A stretch of DNA of 64,000 nucleotides from Flavobacteriales bacterium (lineage in GTDB: Bacteria; Bacteroidota; Bacteroidia; CAIKAF01). Positions within the stretch are counted from its first letter, which is position 1. Every line of letters starts with the position of its first letter. Both the position numbers and the translations under genes were made by a program. Location: positions 536,016 to 600,015 of the forward strand of contig JAGYKD010000001.1 of the NCBI GenBank assembly GCA_018401695.1. The letters run 5' to 3'. A model generated the notes under the pieces. It was not told where the DNA came from. It ran no database searches and worked only from the letters and a program-made list of their open reading frames with translations. This document shows, piece after piece, positions 1-64,000 of the stretch.

Positions 1-946
1 TGTTGTCGTAATTGATATGGCCCCCGCCGCCGCCGCCGGCCACCATAATGCGATCGCTTAAATTCTGACCACCATAGCGCAAATCACTTGCCCCACCGCC
101 TCCGGCCGCACCACTGGGCGTAGGATAACCATGGGCATTGCCATATCCGCCCCCATTAAATGCCGCACTGGTCGGTCCTCCATTGGAATAGCTTACCCCC
201 CCTTGTTGCCCTACATACACATAATACGTTTCACCGGGATTTACCACCAAATCACCCTTAACATAGCCCCCACGCCCCGACTGGCCCGAACCACCCGTAC
301 TGCTGCCTCCGCCTGAGGCACCCCAAAGTTCTACGGTAATGGAAGTAACGCAGGCCGGCACCACCCAAGATTGCGCCGAACCCGTATAATTAAAGGTTAC
401 GCTGCCGCTCACCACCCCGCAAGAACTTACGGTTACCGATTGCGTATCGCTCGCCGTACATCCATTGGCATCCGTTACCTGCAATACCACCGCATAGCTT
501 CCCGCCTGCGACCAGGTGACCGTAGGGCTTTGACTTACCGAACTTGCAGGCGTGCCGCCGGCAAATTGCCAGGCATAGGTCAAACCGGCCGAAGCAGCCG
601 AAAACTGCACCCCTTGCCCGGTTCCCGGTTGAGCGGGAGCAAAACTAAACTGCGCAGAGGGCGGCTGCGGACACTGACACGATAAGGTCTGCCAGCCATT
701 GCCATGCCTAATTTCCAAACAATTGCTTGTGGTATTGTACAACACCAAGCCTTGGGCCGGATTGGCAATGGCATTGCGCTGCACAGCCGTCATCCGCGGC
801 GGCAAAAATCCACGATCCGTATAATCGACTTCCAAACCCGCACTAGAGTCGGGCTGCCCGGGCGTATCGGCAATGCGCACCCCTTGTGCACTGAGCAGTC
901 CGGACAAAACAAAAGCCACAAAAATCAAAGGGAATCGAAGTTTCAT
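1..946 (-). CDS. Secreted protein with PKD-like domain and glycine-rich domain (runs off the window edge, partial)
   Basis: Minus-strand frame from ATG at 946: MKLRFPLIFVAFVLSGLLSAQGVRIADTPGQPDSSAGLEVDYTDRGFLPPRMTAVQRNAIANPAQGLVLYNTTSNCLEIRHGNGW..., then PKD-like AGLTYAWQFAGG...SYAVVLQVTDANGC and Gly-rich GGGGASDLRYGG. Not in the ORF track because it lacks a stop inside the window. Confidence 0.8.
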   Translation of the reverse strand, partial: MKLRFPLIFVAFVLSGLLSAQGVRIADTPGQPDSSAGLEVDYTDRGFLPPRMTAVQRNAIANPAQGLVLYNTTSNCLEIRHGNGWQTLSCQCPQPPSAQFSFAPAQPGTGQGVQFSAASAGLTYAWQFAGGTPASSVSQSPTVTWSQAGSYAVVLQVTDANGCTASDTQSVTVSSCGVVSGSVTFNYTGSAQSWVVPACVTSITVELWGASGGGSSTGGSGQSGRGGYVKGDLVVNPGETYYVYVGQQGGVSYSNGGPTSAAFNGGGYGNAHGYPTPSGAAGGGGASDLRYGGQNLSDRIMVAGGGGGGHINYDN

Positions 947-1031
947 TAGATTGGTTTTGAGTGGACTAAGGTACGGAGCATCACTAAAAAAAATTAGGAA
1001 TAGACCCAAAAGGTGATAAAAAGGTAATTTG

Positions 1032-1196
1032 ATGTTGGCCGCCGGCCGGGCCCTCCCTGCTGCTCCTCGCTTCGGGGCCAAGGCCCAGGGGCCGCGCAGT
1101 GGTTCCGCAAAGCTCCACCCCGCCCGGCCACCTGGGCCTAAGCCCCGCCGCTGTGGGGCATCCGTGCCGGTCCCTGGCGGAGATCGCGATCCTATA
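1032..1196. repeat. GC-rich nested-hairpin intergenic element E1
   Basis: Arms ggccaaggcccag / ctgggcctaagcc; 3' part ccgtgccggtccctggcggag is shared with the element at 27.4-27.6 kb (ccgtaccggtccctggtgga). Confidence 0.55.
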
Positions 1197-1225
1197 GCGT
1201 TTTAGGTATGCCAATGAATGTAAGC

Positions 1226-1424
1226 GTGGAAACCGTTAAAACGGTTGACCCGGACACGGCATTTCATATCGCCCACGGTTTAAACCGTGGGCTATGGGGC
1301 GTTTGCCGCGCTCATGGAATGGATTTATCCATTTCCTTTTGCACAAACGCGGTGGAAACCGTTAAAACGGTTGGCCCGGACACGGCATTTCATATAGCCC
1401 ACGGTTTAAACCGTGGGCTATGGG
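1226..1424. repeat. Two copies of a ~73 bp repeat, each with nested palindromes
   Basis: gtggaaaccgttaaaacggttgRcccggacacggcatttcatatMgcccacggtttaaaccgtgggctatggg at ~1226-1298 and ~1352-1424; gcccacggtttaaaccgtgggc is a perfect 22-bp palindrome (28 bp in the second copy, 1394-1421). Confidence 0.85.
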
Positions 1425-1576
1425 TGTTTCGCAGCAAAATGCACCTGGGTTTCTCCGCTTTGACGCCATTCTGCTACCAGAGCGAGCATAGCTTCTCTTT
1501 TTTGATTGCTTATGGATATAATTTTATGGTTTGCCCAAAGTTGAGGGGAGTTTTTTAGTTGGAGAATATGGGGTTG

Positions 1577-4500
1577 GCCGAATGCTTACGAAATTTGGAG
1601 GGTCTTCTAGGGAACAGCAAAATCGTACCACCCCGATTATCTACAACAGTAGAAATTTGGAGGGTCTTCTAGGGACCCTTGTAAAACTTTTCTTCAAACT
1701 CAATCTACAACAGTAGAAATTTGGAGGGTCTTCTAGGGTAATTGAGGCTAACACAACTATACCTACATCTACAACAGTAGAAATTTGGAGGGTCTTCTAG
1801 GGCATAAACAAACCACCGTTAAGGATACATCTACAACAGTAGAAATTTGGAGGGTCTTCTAGGGTTTTTGAAATACAAATTTTTTGGTAAATCTACAACA
1901 GTAGAAATTTGGAGGGTCTTCTAGGGAACAAATTGCTGACTTCTGGATGGTCAAATCTACAACAGTAGAAATTTGGAGGGTCTTCTAGGGCTTGAATTTC
2001 ACCACCGTATCTTCCTCCATCTACAACAGTAGAAATTTGGAGGGTCTTCTAGGGGGGCGAAAAATTTCCTACCCTGAAAAAATCTACAACAGTAGAAATT
2101 TGGAGGGTCTTCTAGGGAATTGATACGAAAAGGCCCGAAAGTAGCATCTACAACAGTAGAAATTTGGAGGGTCTTCTAGGGCAATTCCCCAAGCTAACCG
2201 ACAGCCACATCTACAACAGTAGAAATTTGGAGGGTCTTCTAGGGTTAACTTCACCGGTGGAAGGTGGCCCCATCTACAACAGTAGAAATTTGGAGGGTCT
2301 TCTAGGGCAGGATTTGGCGGATTTGGCCGTAATTATCTACAACAGTAGAAATTTGGAGGGTCTTCTAGGGACCGTTTTTCTATGGGCATGGCCCAGATCT
2401 ACAACAGTAGAAATTTGGAGGGTCTTCTAGGGCTTAGGTTTCGATTGTTGACCATTCCAATCTACAACAGTAGAAATTTGGAGGGTCTTCTAGGGGTATA
2501 AGGCTTTTGGATATGCTGACCTTATCTACAACAGTAGAAATTTGGAGGGTCTTCTAGGGCAGGTGATGTTAGCAGCCGTTTATTATTAATCTACAACAGT
2601 AGAAATTTGGAGGGTCTTCTAGGGGATTAAAGGCTCCGGTTAGCAATGCATCTACAACAGTAGAAATTTGGAGGGTCTTCTAGGGAAAAAGCATGGTCTT
2701 GAAAGTTAGCAGATCTACAACAGTAGAAATTTGGAGGGTCTTCTAGGGCCATTGACATTACCGATGAATTTTTACATCTACAACAGTAGAAATTTGGAGG
2801 GTCTTCTAGGGGTCTCCCTTGAACCGCAACGGAGTGGTTATCTACAACAGTAGAAATTTGGAGGGTCTTCTAGGGACACCAATGCAGCAAAAATTTTGCT
2901 CATCTACAACAGTAGAAATTTGGAGGGTCTTCTAGGGGCCGCGCCAATCGCTTTGATATACTTCATCTACAACAGTAGAAATTTGGAGGGTCTTCTAGGG
3001 AACTTAAAGCCGCGCTCGAGAAGCTCATCTACAACAGTAGAAATTTGGAGGGTCTTCTAGGGTGTATTATAATAGGAACCAATGGAACCGATCTACAACA
3101 GTAGAAATTTGGAGGGTCTTCTAGGGCAACGGCGATTCAAGAGTAGGTTGGATATCTACAACAGTAGAAATTTGGAGGGTCTTCTAGGGCACGAGGCGGA
3201 CGACTTGACTACCTCATCTACAACAGTAGAAATTTGGAGGGTCTTCTAGGGAACAATCGAAAACAAAGAAACAATGAATCTACAACAGTAGAAATTTGGA
3301 GGGTCTTCTAGGGGTTGACCGTTGCCGCCACCACGACACCATCTACAACAGTAGAAATTTGGAGGGTCTTCTAGGGAATCCCGTAAAAATCCCGTATGGC
3401 ACAATCTACAACAGTAGAAATTTGGAGGGTCTTCTAGGGTTCTAGCAGCAGGTTAGAACCATCTTCATCTACAACAGTAGAAATTTGGAGGGTCTTCTAG
3501 GGCTTATGGCTATCCACGGGCTTTTCATATATCTACAACAGTAGAAATTTGGAGGGTCTTCTAGGGTGCACCCGACTTGCTTTGCCCGGCGTTATCTACA
3601 ACAGTAGAAATTTGGAGGGTCTTCTAGGGGGGCGGTTGTTCAGCTTGCGGAAGCCATCTACAACAGTAGAAATTTGGAGGGTCTTCTAGGGCGTGAGGAA
3701 TTTATGGCAACCATTCAATCTACAACAGTAGAAATTTGGAGGGTCTTCTAGGGGGAAATTCAAGCCATTCTTATCAACTTGATCTACAACAGTAGAAATT
3801 TGGAGGGTCTTCTAGGGGTGGAATTGAACGTGCCCCGACCATCATCTACAACAGTAGAAATTTGGAGGGTCTTCTAGGGAAAGCGAAGCGAGAAGCAGAA
3901 GCCAAAATCTACAACAGTAGAAATTTGGAGGGTCTTCTAGGGCTTGAACTGGTAATAACTGTGGCCGTCATCTACAACAGTAGAAATTTGGAGGGTCTTC
4001 TAGGGCGAAGCGGAGCAGCGCATTGAGCAGTAATCTACAACAGTAGAAATTTGGAGGGTCTTCTAGGGCTAAGGTACGCCATTTGCCTTTTCGGTATCTA
4101 CAACAGTAGAAATTTGGAGGGTCTTCTAGGGATTGGAATCGGGCTAGGCTATTCGACTATCTACAACAGTAGAAATTTGGAGGGTCTTCTAGGGTATGTC
4201 GTTTGCTTGTGCTTGTGTGAGATCTACAACAGTAGAAATTTGGAGGGTCTTCTAGGGCGATGTACAAATAACAAACAGCCCCGAAATCTACAACAGTAGA
4301 AATTTGGAGGGTCTTCTAGGGAAGAAGATGGAGAAAAATGGTTTGAAATCTACAACAGTAGAAATTTGGAGGGTCTTCTAGGGTTCTAGCAGCAGGTTGA
4401 AACCATCTTCATCTACAACAGTAGAAATTTGGAGGGTCTTCTAGGGTGGAAACATAGACCGACAAGATTCCGATCTACAACAGTAGAAATTTGGAGGGTC

Positions 4501-4820
4501 TTCTAGGGTTATCTGGTCAATGTCTTATGCCAAAATCTACAACAGTAGAAATTTGGAGGGTCTTCTAGGGATGTATATGCCACAAAATCAACTGAATCTA
4601 CAACAGTAGAAATTTGGAGGGTCTTCTAGGGGAAGTGAAAATAAACCTAATCATAAAAATCTACAACAGTAGAAATTTGGAGGGTCTTCTAGGGCCATTG
4701 AGAGAAGCTGCCATGAATTCAAATCTACAACAGTAGAAATTTGGAGGGTCTTCTAGGGTTATGGTCATGAAGGAGGAGGTCCAAATCTACAACAGTAGAA
4801 ATTTGGAGGGTCTTCTAGGG
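1577..4820 (-). CRISPR. Type V-A CRISPR array, ~51 full 36-nt repeats plus one degenerate terminal repeat; spacers ~26-29 nt
   Basis: Repeat (minus strand) CCCTAGAAGACCCTCCAAATTTCTACTGTTGTAGAT; the 3' AATTTCTACTGTTGTAGAT is the typical Cas12a crRNA handle. First full repeat 1639-1674, last 4785-4820, degenerate repeat ~1577-1612. Confidence 0.98.
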
Positions 4821-4943
4821 AGCTAACCCTTGAAAACCCCAATTGAATTGAATTTTGGCATATAAAAGCCCTGCTTTTTGGCTTATTAGCATAATTCACC
4901 CTTAGATAACGCTCCATTTTTAATATTAAGACCGAGGTTTGCA
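4821..4943 (-). promoter_or_regulatory. Probable CRISPR leader (between cas2 stop and the cas-proximal repeat)
   Basis: AT-rich 123-bp non-coding interval on the cas-proximal side; the degenerate repeat is at the opposite end. Confidence 0.65.
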
Positions 4944-5246
4944 TCAAACAATAATTAAATCAGAATCATCGTCTGCTGCAAAACCGTATTTTATGATTTT
5001 ACACTGTTGACTCATTCGAAACAAGTACACGCTGTCGCTTTGGCTAAAACTCTTGGCAAATTTGCCCTCTATGCCGGTTGCAATGTTTTCCAAAACGCGC
5101 GGACTGTTCCTTATTTCAAAGACCGAATATTGCAACCTATGCCCAAATTTACTTAAAAATTTGGCAAACCTAGTGCGCAATTTATCATCACTTATGTCGT
5201 ACGAAACCAATAAAGTAGGTCTAATTTCCTTCTGACTTTTTATCAT
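4944..5246 (-). CDS. cas2: CRISPR-associated endoribonuclease Cas2
   Basis: RPTLLVSYDISDDKLRTRFAKFLSKFGHRLQYSVFEIR, typical Cas2 N-terminus; start overlaps the cas1 stop by 1 nt. Confidence 0.95.
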   Translation of the reverse strand: MIKSQKEIRPTLLVSYDISDDKLRTRFAKFLSKFGHRLQYSVFEIRNSPRVLENIATGIEGKFAKSFSQSDSVYLFRMSQQCKIIKYGFAADDDSDLIIV

Positions 5247-6217
5247 TATTCCTCTGGTATTATAGCAAAGTTGGGATACGAGCCAACCTCTGCTTCACGC
5301 ATGAAGTTGCGGTAATAGCTTTGTACATATATGAACATCCGCTCCTTTTCTTCCAATAAGGCTTCCAAAAGCCATTTAGTATATATCTTGTTCTGTTCCC
5401 AAGTCAATTGATAGCGCCCTTGGTCCTTCCGAAAATGGTCTGCCTTTAATTGCCCCAAATTCCAAGCCTTTCTCAACTTTCTATCTATAACACTCCTAAA
5501 GGGCTCCACCAAATCGCAAACCAAGCTTTTTCTTTGGTAAAACTCCTGATGGTATACCCCTTTATACACATCGAAACCAAAGGAGTCTAATATACCTTCC
5601 ATCATGCAAAACAAGTAGGTATAACCGATATCTAAAGTTGCATTTAGAGGGTCTACTTTAGTCCTTGGCTTTCTTCCCAACCAATCCATTCCCTCAAACC
5701 ACCGCTTAAAGAACATGCGCGATGCAGAACCTTCATAACCAAGAATGGAATGAAGTGCTTTACTTTCCCAAACTCCCTGCTTGTACTCCTCCAAGGCGTG
5801 TATGGCTTGCTTTTGATCATCACTCTTTTTCCGAAGGCTTTTTAATAATGCATTTTGATTCTCTATTTTATTTGAAATCAGTTTTTGCGCTACATCTAAA
5901 GCCTCATAAGCATACTGCCTTTTTCTTAGCAATACATTGCCTTCCGTTGGATTTCTAAAACTGCCATACAACCTATGCCCATAGCTAAAAAGCATGATGG
6001 GAAAACCAAATTTGCGGCTCCTCTCCAAAATGCCGGATGTAAGACTGGTTTGCCCAACAATCCATAATGCGAATAGTCGGTGGCAGCTGCGCTGCACCAA
6101 AACTTTACCTTCCGAATCTGAAATTAGAAGGTTGTCGTTTTTAAAGGAAACCTTTTGGCCTTCTCTCGCGTAGCAAACGACCAACTGGCGTTCTTTAAAA
6201 TCAGGCAAACTCAACAT
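5246..6217 (-). CDS. cas1: CRISPR-associated integrase Cas1 (type V-A)
   Basis: 323 aa between cas4 and cas2; ...GILERSRKFGFPIMLFSYGHRLYGSFRNPTEGNVLLRKRQY..., ...EGILDSFGFDVYKGVYHQEFYQRKSLVCDLVEPFR.... Confidence 0.95.
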   Translation of the reverse strand: MLSLPDFKERQLVVCYAREGQKVSFKNDNLLISDSEGKVLVQRSCHRLFALWIVGQTSLTSGILERSRKFGFPIMLFSYGHRLYGSFRNPTEGNVLLRKRQYAYEALDVAQKLISNKIENQNALLKSLRKKSDDQKQAIHALEEYKQGVWESKALHSILGYEGSASRMFFKRWFEGMDWLGRKPRTKVDPLNATLDIGYTYLFCMMEGILDSFGFDVYKGVYHQEFYQRKSLVCDLVEPFRSVIDRKLRKAWNLGQLKADHFRKDQGRYQLTWEQNKIYTKWLLEALLEEKERMFIYVQSYYRNFMREAEVGSYPNFAIIPEE

Positions 6218-6770
6218 AGGCGTTCTGGTCGCATAATTCGGAATAAATACATCTTTTACACTTTTCGGGATTTGCCTTGAATGGTGCTTCCAGGCTAAAA
6301 CTCTTTAGATGCTCCAAAGTGCTCAAAAAACCATTCCAACGCTCCGGGGCATCATGAGGTAAAGGAACTTTATGCACGGTGTTTTGATCCATGGCATAAA
6401 GCTCCAACCGTCGCACCTTAAAACCCATTTCTTCCAGACAAACCATTTGCCCGTACAACTGGTATATGTACCCATCGTATATGCGTACAATATTTTTCTT
6501 CCGTTCTCTCAGCAAACCTTTTGCCTTAGAAAAGGTATCAATCTTACCACAAAGTTTGTAACGCTCCGAATACACTTCAACCCCTTGCAAAACATCCGAC
6601 CTAGTGCTATACCCGCCGGAATCGATGGCTTCATGCGCATAACTACCTGCCCATTGAGGTTTCTGTTTGTATAGGTTTGGATTGTACTTCCCATACAAAT
6701 GATGGAAATAAATGGACCTTGGGCAAAAAACAAAGTCATTAAGGTAGGCTATGGAAACATAAGACTCCAT
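6201..6770 (-). CDS. cas4: CRISPR-associated Cas4-like nuclease
   Basis: MESYVSIAYLNDFVFCPRSIYFHHLYG... with C-terminal Cys cluster CKRCIYSELC; ATG at 6770 overlaps the cas12a stop (TAATG). Confidence 0.93.
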   Translation of the reverse strand: MESYVSIAYLNDFVFCPRSIYFHHLYGKYNPNLYKQKPQWAGSYAHEAIDSGGYSTRSDVLQGVEVYSERYKLCGKIDTFSKAKGLLRERKKNIVRIYDGYIYQLYGQMVCLEEMGFKVRRLELYAMDQNTVHKVPLPHDAPERWNGFLSTLEHLKSFSLEAPFKANPEKCKRCIYSELCDQNAYVEFA

Positions 6771-9700
6771 TATCCTTGGTTTGACCTTTGCTGCATAAAG
6801 CAAAGCCAAGCGCTTTTGTCGAGCTTTGGAATCTCAAGCTTTCCATTGGGCTTTTCTTTTAATTGACCTAAAGTCATTAAGCCCTTCATGGCAATATGGT
6901 AGGCTCCATTGGCGTCTGCATCTAAAGGCAAGCCTTGCTTGGCCTTTCTAGTGTCAAAGGGTTCCATGCCCGGGTTTGCTACCGCACTAAGAATAAAATC
7001 TTCTTCCTCTGCACCTGATTTCCCGTTATTGTAACGCAATTGAGTTAGTGTTCTAAGAAAGAAGAACAATGTTTTGAAAAAGGACGCATCTTTTACCGCT
7101 TGGATATCCTCCAAGAGTTTTGAATTTCCGTTGTAGCTGATATTTTGCCTTGCCAATAAATCTTCAAATTGCTCTTTCAAGCGAATAGGGCTATACGCTC
7201 CTTTTCCATTGGTGCCCTCTGCTTTACTATTCCAATGCCAGCGCTCTTGATTGTCCATACGTAATACCCACTGGTGTTTACAACCCGCAGGATTTGACAA
7301 AAAGTCTCTTTGGTCTAAGACCCACTCAAATAAGTCTAGCTCGGCATGGTAGCTAATGCGTTTGAAATTTCCTATCCACTTTTGGGCAGCCTCCAAGTTG
7401 GTGTACTTCCACGGGACTTGGTTGATAAAGCCGGTGAGTGGATCTATTTTACTGGTGTAAGCGGCAGGTAAATAGAATAATATGCCTGACTGTTTCCCAA
7501 GTTTGGTAAAAGAGGTGAATTGATCTGTTAGCTGAAGGGCTTTTAACAAACCTCCCGGTTCCTGTGGGGCAACCTCTTTGAAGACCAAATGATTCAACTT
7601 TTCAATGAGCTTACGTTCAAACTTTTGATATACTTGCCTTTCAACTTTGAACCGTCCTCGTTTGAATCCAAAATTCAAGTCTTCTAAAATCACCACCGCA
7701 TTGTACTTAACCACCAATTGTGCTATTTCATGCACAATAATAGACATATAGCCCTCTTTGAGTTCTTTAATGGACTCGACGGCATCCCAATCTTTACGAG
7801 CGCTGTCCCTATTCCTTTCCTTTTCTAACAGCTTTCCTTGATAGTCGTGTGTATAAGGCTTTCCGTCTTTAACAAAACCATTGCCTATTTTATTAAGACT
7901 TCTTTGCTCTATTATTTCTCCTTTGGCATTTACTACGCTTAAGTACAACAAATGTCTTTCACCTCGATCCAAACCGATATAATGCAGCTCTTCCTTGTGC
8001 TTCTGAATGTACCTTAAAACCTGAGGCCCGACCGCTTGGTTTTTACGAGCATGGTTTAAGGTGATTGGGACATGAAACTGGAACTTATCAAAGGCAAAGC
8101 GTCTGTCCTTTACAATGGGATAATCAAATTTCCCTTTCAACTCTTCTCTGTGATGTCCTGTATCTAGCTGTTCTTGGGTGTACTCCAAGGATTTCTTCCG
8201 AAAAAAGACTTCCGCTTCTCCATTAAGCTTGTAAATAGGAGCCTTTAAGTTTTGAGGGTCAAATATTGCTTTCCAGTACATGGTATGCAAATTGGGTTTC
8301 CCCTTTGAATACTTAGAAAAATCCTTGTTGTAAATCTGGAAAAGATATAGCTTTCCACTCTCTACCAAATCATTGATGTAGCGTTTTGGGATGTCAACAA
8401 AATCAAGACAATACCCCTGCTCGGTTACTTCTTGGTAAAAGTCACTAACGTCTTTGTAGGCACTGGTTGGCTTAAATTTAAAATCAAAAACGTGCCAATC
8501 CGGGTGCTTTTGCGCCCCTTCTTTAAAATATTCAACGACCTGCTCAAAACCATTTCTTTGGAAATTTTCCTTGGTATGCTTTTTATGCGCATATGCATCC
8601 AGTACATCAAGCTTGGGTTTAATTAGCCCTTTTTCTTTTGAATACTCAGAGACTATTTGTTCAGGATCCTTTGTTTTTTCCTTAGCAATTCTTCTAAAGT
8701 ACGGCGCAGTAAAACATTTTGGAAGCATTTTGCTTGGATCGGGTAGTAGATTATACACCACCTTTTGCATAACGGGTTCCTCTTCTTTCGCCATAGGAGG
8801 CTTTACAAAGCTTTTATTATGCTTTCTATCCATAATTCCGAGAAAAAAATTGTTTCCTTCTCGGAAAAGCACACAAAGATTGTCCGTCTCTTTGGATTGA
8901 GACCAACCATCCAAAAGCGTTCCCTTATTAAAATTAAGCTTGAATTTTTCGTAGGAATAAGGCTTTTTGGTCATGTAGTTTCTTACTTTATTGTAAAGAG
9001 GAACTAAATCGTCCATTTCATGGTATAGGCTTAAAAAGTCGCCATAAAATGTTGGGGAGGCCTCGCATTGCTCAAGGTCAACAACCAAAGGTTTAATAAA
9101 ATGCAGCAAATCCAAACAGGCATCGAAATAGGCTTTAATGGCGTCTTTGGTCTCTTTGGTTTTTAATTTCGGGTTTTCATGGTTTTGCAATTCTCTTAAA
9201 ATATTTTCGGCATGCCCCCAAGCGGCTTTGGCAGTATCCACTTTGGTTTTTTCGGCCTCTTTGGTTAAACCATAATTAAAGTATTGCACCAAGGGCTTTT
9301 CCAGCCAAACATTCCATTTGGAAGCATTTTCTTTACCTTCCGCACCCATGTAGTGTCTCAGAGCAAGTTCGATTTCTTGAAAAGAAAAATAAGGTTGTTT
9401 TAACCACTTTTCTTTTGCCGTTAAGGCTTTTCCCTTGAGGGCATTCTCTTTAACATCATGCACATGGTTCCAATAACTGCTTAAGGCCTCCCCTAACACA
9501 GCCCAATGGCCAAGGGTAGCTTGAGAAACCGCACTTAAGGCATTGGCTTTATTGTTAACAAATAATTGATCTTGTTCCTCGTCTTTTAATTTGGTTAAGT
9601 GGGCCACCAATTGAGGGACAAATCCTTCAGGATTAAACCATTGGTCGCCTAATTTTAGTAAATCTTCTACTACAGTATTTTCGTCTCCATCTTCATAAGG

Positions 9701-10621
9701 CTCTGGTCTAAAACTACTGCTTTCCCTATCGCTCAAAATTTGCTTGTGGAGTGGGAACAAGGTAGGCAGCTCCCTGCTTTTAAGCTTATGCTTTTGCCTA
9801 TATAGGTTTATCAACATATTAAGCCCTGGTATTCCTTCTTCTTCTTCGCCCTTAACCCCTCCAAGAATGGTATTGTATTGATGTATGCCACTTCCATTTA
9901 AGCAAAGGTTAAACCCTTCTTCGGAAAAGAACTCCTCTACTCTTAAACCATCCAATTCCTTGCCCAAACGCTCTTGTATTTGAGGAAAAAATTGCTCAAA
10001 GACCTCCCTATGCTTTTCCACCAACAACAAATTCTGCATATATCTGGGTAGGTTTTCGTCAATCAACCTAAAGGCAATTGCCGTGCTTTTATCCTCAGCT
10101 ACGTACAAATTTTTCCGGTTCTCATGAAAACCTTTAAAATAAGTTGTAAAATTCCCGAACTCTTCAAGCAACATGGTTGCCTCTTCATGCATACCTTGCT
10201 CTCTTAGGAAATCAGGCAAGTCTGCTTTGATGAGTTCTTTATCAAACAAGCGTTTGTAAAATGTCTTATTTGGCTCATCTTTGAAAAAGCTACTGATTTT
10301 TTTTCGCAAGTCACTTTTAAGCTTTTTGAAAGCCTCCTCATCTTTCTCATTCCTCTGTTTATTTTCAAAAAATACCCGGTATTCACTTAACCCTTCCAAT
10401 TTGGGCTCCCGCAACACCTTTTCAATAAAAGCTTTATGGTACAAATCAATCCACTCCTTTACTTGCTTGTAGCGATTGGCCTTTAACTCATCGGCCTCAA
10501 GTAAGCCGTTCTTCTCAATATGCTCCAATGTCCTGCCTTGCGGAATCAATTCAAATCGCAGGGTCTTTTGTAGCTGGAACTGATGCGTTAAATTCTGAAA
10601 AATGAATTTGGATGTATTCAT
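6770..10621 (-). CDS. cas12a: Cas12a (Cpf1) effector nuclease, 1283 aa
   Basis: RuvC-I IGLDRGERHLLYLSVV; RuvC-II VVILEDLNFGFKRGRFKVERQVYQKFERKLIEKLNHLVFK; RuvC-III DADANGAYHIAMKGL; GKLYLFQIYNKDFSKYSKGKPNLHTMYWKAIFD and N-terminal FQLQKTLRFELIPQG. Confidence 0.99.
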   Translation of the reverse strand: MNTSKFIFQNLTHQFQLQKTLRFELIPQGRTLEHIEKNGLLEADELKANRYKQVKEWIDLYHKAFIEKVLREPKLEGLSEYRVFFENKQRNEKDEEAFKKLKSDLRKKISSFFKDEPNKTFYKRLFDKELIKADLPDFLREQGMHEEATMLLEEFGNFTTYFKGFHENRKNLYVAEDKSTAIAFRLIDENLPRYMQNLLLVEKHREVFEQFFPQIQERLGKELDGLRVEEFFSEEGFNLCLNGSGIHQYNTILGGVKGEEEEGIPGLNMLINLYRQKHKLKSRELPTLFPLHKQILSDRESSSFRPEPYEDGDENTVVEDLLKLGDQWFNPEGFVPQLVAHLTKLKDEEQDQLFVNNKANALSAVSQATLGHWAVLGEALSSYWNHVHDVKENALKGKALTAKEKWLKQPYFSFQEIELALRHYMGAEGKENASKWNVWLEKPLVQYFNYGLTKEAEKTKVDTAKAAWGHAENILRELQNHENPKLKTKETKDAIKAYFDACLDLLHFIKPLVVDLEQCEASPTFYGDFLSLYHEMDDLVPLYNKVRNYMTKKPYSYEKFKLNFNKGTLLDGWSQSKETDNLCVLFREGNNFFLGIMDRKHNKSFVKPPMAKEEEPVMQKVVYNLLPDPSKMLPKCFTAPYFRRIAKEKTKDPEQIVSEYSKEKGLIKPKLDVLDAYAHKKHTKENFQRNGFEQVVEYFKEGAQKHPDWHVFDFKFKPTSAYKDVSDFYQEVTEQGYCLDFVDIPKRYINDLVESGKLYLFQIYNKDFSKYSKGKPNLHTMYWKAIFDPQNLKAPIYKLNGEAEVFFRKKSLEYTQEQLDTGHHREELKGKFDYPIVKDRRFAFDKFQFHVPITLNHARKNQAVGPQVLRYIQKHKEELHYIGLDRGERHLLYLSVVNAKGEIIEQRSLNKIGNGFVKDGKPYTHDYQGKLLEKERNRDSARKDWDAVESIKELKEGYMSIIVHEIAQLVVKYNAVVILEDLNFGFKRGRFKVERQVYQKFERKLIEKLNHLVFKEVAPQEPGGLLKALQLTDQFTSFTKLGKQSGILFYLPAAYTSKIDPLTGFINQVPWKYTNLEAAQKWIGNFKRISYHAELDLFEWVLDQRDFLSNPAGCKHQWVLRMDNQERWHWNSKAEGTNGKGAYSPIRLKEQFEDLLARQNISYNGNSKLLEDIQAVKDASFFKTLFFFLRTLTQLRYNNGKSGAEEEDFILSAVANPGMEPFDTRKAKQGLPLDADANGAYHIAMKGLMTLGQLKEKPNGKLEIPKLDKSAWLCFMQQRSNQG

Positions 10622-10674
10622 AATATATGTGTTATTAGAAATTCAAAAATAAATATGGATTTTGACAGAGGATG

Positions 10675-11568
10675 TCAGTAGGGGACCTTTTCATGCTTTT
10701 TTACTAAATAGGCTTTAAAATCTTCGTCTCCAACAACAAAAACGTCTCCAGGCAATCCAAGAACAAACCTTCCTACTGCTCTATAGTCATAAACCTCTGC
10801 TTCATAAACGTAGGGCATTTCCTTTTCTTGGTTTGTTTTTCGTATTCTTTCGCCAGCTTTTGGAAAATCGTCCCTCAATAAATTTGCGGCCAGTTGATTC
10901 ATAAAAAGGGTAATTCGCCTCACCTCTTTGCCCTTCATTCCAAAGTCATCGGTTTGATTCTTATTACTCCTATTGCTCACTACTCTTTTAGGCAATATTT
11001 CAACCCAGCCAATTCGAGAAACCTTATAATCCCTCCAGCTCTTCTTCTGTAAATCCCAAGCTTCCAACACTTCACCCTGGTTTACCAAAGCGTGCGGTTC
11101 GACTTTTCGAGTTTGTGGCTTGGCTGTCTTATTAGATTGGTAGTCATGGAGAGTAATACAATGGCCTGTATCTAAAGCATCCACAATGTTTTGGATGTTT
11201 TGAGAAAACTTTACTGCTTCTTTATTAATCGCCTCGTTAGGGTCAATATAGTCGTCTAATTTTTTTAAAATATTGACAAGAAGCCCATGCTTGGGTTGCA
11301 CGGCCAACAGTCCACGCCTAATTGCTATAAGTTCTTCAATAGTAAACCGCTCAACCAACAAGTGCTGATTCAAGTAAAGACTCTCTTTAGACCTATGCTG
11401 AACATCAAAGCCATTGACTCGCAATTCATCTAAATCTCTGTAAAATGTTCGCTCACTGATGGCTTTCCTGTTTAACCAAGCAACTTTATCTAAACCTGAA
11501 GGCTTGGATAATTCCAACAAAAATTCAAGTATTCGCTGCTTAGAATTGGAAGGGTTGGATTTATTCAT
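10675..11568 (-). CDS. HTH + WYL-domain transcriptional regulator, immediately upstream of cas12a
   Basis: KQRILEFLLELSKPSGLDKVAWLNRKAISERTFYRDLDELRVNGFDVQ (HTH) followed by a WYL-like region (ITLHDYQSNKTAKPQTRKVEPHALVNQGEVLEAWDLQKKSWRDYKVSRIGWVEI). 53 nt from cas12a, same strand. Confidence 0.82.
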   Translation of the reverse strand: MNKSNPSNSKQRILEFLLELSKPSGLDKVAWLNRKAISERTFYRDLDELRVNGFDVQHRSKESLYLNQHLLVERFTIEELIAIRRGLLAVQPKHGLLVNILKKLDDYIDPNEAINKEAVKFSQNIQNIVDALDTGHCITLHDYQSNKTAKPQTRKVEPHALVNQGEVLEAWDLQKKSWRDYKVSRIGWVEILPKRVVSNRSNKNQTDDFGMKGKEVRRITLFMNQLAANLLRDDFPKAGERIRKTNQEKEMPYVYEAEVYDYRAVGRFVLGLPGDVFVVGDEDFKAYLVKKHEKVPY

Positions 11569-11745
11569 AGGTACAATTTAACCATAAGATGGATTTTTTT
11601 AAAAAATCTTGACGGAAAAGAGTGCAATTTCCATTCCCCCACTTAACCGCCTGCCAAGTCTAACATTCAACTCCCTCCTTCATGTTTCTGTTAATTTAAA
11701 GTGCGCCAAAAAACCAACCCATAGCAGCAATTTCATCCATTTTTT

Positions 11746-11832
11746 TATATTTGCCTTTCGTTTCGATTAAATGAGCCGGGGTTTAGGCCTGGGTAGCGAA
11801 GCGACGGCCCGTAGGAAGCGGGCCTTTTTTTT
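11746..11832 (+). ncRNA. Candidate short transcript: Bacteroidetes-type -7 box followed ~50 nt later by an intrinsic terminator
   Basis: TATATTTG (TAnnTTTG) at 11746-11753; GGCCCG-taggaag-CGGGCC stem 11806-11824 followed by 8 T (11825-11832); no ORF between. Confidence 0.5.
11806..11832 (+). terminator. Rho-independent terminator
   Basis: ggcccg taggaag cgggcc tttttttt. Confidence 0.75.
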
Positions 11833-11877
11833 GTCCGGGGATGCCGGGGTTGAAACCGGGGGCCTTGTTGAAACCAC

Positions 11878-11904
11878 CGCCCACAGTTAAAACCGTGGGC
11901 TATG
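11878..11904. repeat. Palindromic repeat P3 (degenerate GCCCACGGTTTnAACCGTGGGC)
   Basis: cgcccacagttaaaaccgtgggctatggg. Confidence 0.7.
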
Positions 11905-11918
11905 GGAAAACATCCACA

Positions 11919-12080
11919 CGGAGCTTAATGCGCCCCGGCGCAGGCCAATTAGCCTGGCAAAGTGGGCTGCTCAGCCGCCGCGGAGGCAAGAGCGACCAGC
12001 GGAAGCTCCTTGCCTGCGCTTGGCGGCGTAGCTAGCCCACAAGGCAGCTAATGGCCGGAGACGGATGAGGCGCCCAAAAC
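11919..12080 (+). repeat. GC-rich nested-hairpin element E2 (apical core GCGACCAnnGGAAGCTCC)
   Basis: cggagcttaatgcgccccggcg...gagcgaccagcggaagctcctt...gccggagacggatgaggcgcccaaaa; ~160 bp, closely related to 14283-14444 and 37561-37717 (reverse). Confidence 0.85.
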
Positions 12081-12167
12081 CAAAGATGGTCAGCGGTGGG
12101 TTACTACCCCAATGCTGTCTTCATGTTGCAGTAGTTCTACAAATTCTTCTTGCAGGTTTTGGATACG

Positions 12168-12899
12168 CTAATTCATTTTCTCAATTACTTCAGCTTTCAA
12201 CCATTCAAAGGCGTCTTGCTGATTGTATTCAATTTCGGGCCTTAACAGGGCTTCCATGTCACCCCTAAAGTCCTTGTCCTTTTCTTTGGCTTCTATGTTT
12301 TGAAGAAACTCATTTTTTGATGGCGGTTTCTTTTCTGTGGCAAATTCTATGTACTTGTAAAAGCATTGGAGTATCTCATCCACATTAATCTCCATGTTGA
12401 GCCTTGCATAGTTGAGATCAAACAAATCTCGACCTTTGCTGCGCTGATACAATGCCCGTAGTTTGGTGCCAAGCAATTCATTAATGCTGTAGGTTCTTAT
12501 TTTACATGCTCCTTGGAACCAATCGCTCTCCACTTTATAGGGGAAGTCTGTCCAATCCAACACCTTGAAATGCTCCCGGCAATTGATTTCCAGCTTTAGG
12601 CGCATGCGTATTTCTTCATATTCAGAAGTGAAGCGATACAGGGCCTTAATGCCGTGCCCTCGGTTTTCTGTTCTCCTGTCTTCTTCAAAAAAGGTAATCA
12701 CCTCACCTATGCGTTGCATTATAGGTTTTATAGGTCCGGGTTTTATCTGTACTAAATCAATATCTTCTGAATACCGCGGGGCGGGGTTTAGGTATAGTTT
12801 ATGTAACGCTGTACCTCCTCTAAATGCCAAATGCTCACGTAAGAAGGGGTCAGAGAAAATTTCAACTAAAGCCCGGCTAATGATCAGGTCTTGCTCCAC
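12168..12899 (-). CDS. abiEii: AbiEii/AbiGii-type nucleotidyltransferase toxin
   Basis: EQDLIISRALVEIFSDPFLREHLAFRGGTALHKLYLNPAPRYSEDIDLVQ: NTase GG-T-(x)-DiD motif and typical AbiEii N-terminus; GTG start in the track, true start may be slightly upstream. Confidence 0.88.
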   Translation of the reverse strand: MEQDLIISRALVEIFSDPFLREHLAFRGGTALHKLYLNPAPRYSEDIDLVQIKPGPIKPIMQRIGEVITFFEEDRRTENRGHGIKALYRFTSEYEEIRMRLKLEINCREHFKVLDWTDFPYKVESDWFQGACKIRTYSINELLGTKLRALYQRSKGRDLFDLNYARLNMEINVDEILQCFYKYIEFATEKKPPSKNEFLQNIEAKEKDKDFRGDMEALLRPEIEYNQQDAFEWLKAEVIEKMN

Positions 12900-12940
12900 C
12901 TGCGCAAATTCTTTCCAGGGTGCGCGTTCTTGCCATTTTG

Positions 12941-13882
12941 CTATTTCGGGTTTGGCAATCGTAGGTCGGATTCAAGCATTAGGTTAACATCTACTTTCCA
13001 GCGATTATCTACGCTACCGGGCTTCTCGTTCATTTTCGGACTCAACAGTATTGGATAGAAAGGCTGTTGCTGGAGTTTCTGAAAAATCATGTCAGAAAAA
13101 CTGTTTGAGCCGAGTAGTTCCTCTAGTAAGAATCCTGTTCTCTGTAAGGAACTTTTAGTATCGTACCAATCAAGTAAGGCCTGAACATCCTGCTCAATTA
13201 ATGCTTCTGTGAGTTCTTCTAAAGAAGCTAACATACGGTTCAAGCCTCCAAGTTTTGAGTGATGGTGTATCAAGTCAATGAAGGTGAGGGTGGGAGAAGC
13301 TACATTATAGAATCCGGCATCCGACTTCTTCTTTTCAATATTGTTTTTGGGCCAGTTGCCAGTGGTATGAAATTGAATATCAAAATTCTTTTTTTTTATG
13401 GCATTTAACTTAGGGGTTTCAATGATGAGGTAGTCTCGCTGAGTTTGCTGGTGACTTGCACCGTGAATTTTGGCAGCTGAATACAGTCCAATGTAGTATT
13501 TCCGCTTGAGGTAACTAAACAGCTTTTCGGAATAGAGTTGTAGCGGAAGTTTTTGTAAGTGGGAATATCTGGGAGGAATGATAAGGTAAAACCCTTTTCT
13601 GAGGTTTACAATTTCCTTTTTTTCAATCAATCGGTTTAGTTCTCTCCTTACGGCATTAGAATCTTTAGAAGACTTTGCCGTCACTTCTTCAAGAGAGAAG
13701 GAATACTCTTCGTATGAGAGTAGTTGCCTTGTATATTCTGAAACTGTCAACCTTAGAATTTTTTCGAGCAAGATATGGTTTTTCGGTGCAAATCTCGTAT
13801 AATTTCTAAAACAACATAAGAGAAAGGAAGAAATAGGGTCTTTTGCTTGCGAAGCGTCAGCCTTGAGTGTTTGGGTAAGCAA
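12941..13882 (-). CDS. abiEi: AbiEi-type antitoxin / transcriptional regulator (start uncertain)
   Basis: Precedes AbiEii; wHTH EEVTAKSSKDSNAVRRELNRLIEKKEIVNLRKGFYLIIPPRYSHLQKLPLQLYSEKLFSYLKRKYYIGLYSAAKIHGASHQQTQRDYLII. Confidence 0.87.
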   Translation of the reverse strand: MLTQTLKADASQAKDPISSFLLCCFRNYTRFAPKNHILLEKILRLTVSEYTRQLLSYEEYSFSLEEVTAKSSKDSNAVRRELNRLIEKKEIVNLRKGFYLIIPPRYSHLQKLPLQLYSEKLFSYLKRKYYIGLYSAAKIHGASHQQTQRDYLIIETPKLNAIKKKNFDIQFHTTGNWPKNNIEKKKSDAGFYNVASPTLTFIDLIHHHSKLGGLNRMLASLEELTEALIEQDVQALLDWYDTKSSLQRTGFLLEELLGSNSFSDMIFQKLQQQPFYPILLSPKMNEKPGSVDNRWKVDVNLMLESDLRLPNPK

Positions 13883-14040
13883 ATGTGCCTATTTGAGCGG
13901 TGGGTTTTTAGCATGTGCCCTAACTTACTTATTGCCTTACCAAATGGCACTTCACCCCACAAACGCTTGTATGGAAAAGTGACCTTTATGCCCATTATTC
14001 ATAACACTAAAATAGCCAAATTCGCTACAAATCATTGAAT

Positions 14041-14222
14041 GGACTCCGAATTTGTCCCAACGCAGGTCTGCTGACCTGGGTGTAGCTTACAGTGGTACGT
14101 GAACTCTTGGGCCCAAACAATTGCTGAATGTACCGTAAATCAGTGCCCGCCTCAAACAAATGCGTAGCATAGCCGTGCATCAGCAAATGAAGCGTAGCAT
14201 TCTCGTTGACTGCTGTTTAGCC
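14041..14222 (-). pseudogene. Truncated C-terminal fragment of a tyrosine recombinase
   Basis: Minus-strand translation VNENATLHLLMHGYATHLFEAGTDLRYIQQLFGPKSSRTTVSYTQVSRPALGQIRSPF resembles [43 protein letters not shown]; begins abruptly at ctaaacagcagtcaacgagaa. Confidence 0.75.
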
Positions 14223-14235
14223 TACCGTTGAAACC

Positions 14236-14263
14236 ATAGCCCACGGTTTCAACCGTGGGCCAT
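14236..14263. repeat. Palindromic repeat P4
   Basis: atagcccacggtttcaaccgtgggccat. Confidence 0.8.
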
Positions 14264-14282
14264 CATTCAAAAAACAGCCAAA

Positions 14283-14444
14283 CGGAGCTTAACGCGCCCC
14301 GGCGTAGGCCAATTAGCCTGCCGATGTGGGCTGCTCAGCCGCTGCCCGACTAAGAGCGACCACAGGAAGCTCCTTGGGTGGGCATTGCGGCGTAGCTAGC
14401 CCACAAGGCAGCTTATGGCCGGAGACGGATAAGGCGCCCAAAAA
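14283..14444 (+). repeat. GC-rich nested-hairpin element E3
   Basis: cggagcttaacgcgccccggcgtaggccaattagcctg...gagcgaccacaggaagctcctt...agcttatggccggagacggataaggcgcccaaaa. Confidence 0.85.
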
Positions 14445-14528
14445 CTAAGGGATCAGCGCGGGGTATCCCACGATTGAAATCTTGGCTTAGGTCGCGATTG
14501 AAACACAGCATTCGACAGGCTCATCGGA

Positions 14529-15404
14529 TCACTCATCCATGTTCGCCTTTTGAAGGTTTGAAACTAAGATTTCCGTCATCCCTTCCATCTTCGAGAAGGC
14601 AAACCATTTTTTACCCAAGTCTTTGAGTGATGCGCCAATATGGTAGCAGTCGTTTTCATCCAAAATCAAAAATCGGTCGTGGGCAGCTTTGAACTCCACT
14701 ACGTTGATTTCCGGGTATTGGCTGTTGTGTTTTTTCAGGTCGAGCGCTAACTGCTTGTTGATGCTTTTGGTGTAGATGGTGGCGGTAACGTTCTTGGCTC
14801 TTTTAGAAAGCAGGGTGAGTACCGTTTCATCTACATAATTGTCTATCAGATAGATGTTCTTTTCAGCTCTCTTGATAAGATCTGCAACAAATACGTAAGC
14901 GTCAAAAACCTGTCCATCAAAAAATACACCTTGCTTTGGAGTTAGGTTGGCGTTGATTTGAAGTTCCAGATGATCCATTCGGCCAACTAAGCCATTCATA
15001 TTTTTTTCGAGCTGCCCTATGCGTTCATTCACTGCATAGCCTTTTAATAAATAGGATTTAAGCACCTCATTGGCCCAGATCCTGAATTGAGTACCTCGAA
15101 TAGAATTAACTCGATAACCCACAGAGATAATCACATCCAAACTATAGTGCGCAAGCTCACGGCTTACCTTACGGTTGCCCTCGGTTCGAACTGTTCGGAA
15201 ATTCCGAACAGTTGCCGTTTCCTTCAATTCCCCAGATTCAAAAATGTGCTTGATATGCTCGCTGATGTTTGCTTTACTGCTGTCAAACAATTCCACGATT
15301 TGTTGCTGTGTAAGCCAAATGGTTTCTTCTTCTAAGCGAACTTCTAAACGAGTACTTAGCTCATCGGACTGATAAACCACAATTTCATTCAACTCAGGCA
15401 TCAT
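14529..15404 (-). CDS. RhuM-family protein with a C-terminal PLD-like domain
   Basis: RLEVRLEEETIWLTQQQIVELFDSSKANISEHIKHIFESGELKETATVRNFRTVRTEGNRKVSRELAHYSLDVIISVGYRVNSIRGTQFRIWANEVLKSYLLKGYAVNE plus C-terminal AAHDRFLILDENDCYHIGASLKDLG. Confidence 0.85.
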   Translation of the reverse strand: MMPELNEIVVYQSDELSTRLEVRLEEETIWLTQQQIVELFDSSKANISEHIKHIFESGELKETATVRNFRTVRTEGNRKVSRELAHYSLDVIISVGYRVNSIRGTQFRIWANEVLKSYLLKGYAVNERIGQLEKNMNGLVGRMDHLELQINANLTPKQGVFFDGQVFDAYVFVADLIKRAEKNIYLIDNYVDETVLTLLSKRAKNVTATIYTKSINKQLALDLKKHNSQYPEINVVEFKAAHDRFLILDENDCYHIGASLKDLGKKWFAFSKMEGMTEILVSNLQKANMDE

Positions 15405-15407
15405 CTA

Positions 15408-15500
15408 GCTTGATTTTAGAAAGGTTAGCGGCAATGCGTTCGTTGAGTTCGGCTTCTTCTTTTAGTTTGGCTTCAAATTCGCTTTTGTAAATTTCACTTT
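15408..15500 (-). pseudogene. Start-less C-terminal reading frame, possibly the tail of a type I R-M HsdM subunit
   Basis: Open frame ...IYKSEFEAKLKEEAELNERIAANLSKIKLDDA* whose stop overlaps the ATG of the downstream RhuM gene; no start codon in frame. Confidence 0.4.
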
Positions 15501-16507
15501 TTCGGGTGCGTCAAATTTTTTATATCCTCCTCCAACTCTTTCAGGCTGGCTTCTTTTTCAATGGCTTTTTGCTGTTGTTTGAATTTCTCATATTCTTCAC
15601 CTGATTTCTCTAATGCCATTTTATGCGAAATTTTTCCTGCGTGGGTCAACAACTCTCTTCCGTTTAATTGCAAAATGGTGTCCAACCGCTCCACCCAATC
15701 TTTCATGTACATTGGTGTTTGCTGCTGTGCCATTGCCTCAGCAAATGCCAAATATTGCTCCACCAACAAGCCCACAAGCTTCATTTCATCTTCATTCAAG
15801 TAATTTTTGGCAATGCTTACCTCCGCCTTTTTAATAGAAGCCACTTGTTTCTTATCGTAAGAAAGCATTCCCATCAAAGGCAAGCGGGCATCTACACGTC
15901 TGTATACCAATTCTGCCGCGGTTTGCTCGCTGATTGCCCAAAGCAGTTTATTTTGTACGACTTTGAAAAACTCCATGGTTTTTTCGTCTTTCGGGTCATA
16001 ATCGATACTGGTGGCGTAGATGTCTTTGATTTTTTGGTAGAAGAATTTCTCAGAAAGGCGTATCTCACGAATCCGCTCTTGCAGTTCGTTGAAATAGTTC
16101 ATTGAGCCGCCCGACTTAAAACGGTCGTCATTGAGCGTAAAGCCTTTGATGATGTATTCCTTTAAGCGCTGTGTTGCCCAAATACGGAACTGTGTGCCTT
16201 GCACCGACTTTACCCGATACCCAACCGAAATGATAACATCTAAATTGTAGTGGTTGGTGGCATATTTTTTACCGTCTGCTGCAGTTGTCCGGAAATTCCG
16301 GACAACTGAATTTTCATCCAATTCGCCTTCACTGAATATATTGCTGATATGCTCGCTGATGGTGCGTTTGTCCTTGCCAAACAGCGTAGCCATCTGTGCC
16401 TGGGTCAACCATACCGTTTCCTCCTGCAAGCGAACATCTATTTTGATATTGCCTTCTTGGTTTTGGTATATTAGGATGTCGCTGGTCATATTTATTCTAA
16501 TTTGCAA
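15494..16507 (-). CDS. RhuM-family protein
   Basis: IKIDVRLQEETVWLTQAQMATLFGKDKRTISEHISNIFSEGELDENSVVRNFRTTAADGKKYATNHYNLDVIISVGYRVKSVQGTQFRIWATQRLKEYIIKGFTLNDDR. Confidence 0.92.
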   Translation of the reverse strand: MQIRINMTSDILIYQNQEGNIKIDVRLQEETVWLTQAQMATLFGKDKRTISEHISNIFSEGELDENSVVRNFRTTAADGKKYATNHYNLDVIISVGYRVKSVQGTQFRIWATQRLKEYIIKGFTLNDDRFKSGGSMNYFNELQERIREIRLSEKFFYQKIKDIYATSIDYDPKDEKTMEFFKVVQNKLLWAISEQTAAELVYRRVDARLPLMGMLSYDKKQVASIKKAEVSIAKNYLNEDEMKLVGLLVEQYLAFAEAMAQQQTPMYMKDWVERLDTILQLNGRELLTHAGKISHKMALEKSGEEYEKFKQQQKAIEKEASLKELEEDIKNLTHPKK

Positions 16508-16858
16508 TTACTCTAACCAAAATACAACACGATTTTCTTCAAAATGTCCGCTTAATACAACCGCTGGTCCATGGCATATAATAATTTTTGAAGTCGGCTT
16601 CAGATGGAACTTAATATGCGCTATTTGCAACCGGAACTTACCCTTATTTTTAATTTACCCGAAGTCAATTTCCTTTGATTTTGCTGATTTGTGGTCTTAT
16701 TTGGCTTGATGAAAAATACGTTTTTTTCATTTATCCAATTAAGCTAAAGGAGTTGGTGTTAGGTATGCTTCAAAATTTATGGATTGGGGCTTTGTTGTTG
16801 GGAGGGCCGGAACACTACACGATTGGTATCTATTCCATAAAGCAAAGATAGGCGAATG

Positions 16859-16897
16859 AATTAGCGAAACTTGCAATTTTTGCAAGTTTCGCTAATT
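16859..16897. repeat. Perfect 18-bp-arm hairpin with 3-nt loop
   Basis: aattagcgaaacttgcaa ttt ttgcaagtttcgctaatt. Confidence 0.85.
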
Positions 16898-17047
16898 TCA
16901 AGATGTTGCTTGGTCGAAATCTCCCTCCATGGAAACCGTGGGCCTCGGTTGAAACCCTGGGTTTCCATAATCCCCCACGATTGAAACCGTGGGTTGAGTT
17001 CGGAGCGCCCGGAAAACTACCCAAGGTTTAGCCAATACCATAGAATA

Positions 17048-17187
17048 GCCCCCCGCCCCCAACGGAGGGCCAGACCCTGACCCGAGCTAGCCGCCCTTGG
17101 GCGAGGATTCCGGAATTAGGAGGAACCCAAAGCCCTAGGGCGGCTTGCTTGGGGCAGTGGGCTGACCGAAGTCAAGGGGCGGATAGC
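17048..17187. repeat. GC-rich nested-hairpin element E9
   Basis: Arms agccgcccttgggc (17089-17102) / gccctagggcggct (17132-17145) with one T-T mismatch; ends resemble the element at 32.2 kb (gcccccaacggaggg ... ccgaagtcaaggggcggata). Confidence 0.6.
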
Positions 17188-17227
17188 TTACAAACACCAT
17201 CTATGGAACCGGGGCCCAATTCCTCCC

Positions 17228-19669
17228 TCATCCTCGAATGGAGGCAAATAGTGGCTTATGCTGTGGGTTTTGCTCCAACCAGCGGTCTATGGTTATCCGA
17301 TGCCGATGGGTGCCGTAAAAGTCTTTGAGGGTGGCCGCAACAGGTCCGGCAAGTCGGCGGTTGGCATGCCCCAAGGCCTGTGGTGCGGTTTCGAGCATGG
17401 CCTCCGTGAGGACGTTGAGCCGGTATAAGGCTTGCCAAGCTTGGGTACGGGCAATGAATTCATGGGCCGGGCTGCACAAATCTTGCAGGGCCGCCAAGGC
17501 TTCTTCGGCCTTTAGGCCATGCTGCACTTGCATTTCGAGCCGGGCTACCTCAAGGTTTTGACCCCGGTTGCCTTTGCCTTTTCCTGAAGCGGCTATCCAC
17601 CGAGCGGCCTCCTCAGGACGATGGCGGCACAACAGGCGCAGGGTGCTTTCCTGCAATTGATAAGAGGCATGGTCGAGCGCAAACTGAGCCACTAGCGGTT
17701 CTACCAGTGCGTCGGGTACCTGCTGCAACAATTCTACCGCTGCCTTTCGCACTTCTTGATCGGTGTCGCTCAGGGCCTTGGCAAACAGCTGCTGAACGGC
17801 CGGGTCTTCCCTGTGGCCGGTCAACTGCTGCAAGGCTTCGGCCTTTAGGGCGTGGAATTCTCCCTTGCGTTGAATGACTTGGCTGAGCAGGGGCAGGCGT
17901 TGGGCAAAATCCATGCTGCGCAGTTGTTGCAAGGCATAAAAGCGGTCCAAAACGCCTTCGGCCTTCTCTAGCATGGCCTTGAAATGCGTTTCCGGCTGTA
18001 CTTGCTTCATGCTTCCTAAAATGTGGCGGTTGGGATCTGCCAGCCAATAGCTTAGGTTCTTTTTGTCGGGAAGTTCAAGCCTTACGGTTTGCTCGGTTTT
18101 ATGGATTCGGGCTTCGGTTTGGACCTTGCTGCCGTCCTCAAAATGGGCTTCAAAGCGCATGGGCATGTCAAACACCGAATTGAGGGGACTTAGGTCCTGG
18201 CTTTGTTTTACGGTAAAGACCAAGACGCGGTTGGTGCCGGTTCCGCCCAATATTTCAGCGTTTACTTCGTACTGGGGTTCGCCGCCTTTGTACACCCATT
18301 GGTCCCAAAAATAATCGAGCGAAAGACCCAGGCCGTCTTGAAAGGCATTGAGCAAATCGTCGGAGTCTACATTGGCAAAGGCATGCCGCTGAAGGTATAG
18401 GCGTATGGCTTTGTTGTAGTTTTCGCGGCCTACCAAATGCCTCAGCATGTGCAGCACCACGGCACCTTTGGGGTAATAGCGCACCGTACCGGCTTGGGTG
18501 TGGGCAATGGGCATAAGGTCGGCCTGGGAGGCTTTAAGGGCGCTTTGGGCGGCCTGGTAGCGTTTCCAATCGTAATGGTCTTTGCCAAACACCTCCTGCT
18601 CGTACATCATATTGTAAAAGGTGGCAAAGCTTTCTTGGAGCCAATGGTGTTGCAAGGAGCGGGCGGTAACCAGGTCGCCAAACCATTGGTGGGCCAATTC
18701 GTGGGCATTCACAGCTACATAATTTCGGTCGTGGTAGCCATGATTGTCCACCAAAAAGAAGTCGCCAAAAATGGTGGCCGTGGTGTTTTCCATGGCGCCG
18801 TACATAAAGTCTTGCACGGGCACCTGAGCATAGCTGCCCCAGGGGTATGGATATCCGATTTCTTTTTCGAAGAAATCAAACATTTCCACCGAATAGCGGT
18901 AGGTGGGTTCGGCCTGTTCGGGATGTTCCGGGTAGTACAGCAAACGCATGGGTACTCCGGAGGCGGATTGTTTCTCCAGCACCTCATATTTGCCGATGCC
19001 CAGCATCATTAAATAGGAGGCGTGGGGGTAGGGCATGCGGTAGTGCCAGCGTGTGGTGCCGTTGCCTTGTTTTTTCTTTTCTATGAGTTTTCCGTTGGAA
19101 ACCACTTCAAAATCGGAATCAAATTCCAATTGAATTTCGGAGATTACCTTGTCGTTTTGGCCATCGTACATGGGAATCCAATGGCGGTTGTCGATGCCCT
19201 GGCCCTGGGTCCAAATTTGCTTGCGGCACCGTCCGGTGGGGTCGTCCCAGCCAATAAAGTAGAGGCCTTTTTTGGGTTTTGCCCGGTAGCTTATGCGCAG
19301 GCTGTGGAGGGTAGCAGTATCCGGACTTTGGGCAAAGGGGATGCGAATGCCATTTGCTTCGGGCGCATAGGCATGGGGTTTTCCGTCTAAGCTAAGGGAT
19401 TGGATGCTCATTCCGGGGGCATCTAAAAAGAAAGATTCCACCCCCAGGCGTTTGGCTTTGAAGGTATGGGTAACGGTACCTTTAACCAGGCCGGAGTCGG
19501 GAACAAAGTTTAGGTTCAGTTTCAGCTCTAAAAAATCCAGGCCATGTTCGCGTGGGGCGGCGTCTTGGTCTTGGGCATAGGTGCGCAAGGGATGCTGAGC
19601 GGTCAATACCGTAGTCAGGCCAAGACCTGCCAAAACAAAAAGCTTACGAAGCATAAAAGATAAAGTCAA
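17228..19669 (-). CDS. M1 family metallopeptidase (aminopeptidase N-like)
   Basis: GAMENTTATIF and HELAHQWFGDLVT zinc motif; signal peptide; C-terminal HEAT-like region. Confidence 0.95.
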   Translation of the reverse strand: MTLSFMLRKLFVLAGLGLTTVLTAQHPLRTYAQDQDAAPREHGLDFLELKLNLNFVPDSGLVKGTVTHTFKAKRLGVESFFLDAPGMSIQSLSLDGKPHAYAPEANGIRIPFAQSPDTATLHSLRISYRAKPKKGLYFIGWDDPTGRCRKQIWTQGQGIDNRHWIPMYDGQNDKVISEIQLEFDSDFEVVSNGKLIEKKKQGNGTTRWHYRMPYPHASYLMMLGIGKYEVLEKQSASGVPMRLLYYPEHPEQAEPTYRYSVEMFDFFEKEIGYPYPWGSYAQVPVQDFMYGAMENTTATIFGDFFLVDNHGYHDRNYVAVNAHELAHQWFGDLVTARSLQHHWLQESFATFYNMMYEQEVFGKDHYDWKRYQAAQSALKASQADLMPIAHTQAGTVRYYPKGAVVLHMLRHLVGRENYNKAIRLYLQRHAFANVDSDDLLNAFQDGLGLSLDYFWDQWVYKGGEPQYEVNAEILGGTGTNRVLVFTVKQSQDLSPLNSVFDMPMRFEAHFEDGSKVQTEARIHKTEQTVRLELPDKKNLSYWLADPNRHILGSMKQVQPETHFKAMLEKAEGVLDRFYALQQLRSMDFAQRLPLLSQVIQRKGEFHALKAEALQQLTGHREDPAVQQLFAKALSDTDQEVRKAAVELLQQVPDALVEPLVAQFALDHASYQLQESTLRLLCRHRPEEAARWIAASGKGKGNRGQNLEVARLEMQVQHGLKAEEALAALQDLCSPAHEFIARTQAWQALYRLNVLTEAMLETAPQALGHANRRLAGPVAATLKDFYGTHRHRITIDRWLEQNPQHKPLFASIRG

Positions 19670-19672
19670 AAA

Positions 19673-22498
19673 TTAGGGAATGGGATTGCCTTGGGCATCG
19701 ATTACCTCCATGGGGTAACCCAGTTTTTCAAGGGGTTTTCGGATGGATTCGGCATCGCCTACGACTACAATAAATCCGCGGTCGTAGCGCAATTCCTGTT
19801 GCATAAGGTCGGCATAGGTTTGCTTGGTCATATCGGCCAGCATGTCTTGTTGAATTTTGGTGTATTCCAGAGGGAGGTTGTATTCCAAAATTTGAGCAAT
19901 CATGCCGGCACGTTGCCATGGAGCCTCATAATTAAGGGCATCGCGTTGACCGATAGAGCTTCGGGTAAAGGCGATTTCTTCGTCGCTTGGTCCTTCTTCT
20001 TTGTATTTCTTGAGTTCTTTAACGATTTCCACAATGGTTTTGTCGGTAGATTCTTTAAGAAAAGCACCGGAGACCAGGTAATACCCATAGAATCGATTCC
20101 CTCTAAAACCGCTGCGCACGCCATAGGTATAGCCTTTGTCCTCGCGCAAATTGAGATTCAATCGGCTGTTGAACGCACCCCCAAGCACGTAATTGGCAAC
20201 GTTGAGTTGGTAATACAGTCCGGTGGCGCTGTAGGGAGGCCCGTCAAACGCGTAGCGAATTTCGGATTGAGCCGCACCGGGTTTATCTACCAAAATAATT
20301 TTTGTTTTTTCGGGAAAACGCGTGTCGGCTGCCCCCAAATATGCTTTTTGCATGCGGGAAGGCATTTTGGAAAGGAAGGACAATGAGGGTAAAATATTGT
20401 CGGGGTGGTCGATTCCAACCACTGCGACCCGCACCAAGGCGGGAGAAAAGACTCGGTCGCGGAAGCCCATTACGTCGGCCAATTCCATACGGCTAATGAT
20501 TTCTTTGGTTCCATTGCCGCTGATGCCCAACACATGGTTGGGGAACATGTATTTGAATAGGGTTTTATTGGCTAATTCGCCTGCATTGTTTTCCTCGTTG
20601 GCAACGTCTTCGAGCTGTTCTTTTTTAACCCGCTGAAATTCTTCTTCATTAAAGGCGGGTTCCAGGAGCATTTCTTCCAAAATAGCCAATGCCTTGTCAA
20701 TGTTGGCAAAGGGAGCACGGACATTAAAGCCCATTTCGTCCTGGGTGGCAAAGGCAGAGACTTCGGCTCCGAGCAAATCCATGCGGTCGCGCAAATCCTC
20801 TTTGCTGCTCTTTTTGGTCGATTCATTGAGCATGGCCGCCGTGAGTTTTGCCAATCCTGCTTCGTGTATGCCTTCGGCCATTCGGCCACCCGGCCAGCTT
20901 AGGCGTACCGAAACCAGAGGAACCTCATCGTAAGGTGCGCCCATAACTTTGCCGCCTTCGGGCAAATCGGCTTCCCAGGTAGGGGGCAATTGCACCACAG
21001 GATTTGGTCCTGGTATGGGACGAAGGCTTCGGTCAAAGGTATCTTTGGCTTTGCGATAGTTTAGGTTATCGTACATGCTCAAATCGGGCGAAAAGCCTTT
21101 GGGTACTTCCGGCCTTCCGGCATTGTCAGGTGCTGCAATTAGGTCTGAGCCCCCTTTGGGGACACAACTTAAATGCACGGCATAAGCCCCTTTGATGTAT
21201 TTCTTGAACACCCGCATCAAGTCTTCGGGCCTAAGCTTCTTGTACTTTTCTAAATCTTCACCTATTTGGTTGGGATTACCGGTAAAGGTTTCGTAGGCGG
21301 CTAAAGCAGAAGCCTTTCCACGAATGGTGGCCAAAGTACTGAGCTGGCCAGACTCGTATTGAGCCGCAAACCGGTCAATATCCTCTTGCTTAAAGCCGCG
21401 TTTTTCTACCGCATCAAATAAGGAGTCCAGGAGTCGGTGCATTTCCGCCAAGGGCTTGTTGGGATAAGCCATAATGCCAAAGCCCATTGCTCCGGCCAAC
21501 TCACTGCAAGGATGGCTGGCATAAGCGGTTCGAGCCAAACCTCCTTTTACAAAGGTTTGGTACATCATGGAGCTTTCGCCACCGCCCAAAACATCGGCCA
21601 CCACATCCAGAGCCGGCTCATCGGGGTGACGGGCCTCCACGGTTGGGGAACTAATGTACAGCATGGGGAACCTCACCTTATCTTCGTAGGAAACGTATTT
21701 GTCACCATCCAATTGGGTGGGCATAGGATCCATATCTTCTACCTCATGGCCTTTAGGAATGGAGCCAAAATATTTCTCTACCCAAGCTAATGCTTGCTCT
21801 TTTTCAAAATCACCTGCAATGGTTAGGGTGGCATTGTTGGGTCCATACCAGCGCAAAAAGAAACGCTTGAGGTCGTCTAGCGTTGCCGCATTCAAATCTT
21901 CGATGTACCCAATGGTTGACCAAGAATAGGGATGGCCAAAGGGATACAATGCTTCAATGGTTTTTTCGTACACCAAACCATAGGGGCGGTTGTCGTAGCG
22001 CTGGCCTCTTTCATTTTTTACGGTGGCGCGCTGCACTTCAAATTTTTCTTGAGTCACCGCGTCCAGAAAAAATCCCATGCGGTCGGCTTCCAGCCAAAGC
22101 GCTGTTTCCAATTGATTGGCCGGCATGGTTTCAAAATAGTTGGTGCGGTCGGTATTGGTGGTTCCGTTGAGGGTGCCTCCCGACTCGGTAACTATTTTAA
22201 AATGCTCTTCGTCGGCCACGTTGTCGGAGCCCTGAAACATCATGTGTTCAAAGAAGTGGGCAAATCCGGATCTGCCGGGTACTTCTCGTGCCGATCCCAC
22301 ATGGTAGGTTACGTCTACGTGTACCATGGGGTCGGAATTGTCTTGGTGTAGCAGTACCACCAGGCCGTTGGGCAGGCTATACTTTTCGTAAGGAATAACC
22401 AAGCCGTTCGACTCCGTATCTTCCACTTTTTCAATCAATGTAGGCTGCGCAAAGGCTACTGCAGATGCGGCCCAGAAGCAAACAAATAAAGCTTTCAT
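19673..22498 (-). CDS. M16 family zinc metallopeptidase (insulinase/pitrilysin-like)
   Basis: GFAHFFEHMMFQGSDNV (HxxEH) and two M16-like halves. Confidence 0.95.
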   Translation of the reverse strand: MKALFVCFWAASAVAFAQPTLIEKVEDTESNGLVIPYEKYSLPNGLVVLLHQDNSDPMVHVDVTYHVGSAREVPGRSGFAHFFEHMMFQGSDNVADEEHFKIVTESGGTLNGTTNTDRTNYFETMPANQLETALWLEADRMGFFLDAVTQEKFEVQRATVKNERGQRYDNRPYGLVYEKTIEALYPFGHPYSWSTIGYIEDLNAATLDDLKRFFLRWYGPNNATLTIAGDFEKEQALAWVEKYFGSIPKGHEVEDMDPMPTQLDGDKYVSYEDKVRFPMLYISSPTVEARHPDEPALDVVADVLGGGESSMMYQTFVKGGLARTAYASHPCSELAGAMGFGIMAYPNKPLAEMHRLLDSLFDAVEKRGFKQEDIDRFAAQYESGQLSTLATIRGKASALAAYETFTGNPNQIGEDLEKYKKLRPEDLMRVFKKYIKGAYAVHLSCVPKGGSDLIAAPDNAGRPEVPKGFSPDLSMYDNLNYRKAKDTFDRSLRPIPGPNPVVQLPPTWEADLPEGGKVMGAPYDEVPLVSVRLSWPGGRMAEGIHEAGLAKLTAAMLNESTKKSSKEDLRDRMDLLGAEVSAFATQDEMGFNVRAPFANIDKALAILEEMLLEPAFNEEEFQRVKKEQLEDVANEENNAGELANKTLFKYMFPNHVLGISGNGTKEIISRMELADVMGFRDRVFSPALVRVAVVGIDHPDNILPSLSFLSKMPSRMQKAYLGAADTRFPEKTKIILVDKPGAAQSEIRYAFDGPPYSATGLYYQLNVANYVLGGAFNSRLNLNLREDKGYTYGVRSGFRGNRFYGYYLVSGAFLKESTDKTIVEIVKELKKYKEEGPSDEEIAFTRSSIGQRDALNYEAPWQRAGMIAQILEYNLPLEYTKIQQDMLADMTKQTYADLMQQELRYDRGFIVVVGDAESIRKPLEKLGYPMEVIDAQGNPIP

Positions 22499-22779
22499 GG
22501 CATGAAAATACAGAAAAGTGCCATAAGTTTTCGGTACAATCGTGCTAGTTTTGGCTCCTTTGAGAAGGGATGGTTGGCTTAGAAAGCTACCAAGCTCCTG
22601 TGTCCAGGCAAGGTTTCGAAAGGCAAAACCGAAAAAACAACTACCTTTAGTAGCGAAAAACGCGATTCAATGCCTTGGTTTTTATTTCGTGCATGGTGCA
22701 TTGGGCGGCTACAATGTTGCCTTTTCGCCTGCTGTTTTTCGAAAGCATGGAACAGCTTTCCTAAAAAGGAGGTAGAGCT

Positions 22780-23853
22780 ATGCCCATAAAACGTATCCTC
22801 TGGTTTGCCAATTATAGCCCGGAAGGCATTAGCGTTCGGTACCGGGGCCTGTTTGTATTGCAAGAATTGCAAAAATCACAGGGCATCCGCTACCATTTTG
22901 TTTACCCCGGCTATCGGCCCAAACAACTGCTTCATTTTGGGCTTGGCCTACTCATGGCGCTTTTTTATTCAAGAAAACATACCGTGGTGGTGTTTCAAAA
23001 GCTGCATACCGATGGAACATATGTGCGTTTACTCAAAGTATTGCTTAGGTTAAGACCTAAGTCTTGCTTTTACGATACCGACGATGCGGACTTTTTGAGG
23101 TATCCCCCAAACAACATTCTTTTTTTCATTAAGCATTGCTCGGCGACCCTTGTAGGCAGCCAATGGCTTTGCCGGTATGTGGCATCGGAGGGCGGTACAC
23201 CTGTTTTTCTCAGCTCGGCGGTTATAGACCATAAGCACCAAAAAAGCCAAAAAAACGCCTTATTTCATGTAGGTTGGATAGGCGACTATGCTGCACTAAA
23301 CACCAGAGACCATGCGGAGCTTAGCCATAGAGAAAGTTTGCATCGGCTGTTGTTTCCGGCATTGAAAACACTAAACTTCACGTTCAAATTAACGCTCTTA
23401 GGAATTATTCATCCGGAGGACAAGCAAGAAGTGGAGCAGCTTTTTAAACACCACCCCAACATCCAACTGAACCTCCCCTTAGACGTAGATTGGCTTGACG
23501 AAGACAAGGTCTATTCCGTAATTAAAACATTTGATGTAGGCGTTTCGCCCATGCTAGACCACGACTACAACCAAGCCAAGTCGGCATTCAAAGCCAAGCA
23601 ATACTTGTCGTGCAAAGTCCCCGTTTTGGCCAGCCCCACGGGCGAAAATTCAGCGGTGGTTCATCACCAAAAAAACGGGTTTCTGTGCCACACGGCGGAG
23701 GATTTCGCCCGCTATTTAACGTTTTTTCATGATATGCCGGCACAGGAGTACCAAAACCGGTTGGAGCACATAGAAGATTACAAGGCTTCCTTTGGTATGG
23801 CTCAATACGCTCAAAAACTCCTAAGCCATTTGAATTTTGAGGGCGATTCCTAA
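22780..23853 (+). CDS. Glycosyltransferase family 1/4-like protein
   Basis: ILWFANYSPEGISVRYRGLFVLQEL..., CFYDTDDADFLRYPPN, C-terminal VGVSPMLDHDYNQAKSAFKAKQYLSCKVPVLASPTGENSAVVHHQKNGFL. Confidence 0.75.
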   Translation: MPIKRILWFANYSPEGISVRYRGLFVLQELQKSQGIRYHFVYPGYRPKQLLHFGLGLLMALFYSRKHTVVVFQKLHTDGTYVRLLKVLLRLRPKSCFYDTDDADFLRYPPNNILFFIKHCSATLVGSQWLCRYVASEGGTPVFLSSAVIDHKHQKSQKNALFHVGWIGDYAALNTRDHAELSHRESLHRLLFPALKTLNFTFKLTLLGIIHPEDKQEVEQLFKHHPNIQLNLPLDVDWLDEDKVYSVIKTFDVGVSPMLDHDYNQAKSAFKAKQYLSCKVPVLASPTGENSAVVHHQKNGFLCHTAEDFARYLTFFHDMPAQEYQNRLEHIEDYKASFGMAQYAQKLLSHLNFEGDS

Positions 23854-23953
23854 TGCCTATGGAACGTGTTCGCCGGCCCTCCTTCGCCTTTTGCTCCATG
23901 AAAAACCCTAAACATTTTCAGCGCTTTGGCCTTTATTCCCATAAACACCGCCT

Positions 23954-25255
23954 GTGACTCCCAAAAAAGCGCTTCTTTGGTTCCGCAACGACCTGCGCCT
24001 CGACGACCATGAGGTCCTCGCTCAATTGCCCGAATCGGTATACCAATTGCTTTGCGTCTTCTGCATAGACCCCAGAGATTGGGAAAGCCAAGACCCGGGA
24101 ATTTCCAGAACCGGGCCCTTTAGAACTCAGTTTTTATTGGAAAGTCTGCATCAGTTAAGGCATGATTTGCGGGCCCGCGGCAACGACCTTTTGGTGCGCA
24201 TGGGACCTCCCGAATTGGTGATCCCTGAAATCTCTCAAGCCTGGGATCCCGACATCATTTATTTCGAAAAAGAAATGGCTCCCTACGAAAACCAGGTAGA
24301 GGTGGAGCTTATAAATAACGTGCGCAGCCGCTGGTTCATTAAAACCTATTACGGAAAAAGCCTCATCCACCCCCTGGATTTACCTTTCGACATCGATCAA
24401 CTGCCGGATGTATTCACCAAATTCAGAAACTTGGTCGAAAAAAAAGCTTCTTTACGGCCTCCCTACCCGGCCCCCGAAAAGTTGCCTCCCTATCCTCATG
24501 AAGAATGGCCCGTGCACGACATTCCCGAATTTGAGGAGCTTTGTAAGGAAGCACTACCCAACCAGGAAGCAAAGGCCCAATTCCAATATTCCGGCGGCGA
24601 AAAAAAAGCCCTGGAACACCTAAACGCCTATTTTTCGGTGCCCGAAAAAGCACAGAATTACAAGGAAACCCGCAACGGACTTCTGGGCGGCCATTTTTCG
24701 ACCCGTTTTAGCGCCTGGTTATCCATGGGCAATCTGTCTCCCAGACGCATTATGCAGCAGCTCAAGGAATTTGAAGCCGAACATGGGGCCAACGATTCTA
24801 CCTATTGGATATTCTTTGAACTGCTTTGGAGGGACTATTTTCGCTTTGCCGTGTGGAAATACGAAGAAAAGTTTTTCCAAAAAAACGGCATCAAAAACCA
24901 AGCTCCTGCCATGCAAGCCCATTTGGGAAGATTCGAACAATGGCGCACCGGACAAACCGGACAGCCCTTTGTAGATGCTTGCATGCGCGAATTGCTCCAT
25001 ACCGGATTTATGAGCAATAGGGGCAGACAAAATGTGGCCAGCTATTTGGTTAAAGATTTGAATGTAGACTGGCGCTGGGGAGCTGCCTGGTTCGAAAATC
25101 GACTCATTGACTACGACCCTTGTTCCAATTACGGCAATTGGGCCTACGTGGCCGGAGTGGGCAACGACCCAAGGCCCAACCGATGGTTCAATGTAGAACG
25201 CCAAGCCGAAATGTACGACCCCGAACAAAGCTTTCAGCACCATTGGCTCTCCTAA
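23954..25255 (+). CDS. DASH-family cryptochrome
   Basis: LLWFRNDLRLDDHEVL; GGHFSTRFSAWLSMGNLSPRRI; RGRQNVASYLVKDLNVDWRWGAAWFENRLIDYDPCSNYGNWAYVAGVGNDPR. Confidence 0.95.
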   Translation: MTPKKALLWFRNDLRLDDHEVLAQLPESVYQLLCVFCIDPRDWESQDPGISRTGPFRTQFLLESLHQLRHDLRARGNDLLVRMGPPELVIPEISQAWDPDIIYFEKEMAPYENQVEVELINNVRSRWFIKTYYGKSLIHPLDLPFDIDQLPDVFTKFRNLVEKKASLRPPYPAPEKLPPYPHEEWPVHDIPEFEELCKEALPNQEAKAQFQYSGGEKKALEHLNAYFSVPEKAQNYKETRNGLLGGHFSTRFSAWLSMGNLSPRRIMQQLKEFEAEHGANDSTYWIFFELLWRDYFRFAVWKYEEKFFQKNGIKNQAPAMQAHLGRFEQWRTGQTGQPFVDACMRELLHTGFMSNRGRQNVASYLVKDLNVDWRWGAAWFENRLIDYDPCSNYGNWAYVAGVGNDPRPNRWFNVERQAEMYDPEQSFQHHWLS

Positions 25256-25848
25256 GCTTTGCCGGTATTGATTTCGGGGCAAAAACCGCCGGAACTACCG
25301 CCTGGTGTCAACTCGGCCCTCTGGGGTGGGTATGGGAACAGTGCCCCAAAGGACAGGATGCCGACCTTTGGCTGGAACACATGGTGCAAAACCACGCTCC
25401 CCAAGCTTTATATATCGACGCCCCTTTAAGTCTTCCCAGGGCATGCATCGCTCCCAGCCCCACCGGCGATTTTGCCTTCCGAAGCGCCGACCGGCAGCTC
25501 CAAGCCATGAGCCCCATGTTTTTGGGAGGCCTCACCGCCCGTGCCATGCGCCTGGCTTGCCGATTTAGAGAACAAGGCATTCCATGCCACGAAGTATATC
25601 CCGCCCACAGCGCTTCTTTGCTCTTCCCTAAACCGTGGTACAAAAAAGGGAAATACCAAATCCCGGAACTCGTTTCCGCTCTTGCTCCTCGCCTGCCCAA
25701 AGCTCCGCCTTCCTTTGACCAACGCAACGAACATCGCTTCGACGCCCTTTTGGCTTGGTTTACGGGTCTTCAACATCAGCTGGGCAACACCGAGTGGATT
25801 GGCGATCCCGAAGAAGGCTGTGTTTTAACTGTCCGTATACCTAACTAA
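25243..25848 (+). CDS. DUF429-like predicted nuclease (RNase H-like fold), overlapping the cryptochrome stop
   Basis: FAGIDFGAKTAGTTAWC... YIDAPLSLPR ... TARAMRLACRFREQGIPCHEVYPAHSASLL ... RFDALLAWFTG; TTG start proposed at 25243. Confidence 0.65.
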   Translation: MALLSFAGIDFGAKTAGTTAWCQLGPLGWVWEQCPKGQDADLWLEHMVQNHAPQALYIDAPLSLPRACIAPSPTGDFAFRSADRQLQAMSPMFLGGLTARAMRLACRFREQGIPCHEVYPAHSASLLFPKPWYKKGKYQIPELVSALAPRLPKAPPSFDQRNEHRFDALLAWFTGLQHQLGNTEWIGDPEEGCVLTVRIPN

Positions 25849-25872
25849 ACCCTACGTTAATCCAACTAAACC

Positions 25873-27405
25873 ATGGAAGTACGACTTATACTGGGAGATC
25901 AACTCAATGCAGGCCACCCCTGGTTCAAAGAAACCCATCCAAAGGTGTTGTACCTCATGATGGAAATGCGCCAAGAAACCGACTACGTGCGCCACCACGC
26001 CCAAAAAGTACTCGGATTCTTCGCCGCTATGCGACGCTTTGCCGAACATCTTGAATCTCAGGGACACGCGGTGCGCTACCTAAAAATTAACGATGCCCAA
26101 AACCGCCAAAACCTAAAAGAAAACCTCGAAACCGTAATTAAAGCAGCAAAGGCCAAGGCCTGGGCCTACCAAGCGCCCGACGAATACCGTTTGGACCAAC
26201 AACTCCAAGAAATAGCCAAGCATTTAGCCCTGCCCTACCGAATGGAGGACAGCCACCACTTTTTGACCCAAAGGCAAGACCTGGCCGAGCATTTCAAAGG
26301 CAAGAAAACCTACCTTATGGAATCCTTTTACCGGGCCATGCGCAAAAAGTACGGCATCCTCATGGACCCCGGACAACAGCCCGCCGGGGGAAAATGGAAC
26401 TTTGACGCACAAAACCGCAAAAAATATCAGGGAAGCCCAAGCATTCCTAAACCCTGGGTAAAAAATCACAACCTAGAGTATTTGTGGAAAGAACTAGAAC
26501 AAGCCGGTATTCAAACCCTGGGCCAACCTGCAGCAGAGGCATTCCCATGGCCTTTGGACAGGCAGGAAGCCCTCGACCAGCTGAACGATTTTACCGAACG
26601 CCTACTGCCTTGGTTTGGAGATTTCCAAGACGCCATGGTGCGCCAAACCTGGACCTTATGGCATAGCCGACTTAGCTTTGCCCTCAACACCAAAATGCTG
26701 CAGCCCCTCGAGGTCATTCAAGCCGCCGAAAAGGCCTGGAGGCAGAACCCCGAAGTCTATCCCCTGCACGCCGTAGAGGGATTCATCCGCCAAATCCTCG
26801 GTTGGCGCGAATACATGCGTGGCATCTATTGGGCACACATGCCCTCCTACGCTCAAATGAATTTCTTCGATCACCAAAACCCGCTCCCCGCTTGGTTTTG
26901 GACCGGAAAAACCAAAATGCGCTGCTTAAGCGAAGCCATTGGGCAGTCCCTAGACAAAGCCTACGCCCACCACATTCAACGACTTATGGTCACCGGAGCC
27001 TTTGGACTCATGGCCGGCATTCACCCCGACGAATTGGACCGTTGGTACCTGGGCATCTACATCGACGCCATCGAATGGGTCGAAATCACCAACACCCGCG
27101 GCATGAGCCAATTCGCCGACGGCGGCATCGTAGGCACCAAACCCTACCTGGGCACGGCCGCATACATGCACCGCATGGGCGATTACTGCAGCAGCTGCCC
27201 CTACGACCGCAACGACAAAACCGGCCCGAACGCCTGCCCCCTCAACAGCTTATATTGGGACTTTTACGCGCGCAACCGCAACAAACTCCACAACAACCCG
27301 CGCATTGGCATGATGTACCGCACCTGGGACAAAATGCCCCCCGACACCCAAAAAGAAATCCGCAGCCGCGCCGCATGGCTCTTGGAACACATGGACAAGC
27401 TCTAA
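25873..27405 (+). CDS. FeS-type bacterial cryptochrome/photolyase (FeS-BCP, PhrB-like)
   Basis: VRLILGDQLNAGHPWF; ESFYRAMRKKYGILMDPGQQPAGGKWNFDAQNRK; CSSCPYDRNDKTGPNACPLNSLYWDF Fe-S cysteines. Confidence 0.93.
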   Translation: MEVRLILGDQLNAGHPWFKETHPKVLYLMMEMRQETDYVRHHAQKVLGFFAAMRRFAEHLESQGHAVRYLKINDAQNRQNLKENLETVIKAAKAKAWAYQAPDEYRLDQQLQEIAKHLALPYRMEDSHHFLTQRQDLAEHFKGKKTYLMESFYRAMRKKYGILMDPGQQPAGGKWNFDAQNRKKYQGSPSIPKPWVKNHNLEYLWKELEQAGIQTLGQPAAEAFPWPLDRQEALDQLNDFTERLLPWFGDFQDAMVRQTWTLWHSRLSFALNTKMLQPLEVIQAAEKAWRQNPEVYPLHAVEGFIRQILGWREYMRGIYWAHMPSYAQMNFFDHQNPLPAWFWTGKTKMRCLSEAIGQSLDKAYAHHIQRLMVTGAFGLMAGIHPDELDRWYLGIYIDAIEWVEITNTRGMSQFADGGIVGTKPYLGTAAYMHRMGDYCSSCPYDRNDKTGPNACPLNSLYWDFYARNRNKLHNNPRIGMMYRTWDKMPPDTQKEIRSRAAWLLEHMDKL

Positions 27406-27432
27406 ACCTTTATTTTCTTTGAAGGAAAGGGT

Positions 27433-27622
27433 GTGAGGCCACCTGCCCCGCCTTCCCGCAGGCCTGCGCAGGGCACCGGGCCCTCCCTCCAAGTCCTCGT
27501 TTGGCGGCTAAGGGCAGTCATGCCCTGCGGGGTCCCCCCAAGTTTCGGGGGCCTCCTCGGGCAGCCTGCCCTAAACCGCCAAACTCCGGGCTTTCCGTAC
27601 CGGTCCCTGGTGGATGGTATCT
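27433..27622 (-). repeat. GC-rich nested-hairpin element E7 (apical core GGAGGCCCCCGAnnnTTGGGGGGACCCC)
   Basis: Minus strand: gtttggcggtttagggcag...gaggaggcccccgaaacttggggggaccccg...ctgcccttagccgccaaac; 17 of 19 arm positions pair. Confidence 0.75.
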
Positions 27623-27665
27623 TCTAATATCCCCTTAACCAAGAAAAAATGGGGATACTCCCTCC

Positions 27666-30600
27666 TTAAAAAAAAGCCCGCAACTGCGCCGAAGCCAAAT
27701 GCACCGTAGGGTTTCCGGGCGATTGACGGCCTTCGTATTGCACCGTAAGTTGTAAATTATCGCCCAAACTTCGAAGTACGGTTAAGCCCCAGGTGAAATT
27801 ACTCCCCGGAACCAAACTTTCCAGCATTTCAAACTGCAAAGGACTTTGCTCCGGTCCGTCAAACACATTGTAAATGTAGCGCATCCGTAGTTCCACGCTT
27901 CCTTTCCCCGGGTCGTTCCACTTCACCTCTGCTGCCGGTTGAAACATTTGAGCCATTTCCCCTCCCTCCTGCACGATGCCCGCACTTTCAAAAGCTTGGT
28001 TCAAGCGCTCCGTATAATTAAAACTTAAGCCTGCCCGCCAACGTACCCCCGGCTGAAACCAAAGTTTGGGCTGCACCGAGGCTTCCCGCAATTCAAATTC
28101 CCGGTTGCGCAACAAATCGGCACGTCGGCTTCTATTGCCCAACCTAGCTTCTGTTTCCAAGGTCCAGTATTTATGAAAACTCCAACGCACGCGTCCCAAA
28201 TGCCCCGCTTGACTCTGCAATTCCCGCCCTCCGGAAAGCAAACTTTGCCGCATTTGCTCCTGCCAGGTGTATTCCAAACTCAAATCTCCTCCAAACCGGT
28301 TCCAATACACCGACTGCCGAAATTGGTATTGAATGGAAAGCAAATTGGTGTCGCGAATGTCGGGTGGCAAGGGATTTAGTACCTCTATGGGTTGATCCGT
28401 AGCGGTTTTGCGGTCGGTTCTAAACACCGTCTGTGAGGAGGCTCGATGCAAGGCACGTTTCCACCAGGCACTTTCTTTCTTTTTCCAGGCGGCCGGACTG
28501 CGCAGGTTCAATTGCCCGGTAAATCGATTGAACCAAGCGCGAACGTATTCGTTGGTGGGCAACCAAACCCGAACATAGCTTAGTCCGTCGGTTCCTGTTA
28601 CGGTGCCGCTTCTGGGTTCAAACTCATCCCGCGCCTGCAATCCGTCCTTGTTGTAATCAATCCATACAAAATCGCCCAAACCATTTAAGCTGGGAATAAA
28701 CTGGTAATCTCTCTGATTTTCAAGTCCGGCGCCGGTTTCATAAAACAGGTCCAGTTTAATGGCTTGTTTAAACCAGGAGGCCTGATAATCGGCTCGGGTA
28801 AGGATGTTTGAAGCCGCCTGAACATTGGTTAAGCCGCTGTCTAGAATGTTCAATTCCCTCCAAGTGACCGTAAGATCTAAGCGATTGCCCTTGGCTCCTT
28901 TAACGGCGGCTTGCATGCCGGCATGGTGGGCCACCGATGCATTCCTAAGTTCGGTGGTGTCGGGCAGTTCATCCAACCTCCAGCGATAAAACATGCGCCA
29001 ACTGAGTCTGCTGCTGTCGCCGCTTCCAAACCAGCCTTCCACATCATGAAACGTGTAGGAAGATGCCAACAAACTGTCGGAGTTCAATAGGCGCTGTGGG
29101 TTGACCTCATTTTCTCCTTTGGCACCCAAGGCAAAAAACTTCCAAGATCTAGTCAGGGCCCAGTTTTGCCTCAAAAAAAGTCCCTCCCACACTTGGTCGC
29201 GGGTGCGCGTAGAGGAGCCTTGCCAATCCAGACTCCATCCCTTGCGCAGGAATTTCAAAGCGGCTTTTTGCCGAAGCCCACTAAAGCTGTTGCCTTTCTC
29301 ATAGGCTTGCAATTGGTAGAAAAACTCCTGTGCTCCGTTTTTAAGACGTATTCCGGCCTGGGGAAGGTAATCGATGCCCTCCAATTGCCGCTCCAATACT
29401 TGGTTTGGATTGTTTCTGTTCACCAAATTCCAATCCCGCTCAAACTCCACCGACCTAAAGCGAATAAAAGGTCTAAAATGGCGGTCCACCTGTTCCATAG
29501 CCAGCGATGGCTCCAGAATCAATGAATCGCCCCAAAGCTTGGTTAAGGCAAAAGGCCTTGACAACTCCATTCGATAGGCATAGCCTTGATTGTCGGCAGC
29601 ATCCAAATCCGAAAAACGGTTTTGGTCAAAATGACTCAAGGCAGCCTCTACTTTCCAACGCCAAGGCCCTTGGGTAGACTGGGCCCCTAAAACCAGCATT
29701 TGTTGCAAGCGTGGGGCTACTAAAGGTTCCACCGGCGCATAGCTTCCGGAAGAGCTGCCGTCGGCATTTGGAGCCACCCAGCCATACACCCGGCCATTGG
29801 ACTCGGTGGCTACGGGCTCGTAATCGCCATTTCCGGGTCCTACATAGCTAAAGCGTACCCTCCAAAGCGCCGTTTGGGGATCGGTAGAAATCACAAAAAT
29901 GGGATAGGAAGTCCCATTGACCAAGCTGTCTACCTTTTTGTACCTCAGCTCGTCGGGACTATAGCCCACCGAATCGGCGGTGGAACTTAAGGCCTGCAAG
30001 CTGCTATCGCCCGCAGCGGCAAGCAGTGCTTTGTCTTCTTCGGAGAGGGAAGTATTGACGGGACTGTTGCCATCGTCGAATTCCGTAAAAAATTGCAAAG
30101 TGGTGCGCACAGAACCCAAATCCCAGGCGTGACCGGCCTGCACCATCCATCGTTGGTACCTGCGGTCGGCATATTCAAACTCAACCACAATACGGTTGTC
30201 TTTGGTAATCATCCGCTTGGAAGTGAACTGAAGCTCCGCCGTATTGTAATCGATGATGTAATCGTAGTCTTGGCCTCGGGTCATTTTTTGCCCATCTACA
30301 TACACTGCTTCGGAGCCGGACAAAATAATGATGAAACTCTCTCCGTCGTTTCCGTTTAATCGATAGGGGCCTAAATTTCCCTCTTGTCCTTGGAATTCTT
30401 GCCGTCGAAATTTTCCGCGGGAAACAGCCCCGGCAGCACGTAGCTCCTGTGCCCCTTGTGGCCAAGATTTTCCCAACAGGCGGTTGGGGATTTTGGTAGA
30501 GGCCATAAGCCCTTGTCCTCGTTTGCGCAATACCAAAAAATAGCCGGGTAGAGGATTCAACCAAAAGTCTCCGGCGGTAAGGGAGTGCTCGTCTTTGTGC

Positions 30601-31217
30601 AAACGCACATAAATTTGGTCAAAATCTTGGAGTTGCCGGGTATTTCCATCGGGTTGCACGGGAATGTTCTCGTCGGTAATGGCCGCCTCAATGCCAATAT
30701 CCTCGTTGAGCATACCGCTCAATTGCAAATTAAAGGAAGAGAGTAAGGTAGCGTCGGTGGCGCTTCCAAAAGCTACCCCACGGGTCAAGCTTCCCGATTT
30801 GCGCAGCTGACCGTTATTGCCCATGAGTCGGTCCACCAAATCCGGTTCGGGCCGGTTTAGAATTCGAAAGTCCGGAAAAGGGTTAGAATCAATGGGTACC
30901 GGATTCCAATACGGATCGCGTAAGGTATCGTACAGACGAAAAGGGAGAACCCTAAAGCTAACCCAAAGGGTGTCTTTCAATTTCTGGGGCAAGCACCATT
31001 GATTGTTGGCCAAATCCAAAATCCAGTCTTGAGATGCAGGGCTTAAAAGTCCGGGTTTGGGCCCTGTGACCAAAGTCCCCGGCATAAGGTTTAGGCTATC
31101 GCCCACACAAGATTGCCCGGGCAACAAGCGTAGGGTGCGCAAAGAGCTTTGCGCATGCCCCTGAATAAAGACCGGCATCCAAAGCATGGAAACATAAAAA
31201 AAGAGGGCGGCTCTCAT
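27666..31217 (-). CDS. Large putative outer-membrane beta-barrel/surface protein (~1180 aa), family unknown
   Basis: Signal peptide MRAALFFYVSMLWMPVFIQGHAQ; long beta-rich sequence, internal GSLTRGVAFGSATDATLLSSFNLQLSGMLNEDIGIEAAITDENIPVQPDGNTRQLQDFDQIYV; terminates in aromatic residues (AQLRAFF). Confidence 0.7.
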   Translation of the reverse strand: MRAALFFYVSMLWMPVFIQGHAQSSLRTLRLLPGQSCVGDSLNLMPGTLVTGPKPGLLSPASQDWILDLANNQWCLPQKLKDTLWVSFRVLPFRLYDTLRDPYWNPVPIDSNPFPDFRILNRPEPDLVDRLMGNNGQLRKSGSLTRGVAFGSATDATLLSSFNLQLSGMLNEDIGIEAAITDENIPVQPDGNTRQLQDFDQIYVRLHKDEHSLTAGDFWLNPLPGYFLVLRKRGQGLMASTKIPNRLLGKSWPQGAQELRAAGAVSRGKFRRQEFQGQEGNLGPYRLNGNDGESFIIILSGSEAVYVDGQKMTRGQDYDYIIDYNTAELQFTSKRMITKDNRIVVEFEYADRRYQRWMVQAGHAWDLGSVRTTLQFFTEFDDGNSPVNTSLSEEDKALLAAAGDSSLQALSSTADSVGYSPDELRYKKVDSLVNGTSYPIFVISTDPQTALWRVRFSYVGPGNGDYEPVATESNGRVYGWVAPNADGSSSGSYAPVEPLVAPRLQQMLVLGAQSTQGPWRWKVEAALSHFDQNRFSDLDAADNQGYAYRMELSRPFALTKLWGDSLILEPSLAMEQVDRHFRPFIRFRSVEFERDWNLVNRNNPNQVLERQLEGIDYLPQAGIRLKNGAQEFFYQLQAYEKGNSFSGLRQKAALKFLRKGWSLDWQGSSTRTRDQVWEGLFLRQNWALTRSWKFFALGAKGENEVNPQRLLNSDSLLASSYTFHDVEGWFGSGDSSRLSWRMFYRWRLDELPDTTELRNASVAHHAGMQAAVKGAKGNRLDLTVTWRELNILDSGLTNVQAASNILTRADYQASWFKQAIKLDLFYETGAGLENQRDYQFIPSLNGLGDFVWIDYNKDGLQARDEFEPRSGTVTGTDGLSYVRVWLPTNEYVRAWFNRFTGQLNLRSPAAWKKKESAWWKRALHRASSQTVFRTDRKTATDQPIEVLNPLPPDIRDTNLLSIQYQFRQSVYWNRFGGDLSLEYTWQEQMRQSLLSGGRELQSQAGHLGRVRWSFHKYWTLETEARLGNRSRRADLLRNREFELREASVQPKLWFQPGVRWRAGLSFNYTERLNQAFESAGIVQEGGEMAQMFQPAAEVKWNDPGKGSVELRMRYIYNVFDGPEQSPLQFEMLESLVPGSNFTWGLTVLRSLGDNLQLTVQYEGRQSPGNPTVHLASAQLRAFF

Positions 31218-31361
31218 GGGCAAACTCAAAGGTACATCAAGGAGGGGATTTGAAGCAAGCGGGCTGAACAAGCTTCCCATGGCAGTTTCCTTAGCCTGAG
31301 CAAAAACAAGATTTAATCAAGCTTTGTATCTTTGGCGACCGATAAGCGCAGCTGATCGATT

Positions 31362-31433
31362 GGCTCCATAGTTCAAGGGATAGAATAGAAGTTTCCTAAA
31401 CTTTAGATCCAGGTTCGAGTCCTGGTGGAGCCA
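31362..31433 (+). tRNA. tRNA-Arg (anticodon CCT)
   Basis: ggctccatagttcaagggatagaatagaagtttcctaaactttagatccaggttcgagtcctggtggagcca: GGCTCCA/TGGAGCC acceptor, GGTTCGAGTCC T-arm, anticodon loop TTCCTAA. Confidence 0.95.
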
Positions 31434-31701
31434 CAACGTAGTGCATATGCCTTAAATAAACTATCTTTCAATCTTTGGAGGGTTTTTTTTAGATGGTTTT
31501 ACCTTGAGCTTTTACCTACAGCAATCTCCGCCTTGAGCCCACAACTCCACCCATTCAAATGCTGTGGTTGCGCATCTTGTAGCATAAAGGAAATTTCAAA
31601 ATTGATTCGAGAGAACGTCCCTCCTGAAATCAAGCTTCCACCAAATGTAAAACCAAAAATTAACGCACTGAATGTTAGTAATTTATTTTTCACCCAGTGT
31701 G

Positions 31702-31732
31702 TTGTTTTATATGTTTCTTCCGCCTAAATTTG
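31702..31732 (+). promoter_or_regulatory. Bacteroidetes-type promoter (-33 TTG / -7 TAAATTTG) upstream of lipoprotein gene
   Basis: ttg at 31702-31704, TAAATTTG at 31725-31732 (TAnnTTTG), 26 nt before the ATG at 31758. Confidence 0.45.
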
Positions 31733-31757
31733 GAATAGAATTGAACATTATTATACT

Positions 31758-32150
31758 ATGAAGACAACTTTCCTTTTTATTGCTGCATCCACTGCACTCC
31801 TTTTGGCCTCATGCGGCCAAAGCGAAACCGAAATTCTTCAAGACGGACCTTGGAATGTAGACGAAATTTTGGTGGATGGTCAAGATGCCACCCCCGAACA
31901 AACTACCTGGACTTTTAGTGAAGGGGGGACTTTTACACAAAGTTCTCCGGCTGATGGCACCGAAACAGGCACTTATACCTTTGATGAGGAAACCAATGCC
32001 TTGTCCATAACTATAGATATGGATGGCATTCAAGGTACTTTAAGTGCCACCTTATCCGAATTGGAATCCAACAGCATGTCCGGAACAGGAAACATTAGTG
32101 TTTTAGGGATGAATGTGGCTACGTTTAGCGCCAAAGCCAGCCGGCCTTAA
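31758..32150 (+). CDS. Lipocalin-like small lipoprotein
   Basis: Lipobox ALLLASCGQ; paralogue of 32456-32842 (both contain TEILQDGPW). Confidence 0.75.
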   Translation: MKTTFLFIAASTALLLASCGQSETEILQDGPWNVDEILVDGQDATPEQTTWTFSEGGTFTQSSPADGTETGTYTFDEETNALSITIDMDGIQGTLSATLSELESNSMSGTGNISVLGMNVATFSAKASRP

Positions 32151-32218
32151 TCTTAAGACCTTTTTTTGGACGGCAAACCGACTTCGGTTTGCCGTTTTTG
32201 TTTAAGCACTTCATAAAA

Positions 32219-32367
32219 TGGCCTCCCGGCCCCCACGGAGGACCCGCTGCAGCCGAGTGGCTTGGGGCATGCAGGCCTGCCGAAGCCCCAAAGCCTTTTG
32301 GGGATCTCGGTCAGGCCGCAAGCCCCGCCACTCGGCAAAGCTGGCCGAAGCCAAGGGCCGGATACGG
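32219..32367. repeat. GC-rich nested-hairpin element E10
   Basis: ccgagtggc / gccactcgg arms, ccccaaagccttttgggg inner stem; shares end motifs with the 17.05 kb element. Confidence 0.55.
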
Positions 32368-32455
32368 AGCAGGATGTATTAGATAGGAAGGCCCAAATTC
32401 ATTATGCAACGAAAAACTTGTTTAGAACATCTTTGTTTTAGTAAAAACTAGACAC

Positions 32456-32842
32456 ATGCGTAGCGTATTTTTATTTTCGGTGGTGTTGATGCTGTTGGCA
32501 TCTTGCTCCTCCAGCAAAACCGAAATTTTGCAAGATGGCCCTTGGATTGTGGAGTCGGCCGGTTTGGAGGGGGTTGCATTCACTCCGCAAGGCACCCAAT
32601 GGTTTTTCTTGGAAAGTGGGATTTTTCGGCAGGTGGATCCAAATACCGGCACTACCGAAGGCAGCTATACTTTTAACGAAGAGCTTAACAAATTGATTCT
32701 AAATATTGATTTCAATGGGCTTTCGGCCAATATTGACCTTACGCTTTCGGCCTTGGACGACAACCTTATGGTGGGTTCCGGTCCGCTGTCTGCGCTTAGT
32801 TTTCCGATTGGCACCGTTACGGTAGAGGCAAGTCGGCCGTAA
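32456..32842 (+). CDS. Lipocalin-like small lipoprotein (paralogue)
   Basis: Lipobox MLLASCSS; TEILQDGPWIVESAGLEG. Confidence 0.72.
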   Translation: MRSVFLFSVVLMLLASCSSSKTEILQDGPWIVESAGLEGVAFTPQGTQWFFLESGIFRQVDPNTGTTEGSYTFNEELNKLILNIDFNGLSANIDLTLSALDDNLMVGSGPLSALSFPIGTVTVEASRP

Positions 32843-32905
32843 ATCAATCCATCAATTGCACATTTTTAACAGGGCGAATTGCAGAACATTCTGCAACTTT
32901 ACCCC

Positions 32906-34264
32906 ATGAGAACGCTGCCGGTTTTATGGCTGAGCCTTAGCATGATGTTGGCTCTTGGGCTTAGAGCACAGAACTCAGAGTCTTTGACTCTCACCAAATG
33001 CTTGGAAGTAGCCAAAGAAAACAACATCAATCTGCGCCAGATTCAATGGCAAAGAGCACAAGCCAAAGCCAATTTGACGCAATCTTGGGCTAGGCTGTTT
33101 CCTACCTTAAATACTTCTGCCAGCGCTTCTGAAAATTTCGGACTCAATTTTGACCCCAACTCACTTACCCTGCAATCGAGCAACTACAGCAGCATGTCGC
33201 TGGGGGCCAGCAGCACCCTGAATGTATTCGATGGATTGCAGCGCTACCATACCATTCGGTCGGGCAGCAGCAGTTACAAAGCGGCCCAACTGGACTTTCA
33301 GCAGGCCTTGGACGATTTGTACCTCAACGTGGCGGACCTATTTTTGCAAGTAGTTTTTGCGGAAGAGCGGCTATCCATAGCGGAAAAGCAAATGGAATTG
33401 TTAGAGGCTCAAGTAGAACGCACCCAACTGCTCTACGAGAGCGGCAGTTTGGTCAAAGGAGAATACCTGAGCATGAAAGCCCAGGCCGCCAGTCAAGAAA
33501 CCCAAGTAATTACGGCACAAAACGCCCTAAATATTGCCAAGCTTTCGCTTGCTCAAGCCTTAAACATAGAAGATACCCAACCCGACATTCAACGTCCGGA
33601 TTTTGGGGCCTTGCAGTTGCCCAAACCTACGGCTTTGCCTGCTGCACAATTGGTTTATGAAGAGGCTGTGGGCATAAGACCTGCGGTAGAAGCCGCAGGT
33701 CTCCGTGTAAATGCCCGGCGCTACGATTTGGCCACCAGCCGAGGCGCCTACCTTCCCAACCTAAATTTTAATGCCAATATGGGAACGGTGTATTCGGAAC
33801 TGAGGCTGCAAAACCCTTTTGACCCGACCTCTCCTCCTATTCCCCTTGGTGAACAACTTCGGCAAAACAACGCGCAGACCCTGAGTTTTGGCCTCAGTAT
33901 CCCCATTTTTAATGGGTTGAGCGTTCGGACCCAAGTGCAACAGGCCAAAATTGGACTGGAAACGGCCAAACTAAATTTGGAAAACGAAAAGCTTCAGCTC
34001 AAAAACACGATTTTCAGAGCCTATGCCGATGCACAGGCTGCCTATGCAGTGTACCGTGCCAATTTAGAAAATGCGGCAGCACTCGAAGAAGCCTTCAGCT
34101 ATGCTCAGGAACGCTTTGAATTGCAAGCCATACAGCCGGTAGAATACAACGATGCGGCTACGCGTCTGTTCAATGCCAAAGCCGAACTGCTCATTGCCGA
34201 ATTTGATTATATTTTTAAAACCTTGGTACTTGAATTTTACCGGGGCAAACGTTACGACTTTTAA
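32906..34264 (+). CDS. TolC-family outer membrane efflux protein
   Basis: LTLTKCLEVAKENNINLRQIQWQRAQAKANLTQSWARLFPTLNTSASAS; coiled-coil repeats. Confidence 0.92.
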   Translation: MRTLPVLWLSLSMMLALGLRAQNSESLTLTKCLEVAKENNINLRQIQWQRAQAKANLTQSWARLFPTLNTSASASENFGLNFDPNSLTLQSSNYSSMSLGASSTLNVFDGLQRYHTIRSGSSSYKAAQLDFQQALDDLYLNVADLFLQVVFAEERLSIAEKQMELLEAQVERTQLLYESGSLVKGEYLSMKAQAASQETQVITAQNALNIAKLSLAQALNIEDTQPDIQRPDFGALQLPKPTALPAAQLVYEEAVGIRPAVEAAGLRVNARRYDLATSRGAYLPNLNFNANMGTVYSELRLQNPFDPTSPPIPLGEQLRQNNAQTLSFGLSIPIFNGLSVRTQVQQAKIGLETAKLNLENEKLQLKNTIFRAYADAQAAYAVYRANLENAAALEEAFSYAQERFELQAIQPVEYNDAATRLFNAKAELLIAEFDYIFKTLVLEFYRGKRYDF

Positions 34265-34267
34265 ACC

Positions 34268-35563
34268 ATGCTGCACCTAAACCCACGTATTCCGGTATAC
34301 CTATCCTTAGTACTGTTAAGTGCCTGCGGTGGCGGCGGCGGCACTCAAGTGTATGCAGATAAAGCGGAGGCCCGCACCATTATAGAAACCATTTCAGCCT
34401 CCGGCAAAATTCAACCGGAGGTTGAGGTAAATATATCTTCGGACGTCTCCGGCGAAATCGTTGCTTTATTTGTTAAAGAAGGCGACTCGGTGCAGGAGGG
34501 ACAGCTATTGCTCGAAATCAATCCGGAAATTTATGCCTCGGAAACAGACCGGGTGGAGGCCTTGGTGCAACAGTCCGAGTCAAATTTAGCCTCTGCTGAA
34601 GCGCGGCTGAAACAGGCACAGGCACAATGGGTACAAGCCCAGGCTGCTTTTAAACGCAGTAAAAGTCTTTATGCTAAGGAGGCTATTTCGACCGCCGAAT
34701 GGGAGCAGGCCCAAGCCAATTATGAGGTGGCACAAAGCGAAGTTAAAGCCGCCGAAGAAGCCGCCGAAGGAGCCAAATACAATGTGGAAAGTGCCCAAGC
34801 TTCCCTTAAAGCAGCCCGCGAAAACCTAACCCGCACCCGAATTTTGGCGCCTATGGACGGAGTGGTATCGCGGCTTGTGGTGGAAAAAGGCGAACGGGTG
34901 GTTGGAACGGCGCAAATGACCGGTACTGAAATGCTGCGTGTGGCCAACTTAAGCAATATGGAGGTGAGCGTAGAAGTCAACGAAAACGACATCATTAAAG
35001 TGAGCCTAAGCGATACGGCCTTTATTGAAGTAGACGCCTATACCAATCGCCAGTTCACCGGCATAGTTACTTCCATTGCGAATTCACCGGTGGCAAACGC
35101 CGCGGCTCTATCGACCGATGAGGTAACCAATTTCGAAGTAAAAATTCGCATTTTGCGCAGCTCGTATCAGGATTTATTGCAGGGGCAAAATTCGAGAATG
35201 TCTCCCTTTAGACCCGGCATGTCCGCCTCTGTGGACATCCGGACCGAACGCAAAGAAAATGTGCTTTCGGTGCCTGTGGGAGCGGTAACCGCCAGAGCCG
35301 ACTCTTCCATAGGTAGCAGTAAATCTACCTACAAAGAATTTGTTTTCCTTATTGATTCGGGGAAAGTAGCCTTGGTTGAAGTAAAAACCGGCATTCAAGA
35401 CCTCAAGTTTATTGAAATTTTAGAGGGGCTAAAGGTCAATGATCAAATAGTAGCCGGACCTTATGAGGCCATTTCCAAAACATTGCAGAACGGAGACCCT
35501 GTAGAAGTAATGGACCAAGAAAGCTTTTATAATCAGTTTATGACCATGCCCGGGCAGCCATGA
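34268..35563 (+). CDS. RND/ABC efflux periplasmic adaptor (HlyD/MacA-like)
   Basis: Lipobox LLSACGG; IQPEVEVNISSDVSGEIVALFVKEGDSVQEGQLLLEI; RTRILAPMDGVVSRLVVEKGERV. Confidence 0.93.
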   Translation: MLHLNPRIPVYLSLVLLSACGGGGGTQVYADKAEARTIIETISASGKIQPEVEVNISSDVSGEIVALFVKEGDSVQEGQLLLEINPEIYASETDRVEALVQQSESNLASAEARLKQAQAQWVQAQAAFKRSKSLYAKEAISTAEWEQAQANYEVAQSEVKAAEEAAEGAKYNVESAQASLKAARENLTRTRILAPMDGVVSRLVVEKGERVVGTAQMTGTEMLRVANLSNMEVSVEVNENDIIKVSLSDTAFIEVDAYTNRQFTGIVTSIANSPVANAAALSTDEVTNFEVKIRILRSSYQDLLQGQNSRMSPFRPGMSASVDIRTERKENVLSVPVGAVTARADSSIGSSKSTYKEFVFLIDSGKVALVEVKTGIQDLKFIEILEGLKVNDQIVAGPYEAISKTLQNGDPVEVMDQESFYNQFMTMPGQP

Positions 35564-36210
35564 TACTGCTCTTAGATACCAGCGGTCCGGTTTGCCGTTG
35601 CGGTTTGGCCAACGCAACTAAACTCTTGGTCTGGGAAGAAATCCATGAGCCTATGGCTCATGGAGAAAGGCTTGCTCCTATGGTTCAGCAGCAATTGGCA
35701 CAAGCAAAAGATAAGCTCAGCGCTATCGCATTGGTGAGTGGTCCGGGCTCATATACCGGTCTGCGTATTGGTGCCGGCCTGGCTAAAGGCTTGGCCTATG
35801 GACTCCACCTCCCCATGTATGCGCTGCCCATGACGGAGGTTTTGGCATTGGCTGCACTGCCTTTGGTTCAAGAGGCCGGCTTAATTCAGCCGATGATAGA
35901 TGCCCGACGCATGGAAGTGTATACTGCACGGTTCAACAACCTGGGAGAACGTTTAAGTGAGGACGAAGCTTTGGTGATTGAGGACTCCTTTTTTGAGGAG
36001 CCAAAATATTTGATAGGCGATGGCGTGCCCAAAATCCGTGCGGAGTTTGGGGAAAAGAAGGGTATACATTACCTGGAACTTCCTCCGCTGGGCCATGCCA
36101 TGCAGCAAGCTGCCCTAAAGGCTGTAGAACATAGAAATCCTATAGATACGGCTTATTGGGAACCGCACTATCTAAAAACCTTTCAACCCGGTCCAAAGCG
36201 ATCGGCTTAG
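35560..36210 (+). CDS. tsaB: tRNA threonylcarbamoyladenosine biosynthesis protein TsaB
   Basis: MILLLDTSGPVCRCGLA; GPGSYTGLRIGAGLAKGLAYGLHLPMYAL. Confidence 0.94.
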   Translation: MILLLDTSGPVCRCGLANATKLLVWEEIHEPMAHGERLAPMVQQQLAQAKDKLSAIALVSGPGSYTGLRIGAGLAKGLAYGLHLPMYALPMTEVLALAALPLVQEAGLIQPMIDARRMEVYTARFNNLGERLSEDEALVIEDSFFEEPKYLIGDGVPKIRAEFGEKKGIHYLELPPLGHAMQQAALKAVEHRNPIDTAYWEPHYLKTFQPGPKRSA

Positions 36211-36596
36211 GCCACTTGCAAAGCCATTAAAGCTTCGGGTTCAATCAAATGGTGGCTTGCGTCAAAGAGCAGTTTTCCTTTGTGAAATACCAGTACTTGA
36301 GGGGAAGCGTGTGGAATTCCGGAGGCTTGCGTTATGGCATCGGTCACCGGTCGGTAGGCGATTAAATCTAAATAATGCAAATCGTAGGTGTTGGCCAAGG
36401 CCTCTTCTTGGGCAAGGATTCTATGCCAGGCCATAGAGGAGATGGAGCAACGGGTGCTGTGTTTAAATACCAGTTGGGGACGCTCCTTGGAAGCTTCTAA
36501 AACCTCATTAACTTGGTCCTGTTCGTTTAATATGTGCCAATTTGAGGAGAGACCTTGTTGTTTCTTTCTAAAAAATATCATAAATCGCCGGTACAT
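36207..36596 (-). CDS. ytxJ: YtxJ-like monothiol bacilliredoxin
   Basis: RPQLVFKHSTRCSISSMAWHRI ... GIPHASPQVLVFHKGKLLFDASHHLI. Confidence 0.85.
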   Translation of the reverse strand: MYRRFMIFFRKKQQGLSSNWHILNEQDQVNEVLEASKERPQLVFKHSTRCSISSMAWHRILAQEEALANTYDLHYLDLIAYRPVTDAITQASGIPHASPQVLVFHKGKLLFDASHHLIEPEALMALQVA

Positions 36597-36647
36597 TTGC
36601 TCCCTCTAAATTTACATAAATTTAAATTAGCCCTTAGAACAAGCCCT

Positions 36648-37085
36648 ATGAAAGCAGATATGCACATGCAAGAAGCCATTCGCCAAGCCAAAAAAAGTCT
36701 GAGCGAGGGAGGCATCCCCATAGGCTCGGTTTTGGTAAAAGAGGAAGTCGCTATTGCGGCCGGCCACAACCAACGCGTACAGTTAAACAACCCCATTTTG
36801 CATGGCGAAATGGACTGTTTGACCCAAGCCGGACGATTAGGAAGTTTTCACGACACCACCATATACTCCACGCTCATGCCTTGTTACATGTGTGCCGGCA
36901 CCATCGTTCAGTTTGGAATAAAAAAGGTGATTGTAGGAGAGTCTCGAAATTTCGCTGGAGCAAGGGCCTTTATGGAGTCGCATGGGGTAGAAGTGGTGGA
37001 TTTGGATTTGCCGGAATGCATAAGCATGATGGAGGAGTTTATAAAAGAGAAGCCGGAGCTATGGAATGAAGATATTGGAAAGTGA
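36648..37085 (+). CDS. Nucleoside/cytosine deaminase family protein
   Basis: HGEMDCL and TLMPCYMCAGTIVQFGIKKVIVGE zinc-binding motifs. Confidence 0.9.
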   Translation: MKADMHMQEAIRQAKKSLSEGGIPIGSVLVKEEVAIAAGHNQRVQLNNPILHGEMDCLTQAGRLGSFHDTTIYSTLMPCYMCAGTIVQFGIKKVIVGESRNFAGARAFMESHGVEVVDLDLPECISMMEEFIKEKPELWNEDIGK

Positions 37086-37240
37086 AGCTATGTATTTAGG
37101 TATCCCTTTGGTCAAAAGCTTGGAGTGCCTTTGTACTTAAGATCAAGTCGGAAAATGCATTAACTTCTTCCATAACCGCTTTTAAGAAATCACCACAGCC
37201 CACAATATTTAAGTTTTACAACGTTATTCTAGGAAAAAAC

Positions 37241-37534
37241 ATGCCAAGTAGAATCTTTGCACTTTTACTTGCAGGAGTATTGACTTTTGGATGCTCCGAG
37301 GAACCAAAAGAAATGGTAGTAGAAGGAATCTTGCTAAAAGCCTCGGATGCATTTGCTACGACCTACCAATACGGCTCCTATGGCATTGCGCCTTATGCCT
37401 TACGTAGCCAGACCCTAGATTTGGAAGCTTGGGTGAATCAACAAGTACGCGTGGTAGGGACGCCCATCGAAGGATATCCTTTAAGTGGCGGACCGGAGTA
37501 TTTGGAAGTGGTGTCCATTCGGTCTTTGCCATAA
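37241..37534 (+). CDS. Small lipoprotein (duplicate copy 1)
   Basis: Lipobox VLTFGCSEE; nearly identical to 38999-39292. Confidence 0.7.
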   Translation: MPSRIFALLLAGVLTFGCSEEPKEMVVEGILLKASDAFATTYQYGSYGIAPYALRSQTLDLEAWVNQQVRVVGTPIEGYPLSGGPEYLEVVSIRSLP

Positions 37535-37560
37535 TCTTTTTTTGGGACAGTATCCTTATT

Positions 37561-37717
37561 TGGGCGCCTTATCCGTCTCCGGCCATTAGCTGCCTTGTGT
37601 GGGGTTACGCCGCTCTGCGCAGCCAAGGAGCTTCCTATGGTCGCTCTTGCCTCCGCAGCGGCTGTGCCCCCACATCGGCAGGCTAATTGGCCTGCGCCGG
37701 GGCGCGTTAAGCTCCGT
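37561..37717 (-). repeat. GC-rich nested-hairpin element E4
   Basis: Reverse complement of E2/E3: gggcgccttatccgtctccggccattagctg...aggagcttcctatggtcgctctt...cggcaggctaattggcctgcgccggggcgcgttaagctccg. Confidence 0.85.
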
Positions 37718-37730
37718 TTGGGGTTTTTCC

Positions 37731-37758
37731 TATAGCCCACGGTTTTAACCGTGGGCTG
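37731..37758. repeat. Palindromic repeat P6
   Basis: tatagcccacggttttaaccgtgggctg. Confidence 0.8.
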
Positions 37759-37772
37759 TCGGTGAAACCGTT

Positions 37773-37985
37773 AGCTAAACAGCAGTCAACGAGAAAGCTA
37801 CGCTTCATTTGCTACGGTACAGTTTTGCAACAAATCTATTGGAATCAGGCATCGCTTTACGGGTCATTCAACAGTTATCTGGGCATAAGAGCAGCAAGAC
37901 AACAGAGATTAACACGCATGTTAGCAACCGGCCGCTTCAACAGGTTCGTTCCCCTTCGATGATTTGTGAAAACAACTTATATTAG
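37773..37985 (+). pseudogene. Truncated C-terminal fragment of a tyrosine recombinase, catalytic Tyr apparently replaced
   Basis: VNEKATLHLLRYSFATNLLESGIALRVIQQLSGHKSSKTTEINTHVSNRPLQQVRSPS; starts at the same junction (ctaaacagcagtcaacgagaa) as the 14.2 kb fragment; expected ...EIYTHV is EINTHV. Confidence 0.78.
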
Positions 37986-38142
37986 CAATGAGGAAACGAA
38001 TGAGGAAAACCATCACTTTGCCTCCCATTGAGGGTGGATAAATGAGGTTTGGCTTCGTTTATAAATGAGCTGGGCGTCATGCTGTATTTAATAACGGTAT
38101 GAGGTAAAGGAATTTCACGGTACTTTTCATTAAATTTGAATT

Positions 38143-38355
38143 ATGAATACGATGAGAATTGACATATTGAATCCAAAGGCGGTAAAGTTGTTAAAAACCT
38201 TAGCAGATCTCAACCTCATTGCCATCCAGGACACATCAAAAAACGGATTTGAAGACATTCTGAGGAAACTACGAGCAAAATCGAAATCCGCTCCATCACT
38301 GGAAGAGATTACCAAAGAGGTTGAGTTAGTCAGAAGCAAACGGTATGAAAAATGA
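38143..38355 (+). CDS. Antitoxin component of PIN toxin-antitoxin pair
   Basis: Small protein MNTMRIDILNPKAVKLLKTLADLNLIAI...; overlaps the PIN gene start. Confidence 0.72.
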   Translation: MNTMRIDILNPKAVKLLKTLADLNLIAIQDTSKNGFEDILRKLRAKSKSAPSLEEITKEVELVRSKRYEK

Positions 38356-38752
38356 GGTTAGGAGAATTGTATTAGACACTAACCTTTGGATTAGCTTTTT
38401 AATAAGTCAAGACTTCTCAAAACTTGACGAATTAATATTTAGCAATCAATGCACCTTAATATTCAGTGAAGAATTACTACAAGAATTCTTAACGGTAACA
38501 ACAAGACCGAAATTCAGACGCTTCTTTTCCCAAATTGACATTGAAGAGCTTATTGAGACCATTGAGGAATACGCGGAATTTATAGAAGTCAAAACAGAAG
38601 TAAACCTATGCCGGGATCCAAAAGACAACTTTCTCCTTTCATTATCGAAAGATGGACAAGTAGATTATTTATTGACAGGCGATAAAGATTTATTGGCGTT
38701 GAACAACTTTGGATCAACAACCATATTAACAATTTCAGATTTCTTAAAATAA
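38345..38752 (+). CDS. PIN-domain toxin
   Basis: RIVLDTNLWISFLIS ... FSEELLQEFLTVTTRPKFRRFF ... CRDPKDNFLLSLSKDGQVDYLLTGDKDLLAL. Confidence 0.92.
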   Translation: MKNEVRRIVLDTNLWISFLISQDFSKLDELIFSNQCTLIFSEELLQEFLTVTTRPKFRRFFSQIDIEELIETIEEYAEFIEVKTEVNLCRDPKDNFLLSLSKDGQVDYLLTGDKDLLALNNFGSTTILTISDFLK

Positions 38753-38998
38753 AAGAGCACGAACGCACAACACACGCTTAGCTGCAATATGGGTTTTAGT
38801 GCTAAACGGAAACCTTTTCGTACTTTAATACATCGTTCTGAAAATCAAATGTAGTGCTCCTTATCCGCCACTTCGCCAAGCCCAAAACCCTTAGCCCAAG
38901 CAGGGCAAGCTATTGACTCCTTGTAAAATCATGCTTAAGCAATCGCAGCAAAACACAATATTCCTGTATTTCAACGTTCTTTTTTAAAGAAAAAAATT

Positions 38999-39292
38999 AT
39001 GACAAGTAGAATCTTTACACTTTTACTTGCAGGAGTATTGACTTTTGGATGCTCCGAGGAACCAAAAAAAATGGTAGTAGAAGGAATCTTGCTAAAAGCC
39101 TCGGATGCATTTGCTACGACCTACCAATACGGCTCCTATGGCATTGCGCCTTATGCCTTACGTAGCCAGACCATAGATTTGGAACCTTGGGTGAATCAAC
39201 AAGTACGCGTGGTAGGGACGCCCATCGAAGGGTATCCTTTAAGTGGCGGACCGGAGTATTTGGAAGTGGAGTCCATTGAGGCAATGCCCTAA
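38999..39292 (+). CDS. Small lipoprotein (duplicate copy 2)
   Basis: Differs from 37241-37534 at only a handful of residues. Confidence 0.7.
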   Translation: MTSRIFTLLLAGVLTFGCSEEPKKMVVEGILLKASDAFATTYQYGSYGIAPYALRSQTIDLEPWVNQQVRVVGTPIEGYPLSGGPEYLEVESIEAMP

Positions 39293-39556
39293 TCCAAAGG
39301 GGGGGGGGCCGTTTATGAACTAAGGCACAAAGGCTCGTAAAAAACTAGGTTCCCTTGGTCTTTGCCATCAAGTGCCTTTAAGCTCTTTTTGGAAGGCCCG
39401 TAGATTCCGATTTCCATGCCAAGGAAAGAGCTTTTGTCATTAACTTTGAGCTTTTTGGTTGTTTGCTCTAAAAAATACACCCTTTCTTTTATTGCACACT
39501 TTTTGGGGACAGTATCACCAATTTGGCGAAATAGCAGTAAAATCCTACTTTTGAGT

Positions 39557-39859
39557 ATGAAAATCGACAAGTTCCAAATAGAATTGATACAAGAGCTTTG
39601 CAAAACAAGCAAGGTAAAGTCTCTTTTTGCTTTTGGTTCAGTCACAAGAGATGATTTTAATGAATCTTCTGATATTGACTTGGTAGTAGATTTTGACGAA
39701 AAAGACCCTTTTAAGTACGCAGACCTTTATTTCAGCTTAAAAACAAAGCTAGAGGACATATTGAAAAGACAAGTTGATTTGCTTGAAGAAAGAGGTATTC
39801 GAAATCGGCTTTTTAGAAAAGAACTCGACGATACCAAAGTTAAAATCTATGGATATTAA
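39557..39859 (+). CDS. mntA: MntA-like nucleotidyltransferase antitoxin
   Basis: LFAFGSVTRDDFNESSDIDLVVDF: GSxxR(x)DxD minimal NTase motif. Confidence 0.85.
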   Translation: MKIDKFQIELIQELCKTSKVKSLFAFGSVTRDDFNESSDIDLVVDFDEKDPFKYADLYFSLKTKLEDILKRQVDLLEERGIRNRLFRKELDDTKVKIYGY

Positions 39860-40187
39860 AATTAAGGTTTGGTTGCTGGACATCCAGCAAGCCATTGAAG
39901 AGATTTTTCTATTCCTAGGTGAAAAAAGAAATTTCATCACCTATCAAGAAGATTTAAAAACGAAAAAAGCTGTAGAGCGAAACCTAGAAATCATAGGTGA
40001 GGCAGTAAACAGGATTTTGAAAGCCGATTCTTCTATACAAATTAAAAATGCCAAGAACATTATTGGCACAAGAAATCGTATCATTCATAGTTACGACAAT
40101 ATTTCCGACGAAGTAATTTGGACGATAGCCACAAGAGAATTACCTGATTTATTTGAAGAGGTAAAAAGTCTTATTGACAGAAACTAA
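39849..40187 (+). CDS. hepT: HepT-like (HEPN) RNase toxin
   Basis: IIGTRNRIIHSYDNISDEVIWTIA with the Rx4HxY motif (RNRIIHSYD); overlaps mntA by 11 nt. Confidence 0.88.
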   Translation: MDIKIKVWLLDIQQAIEEIFLFLGEKRNFITYQEDLKTKKAVERNLEIIGEAVNRILKADSSIQIKNAKNIIGTRNRIIHSYDNISDEVIWTIATRELPDLFEEVKSLIDRN

Positions 40188-40279
40188 GTACTGGCCATAA
40201 GACGCGTTTGGCTGCAATGGGGGTTTTAGTGCTAAACGGGAACCTTTTCGTATCTATTTGCCTTGGCCTTAATTTGCCC

Positions 40280-40333
40280 CAGACCCTGCGGTCAGGACAA
40301 AAAAGCTTGAAAACACAACGCGTCAACGGTCTC
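40280..40333 (+). repeat. Partial copy (right half) of the ~143-bp inverted-repeat element
   Basis: agaccctgcggtcaggacaaaaaagcttgaaaacacaacgcgtcaacggtctc. Confidence 0.65.
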
Positions 40334-40361
40334 AATACATTTTTCCAAGATTTCTTTTGCG

Positions 40362-40511
40362 GCAGGGATGGAAGCGGCAGCCCGGAGGAACGGGCTCTTG
40401 GGAGCGCTTGGCGGGTGGAGGCCCCCGATGGTTTGAGGGGGACCCCGCACCGCCTAGCGCTCCCGAGCTCGGGGCGAGGACTATAGCTGACAGCCCGGTT
40501 CAGCCGCCCCA
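40362..40511 (+). repeat. GC-rich nested-hairpin element E5 (apical core GGAGGCCCCCGA..GGGGGACCCC)
   Basis: cttgggagcgcttggcgg (40397-40414) pairs with ccgcctagcgctcccgag (40450-40467); core gtggaggcccccgatggtttgagggggacccc. Confidence 0.8.
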
Positions 40512-40525
40512 AAAAAAACTTCAAA

Positions 40526-41758
40526 TTAACCCCTTAAAAGACTCAGCCAAAAGCCGGGACGGGCCATCTGTTTGCGCTCTTCGGGTCTGTCCAACATCAT
40601 TTCTAAGCTTTGATGCCATTTGGGACTTCGGTTGCAGCGCGCCACTACGGCATCGAATAGGGGCGGAAAGCGCAAGAGCCTTTGCAGGAGCAAGCTGATT
40701 CGAAAATCGTCGCCTACATGCTTCCACAAACGGTCGGTAAAGGATTCAAAATCGCGGTGCATCCAAGTTTTGCCGTTCCAAGCTTCATGCATAAGCGCTG
40801 CGGCCAATCGACCGCTGGCCATGGCCGGGCCTATGCCCTCGCCGGAAAAAGGATCAATCAAACCGGCTGCATCGCCTAGCACCACAAAACCGGTTCCGCC
40901 GGCTTTGCGCCTGGTGCTTCCTAGGGGCAGACCAAATCCCTGCGGTTGTTCCAAAGCGCTTGCTTCGGAGAATCGCTCCCCAAGAACGCTTTGCTCGTGC
41001 ACAATTTCCAAGAGTTTTGGCCTGAGCTTCAGCCGCTTGCGGGCAACCACGTCGGAGCGTACGCCCAAACCCACATTGGCTCGATTGCCCGGCATGGGAA
41101 ACATCCAAAAATAGCCCGGCAGCAGGTCCTTTCTAAAATGCAGCTCAATCAAACCATCCGAGCTGAAGCCCTGTACGTTTTCCATATACATGCGCAGACC
41201 GGCCGAATGGTGCTTTCGGTGGATGGCTTCTCCCTTTTGGAGCTCCCGTACGAATCGGCTTTGAGCACCATCGGCAGCTACAATAACTTCGGCTTTTATG
41301 CTGCCTTGGGAGGTTTGTATGTTCCAACCCAGAGGCAAAGCCTCTATCTGCTGCACCTTGCATTGTACAAATTCTACCGTAGGCCAAGCGGTGGCTTGCT
41401 GCCACAAAAAGGCATCAAAATCCATCCTTTTAGCCACCAAACCCGAGGAGGGAAAACCCTTTCGGGTGCGCTTCAACTTTAGATCGAGCACCTTGCCTCC
41501 GGGAGCTACGAAGCGAATGCCACCGGAGGCTGTGGCAGGAACCCGCTCCAAAAAGTCGGGCACAGGAGATCCGGGGAGTTTTTCCAGCTCATAGGTGGTG
41601 TTTCCGCTGAGGGCATCGCCACAAATTTTGTCGCGTGGAAACGTATGGGCGTCCAGCAACAGCACCGGCATACCTAAAGCGCCGGCATGAGCAGCAAAGG
41701 TAGCGCCAGCAGGACCGGCCCCAAGCACTACTAAGGGATAAGATTCCCCTGCTTCCAT
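40526..41758 (-). CDS. FAD-dependent oxidoreductase, geranylgeranyl reductase-like
   Basis: YPLVVLGAGPAGATFAAHAGALGMPVLLLDAHTFPRDKICGDALSG; VVLGDAAGLIDPFSGEGIGPAMASGRLAA. Confidence 0.9.
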   Translation of the reverse strand: MEAGESYPLVVLGAGPAGATFAAHAGALGMPVLLLDAHTFPRDKICGDALSGNTTYELEKLPGSPVPDFLERVPATASGGIRFVAPGGKVLDLKLKRTRKGFPSSGLVAKRMDFDAFLWQQATAWPTVEFVQCKVQQIEALPLGWNIQTSQGSIKAEVIVAADGAQSRFVRELQKGEAIHRKHHSAGLRMYMENVQGFSSDGLIELHFRKDLLPGYFWMFPMPGNRANVGLGVRSDVVARKRLKLRPKLLEIVHEQSVLGERFSEASALEQPQGFGLPLGSTRRKAGGTGFVVLGDAAGLIDPFSGEGIGPAMASGRLAAALMHEAWNGKTWMHRDFESFTDRLWKHVGDDFRISLLLQRLLRFPPLFDAVVARCNRSPKWHQSLEMMLDRPEERKQMARPGFWLSLLRG

Positions 41759-43288
41759 TTAAAAAAGTTGATAGACCAGGTTCAGGTTGGCCGCAAAAAA
41801 TACGGGGCGCATTTGCGTGTCGGAGGTATTGCTCCAATCGGTGAGGCTATAACTTAGGCTGGGCTCAAAGCCAAAGGACCAGTGCCTGCCCGGAGTTACA
41901 TGGAAACCGGCACCAAGTCGTGCCGCCAAATGCACATCGCGGATGCCCGAGGTGCGTCCAATTTCAATGGCCGAACGATTGTTTTCGGCAAACACGCGGT
42001 TGCTTACCAAAACGCCCGGTTCTAGCGCTACAGAAGAAGTGAAGCGTACCAAGCCATGGCCCAACTCGGTCCGTATTCCTATTGGCACGGAAACCAAGGC
42101 AAACTCTTGCACCAAACGCTCCATGGGTTCGCTCATTACCTGATCTACAGACAAGTAGGGGTCACTGCCCTGCACGCTGTTGTTGTCTATGGAAGCTGTT
42201 AGTCCCTCCACCATACCCGCCGAAGTTACCACGGGAGCCGAGCCTCCCATACCTTTTCCTGTGGGTAAGCTTTGCAATTGACTTCTTGGGGTAAAATGTC
42301 CAAAACGCTGGTATTGAACACCGCTAAACACCGCTAAATTTCGACCTACAAACTTCCCAGATTGCATGCCGATTCTCAAGCCATTGATGGGTTGTTCTCT
42401 AAAGCCCATATTCGGTCCAAACAAAGGAGCAGCAGCCGGTTTATCGACTGGGCTTGCATTTTGCCAGACATATAAGGGGCCTGCATGAGCCTGCAGGTAC
42501 CAGCTTTGGGAAACAGGACTAAGGCTCTTAAGCGCAATTCGTTCCACAGGCTCTATTTCCTGATTTACAGAAAGATTTTGGAGGGCCCAATCCAGAACTC
42601 CTGAAGCCAATAATTTCGATTCTTGAGGGATAAGGTCGACAGGCTGGAGAAGCACTCGTTTGTTTTCATGTTCCCCATTCATAAAGGCCAAGCTTGGCTT
42701 GTCGGCTATGGTATTGGACAAAGCCGGTGTTTGATCCGAAGATGGGGTCGCTGACCGACCATTTACCTTATTTTGGCGGGCAGAAGCCAAAGGTTCAGAA
42801 GGAGCGGTAGCCATGCCCTGCTGTGAGGATTTCTTTGGAGTTACCTGGGCGTGTAAAGCAGGGGGCGCCCCACCGGCTAAGGATTTTGAGGCTTTGGCAT
42901 GAGAAGAAACCTCTGGGGAAGTAGTGCTTATGGGATCTGGCAGTCCAGCAAAAGGTCTTGAGCCGCCATTGTTGCCATCGATTCCCGGGCGAGCCAAATA
43001 ACCTGCCATAAAGGCGAGGATAACCGTTGCCACCATGCCGGAACTATACCACCAGGCCAAAGCACGGCGACGACGCCTGCGGTCCATGCGGGCTTGCAAG
43101 TCCTGTTTTACCCAATAGCCCGGAATTTCTATATGCCTTTCAGCGGCACGCTTAAACATCAGGTCAACCGGGTGGTGGGATTCGTCCATCCGCTCCATAA
43201 GCCTACCGAAAGAACCTTGAGGCGGATGTACCTCATGTCCTTGAAGTCCTTGGGCAAACAAACGATCTATGGAAGCATGCTCTTTCAC
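41759..43288 (-). CDS. Single-pass membrane protein with C-terminal outer-membrane-like domain, partner of ECF sigma factor
   Basis: TM AWWYSSGMVATVILAFMAGYLA; follows the sigma gene by 0 nt. Confidence 0.6.
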   Translation of the reverse strand: MKEHASIDRLFAQGLQGHEVHPPQGSFGRLMERMDESHHPVDLMFKRAAERHIEIPGYWVKQDLQARMDRRRRRRALAWWYSSGMVATVILAFMAGYLARPGIDGNNGGSRPFAGLPDPISTTSPEVSSHAKASKSLAGGAPPALHAQVTPKKSSQQGMATAPSEPLASARQNKVNGRSATPSSDQTPALSNTIADKPSLAFMNGEHENKRVLLQPVDLIPQESKLLASGVLDWALQNLSVNQEIEPVERIALKSLSPVSQSWYLQAHAGPLYVWQNASPVDKPAAAPLFGPNMGFREQPINGLRIGMQSGKFVGRNLAVFSGVQYQRFGHFTPRSQLQSLPTGKGMGGSAPVVTSAGMVEGLTASIDNNSVQGSDPYLSVDQVMSEPMERLVQEFALVSVPIGIRTELGHGLVRFTSSVALEPGVLVSNRVFAENNRSAIEIGRTSGIRDVHLAARLGAGFHVTPGRHWSFGFEPSLSYSLTDWSNTSDTQMRPVFFAANLNLVYQLF

Positions 43289-43849
43289 TTATCCACCTAT
43301 TTTAGTTGCTACTTTCCTTCTGGAGTGCATGGTTTTTACTTTTTGTTGCAGGGTTTGCCTGGCTCTGGCCAATTGAGATTTTGAAGTTCCTTCAGAAATG
43401 CCCAGTTGTTCTGAAATTTCTTTGTGGGAATAGCCTTCAATGGCGTACAAGTTAAACACTACCCGGTAGCCGGTGGGCAGGCTACGTACCAAATCCATGA
43501 GTTCTTTGGCCGAAATATGGGCCTCAACGCTATATAAGTCGGGCAAGTCGCCGGCCACATCGTGAATTTCGCCTACCGGATACAGTTGATTCTTTTTTCG
43601 AAACCGCTCCAGAGCGGTGTTTACCATAATGCGACGCACCCAGCCCTCAAACGAGCCTTCGAATTTAAAACTTTGGATATTTTGGTACACTTTGATAAAG
43701 CCATCTTGGAGCATGTCTTCGGCTTCGGATGCATCACGGGCATAACGTAGACACACCGCATACATAAGGCCGCTAAGCCACTCGTACAAGGCCGATTGGG
43801 CATGGCGCTCGCCGCGCTGGCAGCCTATGATGATGTCATTTACTTCCAT
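43289..43849 (-). CDS. ECF RNA polymerase sigma factor
   Basis: ARDASEAEDMLQDGFIKVYQNIQSFKFEGSFEGWVRRIMVNTALERFRKKN ... GYSHKEISEQLGISEGTSKSQLARARQTLQ. Confidence 0.95.
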   Translation of the reverse strand: MEVNDIIIGCQRGERHAQSALYEWLSGLMYAVCLRYARDASEAEDMLQDGFIKVYQNIQSFKFEGSFEGWVRRIMVNTALERFRKKNQLYPVGEIHDVAGDLPDLYSVEAHISAKELMDLVRSLPTGYRVVFNLYAIEGYSHKEISEQLGISEGTSKSQLARARQTLQQKVKTMHSRRKVATKIGG

Positions 43850-44090
43850 GCTCCGTTGAATCCGGACAAGCTCCTTGGGTAAATCGTAAAATTCCGGCGG
43901 CTTCGGCCATGCAATCGTTGCTGTAAGTCAAACCATCGCAGCCACATACCGGCTCGTAGATTTGTGGACACATCAAACCCAAGTCAGGAGCGCCTTGGCA
44001 CTTTTCTTCTTTGGCCCCGCTTCCCTCACTGCTTTTGCAAGCAATTAAACAAACGAAGGACACACACAAACTCCAAAGCTTTAATTTCAT
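43836..44090 (-). CDS. Small Kazal-type serine protease inhibitor domain lipoprotein
   Basis: Lipobox CLIACKSS; CPQIYEPVCGCDGLTYSNDCMAEAAGILRFTQGAC. Confidence 0.88.
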   Translation of the reverse strand: MKLKLWSLCVSFVCLIACKSSEGSGAKEEKCQGAPDLGLMCPQIYEPVCGCDGLTYSNDCMAEAAGILRFTQGACPDSTEHGSK

Positions 44091-44171
44091 TCCATTAATT
44101 TAGATGCTGAAGGCAGGCAAAGCGTTGCCTCCATTAGCGTAATTTACAAAATATTTGCCAAACCCTTAGCT

Positions 44172-44933
44172 ATGAAGCTTAAATGCAGTCTACACTGGAA
44201 CGGTATAAATTACCACGCCAGCCTCCATAAGGGAGTTTCTCTTACCATTCCCATAGCCCCGGGCAAACATCCAAGAGCATGGTTTTCGTCCCCTTTCTCT
44301 ATAGAACCTGTGGTTATAGGCGACTGGGTGGGAGAAGTAAGTCGGGGCGCTCCCGTAAATTTTAGAAACGTACACTTAAATCCGCACGGCCACGGCACCC
44401 ACACCGAAAGCCTGGCACACATTAGCCAAACGCCTCTGGCTGCTTGTGAGGCCGTACCAAACCCGTGGATAATTGCCTGCCTTTGCTCGGTGGAGCCAAA
44501 ACACATAGACGGCGACAGCATCATCCTCCCCGAACAACTGCAAGAAAAGTGGCAAAAGGCACAGGCCTTGGTTATTCGAACCCTGCCCAACCATCTCGAC
44601 AAACAAACCCAGGACTATTCCGGCACAAACCCATGCTATTTGCATCCCGATTGCGGTCCTTGGCTGGTGCAACATGAAGTGGAACACCTGTTGCTGGACT
44701 TACCTTCCGTGGACCGAGAACAAGACCAAGGTTTGCTTAGCGTGCACCATAGCTTTTGGGGAGTCCCACAAAAACCTAGAAGCCACTGCAGCATCACCGA
44801 AATGATTTTTGTGCCCGACCATTTACCCGACGGCCTTTACCTGCTTCACCTGCCGGTACTCCCTTGGCAAAACGATGCAGCACCCTCCATGCCCTGTTTG
44901 TTCCCGCTTGAACCCCACAGCCATGGAAATTGA
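44172..44933 (+). CDS. Cyclase family / kynurenine formamidase-like protein
   Basis: NVHLNPHGHGTHTESLAHI and ITEMIFVPDHLPDGLYLLHL. Confidence 0.82.
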   Translation: MKLKCSLHWNGINYHASLHKGVSLTIPIAPGKHPRAWFSSPFSIEPVVIGDWVGEVSRGAPVNFRNVHLNPHGHGTHTESLAHISQTPLAACEAVPNPWIIACLCSVEPKHIDGDSIILPEQLQEKWQKAQALVIRTLPNHLDKQTQDYSGTNPCYLHPDCGPWLVQHEVEHLLLDLPSVDREQDQGLLSVHHSFWGVPQKPRSHCSITEMIFVPDHLPDGLYLLHLPVLPWQNDAAPSMPCLFPLEPHSHGN

Positions 44934-45300
44934 CGAACTCAGAACTTTTTGCCTTAGCTTGCCGGAAACGGAGGAGTCTTTTCCCTTTGACCAAGGTACC
45001 TTGGTGTTTAAAGTGGCAGGCAAAATGTTTGCGGCTCTAGACATTGAATGGATTGATAAAACCGTAAACCTAAAATGCCATCCGGAATTGGCCCTTCGCT
45101 ACCGCAACGAGTACCCTGAGCTGGTAAAGCCCGGATACCACATGAACAAAAAACACTGGAACACCGTGGCCATTACCGAGTTGCCTAAAGCGCATTTGGC
45201 CGAACATATGGTGCGACACTCCTACGAATTGGTAGTGAGCAAACTGCCTAAATCGCTAAGGCAAGCCATTCAAAAACAATACCTGCATCCCGATCCTTAA
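44923..45300 (+). CDS. MmcQ/YjbR family DNA-binding protein
   Basis: MEIDELRTFCLSLPETEESFPFDQGTLVFKVAGKMFAALDIEW; KPGYHMNKKHWNTVAI. Confidence 0.88.
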   Translation: MEIDELRTFCLSLPETEESFPFDQGTLVFKVAGKMFAALDIEWIDKTVNLKCHPELALRYRNEYPELVKPGYHMNKKHWNTVAITELPKAHLAEHMVRHSYELVVSKLPKSLRQAIQKQYLHPDP

Positions 45301-45330
45301 CTTTGGTACCATTATTGCCTAACAAAACCT

Positions 45331-45843
45331 ATGAGACATCTAATTTTCCTTGCTTTTTTGGCCTTTTCCGTATCCGCTTCTGCCCAAGAGCCCGAACTTT
45401 CTGATTGCGCCTGTTGCAGTGCGGTACACCGCATTTTTGAACCCTTGGAAGGGGAATGGACCCTCCGTGCCCTCGAAGGCCCGGATGTCAGCGGCACGGC
45501 CACTTGGTCGCAAAGCCTCAACGGTTGTGCCTGGTCGCTCAAACTTGCCATCCCCGGCGCCCACAGCCTGTGGAACCTAAGTTTCCAAAAAAACCAATTA
45601 CGCTGGATGGCTTTGGTCTCTACCGCCCTAGGCGATACCGAACTTTTGGAAGGCGCCAAACTCGACAACCGAAGCATTGTATTTATAGGAGCTTACCTAC
45701 CCGACGGCAAAGGAGGCCTCTACGCCAATCGCTGGCGCATGCTGCTTAAAGAAAACCAATGGGAGCTGCACCAAGAAACGGCGCGTGCCGATGGCAGCCT
45801 TTGGATGCTGCAGCGCAGTTGGCTTATGGAAAAACCCGATTAA
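45331..45843 (+). CDS. Secreted hypothetical protein
   Basis: Signal peptide MRHLIFLAFLAFSVSASAQ; CACCSAVHRIFEPLEGEWTLRAL. Confidence 0.65.
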   Translation: MRHLIFLAFLAFSVSASAQEPELSDCACCSAVHRIFEPLEGEWTLRALEGPDVSGTATWSQSLNGCAWSLKLAIPGAHSLWNLSFQKNQLRWMALVSTALGDTELLEGAKLDNRSIVFIGAYLPDGKGGLYANRWRMLLKENQWELHQETARADGSLWMLQRSWLMEKPD

Positions 45844-45845
45844 CA

Positions 45846-46110
45846 ATACAAAGGTTACGCTCCTGCGGAGCTGTGTTTGCTCGGTACAAAGGCTGCGCTC
45901 CTGCGGAGCTGTGCTCAATGGAGCTATTTCCAAAGGGACACGTCGTTCGGTGACCATGTGCAACAGCTCCGTAGGAGCGAAACCTTTGCAGCTCCGTAGG
46001 AGCGACACCCCTGCCAGCTCCGTAGGAGCGAAACCCCTGCCAGCTCCGTAGGAGCGAAACCTTTGCAGCTCCGTAGGAGCGACACCCCTGCCAGCTCCGT
46101 AGGAGCGAAA
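45846..46110. repeat. REP-type palindrome array 1 with header (~6 GCTCCGTAGGAGC units)
   Basis: Header ...cggtacaaaggctgcgctcctgcggagctgtgctcaatggagctatttccaaagggacacgtcgttcggtgaccatgtgcaacagctcc, then ~25-bp units cagctccgtaggagcgaaacc(ttt/ccctgc). Confidence 0.92.
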
Positions 46111-46111
46111 C

Positions 46112-47137
46112 CTAGTCCTGCTTAAAATAGGGATAGGGCAAATCGTCCGTTGTTTCATAACGGAATTCGCTTTTTTCGGTGCCATGGAGCCAATCTACCC
46201 AGCCCCATTTTCCATTTTTTTTCATGGCCAATTTTGAAACACCATCGGCACTAAAGCGCTTGTAATCTTCGTAGGCGCAGGGCAGCGTTTGGTGGGTGTC
46301 GGCTCCGTAACTCCAATAAGACAAATAAATACCCACATTCCCGCTATTATATACTGCCGTATACATGCCATTGAACGGAAAGAAACGTAGGCTGTCGTAA
46401 TCCATAGGAATTAAAGTTTGTATTTCTGATCCTCCATATTGAAACATCCCCCACTTTCCGGTGACTTTATGCCTTGCTTTAAACACACCGTCTCCGTTGC
46501 CTCCGTCAAAAAACACCAAATCTGCCTCCAAGGCCGATTTAATTTCCGGGAGTATCGATTGCATCCATGAGTCAAAATACACCAACGGAACCTCCTCTGC
46601 TTGCGCATATACAGGTTCTATGAGCCAAGTTTGAGTAAACCAATCCAGCAAGCCCCAGGCATTTCCCTGTTTTGCCTTTACATAGTCTTCGCCATCTTCC
46701 TGCATATGTTGCAACGCATCAAACCGGCAGTCTATGCGTTCCGCGGCATCGTGCACCTCCGAGGGCAACAAAAACAAACCATATTTGCCGTCTTTTTTTA
46801 CCAGTACAAAACGCTCCATACCGCAGAAAAAGCCTAAAGAATCATATTCGGCCGGAGCCAAGGTATCCACGCGCTCCAGCCGACCTTCGTAGTGATGAAT
46901 AACAAATAAGCCCCAGCGCTTACTGCCTTTAGGCCTCACCAAGGCTTGGCCTTCACAAGCTTCCGGCCCCCATTGCACTTCTTTGGCCTTAAGTTGACGT
47001 AAAAAGTCGCGCCCTTCAGGCCCTTGAGCACTCAAGCTATCCCAAACCATCAAACCCAAAAGAAAGGTCAACACAAAAAACCAGGGGCGATTAAAACCCT
47101 CACAATCGCTCCACACACAGGCACTCTTGCTTCTCAT
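46112..47137 (-). CDS. WG-repeat-like secreted protein
   Basis: Repeated G-K-W/Y-G motifs (KKDGKYGLFLLP, VTGKWGMFQYGG, KKNGKWGWVDW). Confidence 0.6.
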   Translation of the reverse strand: MRSKSACVWSDCEGFNRPWFFVLTFLLGLMVWDSLSAQGPEGRDFLRQLKAKEVQWGPEACEGQALVRPKGSKRWGLFVIHHYEGRLERVDTLAPAEYDSLGFFCGMERFVLVKKDGKYGLFLLPSEVHDAAERIDCRFDALQHMQEDGEDYVKAKQGNAWGLLDWFTQTWLIEPVYAQAEEVPLVYFDSWMQSILPEIKSALEADLVFFDGGNGDGVFKARHKVTGKWGMFQYGGSEIQTLIPMDYDSLRFFPFNGMYTAVYNSGNVGIYLSYWSYGADTHQTLPCAYEDYKRFSADGVSKLAMKKNGKWGWVDWLHGTEKSEFRYETTDDLPYPYFKQD

Positions 47138-47301
47138 ACTTACTGCATTTTTTTATCCCCAAGCCAACCCCATTAGAATAAACTATTTATTCCCGATTAT
47201 ATTTTACCGACACATACTACCCTTCCCCTGCTTTCGTTTTATGGGTGACAAAAGTCATAGACACCCAAAAAAAAGAAGCTAACTTGCCTAAAATTCAAAT
47301 C

Positions 47302-47727
47302 ATGAAGAAGCTAGTTTTCCCCATCCTTGCTCTTGTGGCCCTCAGCGCCTGCTCCGACGACAACAATAAAGCGGAATTGGAAAGTTTTGCTCAGGACGGA
47401 GAATGGGTCATAAGCAAGCTCATCGATTCCGGAACCGACGAATCCTCCTATTTTGTGGATTACCGCTTCACCTTCGAATCCGGCGGCACGCTTAAAGCCA
47501 GCAGCTCAAGCGACACCATAACAGGCACTTGGTCGGTAACCAACGACGACAGCAGCGACGACAGCAACAGCAGCAACGATCTGGACTTCCTAATTTCCTT
47601 TAACCAGCCTTTCCCTTGGGACGAATTAAACGACGACTGGGACGTACAAAGCTTTAGCAACACCCAAATAGCACTGGTAGATGAAAGCAGCGACGGCGAT
47701 AACGACGAGCTGACCTTTAGCAGATAA
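47302..47727 (+). CDS. Small lipoprotein, lipocalin-like
   Basis: MKKLVFPILALVALSACSDDNNKAELESFAQDGEWVISKLIDSG. Confidence 0.72.
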   Translation: MKKLVFPILALVALSACSDDNNKAELESFAQDGEWVISKLIDSGTDESSYFVDYRFTFESGGTLKASSSSDTITGTWSVTNDDSSDDSNSSNDLDFLISFNQPFPWDELNDDWDVQSFSNTQIALVDESSDGDNDELTFSR

Positions 47728-47788
47728 GCTTTAGCTTAAAGAGGCTGTTTTTGGGCTTGGGCCCCGGTTCCAAAGCACAATCCTTTAC

Positions 47789-48356
47789 TCGGTACAAAGG
47801 CTGCGCTCCTGCGGAGCTGTGCTCAATGGAGCTATTTCCAAAGGGACACGTCGTTCGGTGACCATGTGCAACAGCTCCGCAGGAGCGACACCTTTGCAGC
47901 TCCGTAGGTGCGACATCCCTGCCAGCTCCGTAGGAGCGAAACCTTTGCAGCTCCATAGGAGCGAAACCCCTGCCAGCTCCGTAGGAGCGAAACCTTTGCA
48001 GCTCCGTAGGAGCGAAACCCCTGCCAGCTCCGTAGGAGCGCGAAACCTTTGCAGCTCCGTAGGAGCGAAACCCCTGCCAGCTCCGTAGGAGCGACACCTT
48101 TGCAGCTCCGTAGGAGCGAAACCCCTGCCAGCTCCGTAGGAGCGAAACCTTTGCAGCTCCATAGGAGCGAAACCCCTGCCAGCTCCGTAGGAGCGAAACC
48201 TTTGCAGCTCCATAGGAGCGAAACCCCTGCCAGCTCCGTAGGAGCGAAACCTTTGCAGCTCCATAGGAGCGAAACCCCTGCCAGCTCCGTAGGAGCGAAA
48301 CCTTTGCAGCTCCATAGGAGCGAAACCCCTGCCAGCTCCGTAGGAGCGAAACCTTA
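47789..48356. repeat. REP-type palindrome array 2 with the same header (~19 units)
   Basis: Same ~85-bp header at 47789-47876, then alternating ~25-bp units (acctttg / acccctgc spacers); runs to within 10 bp of the Y1 transposase stop. Confidence 0.93.
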
Positions 48357-48364
48357 GTTATCTC

Positions 48365-48826
48365 TCAGTCGAACCAGTCAAATAAATATTGTTCGTCATA
48401 ATCAACATGGAAAATGTTTAAAAAATGAATGTACTCTTTCTTAAAGGTTCTTTTTCGATGATTTTCCGGTTGATTCAAAATGTACTTAACCACCCTATCC
48501 AATTCGCTTTTGGCATAGCTGAATGCCCCAAAACCTTCCTGCCATTGGAATTTGGAATTGGTGTATTGATGGTCGTTTATCCATTTGGAAGAATTCGATT
48601 TGATATCTCTTACTAAATCGGATAGGGATTGTGCAGGGTGAAGGCCTACCAAAATATGGCAGTGGTCCGGCATGCAATAAATTGCAAGTAGCTTATGCTT
48701 GTTGTTCTGAATGATTCCGGTCATGTATTTTTCAAGCGGCTCCCGAAAATCTTCATGTATCATCGACCTCCGGTATTTTACCGCACATACAATTTGAACC
48801 AACAATTGCGTATAAGTATTCCCCAT
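48365..48826 (-). CDS. IS200/Y1-type (RAYT-like) transposase
   Basis: MGNTYTQLLVQIVCAVKYRRSMI..., MPDHCHILVGLHPAQSLSDLVRDIKSNSSKWI (HUH), FSYAKSELDRVVKYILNQPENHRKRTFKKEYIHFL (catalytic Tyr region); start reassigned to 48826. Confidence 0.92.
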   Translation of the reverse strand: MGNTYTQLLVQIVCAVKYRRSMIHEDFREPLEKYMTGIIQNNKHKLLAIYCMPDHCHILVGLHPAQSLSDLVRDIKSNSSKWINDHQYTNSKFQWQEGFGAFSYAKSELDRVVKYILNQPENHRKRTFKKEYIHFLNIFHVDYDEQYLFDWFD

Positions 48827-48875
48827 CGTTCTTTGTTTCGTTGTTAATCTAATGAAATTGCGCTTCCAAGAAACA

Positions 48876-49021
48876 AGACCCTCGACGCGTTGTGTTTTCA
48901 AGACAAAGTCCCTGACCGGAGCGCCAGGTTTTTAATCCTGACTCAAAGATGCTGACCTCAGCGTCAGTAAAGAGGGACAGGAACAAAATCACCGCTAGAA
49001 TAGCAAGGCGTCAACGGTCTC
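48876..49021. repeat. ~146-bp inverted-repeat (REPIN-like) element upstream of the Y1 transposase
   Basis: gaccctcgacgcgttgtgttttcaagac ... ggcgtcaacggtctcc; homologous (reversed) to 51940-52082. Confidence 0.8.
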
Positions 49022-49065
49022 CAAACGGCATTTTATTGCGTCTGCTTTCACCTGCACCGAGCAGC

Positions 49066-50184
49066 CTATTGCTTCTCAAACTCCAACACGCTCAGCAAAG
49101 GAGAAAAAGTAGCGGTTCCGGTAAATTGCGCAGGGCCGCAACGCATTTGATTGTTGTTCAAATAATACACCCCCTGAGCAGGAATGGAAACACCACTGTT
49201 GTGACTGCATGAGCTTCCTTCCAATTCAATACTGTTTCCCGCAGAAAGCCAAAGATTATAATCTTCAAAATACACTTGGTCTCTATAACGCAGGTGCGTA
49301 CCATTGAGCTTTATCCCGGAGCCGTTGCAACAGCTGCCCATTTGCAAATCCCAACGGGTATAGGTTCCTGTTGTGTCGCCGGTGCATGGATTGGGTTGAG
49401 CAGGAGAGGCCTGAATGGTTTGAGTACTATGACTTTGTACTTGTTGTATCTGACTATTGCCCATTATTTTGGCAAGCTTCCACTGTCGGTTGCCAGGTAC
49501 CGTTTGGATTCCATCGCTTGCCGAAAAGGTATGCACTTGCACAAAGCTCAGACTGCTTTGAGGATTGGCAGTCGCATCAAATTCCAACACATTTACCCAA
49601 CGACTAACGCGCACCACAGCTCCGGGAATTGCCGAAGTGCCACATTGCCTCACATCCGGGGTGCAGTCATTATAATTTTCATTAAAAATAGTGCCGCAAT
49701 TGCCACAACTGCCGGTAGGTTGCTGCACGACTGGAATGGAATAACAAGGGGCACTATGTCCCACTTGCAAACTGTCTCCGGCCTTAAGCCACAAAGGCGC
49801 TTTGAGTCTAACCAAACTGGTGGACTGGTAATTTTCCAAAGCTGCTTCTTGCCCGTTAATGTAAATAGCTGCGTATCTGGAACTGCAATCCGACCAAGAA
49901 TAGCTGCGCATCTCCCGATTGTTGCAGGAGCTGTTGGCACAACCATTGCAGGCATCGGGCGTACTGGCATTGCCTCTGGGATAACTCACCGAAACCGAAG
50001 ATCGATAGGGCTTGGTTTCATCGATCACAGCAATGACCTTCCAGACCTTTCCCGAAGGTACGGTAACTGAGCCGCTGTCGCTGTTAAACAAGAGCACCCG
50101 GCTAAACTCCAAAGACTGGGTCTGTCCGTACCCTATTTTCGCAGCCGAGCAAAAGAGCATCAAAGAAATCAGGCTTACTTTCAT
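49066..50184 (-). CDS. Secreted hypothetical protein
   Basis: MKVSLISLMLFCSAAKIGYGQ signal peptide; duplicated ~180-aa Cys-containing halves. Confidence 0.65.
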   Translation of the reverse strand: MKVSLISLMLFCSAAKIGYGQTQSLEFSRVLLFNSDSGSVTVPSGKVWKVIAVIDETKPYRSSVSVSYPRGNASTPDACNGCANSSCNNREMRSYSWSDCSSRYAAIYINGQEAALENYQSTSLVRLKAPLWLKAGDSLQVGHSAPCYSIPVVQQPTGSCGNCGTIFNENYNDCTPDVRQCGTSAIPGAVVRVSRWVNVLEFDATANPQSSLSFVQVHTFSASDGIQTVPGNRQWKLAKIMGNSQIQQVQSHSTQTIQASPAQPNPCTGDTTGTYTRWDLQMGSCCNGSGIKLNGTHLRYRDQVYFEDYNLWLSAGNSIELEGSSCSHNSGVSIPAQGVYYLNNNQMRCGPAQFTGTATFSPLLSVLEFEKQ

Positions 50185-50376
50185 ATAGTAAAAATACAAA
50201 AAGAGCTTTGACTTAAAATCCTCCGGCAAAAGCATAGAAATTGCCGCCCCCCTAGCTCCGCAGGAGCGCAACCCGTGCCAAATCCTTAGGAGCGCAACCG
50301 TTGTTCGCCCTTCAAGTTTCAAAAATTAAACCTTTGAACCATGGCGAAGTCTAAAGATTAAACAGTAACTTTCAAC

Positions 50377-51936
50377 ATGAAAAAGCTTTTCGCTCTGTGT
50401 TTTGTTGCGCTGCTTGGCCAGTCCATAAAGGCACATTCCCCCACCTGGACCGACGGCATTGCCTGCATCATTTACTCGCATTGCTCAAGCTGTCACAACA
50501 GCAACGGAATAGCTCCCTTTAGTCTAACTACCTACGACGAGGTATACGCCAACCGCTTTTCCATTGCCGCTTCCGTTCAAGCCAAAAGCATGCCTCCTTT
50601 CCCTCCCGACATGTCTAAGCAGCGCCTGGCACATGCCAATGTGTTGAGCCAACATGAAATCGATGAAATTGTGGATTGGGTCAACAATTTTGCGCCCTTG
50701 GGCAATGTCGCCGATATGCCTACGCCTCCGGTGTATCCCAACGGCTATGAACTCCAAAATGCAGATGTGGTATTGCGCATGCCCAACTATACCGTGAATA
50801 CCGTAAACGACTTATACCGAGTTTTTGTGCTTCCGGTGGGCAACACCGGCACCCAATACATTTCAGAAATTGAGGTGGTTCCTGGCAACCGAGATATTGT
50901 GCACCATGCCTTGGTGTATCAAGACAATAGTCAAGTACCGGTAAATCTGGACGCCAACGATCCGGGACCGGGCTATACGGCTTTTGGGGGCACCAATTCA
51001 CAAAACTCCACCTTGCTTTGGGGCTATACTCCCGGTCAAAAGGTGTTTAAATATGCGCCGGGCTTTGGGGTTAAGCTGGAGCCCAACACCAACATTCTTT
51101 TGCAGGTTCATTATCCCGGAGGTATAAGCAATCAGGTGGATTCCACCTCCGTGCGCATAAAGTATGCATCTGCTACGCCCAGGGAGTTGGCCGTTTTGCC
51201 CGTGATAAACCATGTAACTACCCTCACCAACGGTCCTTTGTTTATTCCTGCGAACACGGTAAAGACCATGTATGCAGAATTTCAGGTTCCCTCCGACGTT
51301 ACGGTGACCAGCGTTATGCCGCACATGCATTTGATTGGAACATCCATTAAAGCCTATGCGCTTACGCCTACTCAAGACACCATTCATCTCATAGATATTC
51401 CCCAATGGGATTTCCATTGGCAAGGCTTTTATCAATTCCCCAAGCCTTTGCGCATTCCGGCCAATAGTGTGGTGCATGCCGAAGCCGTTTACGACAATAC
51501 TAGCAACAACCCCTATAATCCAAACAATCCGCCCCAAAATGTAAGTGCCGGCGAAGGCACCGAAGACGAAATGATGCTCATCTATTTTAACGTATCGAAT
51601 TATTTTCCCGGAGACACCAATATTATAGTAGATACGGTAAGTCACTTGCCCCACCACCCTTCTTGCTACGCCCTTACCGGCTTGAGCGAAACGGAAAAAA
51701 CCGGTGCTATGCTTCGGTTTTACCCTAACCCAAGTTCGTATGAAGTCCGTTTGGCCGGATTGAACCAAGACGCTACCGTACGTTTGTTTGATCAGCGAGG
51801 AAAAACCGCCGGAATATGGTCGGTTAGCTCAGAGGCCAACCTATTGAAAGTGCAGAACTTGTCCTCCGGACTGTATTATGCCCAAATTCGACTGAAGGAC
51901 GGAACGGTGTATTACCAAAAGCTGGTGCTTCAGTAA
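50377..51936 (+). CDS. Secreted c-type-cytochrome-like / copper monooxygenase-like protein with T9SS C-terminal sorting domain
   Basis: Heme motif CSSCH; PHMHLIGTSIKAYA; C-terminal RFYPNPSSYEVRLAGLN...NLSSGLYYAQIRLKDGTVYYQKLVLQ. Confidence 0.82.
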   Translation: MKKLFALCFVALLGQSIKAHSPTWTDGIACIIYSHCSSCHNSNGIAPFSLTTYDEVYANRFSIAASVQAKSMPPFPPDMSKQRLAHANVLSQHEIDEIVDWVNNFAPLGNVADMPTPPVYPNGYELQNADVVLRMPNYTVNTVNDLYRVFVLPVGNTGTQYISEIEVVPGNRDIVHHALVYQDNSQVPVNLDANDPGPGYTAFGGTNSQNSTLLWGYTPGQKVFKYAPGFGVKLEPNTNILLQVHYPGGISNQVDSTSVRIKYASATPRELAVLPVINHVTTLTNGPLFIPANTVKTMYAEFQVPSDVTVTSVMPHMHLIGTSIKAYALTPTQDTIHLIDIPQWDFHWQGFYQFPKPLRIPANSVVHAEAVYDNTSNNPYNPNNPPQNVSAGEGTEDEMMLIYFNVSNYFPGDTNIIVDTVSHLPHHPSCYALTGLSETEKTGAMLRFYPNPSSYEVRLAGLNQDATVRLFDQRGKTAGIWSVSSEANLLKVQNLSSGLYYAQIRLKDGTVYYQKLVLQ

Positions 51937-51939
51937 GTG

Positions 51940-52082
51940 GAGACTGTTGATGCGATGCTATTCTGGCGGCAATCCTGTCCTGACAGGAACGTCAGGGTCT
52001 GCGTTGCAGGCAAATCTCAAGTATTTTATCCTGACCGCAGCGTCAGGACTAGGTCTTGAAAACGCAACGCATCAACCGTCTC
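51940..52082. repeat. ~143-bp inverted-repeat (REPIN-like) element
   Basis: gagactgttgatgcgatg ... cgcaacgcatcaaccgtctc termini; two internal cctgac-N6-gtcagg hairpins. Confidence 0.85.
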
Positions 52083-52163
52083 AAGTTGGTTTGTTTTGGA
52101 AGGGGCTTGTTTCAACCGCGGGCGAGTGGCCATAATATTAAGGCTTCCAAAAAGAACTTTGGT

Positions 52164-52328
52164 TCGGAGCTTAAGCGCCCCGGCGGAGTTGGAAAGCCCG
52201 GAGGTTTTGGCCTTAGGGCAGCAAGCGCTGAGGAGGCCCCCGATATTTGGAGGGGGACCCCGGAAGCCTTGCTGCCCTTAGGCTGAAACCGAGGACTTGG
52301 AAACGGAGACGGAAAAGGCGCCCAAAAA
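52164..52328 (+). repeat. GC-rich nested-hairpin element E6
   Basis: cggagcttaagcgccccggcgg...ccttagggcagcaag...gaggaggcccccgatatttggagggggaccccg...cttgctgcccttagg...cggagacggaaaaggcgcccaaaaa. Confidence 0.85.
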
Positions 52329-52381
52329 AACACTCCTTGGAATGGCAAACCAGAAACCTCCTTGTTTAGGAGAATTTTGGG

Positions 52382-55303
52382 TCAGTCGTAGGGAATGAAA
52401 AACTCTACGCGGGTGCCGCGGGGCCTGCCGTCTTGGTCGTAGAGGTCGGTGATTTTAAAATTGGCAGGACGGTCTCTCAATTCATTAACCAATTGCAGGC
52501 GGTCCTTGGTAATTTGAATGCCTTTGCTGATGTAATCGCTTTGCTGGCTGCCTTCTTTTAGGGCTTCGCGTTTGACTCGACCGATGCCGTTGTCTTCGAT
52601 GAGACAATAAAGCATTCGGTTGGGCTTGGTTTCAAAAGAGATGAGCAATTTGGCGCCTTCTTTTTTAGGCAAGAGGCCATGTTTTATGGCGTTTTCAACG
52701 AAGGGTTGAATGATCATGGGCGGGATTCGGATGCTGGCTTGGTCCAACTCTTCGGGGACCAGAATGTGGTACTGAAAACGGTTGCTAAAGCGCAGGGTTT
52801 CAAGGCCGAGATAAAGCTCAAGTAGGGCAATCTTGTCCATTAGGCTTACGTCTTTTTGGTCCGATTGGTCCAAAATCATGCGCAATAAGCGGGCAAATTT
52901 GCTCAGGTATTGGTTGGCTTCCTTTTTGCGGTCGGTGTTGATTAGGTTTTGAATGGACCCCAGGCTATTGAACAGAAAATGTGGATTCATTTGCGCTTTA
53001 AGGGCCGTGAGTTTAAGCTCATTGAGCACTTTGTTGTATTCCGTTTTTTCCTTTTCTCTTTTTTTAATGTATTTGACTCTAAGCAAAATAAATATGGCCA
53101 CCAGACCAAGGGCCAACAGAACCATAAAGATGCGAAAGAGCAGGGTTTGCCAATATGCCGGTTTAATGGAAATACGGATATCGATGGGCTGCAGGGATTT
53201 TTGTCCATAATGATCTAATGCATAGGCAACGAAGTGGTAATTCCCTGGGGGTAAGCCGGCAAAGTTTATGATGTTACTTTTGGTTTGATACCAATTGCTG
53301 TCGAGTCCGTCCAATCGGTACGTATAGCTAATTCCCTTGGGGTTGCTGTACGAAATTCCATGCAACTCCAGCTCTAGGTTGTTGCTGTTGTGGTCCAGCT
53401 GCTCCAAGGTTTTTATTTGGGCCTGTTGGTCGTTGATTTTTATCCCGGCGAGATGAATGGGAGGTGGCGGGGATTGTTTTCGCATGCGTGAGCGGACAAA
53501 TAAATTAAGTCCTTCGTTGGAGGCTGCCCAGACCGAGTCGCCCTGAACCAGCACCTGATTGATTTCTTCGGCAAGCAAGCCTTCGGCCTCTCCAAAATGG
53601 CGCATTTGGTTGGATTCCGGATGAATTTTATCCAGTCCTTTTCTTCCGGAAACCCATAAGTTGCCTTGTTCATCCAAAAACACATGGTTTACCATATTTG
53701 AAGCCAATCCTACGCCGCTGTGGTAATGATAAATGGCTTCTTTTCCTTTTAATCCAAACAAGCCTGCGCCTAAAGTGCTCACCCACATTAAGCCACGCTT
53801 AGGATCGGAACAAATACTTGAAACCCGTTGGTTTTTAAAGGTGGATCCATCGACCCAAAAGCGATTGACTCCGCTTCGAAACAAACTCAGGCCCCATTCG
53901 GAAGCGTAGAGCAGGCCATCTTGGCTAAAATCGAACTCCATGGAACCGATTCGGCCAATAAGCTGGCGGTTCAAGACTTTCCCTTGGGCATTAAGCTGAA
54001 TCAAACTTTTACCGGCGCCGACCCAAACTTCTTGATCCAAACCCTCCACAAGAGAGCGACCTGGCTGGTCCAAAACACGAGTTAATCGTCCGGCCTTCCA
54101 GCGAAAAACACCGCGTTCGGTGGCTATCCAAATGCTTTCGTCGCTGTGTTGAATCAACTGGTTCACCCTTGAAGTAACGTACCCGGCTTTGCCCTCCAGC
54201 AGGGTTTGCATGGCGCCGTTTTTCCATGTAAACACCGCTCCATCGTCGGAACCCACTGCAATTCCCTCTTTTTTTAAATGGAGCAAGCTGGTGATATGAT
54301 TGGCTGCAGGTCTATTGCTGCGTCCAAAGCGCAGGGTACGGGCTTGGGGGACAAAATAAAGGCCGGAACCAGGGGTGGCGGCCCAAATGTTTCCTTCAAA
54401 ATCAAGCGCTAAAGATTGGACCCTTAATTCTTTTAAAAAATGGCTTTGAACAAACCAACCCACTTGGGAATCATAGGTCAATTGCACAACGCCCATGCTG
54501 GTACCCATCCACAAGTCGCCCTTGGAGTCGACCAAAAGGGCTTGGACAACCAAGTCGGGGACTTGGGTTTTCCAAAGGGGCAAAGGCTCTAATCCCGGAT
54601 CAATGCCGTATAGGCTGCCCCCATAAGCCATTAGCCATTGTTTGGTGGGGCCATGCCAAACCAAAGGTTGGGGCATGGCTTTTCCGGATTCGGAAAAAAC
54701 TCCGGGTTCTTTTTTCCACCGACCCAAAGAAAAGCTATACCATGAACCGCCTAGATTTCCTGAGGCAAGAAGTTGCCCCTTATGGTTTTCGGCAAAGTTC
54801 ATTACTACCTGCCCGGGGGTTTGGTAGCTACCTAAAATTGAATCGTTTCGGGTTTGAAAAACCCATTGGTCGTAACTGCTGAACCAAACCCTGTTGCTTT
54901 GGTCGTAATAGACCGAGGCAATGTTGTGGCGTGCAAGTCGTGGGATTTTATGGTAAGTTTCGGCCTGGCCTTGTACGATTCGTCCCGGAATTCCCTTTCC
55001 GGTGCTAAACCACAAGTTTCCCATAGGCGTAGGAGCCAGGACTTGTACTTCGTTGTCGGGTAAGCCTTCGCCGGTGGTAAAGGTATGGAAGGTTTGGCCG
55101 TCGAACCGAGCAATTCCGGCATTGGTGCTTATCCAAATATATCCTTGAGCATCCGTGCAGACCTGGTGTATTTCGGAGGAGGGGAGGCCATCGGAAGAGG
55201 AGAGCCGTCTATGCACCACTTCTTGCCCATATCCCTTGGAGACAGGAAACAAGCCAAAAAGTGGCAGCAAGAGCAAAAGAGAGAGCCTATGGGACAAAGG
55301 CAT
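52382..55303 (-). CDS. Two-component regulator propeller / Y_Y_Y sensor histidine kinase (LytS-type His kinase)
   Basis: Propeller repeats, TM FRIFMVLLALGLVAIFILLRVKYI, KAQMNPHFLFNSLGSIQNLI, PPMIIQPFVENAIKHGL. Confidence 0.93.
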   Translation of the reverse strand: MPLSHRLSLLLLLPLFGLFPVSKGYGQEVVHRRLSSSDGLPSSEIHQVCTDAQGYIWISTNAGIARFDGQTFHTFTTGEGLPDNEVQVLAPTPMGNLWFSTGKGIPGRIVQGQAETYHKIPRLARHNIASVYYDQSNRVWFSSYDQWVFQTRNDSILGSYQTPGQVVMNFAENHKGQLLASGNLGGSWYSFSLGRWKKEPGVFSESGKAMPQPLVWHGPTKQWLMAYGGSLYGIDPGLEPLPLWKTQVPDLVVQALLVDSKGDLWMGTSMGVVQLTYDSQVGWFVQSHFLKELRVQSLALDFEGNIWAATPGSGLYFVPQARTLRFGRSNRPAANHITSLLHLKKEGIAVGSDDGAVFTWKNGAMQTLLEGKAGYVTSRVNQLIQHSDESIWIATERGVFRWKAGRLTRVLDQPGRSLVEGLDQEVWVGAGKSLIQLNAQGKVLNRQLIGRIGSMEFDFSQDGLLYASEWGLSLFRSGVNRFWVDGSTFKNQRVSSICSDPKRGLMWVSTLGAGLFGLKGKEAIYHYHSGVGLASNMVNHVFLDEQGNLWVSGRKGLDKIHPESNQMRHFGEAEGLLAEEINQVLVQGDSVWAASNEGLNLFVRSRMRKQSPPPPIHLAGIKINDQQAQIKTLEQLDHNSNNLELELHGISYSNPKGISYTYRLDGLDSNWYQTKSNIINFAGLPPGNYHFVAYALDHYGQKSLQPIDIRISIKPAYWQTLLFRIFMVLLALGLVAIFILLRVKYIKKREKEKTEYNKVLNELKLTALKAQMNPHFLFNSLGSIQNLINTDRKKEANQYLSKFARLLRMILDQSDQKDVSLMDKIALLELYLGLETLRFSNRFQYHILVPEELDQASIRIPPMIIQPFVENAIKHGLLPKKEGAKLLISFETKPNRMLYCLIEDNGIGRVKREALKEGSQQSDYISKGIQITKDRLQLVNELRDRPANFKITDLYDQDGRPRGTRVEFFIPYD

Positions 55304-55360
55304 TGAGGTTCTTTGCTCAAAAGTACATGGAATTTATATAAAACGGATGCGAAGAGGCTA

Positions 55361-56062
55361 TCAATTATTAACCAAAAGTTTAAATCCTTTACCGTGCACG
55401 TTTAGGATTTCCAAACGCTTGTCTTCTTTTAAATATTTACGCAATTTGGTAATGTACACATCCATGCTACGCGCATTGAAATAGCTATCGTCACCCCAAA
55501 TGGTTTTTAGCGCAAAGGTTCGGTCTAAGGTTTGATTGATATTTAAGGCCAATAAGCGAAGCAGCTCGCTTTCTTTGCTGGTGAGCTTTTTATCGGTGCC
55601 GTTTAGGCTCAGCATTTGGCGGGTGGAATCAAAATGATAATTTCCTATATCAAAGTGGTGGTCTTTTTCGTGCAAAGAGGGCAAGTTGGATGATCGTTTA
55701 AGGACGGCTTGCACGCGGAGCAGCAATTCTTCCATATTAAAGGGCTTGGTGAGGTAATCGTCTGCACCGGATTTAAAGCCTTCGATTCGGTCGTCGGGCA
55801 AAGATTTAGCGGTTAAAAAAATGATGGGCATGCCCTCTTTTGCTTGACGAATTTCTTTGGCTAAGGTATGGCCGTCCTTTAGGGGGAGCATAATATCCAA
55901 AATACAGAGGTCAAAACGCTCTTTTGAAAACACATTGAAGCCTTCTTGCCCGTCAGTAGCAAGCACGGTTTCAAAGCCTTTGGCAGCTAAGTATTCTTTG
56001 AGCAGATTGCCTAAATTGGTTTCGTCTTCTACCAGAAGAATTCGGGGATTCATTTGTTCCAT
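55361..56062 (-). CDS. OmpR-family response regulator
   Basis: PRILLVEDETNLGNLLKEYL; CILDIMLPLKDG; winged helix ARSMDVYITKLRKYLKED. Confidence 0.95.
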   Translation of the reverse strand: MEQMNPRILLVEDETNLGNLLKEYLAAKGFETVLATDGQEGFNVFSKERFDLCILDIMLPLKDGHTLAKEIRQAKEGMPIIFLTAKSLPDDRIEGFKSGADDYLTKPFNMEELLLRVQAVLKRSSNLPSLHEKDHHFDIGNYHFDSTRQMLSLNGTDKKLTSKESELLRLLALNINQTLDRTFALKTIWGDDSYFNARSMDVYITKLRKYLKEDKRLEILNVHGKGFKLLVNN

Positions 56063-57642
56063 CAGTCGTCTTTTTTTTGTTTTAGTGGCAACGAAACCGT
56101 AAAACGGCTTCCTTCGTTGAGTTGGCTCTTCACCTGAATGTGTCCGTGGTGGCTTTCAACAATCGATTTTACATAGCTTAGCCCAAGGCCATAGCCTTTC
56201 ACATTGTGCACATTACCGGTTGGAACGCGGTACAATTTATCGAAAATTCGTTTTTGGTCGTCTTTTGAGATTCCAATTCCATTGTCGGCAATCTCAATAC
56301 AAAAATAGGGGTCTTGGTTCCACGTGCTTACCACCACCGAGCCCTCTTGTTTTCGGCTGTACTTAATGGCGTTGTCTACCAAATTAAACACCAAATTGGT
56401 AACCATTACTTCGTCGGCCTCCACCACAAATTGCTTTGCGTCTAAATTGCGAACCATCTGAATGCCTCTGCTTTGGGTTTGCATTTCTAGGCTTTGCAGC
56501 ACCCGTTCTACTTTTTGGTGCATATCCACTTTACGCAACTTAAGCTCTACTTCTCCCCTATCGAACACGGCCGATTGAAGCACGTTCTCTACAAGCATTC
56601 CCAAGCGCTTGTTTTCTTCTGCTATCATGTCTACATACCTGTCGCGCATGCTTGGAATCTCTTTTAAATCCGGGTCGCCCATGGCTTGACATGCAAGAGA
56701 AATGGTAGAAATAGGCGTTTTAAGCTCGTGGGTAATGTTATTGATTAGGTCGTTCTTAATTTCCTGAATTTTCTTTTGCCTAAAAATAATGAAAATGGTA
56801 GCGGCAAAACTGATAATGATAATGACAATCAATACCGCAGAGGCCACCAGCAAAAACACCAGATTTTTAATCAAAAAGCTGGTTTTATGAGGAAAATGCA
56901 ACAACAATTCCGGTCCCGGAACAAAAGGGTTTAAACCTAAAGGAACGCGGTAAGGACTTTCGGCAAGAACCTTTTTATATTCCGTGGGCGCTACTTCAAA
57001 ACCCTGGTTAGCCGCAGGCTGCACACCAAATACCCAGCTGGTCTTAATGCCCTGATTTGTGAGCCTATATTGAATAATTTCTCTAAGCAGGGAGGTGTCT
57101 ATAGCCGTAGGACGACGCATAGAAAAATCCGTCATCATTTCGCGAAACAGCTGCCCAATCATTTCTCGGCTTTGGTCCAGCATATCGCCGGGATTCAACA
57201 CGTTTCCCGAATAAAAATCGGTCTGTAACTCCTCTTCATAATAGGCCGACAAGCCATCTTCGGGCGAAAAAGGACCCAAGCGCACCGAAAAATGCTGCTT
57301 CTTGAGGCCCGGCCGAACAGCCAACATATTCAGTACGCTGCTGCTGTCCTCTTTTCGACACACCCGAAGCTGGTTCAAAGAGTCAATATGCTGTTGAACC
57401 TGAGATTCAAAGGCAGGCCAGTTAAACATTTTCTCAAAATCCTGACGCCAACTTGCCTGCTGATAATCCAGCGATATATTCGAGAGCGCCTCGTACACCC
57501 CTTGATTGAATTGCTCCTCGCGTTGGTCAACGGCCCTGCGAATCCAAATAATCTGCACCCCCACCAAACCGGTCATGGCCAGGAACATGAACAAAATAAT
57601 TAGGCGGACCACTTTTGGCTGCATAAGGCAAAAATAGAGCAT
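56062..57642 (-). CDS. Sensor histidine kinase
   Basis: NNITHELKTPISTISLA; NLVDNAIKYS; IEIADNGIGISKDDQKRIFDKLYRV. Confidence 0.95.
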   Translation of the reverse strand: MLYFCLMQPKVVRLIILFMFLAMTGLVGVQIIWIRRAVDQREEQFNQGVYEALSNISLDYQQASWRQDFEKMFNWPAFESQVQQHIDSLNQLRVCRKEDSSSVLNMLAVRPGLKKQHFSVRLGPFSPEDGLSAYYEEELQTDFYSGNVLNPGDMLDQSREMIGQLFREMMTDFSMRRPTAIDTSLLREIIQYRLTNQGIKTSWVFGVQPAANQGFEVAPTEYKKVLAESPYRVPLGLNPFVPGPELLLHFPHKTSFLIKNLVFLLVASAVLIVIIIISFAATIFIIFRQKKIQEIKNDLINNITHELKTPISTISLACQAMGDPDLKEIPSMRDRYVDMIAEENKRLGMLVENVLQSAVFDRGEVELKLRKVDMHQKVERVLQSLEMQTQSRGIQMVRNLDAKQFVVEADEVMVTNLVFNLVDNAIKYSRKQEGSVVVSTWNQDPYFCIEIADNGIGISKDDQKRIFDKLYRVPTGNVHNVKGYGLGLSYVKSIVESHHGHIQVKSQLNEGSRFTVSLPLKQKKDD

Positions 57643-57681
57643 AAACTCCCTACAAGCAGTCTCTTTTAACGTAAATTGGAT

Positions 57682-57840
57682 TTTGGGCGCCCGGGCGGGT
57701 GCTTGGCTTTACTGCCCCAAAGCGTACTTCGGACCGGCAAACCCGGCCGCCGGGCTTCCTTTGGTCGCCGGGCCGCCGGGGCCGGTCTCTTGCCCGCTTT
57801 GGCACGGTACCGCCTCGCCCCCTGGCGCTTTTAGCTCCGT
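57682..57840 (-). repeat. GC-rich nested-hairpin element E8 (apical core GACCAnnGGAAGC)
   Basis: Minus strand: acggagctaaaagcgccaggggg...accggccccggcggcccggcgaccaaaggaagcccggcggccgggtttgccggt...cccgggcgcccaaaa. Confidence 0.75.
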
Positions 57841-58595
57841 GTAAAAACCATCTTGGCAACGTCTCGTTGCACTTTAAATAGGGGATCTACCCAACGGGTC
57901 CACGATAAATTCAACTTCTGTAAGGCCTCTGAGGTGGAATTTAAAGGCTCTCCCTCTTTCCTTCGCTTGGAATTTAAACCCTTACGAATAGCTCCACAGA
58001 CCAAATAGCTTAAATGGATATTGATAAACTCCGATTCCTCTAAAGTAAAACCGGACTTCTTTACAATTTCTCCGTAATAATCCACCGGACGACCTTTGCA
58101 CAGCTCATCTCCCTTTACGGTCTTATCTACCCGTTCAAAAAGCACTACCCGTTGCTTGCTCACCCGGCACATTTCAGTGAGCAATTTAGCCATCATTTCC
58201 TCGTCCGTATTGTGCTGCAATACCGTAGCTGAAAACACCAAGTCAAAGGTTTTATCCTCAAAAGGTAGCTGAGTTCCATTGATTTTGGTGAGGACTATCT
58301 TTCTTCCCTCCAAATTTTTGGTGGCCATTTCTACCATATCCGAAGAAATGTCTACCCCTTCCAAGCGACTTGGACGCTTTTCGTAAATGAAACGAAGGTT
58401 TCCTCCCGGCCCGTGCCCAATTTCCAGCACGCTTTTGCCGCTCACATCCAGGCTGTCGAGCATCTCTAAAAATCGCTTGCGCTTGTAGCGGTAATACGGT
58501 TCGTCGTCGCCCGCAATAACATTTTGTCCATGCCGTTCCCGTATCCGTTTTGCCACTTCTGACCAATAAGGTTCAGGATGATAATTGCCTCCCAT
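57831..58595 (-). CDS. SAM-dependent methyltransferase
   Basis: VSGKSVLEIGHGPGGNLRFIYEKRPSRLEGVDISSDMVEMA; LVFSATVLQHNTDEE. Confidence 0.9.
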   Translation of the reverse strand: MGGNYHPEPYWSEVAKRIRERHGQNVIAGDDEPYYRYKRKRFLEMLDSLDVSGKSVLEIGHGPGGNLRFIYEKRPSRLEGVDISSDMVEMATKNLEGRKIVLTKINGTQLPFEDKTFDLVFSATVLQHNTDEEMMAKLLTEMCRVSKQRVVLFERVDKTVKGDELCKGRPVDYYGEIVKKSGFTLEESEFINIHLSYLVCGAIRKGLNSKRRKEGEPLNSTSEALQKLNLSWTRWVDPLFKVQRDVAKMVFTRS

Positions 58596-58659
58596 GTGCT
58601 TAGAATTCTGGCCCAAAGTTAGGGAATTCTATTCGCCTGCCTTTTCGTTTCTTTGCATT

Positions 58660-60258
58660 ATGCTCCCTAAAGCTGCTTATCAGGCTATTTCTTTACTTGC
58701 ACAATTAGAAGCGTGTGGCCTGCGCAGGGTTATGCTGGCCCCGGGGTCACGCTCAGCTCCTTTAGCGCTTGCCTTGGCTTCTTTCCCCAAGCTTCAGGTC
58801 TGGACCAACCCGGACGAACGTGCCGCCGCATTTGTGGCCTTGGGCCTGGCACGGGCCTTTGAAGAACCCGTTTTGCTTCTTTGTTCCAGCGGCTCCGCAG
58901 GCTTAAATATGAGCCCTGCTGTTGCAGAAGCCTACCACCAAAATCTCCCTCTGTTGGTAGCTACCGCCGATCGGCCCAAACGCCTTATGCATACCGCCGA
59001 AGGGCAAACCATGCTGCAATCTTTTTTCTTCCAAGGCTTTTTAAAAGACCGCTTCGAACCTGAGGAGCACATCACAGATTGGCGCTCCATTGGTCAAAAA
59101 GCCTGGCAAATCGCCCGGGGACCTATTCCGGGACCGGTGCACTTAAATCTGCGCTTTGATGAACCATTGTATTTTGAAGCATCGGAAATACCCAAAACGT
59201 TAACACCGGCCCCCGAGCTTAACTACGCATCCCAAGAAAAGGTCTTGCCGGACTTCCCAACCAAACTTTTGGTCTTAGCCGGCCAATTACCTAGAAGCCT
59301 GGCCCAAGCGTTAAGGCCTATGTTGGTGCAGGCCGTTTCTAAGGGCCTAAACTTTTGGGGCGATATTTCTTCCCACCTTTGGGATCTTTCTCCCTTTGGC
59401 CCCTATCCCGAATGGTTGTGGAACCAAAAAAATCCGGCCCAACTACCCGAAGCTGTTTTGATCTTGGGTGGCACACTATTGCCCCGCCGGTGGGATGCCT
59501 TTGTGCAGTCAAATCCAAAAATTCGTTGGTTTCAAGCCCTGCATTTTGGACCTCCATCCCCTCGATTTCATCCAAATACCCAATGCCTTGATTTGGCCCT
59601 GCCGGAGCTAATGAAACAGCTAAAGGCTAAAGACTGGGAGGCCTTAACCATGCCCAAAGCTATGCCCCTCCTGCCGGAAGGTTGGCACGACCTGAGTGCT
59701 GCAGCCTTATTTTTACAATCCCTCCAAGAAGGGGATGCCCTTCACCTAGGCAACAGCATGTCTATTCGCTATGCCTCTTTTTTGCGGCATTTACTCCCCA
59801 AACACCTTGACGTATGGTGCAATAGAGGAGTAAGCGGAATAGATGGGGTACAAGCCACGGCCTGCGGGCATGCTGCGGCACATCCCCATCAAAGGCACTT
59901 TGTACTTACCGGAGATTTGGCCATGGACTACGACAACAATGGTTGGCTGAGCTCACCCCAGCCGCCTCCCATGACCCAAATGGTTCTAAACAATAGCGGA
60001 GGACAAATCTTCCGATTGCTTCCGGGAGCGTCAAAAGCAGCCCAAAGCGAGCAGCTTTTTGCCACCCAACGTCAACGAAATTTTGAATGGTTGGCGCAAC
60101 GCTTTGGTTGGCAATATCTAAGGAGCGATGGTATGCCAAGTGCTTTACCGGCCAGTCCAAAAGAGCAAAGCCTGTTGTGGGAAGCCCAAACCCTGCCAAA
60201 ACAAAGCAAAAACGCCTGGCAGGCTTGGCAGAAGTCAATTTTGGAACAAAAAGCCTGA
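58660..60258 (+). CDS. menD: 2-succinyl-5-enolpyruvyl-6-hydroxy-3-cyclohexene-1-carboxylate synthase
   Basis: VMLAPGSRSAPLALALASFP; CSSGSAGLNMSPAVAEAYHQNLPLLVATADRP; TGDLAMDYDNNGWL. Confidence 0.93.
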   Translation: MLPKAAYQAISLLAQLEACGLRRVMLAPGSRSAPLALALASFPKLQVWTNPDERAAAFVALGLARAFEEPVLLLCSSGSAGLNMSPAVAEAYHQNLPLLVATADRPKRLMHTAEGQTMLQSFFFQGFLKDRFEPEEHITDWRSIGQKAWQIARGPIPGPVHLNLRFDEPLYFEASEIPKTLTPAPELNYASQEKVLPDFPTKLLVLAGQLPRSLAQALRPMLVQAVSKGLNFWGDISSHLWDLSPFGPYPEWLWNQKNPAQLPEAVLILGGTLLPRRWDAFVQSNPKIRWFQALHFGPPSPRFHPNTQCLDLALPELMKQLKAKDWEALTMPKAMPLLPEGWHDLSAAALFLQSLQEGDALHLGNSMSIRYASFLRHLLPKHLDVWCNRGVSGIDGVQATACGHAAAHPHQRHFVLTGDLAMDYDNNGWLSSPQPPPMTQMVLNNSGGQIFRLLPGASKAAQSEQLFATQRQRNFEWLAQRFGWQYLRSDGMPSALPASPKEQSLLWEAQTLPKQSKNAWQAWQKSILEQKA

Positions 60259-60303
60259 ACAATTGCTTTTTAATGCAGTAGTTTTGTTCAAATAAATGGA
60301 AGC

Positions 60304-61125
60304 ATGAGTGCACGCGATTGGAAACCCCTAAAGTCTTACCAAGACATCTTGTTCGATTACTTTGACGGCATTGCGCGTATTACCATCAATCGCCCCGAAG
60401 TGTATAATGCCTTTCGGCCCGAAACCAACATAGAAATGTTGGACGCCATGGAAATGTGTCGCGAGAACCAAGACATTCGTGTGGTTATACTCACCGGCAC
60501 CGGCAACAAAGCCTTTTGTTCCGGAGGCGACCAAAACGTGAAAGGTACCGGAGGCTATGTAGGGCAAGACGGTGTTCCCCGTTTGAATGTACTGGATTTG
60601 CATAAAAAAATCCGTTCCCTTCCCAAGCCGGTGGTGGCCATGGTAAATGGCTACGCCATTGGCGGTGGCCATGTATTGCATGTGGTCTGCGACCTTACCA
60701 TTGCCAGCGATAATGCACGTTTTGGTCAAACGGGACCTAAAGTGGGAAGTTTTGACGCCGGTTTTGGCTCTTCCTATTTGGCAAGACATGTAGGACAAAA
60801 AAAGGCGCGAGAAATTTGGTTCCTTTGTCAACAATATACCGCTCAAGAGGCCCTAGACATGGGCATGGTAAATAAAGTGGTTCCTCTGCAAGAGCTGGAA
60901 AACACCACCGTGGAATGGTGCCAAATCATGATGAAACGCAGTCCTCTGGCCCTTAGAATGATTAAAAGAGGCCTAAACGCCGAACTGGACGGGCAGGCAG
61001 GCATTATGGAAATGGCCGGAGATGCTACGCTTATGTATTATTTGCTGGAAGAGGCGCAAGAAGGGCGCAATGCCTTTTTGGAAAAACGCGATCCGGACTT
61101 TTCTAAATTCCCCCGTTTCCCTTAA
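60304..61125 (+). CDS. menB: 1,4-dihydroxy-2-naphthoyl-CoA synthase
   Basis: [63 protein letters not shown]. Confidence 0.96.
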
Positions 61126-61128
61126 GCC

Positions 61129-62028
61129 ATGAAATGGAAAGCCTGGATAGCAGCTATGCGGCTAAGAACCTTGCCTTTGGCCCTTTCCGGAGTTGTAGCC
61201 GGCGCTGCCGCAGCCAAACTCGAAGGGTTCTTTCGGGTAGAAGTCTTTTGGCTTACCCTTTCCACGGCTCTGTTGCTTCAAATCCTTTCGAACCTGGCCA
61301 ACGACTATGGCGATTTTAGCCATGGCACCGACAACAATGCCCGGGTAGGTCCCGAACGGGCTTTGCAAAGTGGCAAAATATCCCCTTCCGCCATGCTTAA
61401 AGCCATTTGGTTGGTGGGTCTTTTGGCTTTTGCTTCAGCCATTGCTTGCATTATGGTGGCTTTTCCTCCAAATCGATACGCCGAAATTGCGCTGTTTCTG
61501 GTGCTGGGCGGTTTTGCCATTTGGGCTGCTTTGCGCTACACCATGGGCAAAAATCCCTACGGTTACATAGGCTTGGGGGATTTGTTTGTAGGTCTGTTTT
61601 TTGGCTTGGTGGCCGTAGTTGGTTCGGCTTGGCTCCACGCCGACCACCTGCTTTGGCCGTCCCTTTTCCCCGCCATAGGTGTGGGTAGCTTTGCTATGGC
61701 CGTGCTGCATATGAACAATATGCGGGACCAAATAGGCGATGCAGCTTCAGGAAAAATTACCCTGGCCGTTCGATTGGGCATGCGGGGAGGAAAACAATAC
61801 CATGCGCTTTTGGTTGCCTTTGGCCTAGCCTGTTGGGCTGCCATTCCCTGGTATTACGAACTTGCAGGGTGGCCGCTGATTCCGGGGCTAGTTATCGCAA
61901 GCATTCAACTTACGCTAACGTTTCAAAACAAAAACTTCCGTGGCTTTGATGCCCTATTGAAAGGTATGGTACTGGCTACACTTTCCATGACCGCCGGTCT
62001 AGCCTGGATGGTTTTTGGCAATGCCTAA
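61129..62028 (+). CDS. menA: 1,4-dihydroxy-2-naphthoate polyprenyltransferase
   Basis: RLRTLPLALSGVVAGAAAA; NLANDYGDFSHGTDN; multiple TM helices. Confidence 0.94.
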   Translation: MKWKAWIAAMRLRTLPLALSGVVAGAAAAKLEGFFRVEVFWLTLSTALLLQILSNLANDYGDFSHGTDNNARVGPERALQSGKISPSAMLKAIWLVGLLAFASAIACIMVAFPPNRYAEIALFLVLGGFAIWAALRYTMGKNPYGYIGLGDLFVGLFFGLVAVVGSAWLHADHLLWPSLFPAIGVGSFAMAVLHMNNMRDQIGDAASGKITLAVRLGMRGGKQYHALLVAFGLACWAAIPWYYELAGWPLIPGLVIASIQLTLTFQNKNFRGFDALLKGMVLATLSMTAGLAWMVFGNA

Positions 62029-63130
62029 TCACATGCAGCAGTCACCCGATGTATTCGACCAACTTAGAGCCTTAAACTTTGGTCCTCTCGCAGCCCAATG
62101 GACTTCCCGTATTTTGGAGTTTAAAGAGCCGGCCAAAACCAGCAGAAACACCCTTAAATACCATAAGGTCTTTTATGTATACGTTTGGGAAAAGAATGCG
62201 CCGGACTGCCGGGGTATTGGAGAGGCCGCCCCCCTACCCGGCCTGTCTGTAGAGTCTGTTGATTCTGTTGAAATGGCTTTGCAAGACTTTTGCAAACAAC
62301 CCGACGCATGGGAACGCTTTTTGTACGAGCACTTTGCACAGGTTCCCTCGGCTCTATTTGCTTTGGAACAAGCCTTACTGGATTTAAGCAGCGGTGGTCG
62401 CCAAAAACCTTTTCCTTCCAAGTTCACCGACGGTAGAGACCTAATTCCCATAAATGGACTTATTTGGATGGGATCGGCCGACGTAATGGTAGAACGTATC
62501 AATCAAAAACTCAACGAAGGGTTTCCATGCTTAAAACTAAAAATTGGCGCTTTGGATAGGGCTGAAGAGTGGCATATTTTAAAAGAAATACGAAGCCATT
62601 ACGGTGCCGAAGAACTGGAAATCCGTGTAGATGCCAATGGCGCATTCGGCCCGGAAGAAGCTCCTGAGGTACTTGATTTTTTGGCAGAAATGCAGGTGCA
62701 TTCCATTGAACAGCCCATTGCGCCCGGCCAAATAGAAGACATGGCCGCTCTGTGCGCCCAATCTCCGGTGCCCATTGCCTTGGACGAAGAGCTGATTGGT
62801 TTATTCACTCGAGAAGCAAAACTGGATCTTTTAGAAACCATCCTTCCTGCCTATATAATTCTTAAGCCAAGCCTTTTGGGTGGCTTTGCACAGGCCGAAG
62901 AGTGGATTGAACTCGCCCAAGATTTACACATCGGTTGGTGGGCTACTTCGGCATTGGAGTCCAATGTGGCACTAAACCAAATAGCCCAATGGGTATACAC
63001 CCGTCAAAATCCTATGCCCCAAGGATTAGGTACCGGTCAACTGTACAGCAACAACCTTAAAAGTCCGCTTAGTATGGAGGGGCCTTTCCTTTCCTACCTT
63101 CCCGACACCTCCATGGAATGGCCGGATTAA
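62015..63130 (+). CDS. menC: o-succinylbenzoate synthase
   Basis: Enolase-superfamily KLKIGALD, EIRVDANGAF, SIEQPI, ALDEELIG motifs in the men operon. Confidence 0.9.
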   Translation: MAMPNHMQQSPDVFDQLRALNFGPLAAQWTSRILEFKEPAKTSRNTLKYHKVFYVYVWEKNAPDCRGIGEAAPLPGLSVESVDSVEMALQDFCKQPDAWERFLYEHFAQVPSALFALEQALLDLSSGGRQKPFPSKFTDGRDLIPINGLIWMGSADVMVERINQKLNEGFPCLKLKIGALDRAEEWHILKEIRSHYGAEELEIRVDANGAFGPEEAPEVLDFLAEMQVHSIEQPIAPGQIEDMAALCAQSPVPIALDEELIGLFTREAKLDLLETILPAYIILKPSLLGGFAQAEEWIELAQDLHIGWWATSALESNVALNQIAQWVYTRQNPMPQGLGTGQLYSNNLKSPLSMEGPFLSYLPDTSMEWPD

Positions 63131-64000
63131 GCATTTGTGGAGCATCGCCGGAAGTTTGGTTTCAAAGGCAAGATTCTAATCAAGCCAAAGAAATCCAAGC
63201 CATAGTAGAAGCTTGGAACAACCCTTCCATAACCCGTTTTGCTTTTCAAAGCTCGGGAACCACAGGCAAAAGAAAAACGCTTTGGTTCAGCCGGGAACAA
63301 ATTACTGCTTCCGCTCAACGCACCCATCGCTGGCTGGGAATGCGGCCGGGAAACCGCTGGCTTTTGGCCTTGCCGCTGCATTATGTCGCAGGTCGTATGA
63401 TTGTGTATCGCTGCCTGGCGGAAGGCATGGACCTTTGGCCTTTGGAGCCCTCGCTTGACCCTTGGCAAGAAGCCTTGGAGGCCGATGCGGTGTCGCTTAC
63501 CCCAAGCATGATGCTCCACATGTTAAAGCAAGCAGAAGGGAAACAAAAGTTTGAGCAAATCCGCCAAGTGCTTTTGGGCGGAGAGCCTATACCCCAAAGC
63601 CTATTGTCTATGCTAAGTACATGGCAGCGACCGGTGGTGTGGCATACCTATGGCATGACCGAAACCCTAACCCAAGTTGCGGCAAGAAGGCTTTGTCCCA
63701 ATCAAGAGTTGGAATTTAGGGGGGTGGATGATGCCCTTGAGTTTAAGAAGTCTGAATCCGGAACTCTAATAATAAACGACCCGCATTTAAACATTCTGGG
63801 GCTCGAAACCAAAGATATAATAGATTTAAAGGGTGCCGGGGCCTTTGTTTGGAAGGGGCGCCACGACGATGCAATAAACAGCGGAGGCATTAAGCTATAT
63901 CCCGAAGATTGGAAATTTGAACTAAACCACCCTTGGCTGGAAGGAAAACAATGGACGGTTGTAGGACAAAAGGACCCAAGTTTTGGCGAGGTCCCTATAC
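63118..64000 (+). CDS. menE: o-succinylbenzoate-CoA ligase (partial, runs off the window)
   Basis: ATG at 63118: MAGLSICGASPEVWF... FAFQSSGTTGKRKTLWFSREQI, WHTYGMTETLTQVAARR; not in the ORF track because the stop is outside the window. Confidence 0.88.
   Translation, partial: MAGLSICGASPEVWFQRQDSNQAKEIQAIVEAWNNPSITRFAFQSSGTTGKRKTLWFSREQITASAQRTHRWLGMRPGNRWLLALPLHYVAGRMIVYRCLAEGMDLWPLEPSLDPWQEALEADAVSLTPSMMLHMLKQAEGKQKFEQIRQVLLGGEPIPQSLLSMLSTWQRPVVWHTYGMTETLTQVAARRLCPNQELEFRGVDDALEFKKSESGTLIINDPHLNILGLETKDIIDLKGAGAFVWKGRHDDAINSGGIKLYPEDWKFELNHPWLEGKQWTVVGQKDPSFGEVPI

Follow-up and report, generated by a model that had tools for sequence, protein, structure and literature searches.

What kind of enzyme is encoded by a Y1 transposase gene that sits between a tandem hairpin array and a 147-bp element with inverted ends, and which of the two repeat families belongs to it? 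Both repeats occur in the window, the whole 64,000-nucleotide stretch of DNA that we analyzed, and the interval under study (48356-49021) spans the Y1 gene and the element, here called E, while excluding the array (47872-48354). A first-pass annotation had read the gene as a RAYT that may mobilize one or both families. The features concerned are listed in Table 1.

Table 1. Coordinates of the Y1 gene and neighboring repeats in the window
Feature	Position	Strand	Remarks
TnpA-Y1 (HUH/Tyr) transposase gene, 153 aa	48365..48826	-	ATG at 48826; PF01797
Hairpin array 2, ~19 units GGKTTTC-GCTCC-TAY-GGAGC	47872..48354	-	TRF, unit parse, genome-wide count
Hairpin array 1, 6 copies of the array 2 unit	45964..46113	-	Two genes from Y1; TRF, unit parse
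92-bp module (inverted hairpin, spacer, first array unit)	47788..47879	-	Far end of array 2
92-bp module, second copy	45880..45971	-	Far end of array 1; 100% identical to 47788-47879
Array remnant (an intact hairpin and a degraded one)	50254..50304	-	
E element copy 1, 147 bp, MITE	48875..49021	-	Flanks GAAAC/CAAAC; 48 bp from Y1 ATG
E element copy 2, MITE	51940..52082	+	Flanks AAGTG/AAGTT; 3 nt past stop codon (TAA)
Truncated E element, one end only	40285..40333	-	

Class of the Y1 protein

The protein matched the Y1_Tnp domain (PF01797; E = 5.9e-28) and carries the HUH motif DHCHILV. It scored 74.4 bits with the NCBIfam model for IS200/IS605 (NF033573), exceeding the cut-off of 55, and 46.7 bits with the RAYT model (NF047646), which did not reach the cut-off of 80. 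Its tyrosine motif is Y---Q, not Y--NP, with Q119 invariant among 43 sequences. When the AlphaFold model (pLDDT 92.9) was compared with known structures, the predicted fold ranked ISDra2 and IS608 TnpA first and the RAYT structure 4er8 29th, and a sequence search of solved structures matched IS200/IS605-type enzymes only. No GTAG or GTGG foot was present directly 5′ of the hairpins; TTTC or TGTC precedes the stem in the window, and the corresponding consensus in the hairpins of relatives ends in ..DTC. The first-pass identification as a RAYT was not supported, given the missed RAYT cut-off, the Y---Q motif and the lack of a GTAG foot. Nor did the locus form an IS-like unit, in the sense of near-identical multiple copies that each bear a left-end hairpin and a right-end hairpin. 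The window genome contains four divergent single-copy Y1 paralogues, and the best paralogue of the window Y1 shares 46% identity with it.

TnpA-Y1 subclass 1.2 has been set apart from RAYTs, is listed without REPs in Table 1 of its description, and is characterized by Y---Q--HH, DH[IV]H and WQ motifs and a length of ~148 aa (Quentin et al. 2018, PMC6006769). The window protein has DHCH, WQ and Y115-ILNQPENH, in which one H of the HH pair is replaced by N (relatives have HH), and because these motifs and its length fit, we place it in this subclass as its probable home (PMC6006769). The loci studied here further resemble the subclass in their size (~150 aa), their occurrence in Bacteroidota, a short core with a C-terminal tail, DH[VI]H, WQ and Y---Q--HH type motifs, low copy number and behavior that is not that of an IS.

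The E element is an unrelated MITE

The first-pass annotation described the region accurately to within a few bases: the Y1 gene with its HUH motif adjoins the array (~11 bp from stop codon to array edge, against 9), the upstream element is present (147 bp and 48 bp from the ATG, against ~146 and ~50 bp), as are its homologue at 51940-52082 (3 nt after the TAA, against 4) and the half copy ending at 40333. Its reading of E as a REPIN-like element moved by Y1 fared otherwise. The flanks of both window copies match at 4/5 bases, and those of copy 1 resemble a 5-bp target duplication that has since decayed. In the window genome, E occurs in ~65 dispersed copies; exact 5-bp direct flanks were found in 20 of the 41 two-ended copies, against 0.64 expected from shuffling, with no excess of other flank lengths among the same 41. 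Its terminal repeat (≤1 mismatch) gave 129 genome matches versus 1 control match. E thus has no ORF, terminal inverted repeats, a target duplication of constant length and dispersed copies, as MITEs do, and is not an inverted pair of REPs related to those of a RAYT and free of target duplication, as a REPIN would be. It is well established that Y1/HUH transposases leave no target duplications; E was therefore moved by a DDE enzyme, and for the same reason E was rejected as a Y1 or REPIN substrate.

The distribution of E agrees with this. It was present in the window genome and a sister species (G007) and was not found in 14 other related genomes, several of which carry the Y1 family. In the sister species, the slot upstream of Y1 is occupied by array hairpins and not by E, with a decayed E-like sequence visible by eye beyond the neighboring gene. 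We give almost no credence to the reading in which the window Y1 acts on both families as REPIN-like substrates. Each adjoins the gene, and E combines internal hairpins with a strong terminal stem, but E carries 5-bp target duplications, lies elsewhere at the sister locus, is absent from the 14 genomes and has no end sequence in common with the array, and an E copy would be expected by chance within ~1.2 kb of a given Y1 in ~5% of cases and of any of the four in 19%. E is an independent, ordinary DDE-type MITE, unrelated to Y1, that landed there by chance. The proposal that Y1 is tied to one or both families is accordingly supported for the array and rejected for E.

Two further observations concern the E family. 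A 1.3-kb IS5-family transposase gene lies between E-type terminal repeats (L210 2632-3933; G000:C1:161131-162432); it is single copy, has no clear target duplication, is absent from G007 and is a candidate autonomous parent of the family. The terminal arms of E co-vary between copies (TGTTGATGC, CCGTTGACGC and CCGTTGACGG on both ends; L035-L064, L088-L102), which would fit arms that pair into a stem or are corrected one by the other.

Array hairpins lie almost entirely around their own Y1 gene

Array 2 comprises 18.8 copies of a 25/26-bp unit arranged as a 51-bp dimer (TRF score 880), and its hairpin, GCTCC-RTA-GGAGC, has a 5-bp stem and a 3-nt loop. Exact array hairpins numbered 23, versus 0 for the reversed pattern. 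Rfam gave no match over 45500-52500, and a search of the open-access literature for the hairpin sequence found no papers. Across the 2.99-Mb genome, GCTCCRTAGGAGC (family A; ≤1 mismatch) had 33 matches, of which 29 fall within 4.4 kb (C1:581874-586282) around Y1, so that the genome-wide, high-copy dispersal of palindromes typical of RAYTs was not seen. The other paralogues have hairpins of their own: all 15 matches of the family B hairpin CGACCCCTTCGGGGTCG lie ≤2.8 kb from paralogue B, 8/11 matches of the family D hairpin (RGGAGCCGACA type) lie ≤1.3 kb from paralogue D, and the fourth paralogue (L003) has the hairpin CCCACGATTAAATCGTGGG. Three Y1 paralogues of one genome (window, B and D) are therefore each set amid a different, almost wholly local hairpin family.

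This arrangement was conserved at orthologous loci. In the sister species, whose Y1 is 82% identical and has the same neighbors, 10/10 exact hairpins flank the gene on both sides. In a more distant genome (G011; Y1 49% identical), arrays of the same hairpin abut the gene on both sides with a different spacer, and a few copies lie elsewhere. Short array relics were also present in G001 and G004, relatives that gave no Y1 match. What is conserved is the array locus; its spacers and copy number turn over. On these sequence comparisons, a link between Y1 and the array is supported, because its position is conserved, it is nearly confined to the locus and it recurs across Bacteroidota. One alternative is that an old IS200-like insertion decayed passively into the arrays, which only local duplication has maintained. 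The 92-bp module and the arrays of family A do resemble local duplications, and array length and spacing differ between species; against this, different genera share the hairpin sequence but not the spacers at the same gene, and inverted pairs recur across Bacteroidota, and we regard this explanation as improbable.

Separately, in paralogue D (L004 1501-1947; G000:C1:523638-524093; L081 in G007), Ala replaces the catalytic Tyr (DIAAIQAQ) in both species, and the hairpin array is kept despite this replacement. The enzyme is possibly inactive or repurposed. One sub-threshold Rfam hit in L004 was taken as chance.

Survey of subclass 1.2 loci

We surveyed 80 subclass 1.2 loci, the best matches to a window-based query, which are mostly from Bacteroidota with single records of Ignavibacteria, Neomarinimicrobiota and Balneolaceae; other genes at the same loci served as controls. 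A perfect hairpin was found ≤100 nt 3′ of the stop codon in 60/78 Y1 genes (control genes, 68/337) and upstream in 51/77 (35/293), and an inverted shared k-mer of at least 11 occurred in 35/74 cases (11/282). Fisher tests gave p <1e-17 for each comparison, values that ignore shared ancestry and are descriptive; they overstate independence because the loci are best query matches and kin, with controls from the same loci. The consensus of the oriented hairpins was TTYTAYNAANAKDTC-stem, and YTAY occurred at -13/-12 before the stem in 108/229 of them versus 13/255 controls (p = 1e-28, shared ancestry ignored). In the window units, the YTAY position (-13) is degenerate (CTGC, CTGG or GTAC). A second sample of 22 loci agreed (3′ hairpin, 16/22; 5′ hairpin, 12/22; YTAY, 20/56). 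By eye, the hairpins showed no pattern of the base-pairing rule between guide and cleavage site in IS608.

Hairpin type follows the protein tree, with 13 changes against a mean of 26.7 and a minimum of 23 for shuffled labels. Paralogue B falls among Lacihabitans proteins, whose genes likewise lie close to GACCCC..GGGGTC hairpins. These data bear on the alternative that the hairpins are expression signals of Y1, either terminators or mRNA hairpins limiting the transposase, with arrays that arose by slippage and no involvement of the enzyme. Consistent with such signals, the stems are short and perfect, and the first hairpin often lies 0-40 nt past the stop codon with another just before the ATG. 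The fixed distance of YTAY, the inverted symmetry on both sides, the lack of a T-run, the 19-copy arrays and the family-specific sequences that track the protein tree argue against them, and we consider this explanation unlikely, though somewhat better placed than passive decay.

Gene-less elements with hairpins were also encountered. One genome (G210) has dispersed hairpin modules, some copies of which have 10-11-bp direct flanking repeats; because of these flanks, at least those modules were probably moved by another, DDE-type enzyme, and the modules were dropped as proof of Y1 mobility. A gene-less element of ~210 bp (L216-L223, genome of L109) contains four Y1-type hairpins and has the ends AYAACTGTTCGAAAC; as some copies have direct flanks of 10-11 bp, it may be a MITE carrying Y1-type hairpins.

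Proposed action and relation to known systems

We judge it likely that the window Y1 is an IS200-like nuclease/transposase for single-strand DNA, belonging to TnpA-Y1 subclass 1.2, and, jointly, that the neighboring hairpins are its cognate DNA sites in a REPtron-like unit. Under this model, Y1 would bind the array hairpins as single strands, cut near the YTAY motif 12-13 nt before the stem, much as IS608 TnpA does beside its guide-selected site, and rejoin the cut ends, amplifying units mostly in cis. Such amplification would yield tandem arrays and local duplicates, among them the two identical 92-bp modules. We infer cleavage or movement of the hairpins by Y1 from this arrangement. Points against the model are the degenerate YTAY position in the window, the array relics in G001 and G004, the direct flanks of the G210 modules, the array kept by paralogue D without its catalytic Tyr, and the fact that replication slippage or recombination can also lengthen tandem arrays. 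More tentatively, Bacteroidota may have in subclass 1.2 a widespread REP-type system in which each enzyme has its own YTAY-tagged hairpin, acts mainly in cis and builds private arrays around its gene rather than dispersed copies; we hold this broader proposition at slightly below an even chance.

Like RAYT/TnpA-REP and the REPtrons (class 2; E. coli, Stenotrophomonas), the loci described here have a single-copy Y1 gene flanked by short hairpins in inverted arrangement, with family-specific pairing of enzyme and hairpin. They differ in protein class, in lacking the GTAG foot, in a motif 12-13 nt from the stem, and in hairpins that are local rather than dispersed in hundreds of copies. IS200/IS605 elements (IS608, ISDra2) provide the closest solved structures and the NCBIfam family of the window Y1, and the left end of IS608 resembles a YTAC-like motif 5′ of a hairpin. 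However, a multi-copy IS unit is lacking here, and whereas IS200/IS605 have a left and a right end on the same strand, the present hairpins stand in inverted symmetry or in tandem. A further parallel comes from work on CGTC- and GTAG-tagged REPs (Di Nocera et al. 2013, PMC3733652), in which Y1 genes have REPs or, as TIRtrons, other inverted repeats on their flanks. Some array units have TGTC beside the stem, a reported variant of the CGTC repeats, but the stems there are 8-9 bp and here 5 bp, and no transposase flanked by CGTC units was found in that study (PMC3733652).

Subclass 1.2 was described without IS ends or REPs, and we found no papers in the open-access literature (PMC) tying it to REPs. 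Our data add to the description in PMC6006769 in that hairpins flank most members and form arrays at some; these hairpins are candidate sites. Collectively, a Y1 gene next to an almost private hairpin array, with most of the tested relatives in Bacteroidota beside hairpins particular to them, suggests an overlooked REP-like system. If the hairpins are its sites, such a system would be carried by 113/198 sampled genomes of the window's class. The many natural enzyme-hairpin pairs would then be available for studying the co-evolution of specificity, and three hairpin families of one genome, each staying almost entirely with its own gene, would allow a direct test of cis-restricted single-strand transposition.

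Another repeat near Y1 loci

Near three other Y1 loci or loci of relatives (L002 2190-2330; L004 2215-2370; L003 1255-1430; L233 380-515) there is a ~170-bp intergenic repeat that is GC-rich, ends in CGGAWAAGGCGCCC-AAAA and gave no Rfam match over threshold. It also adjoins E copy 2 in the window (52170-52330).
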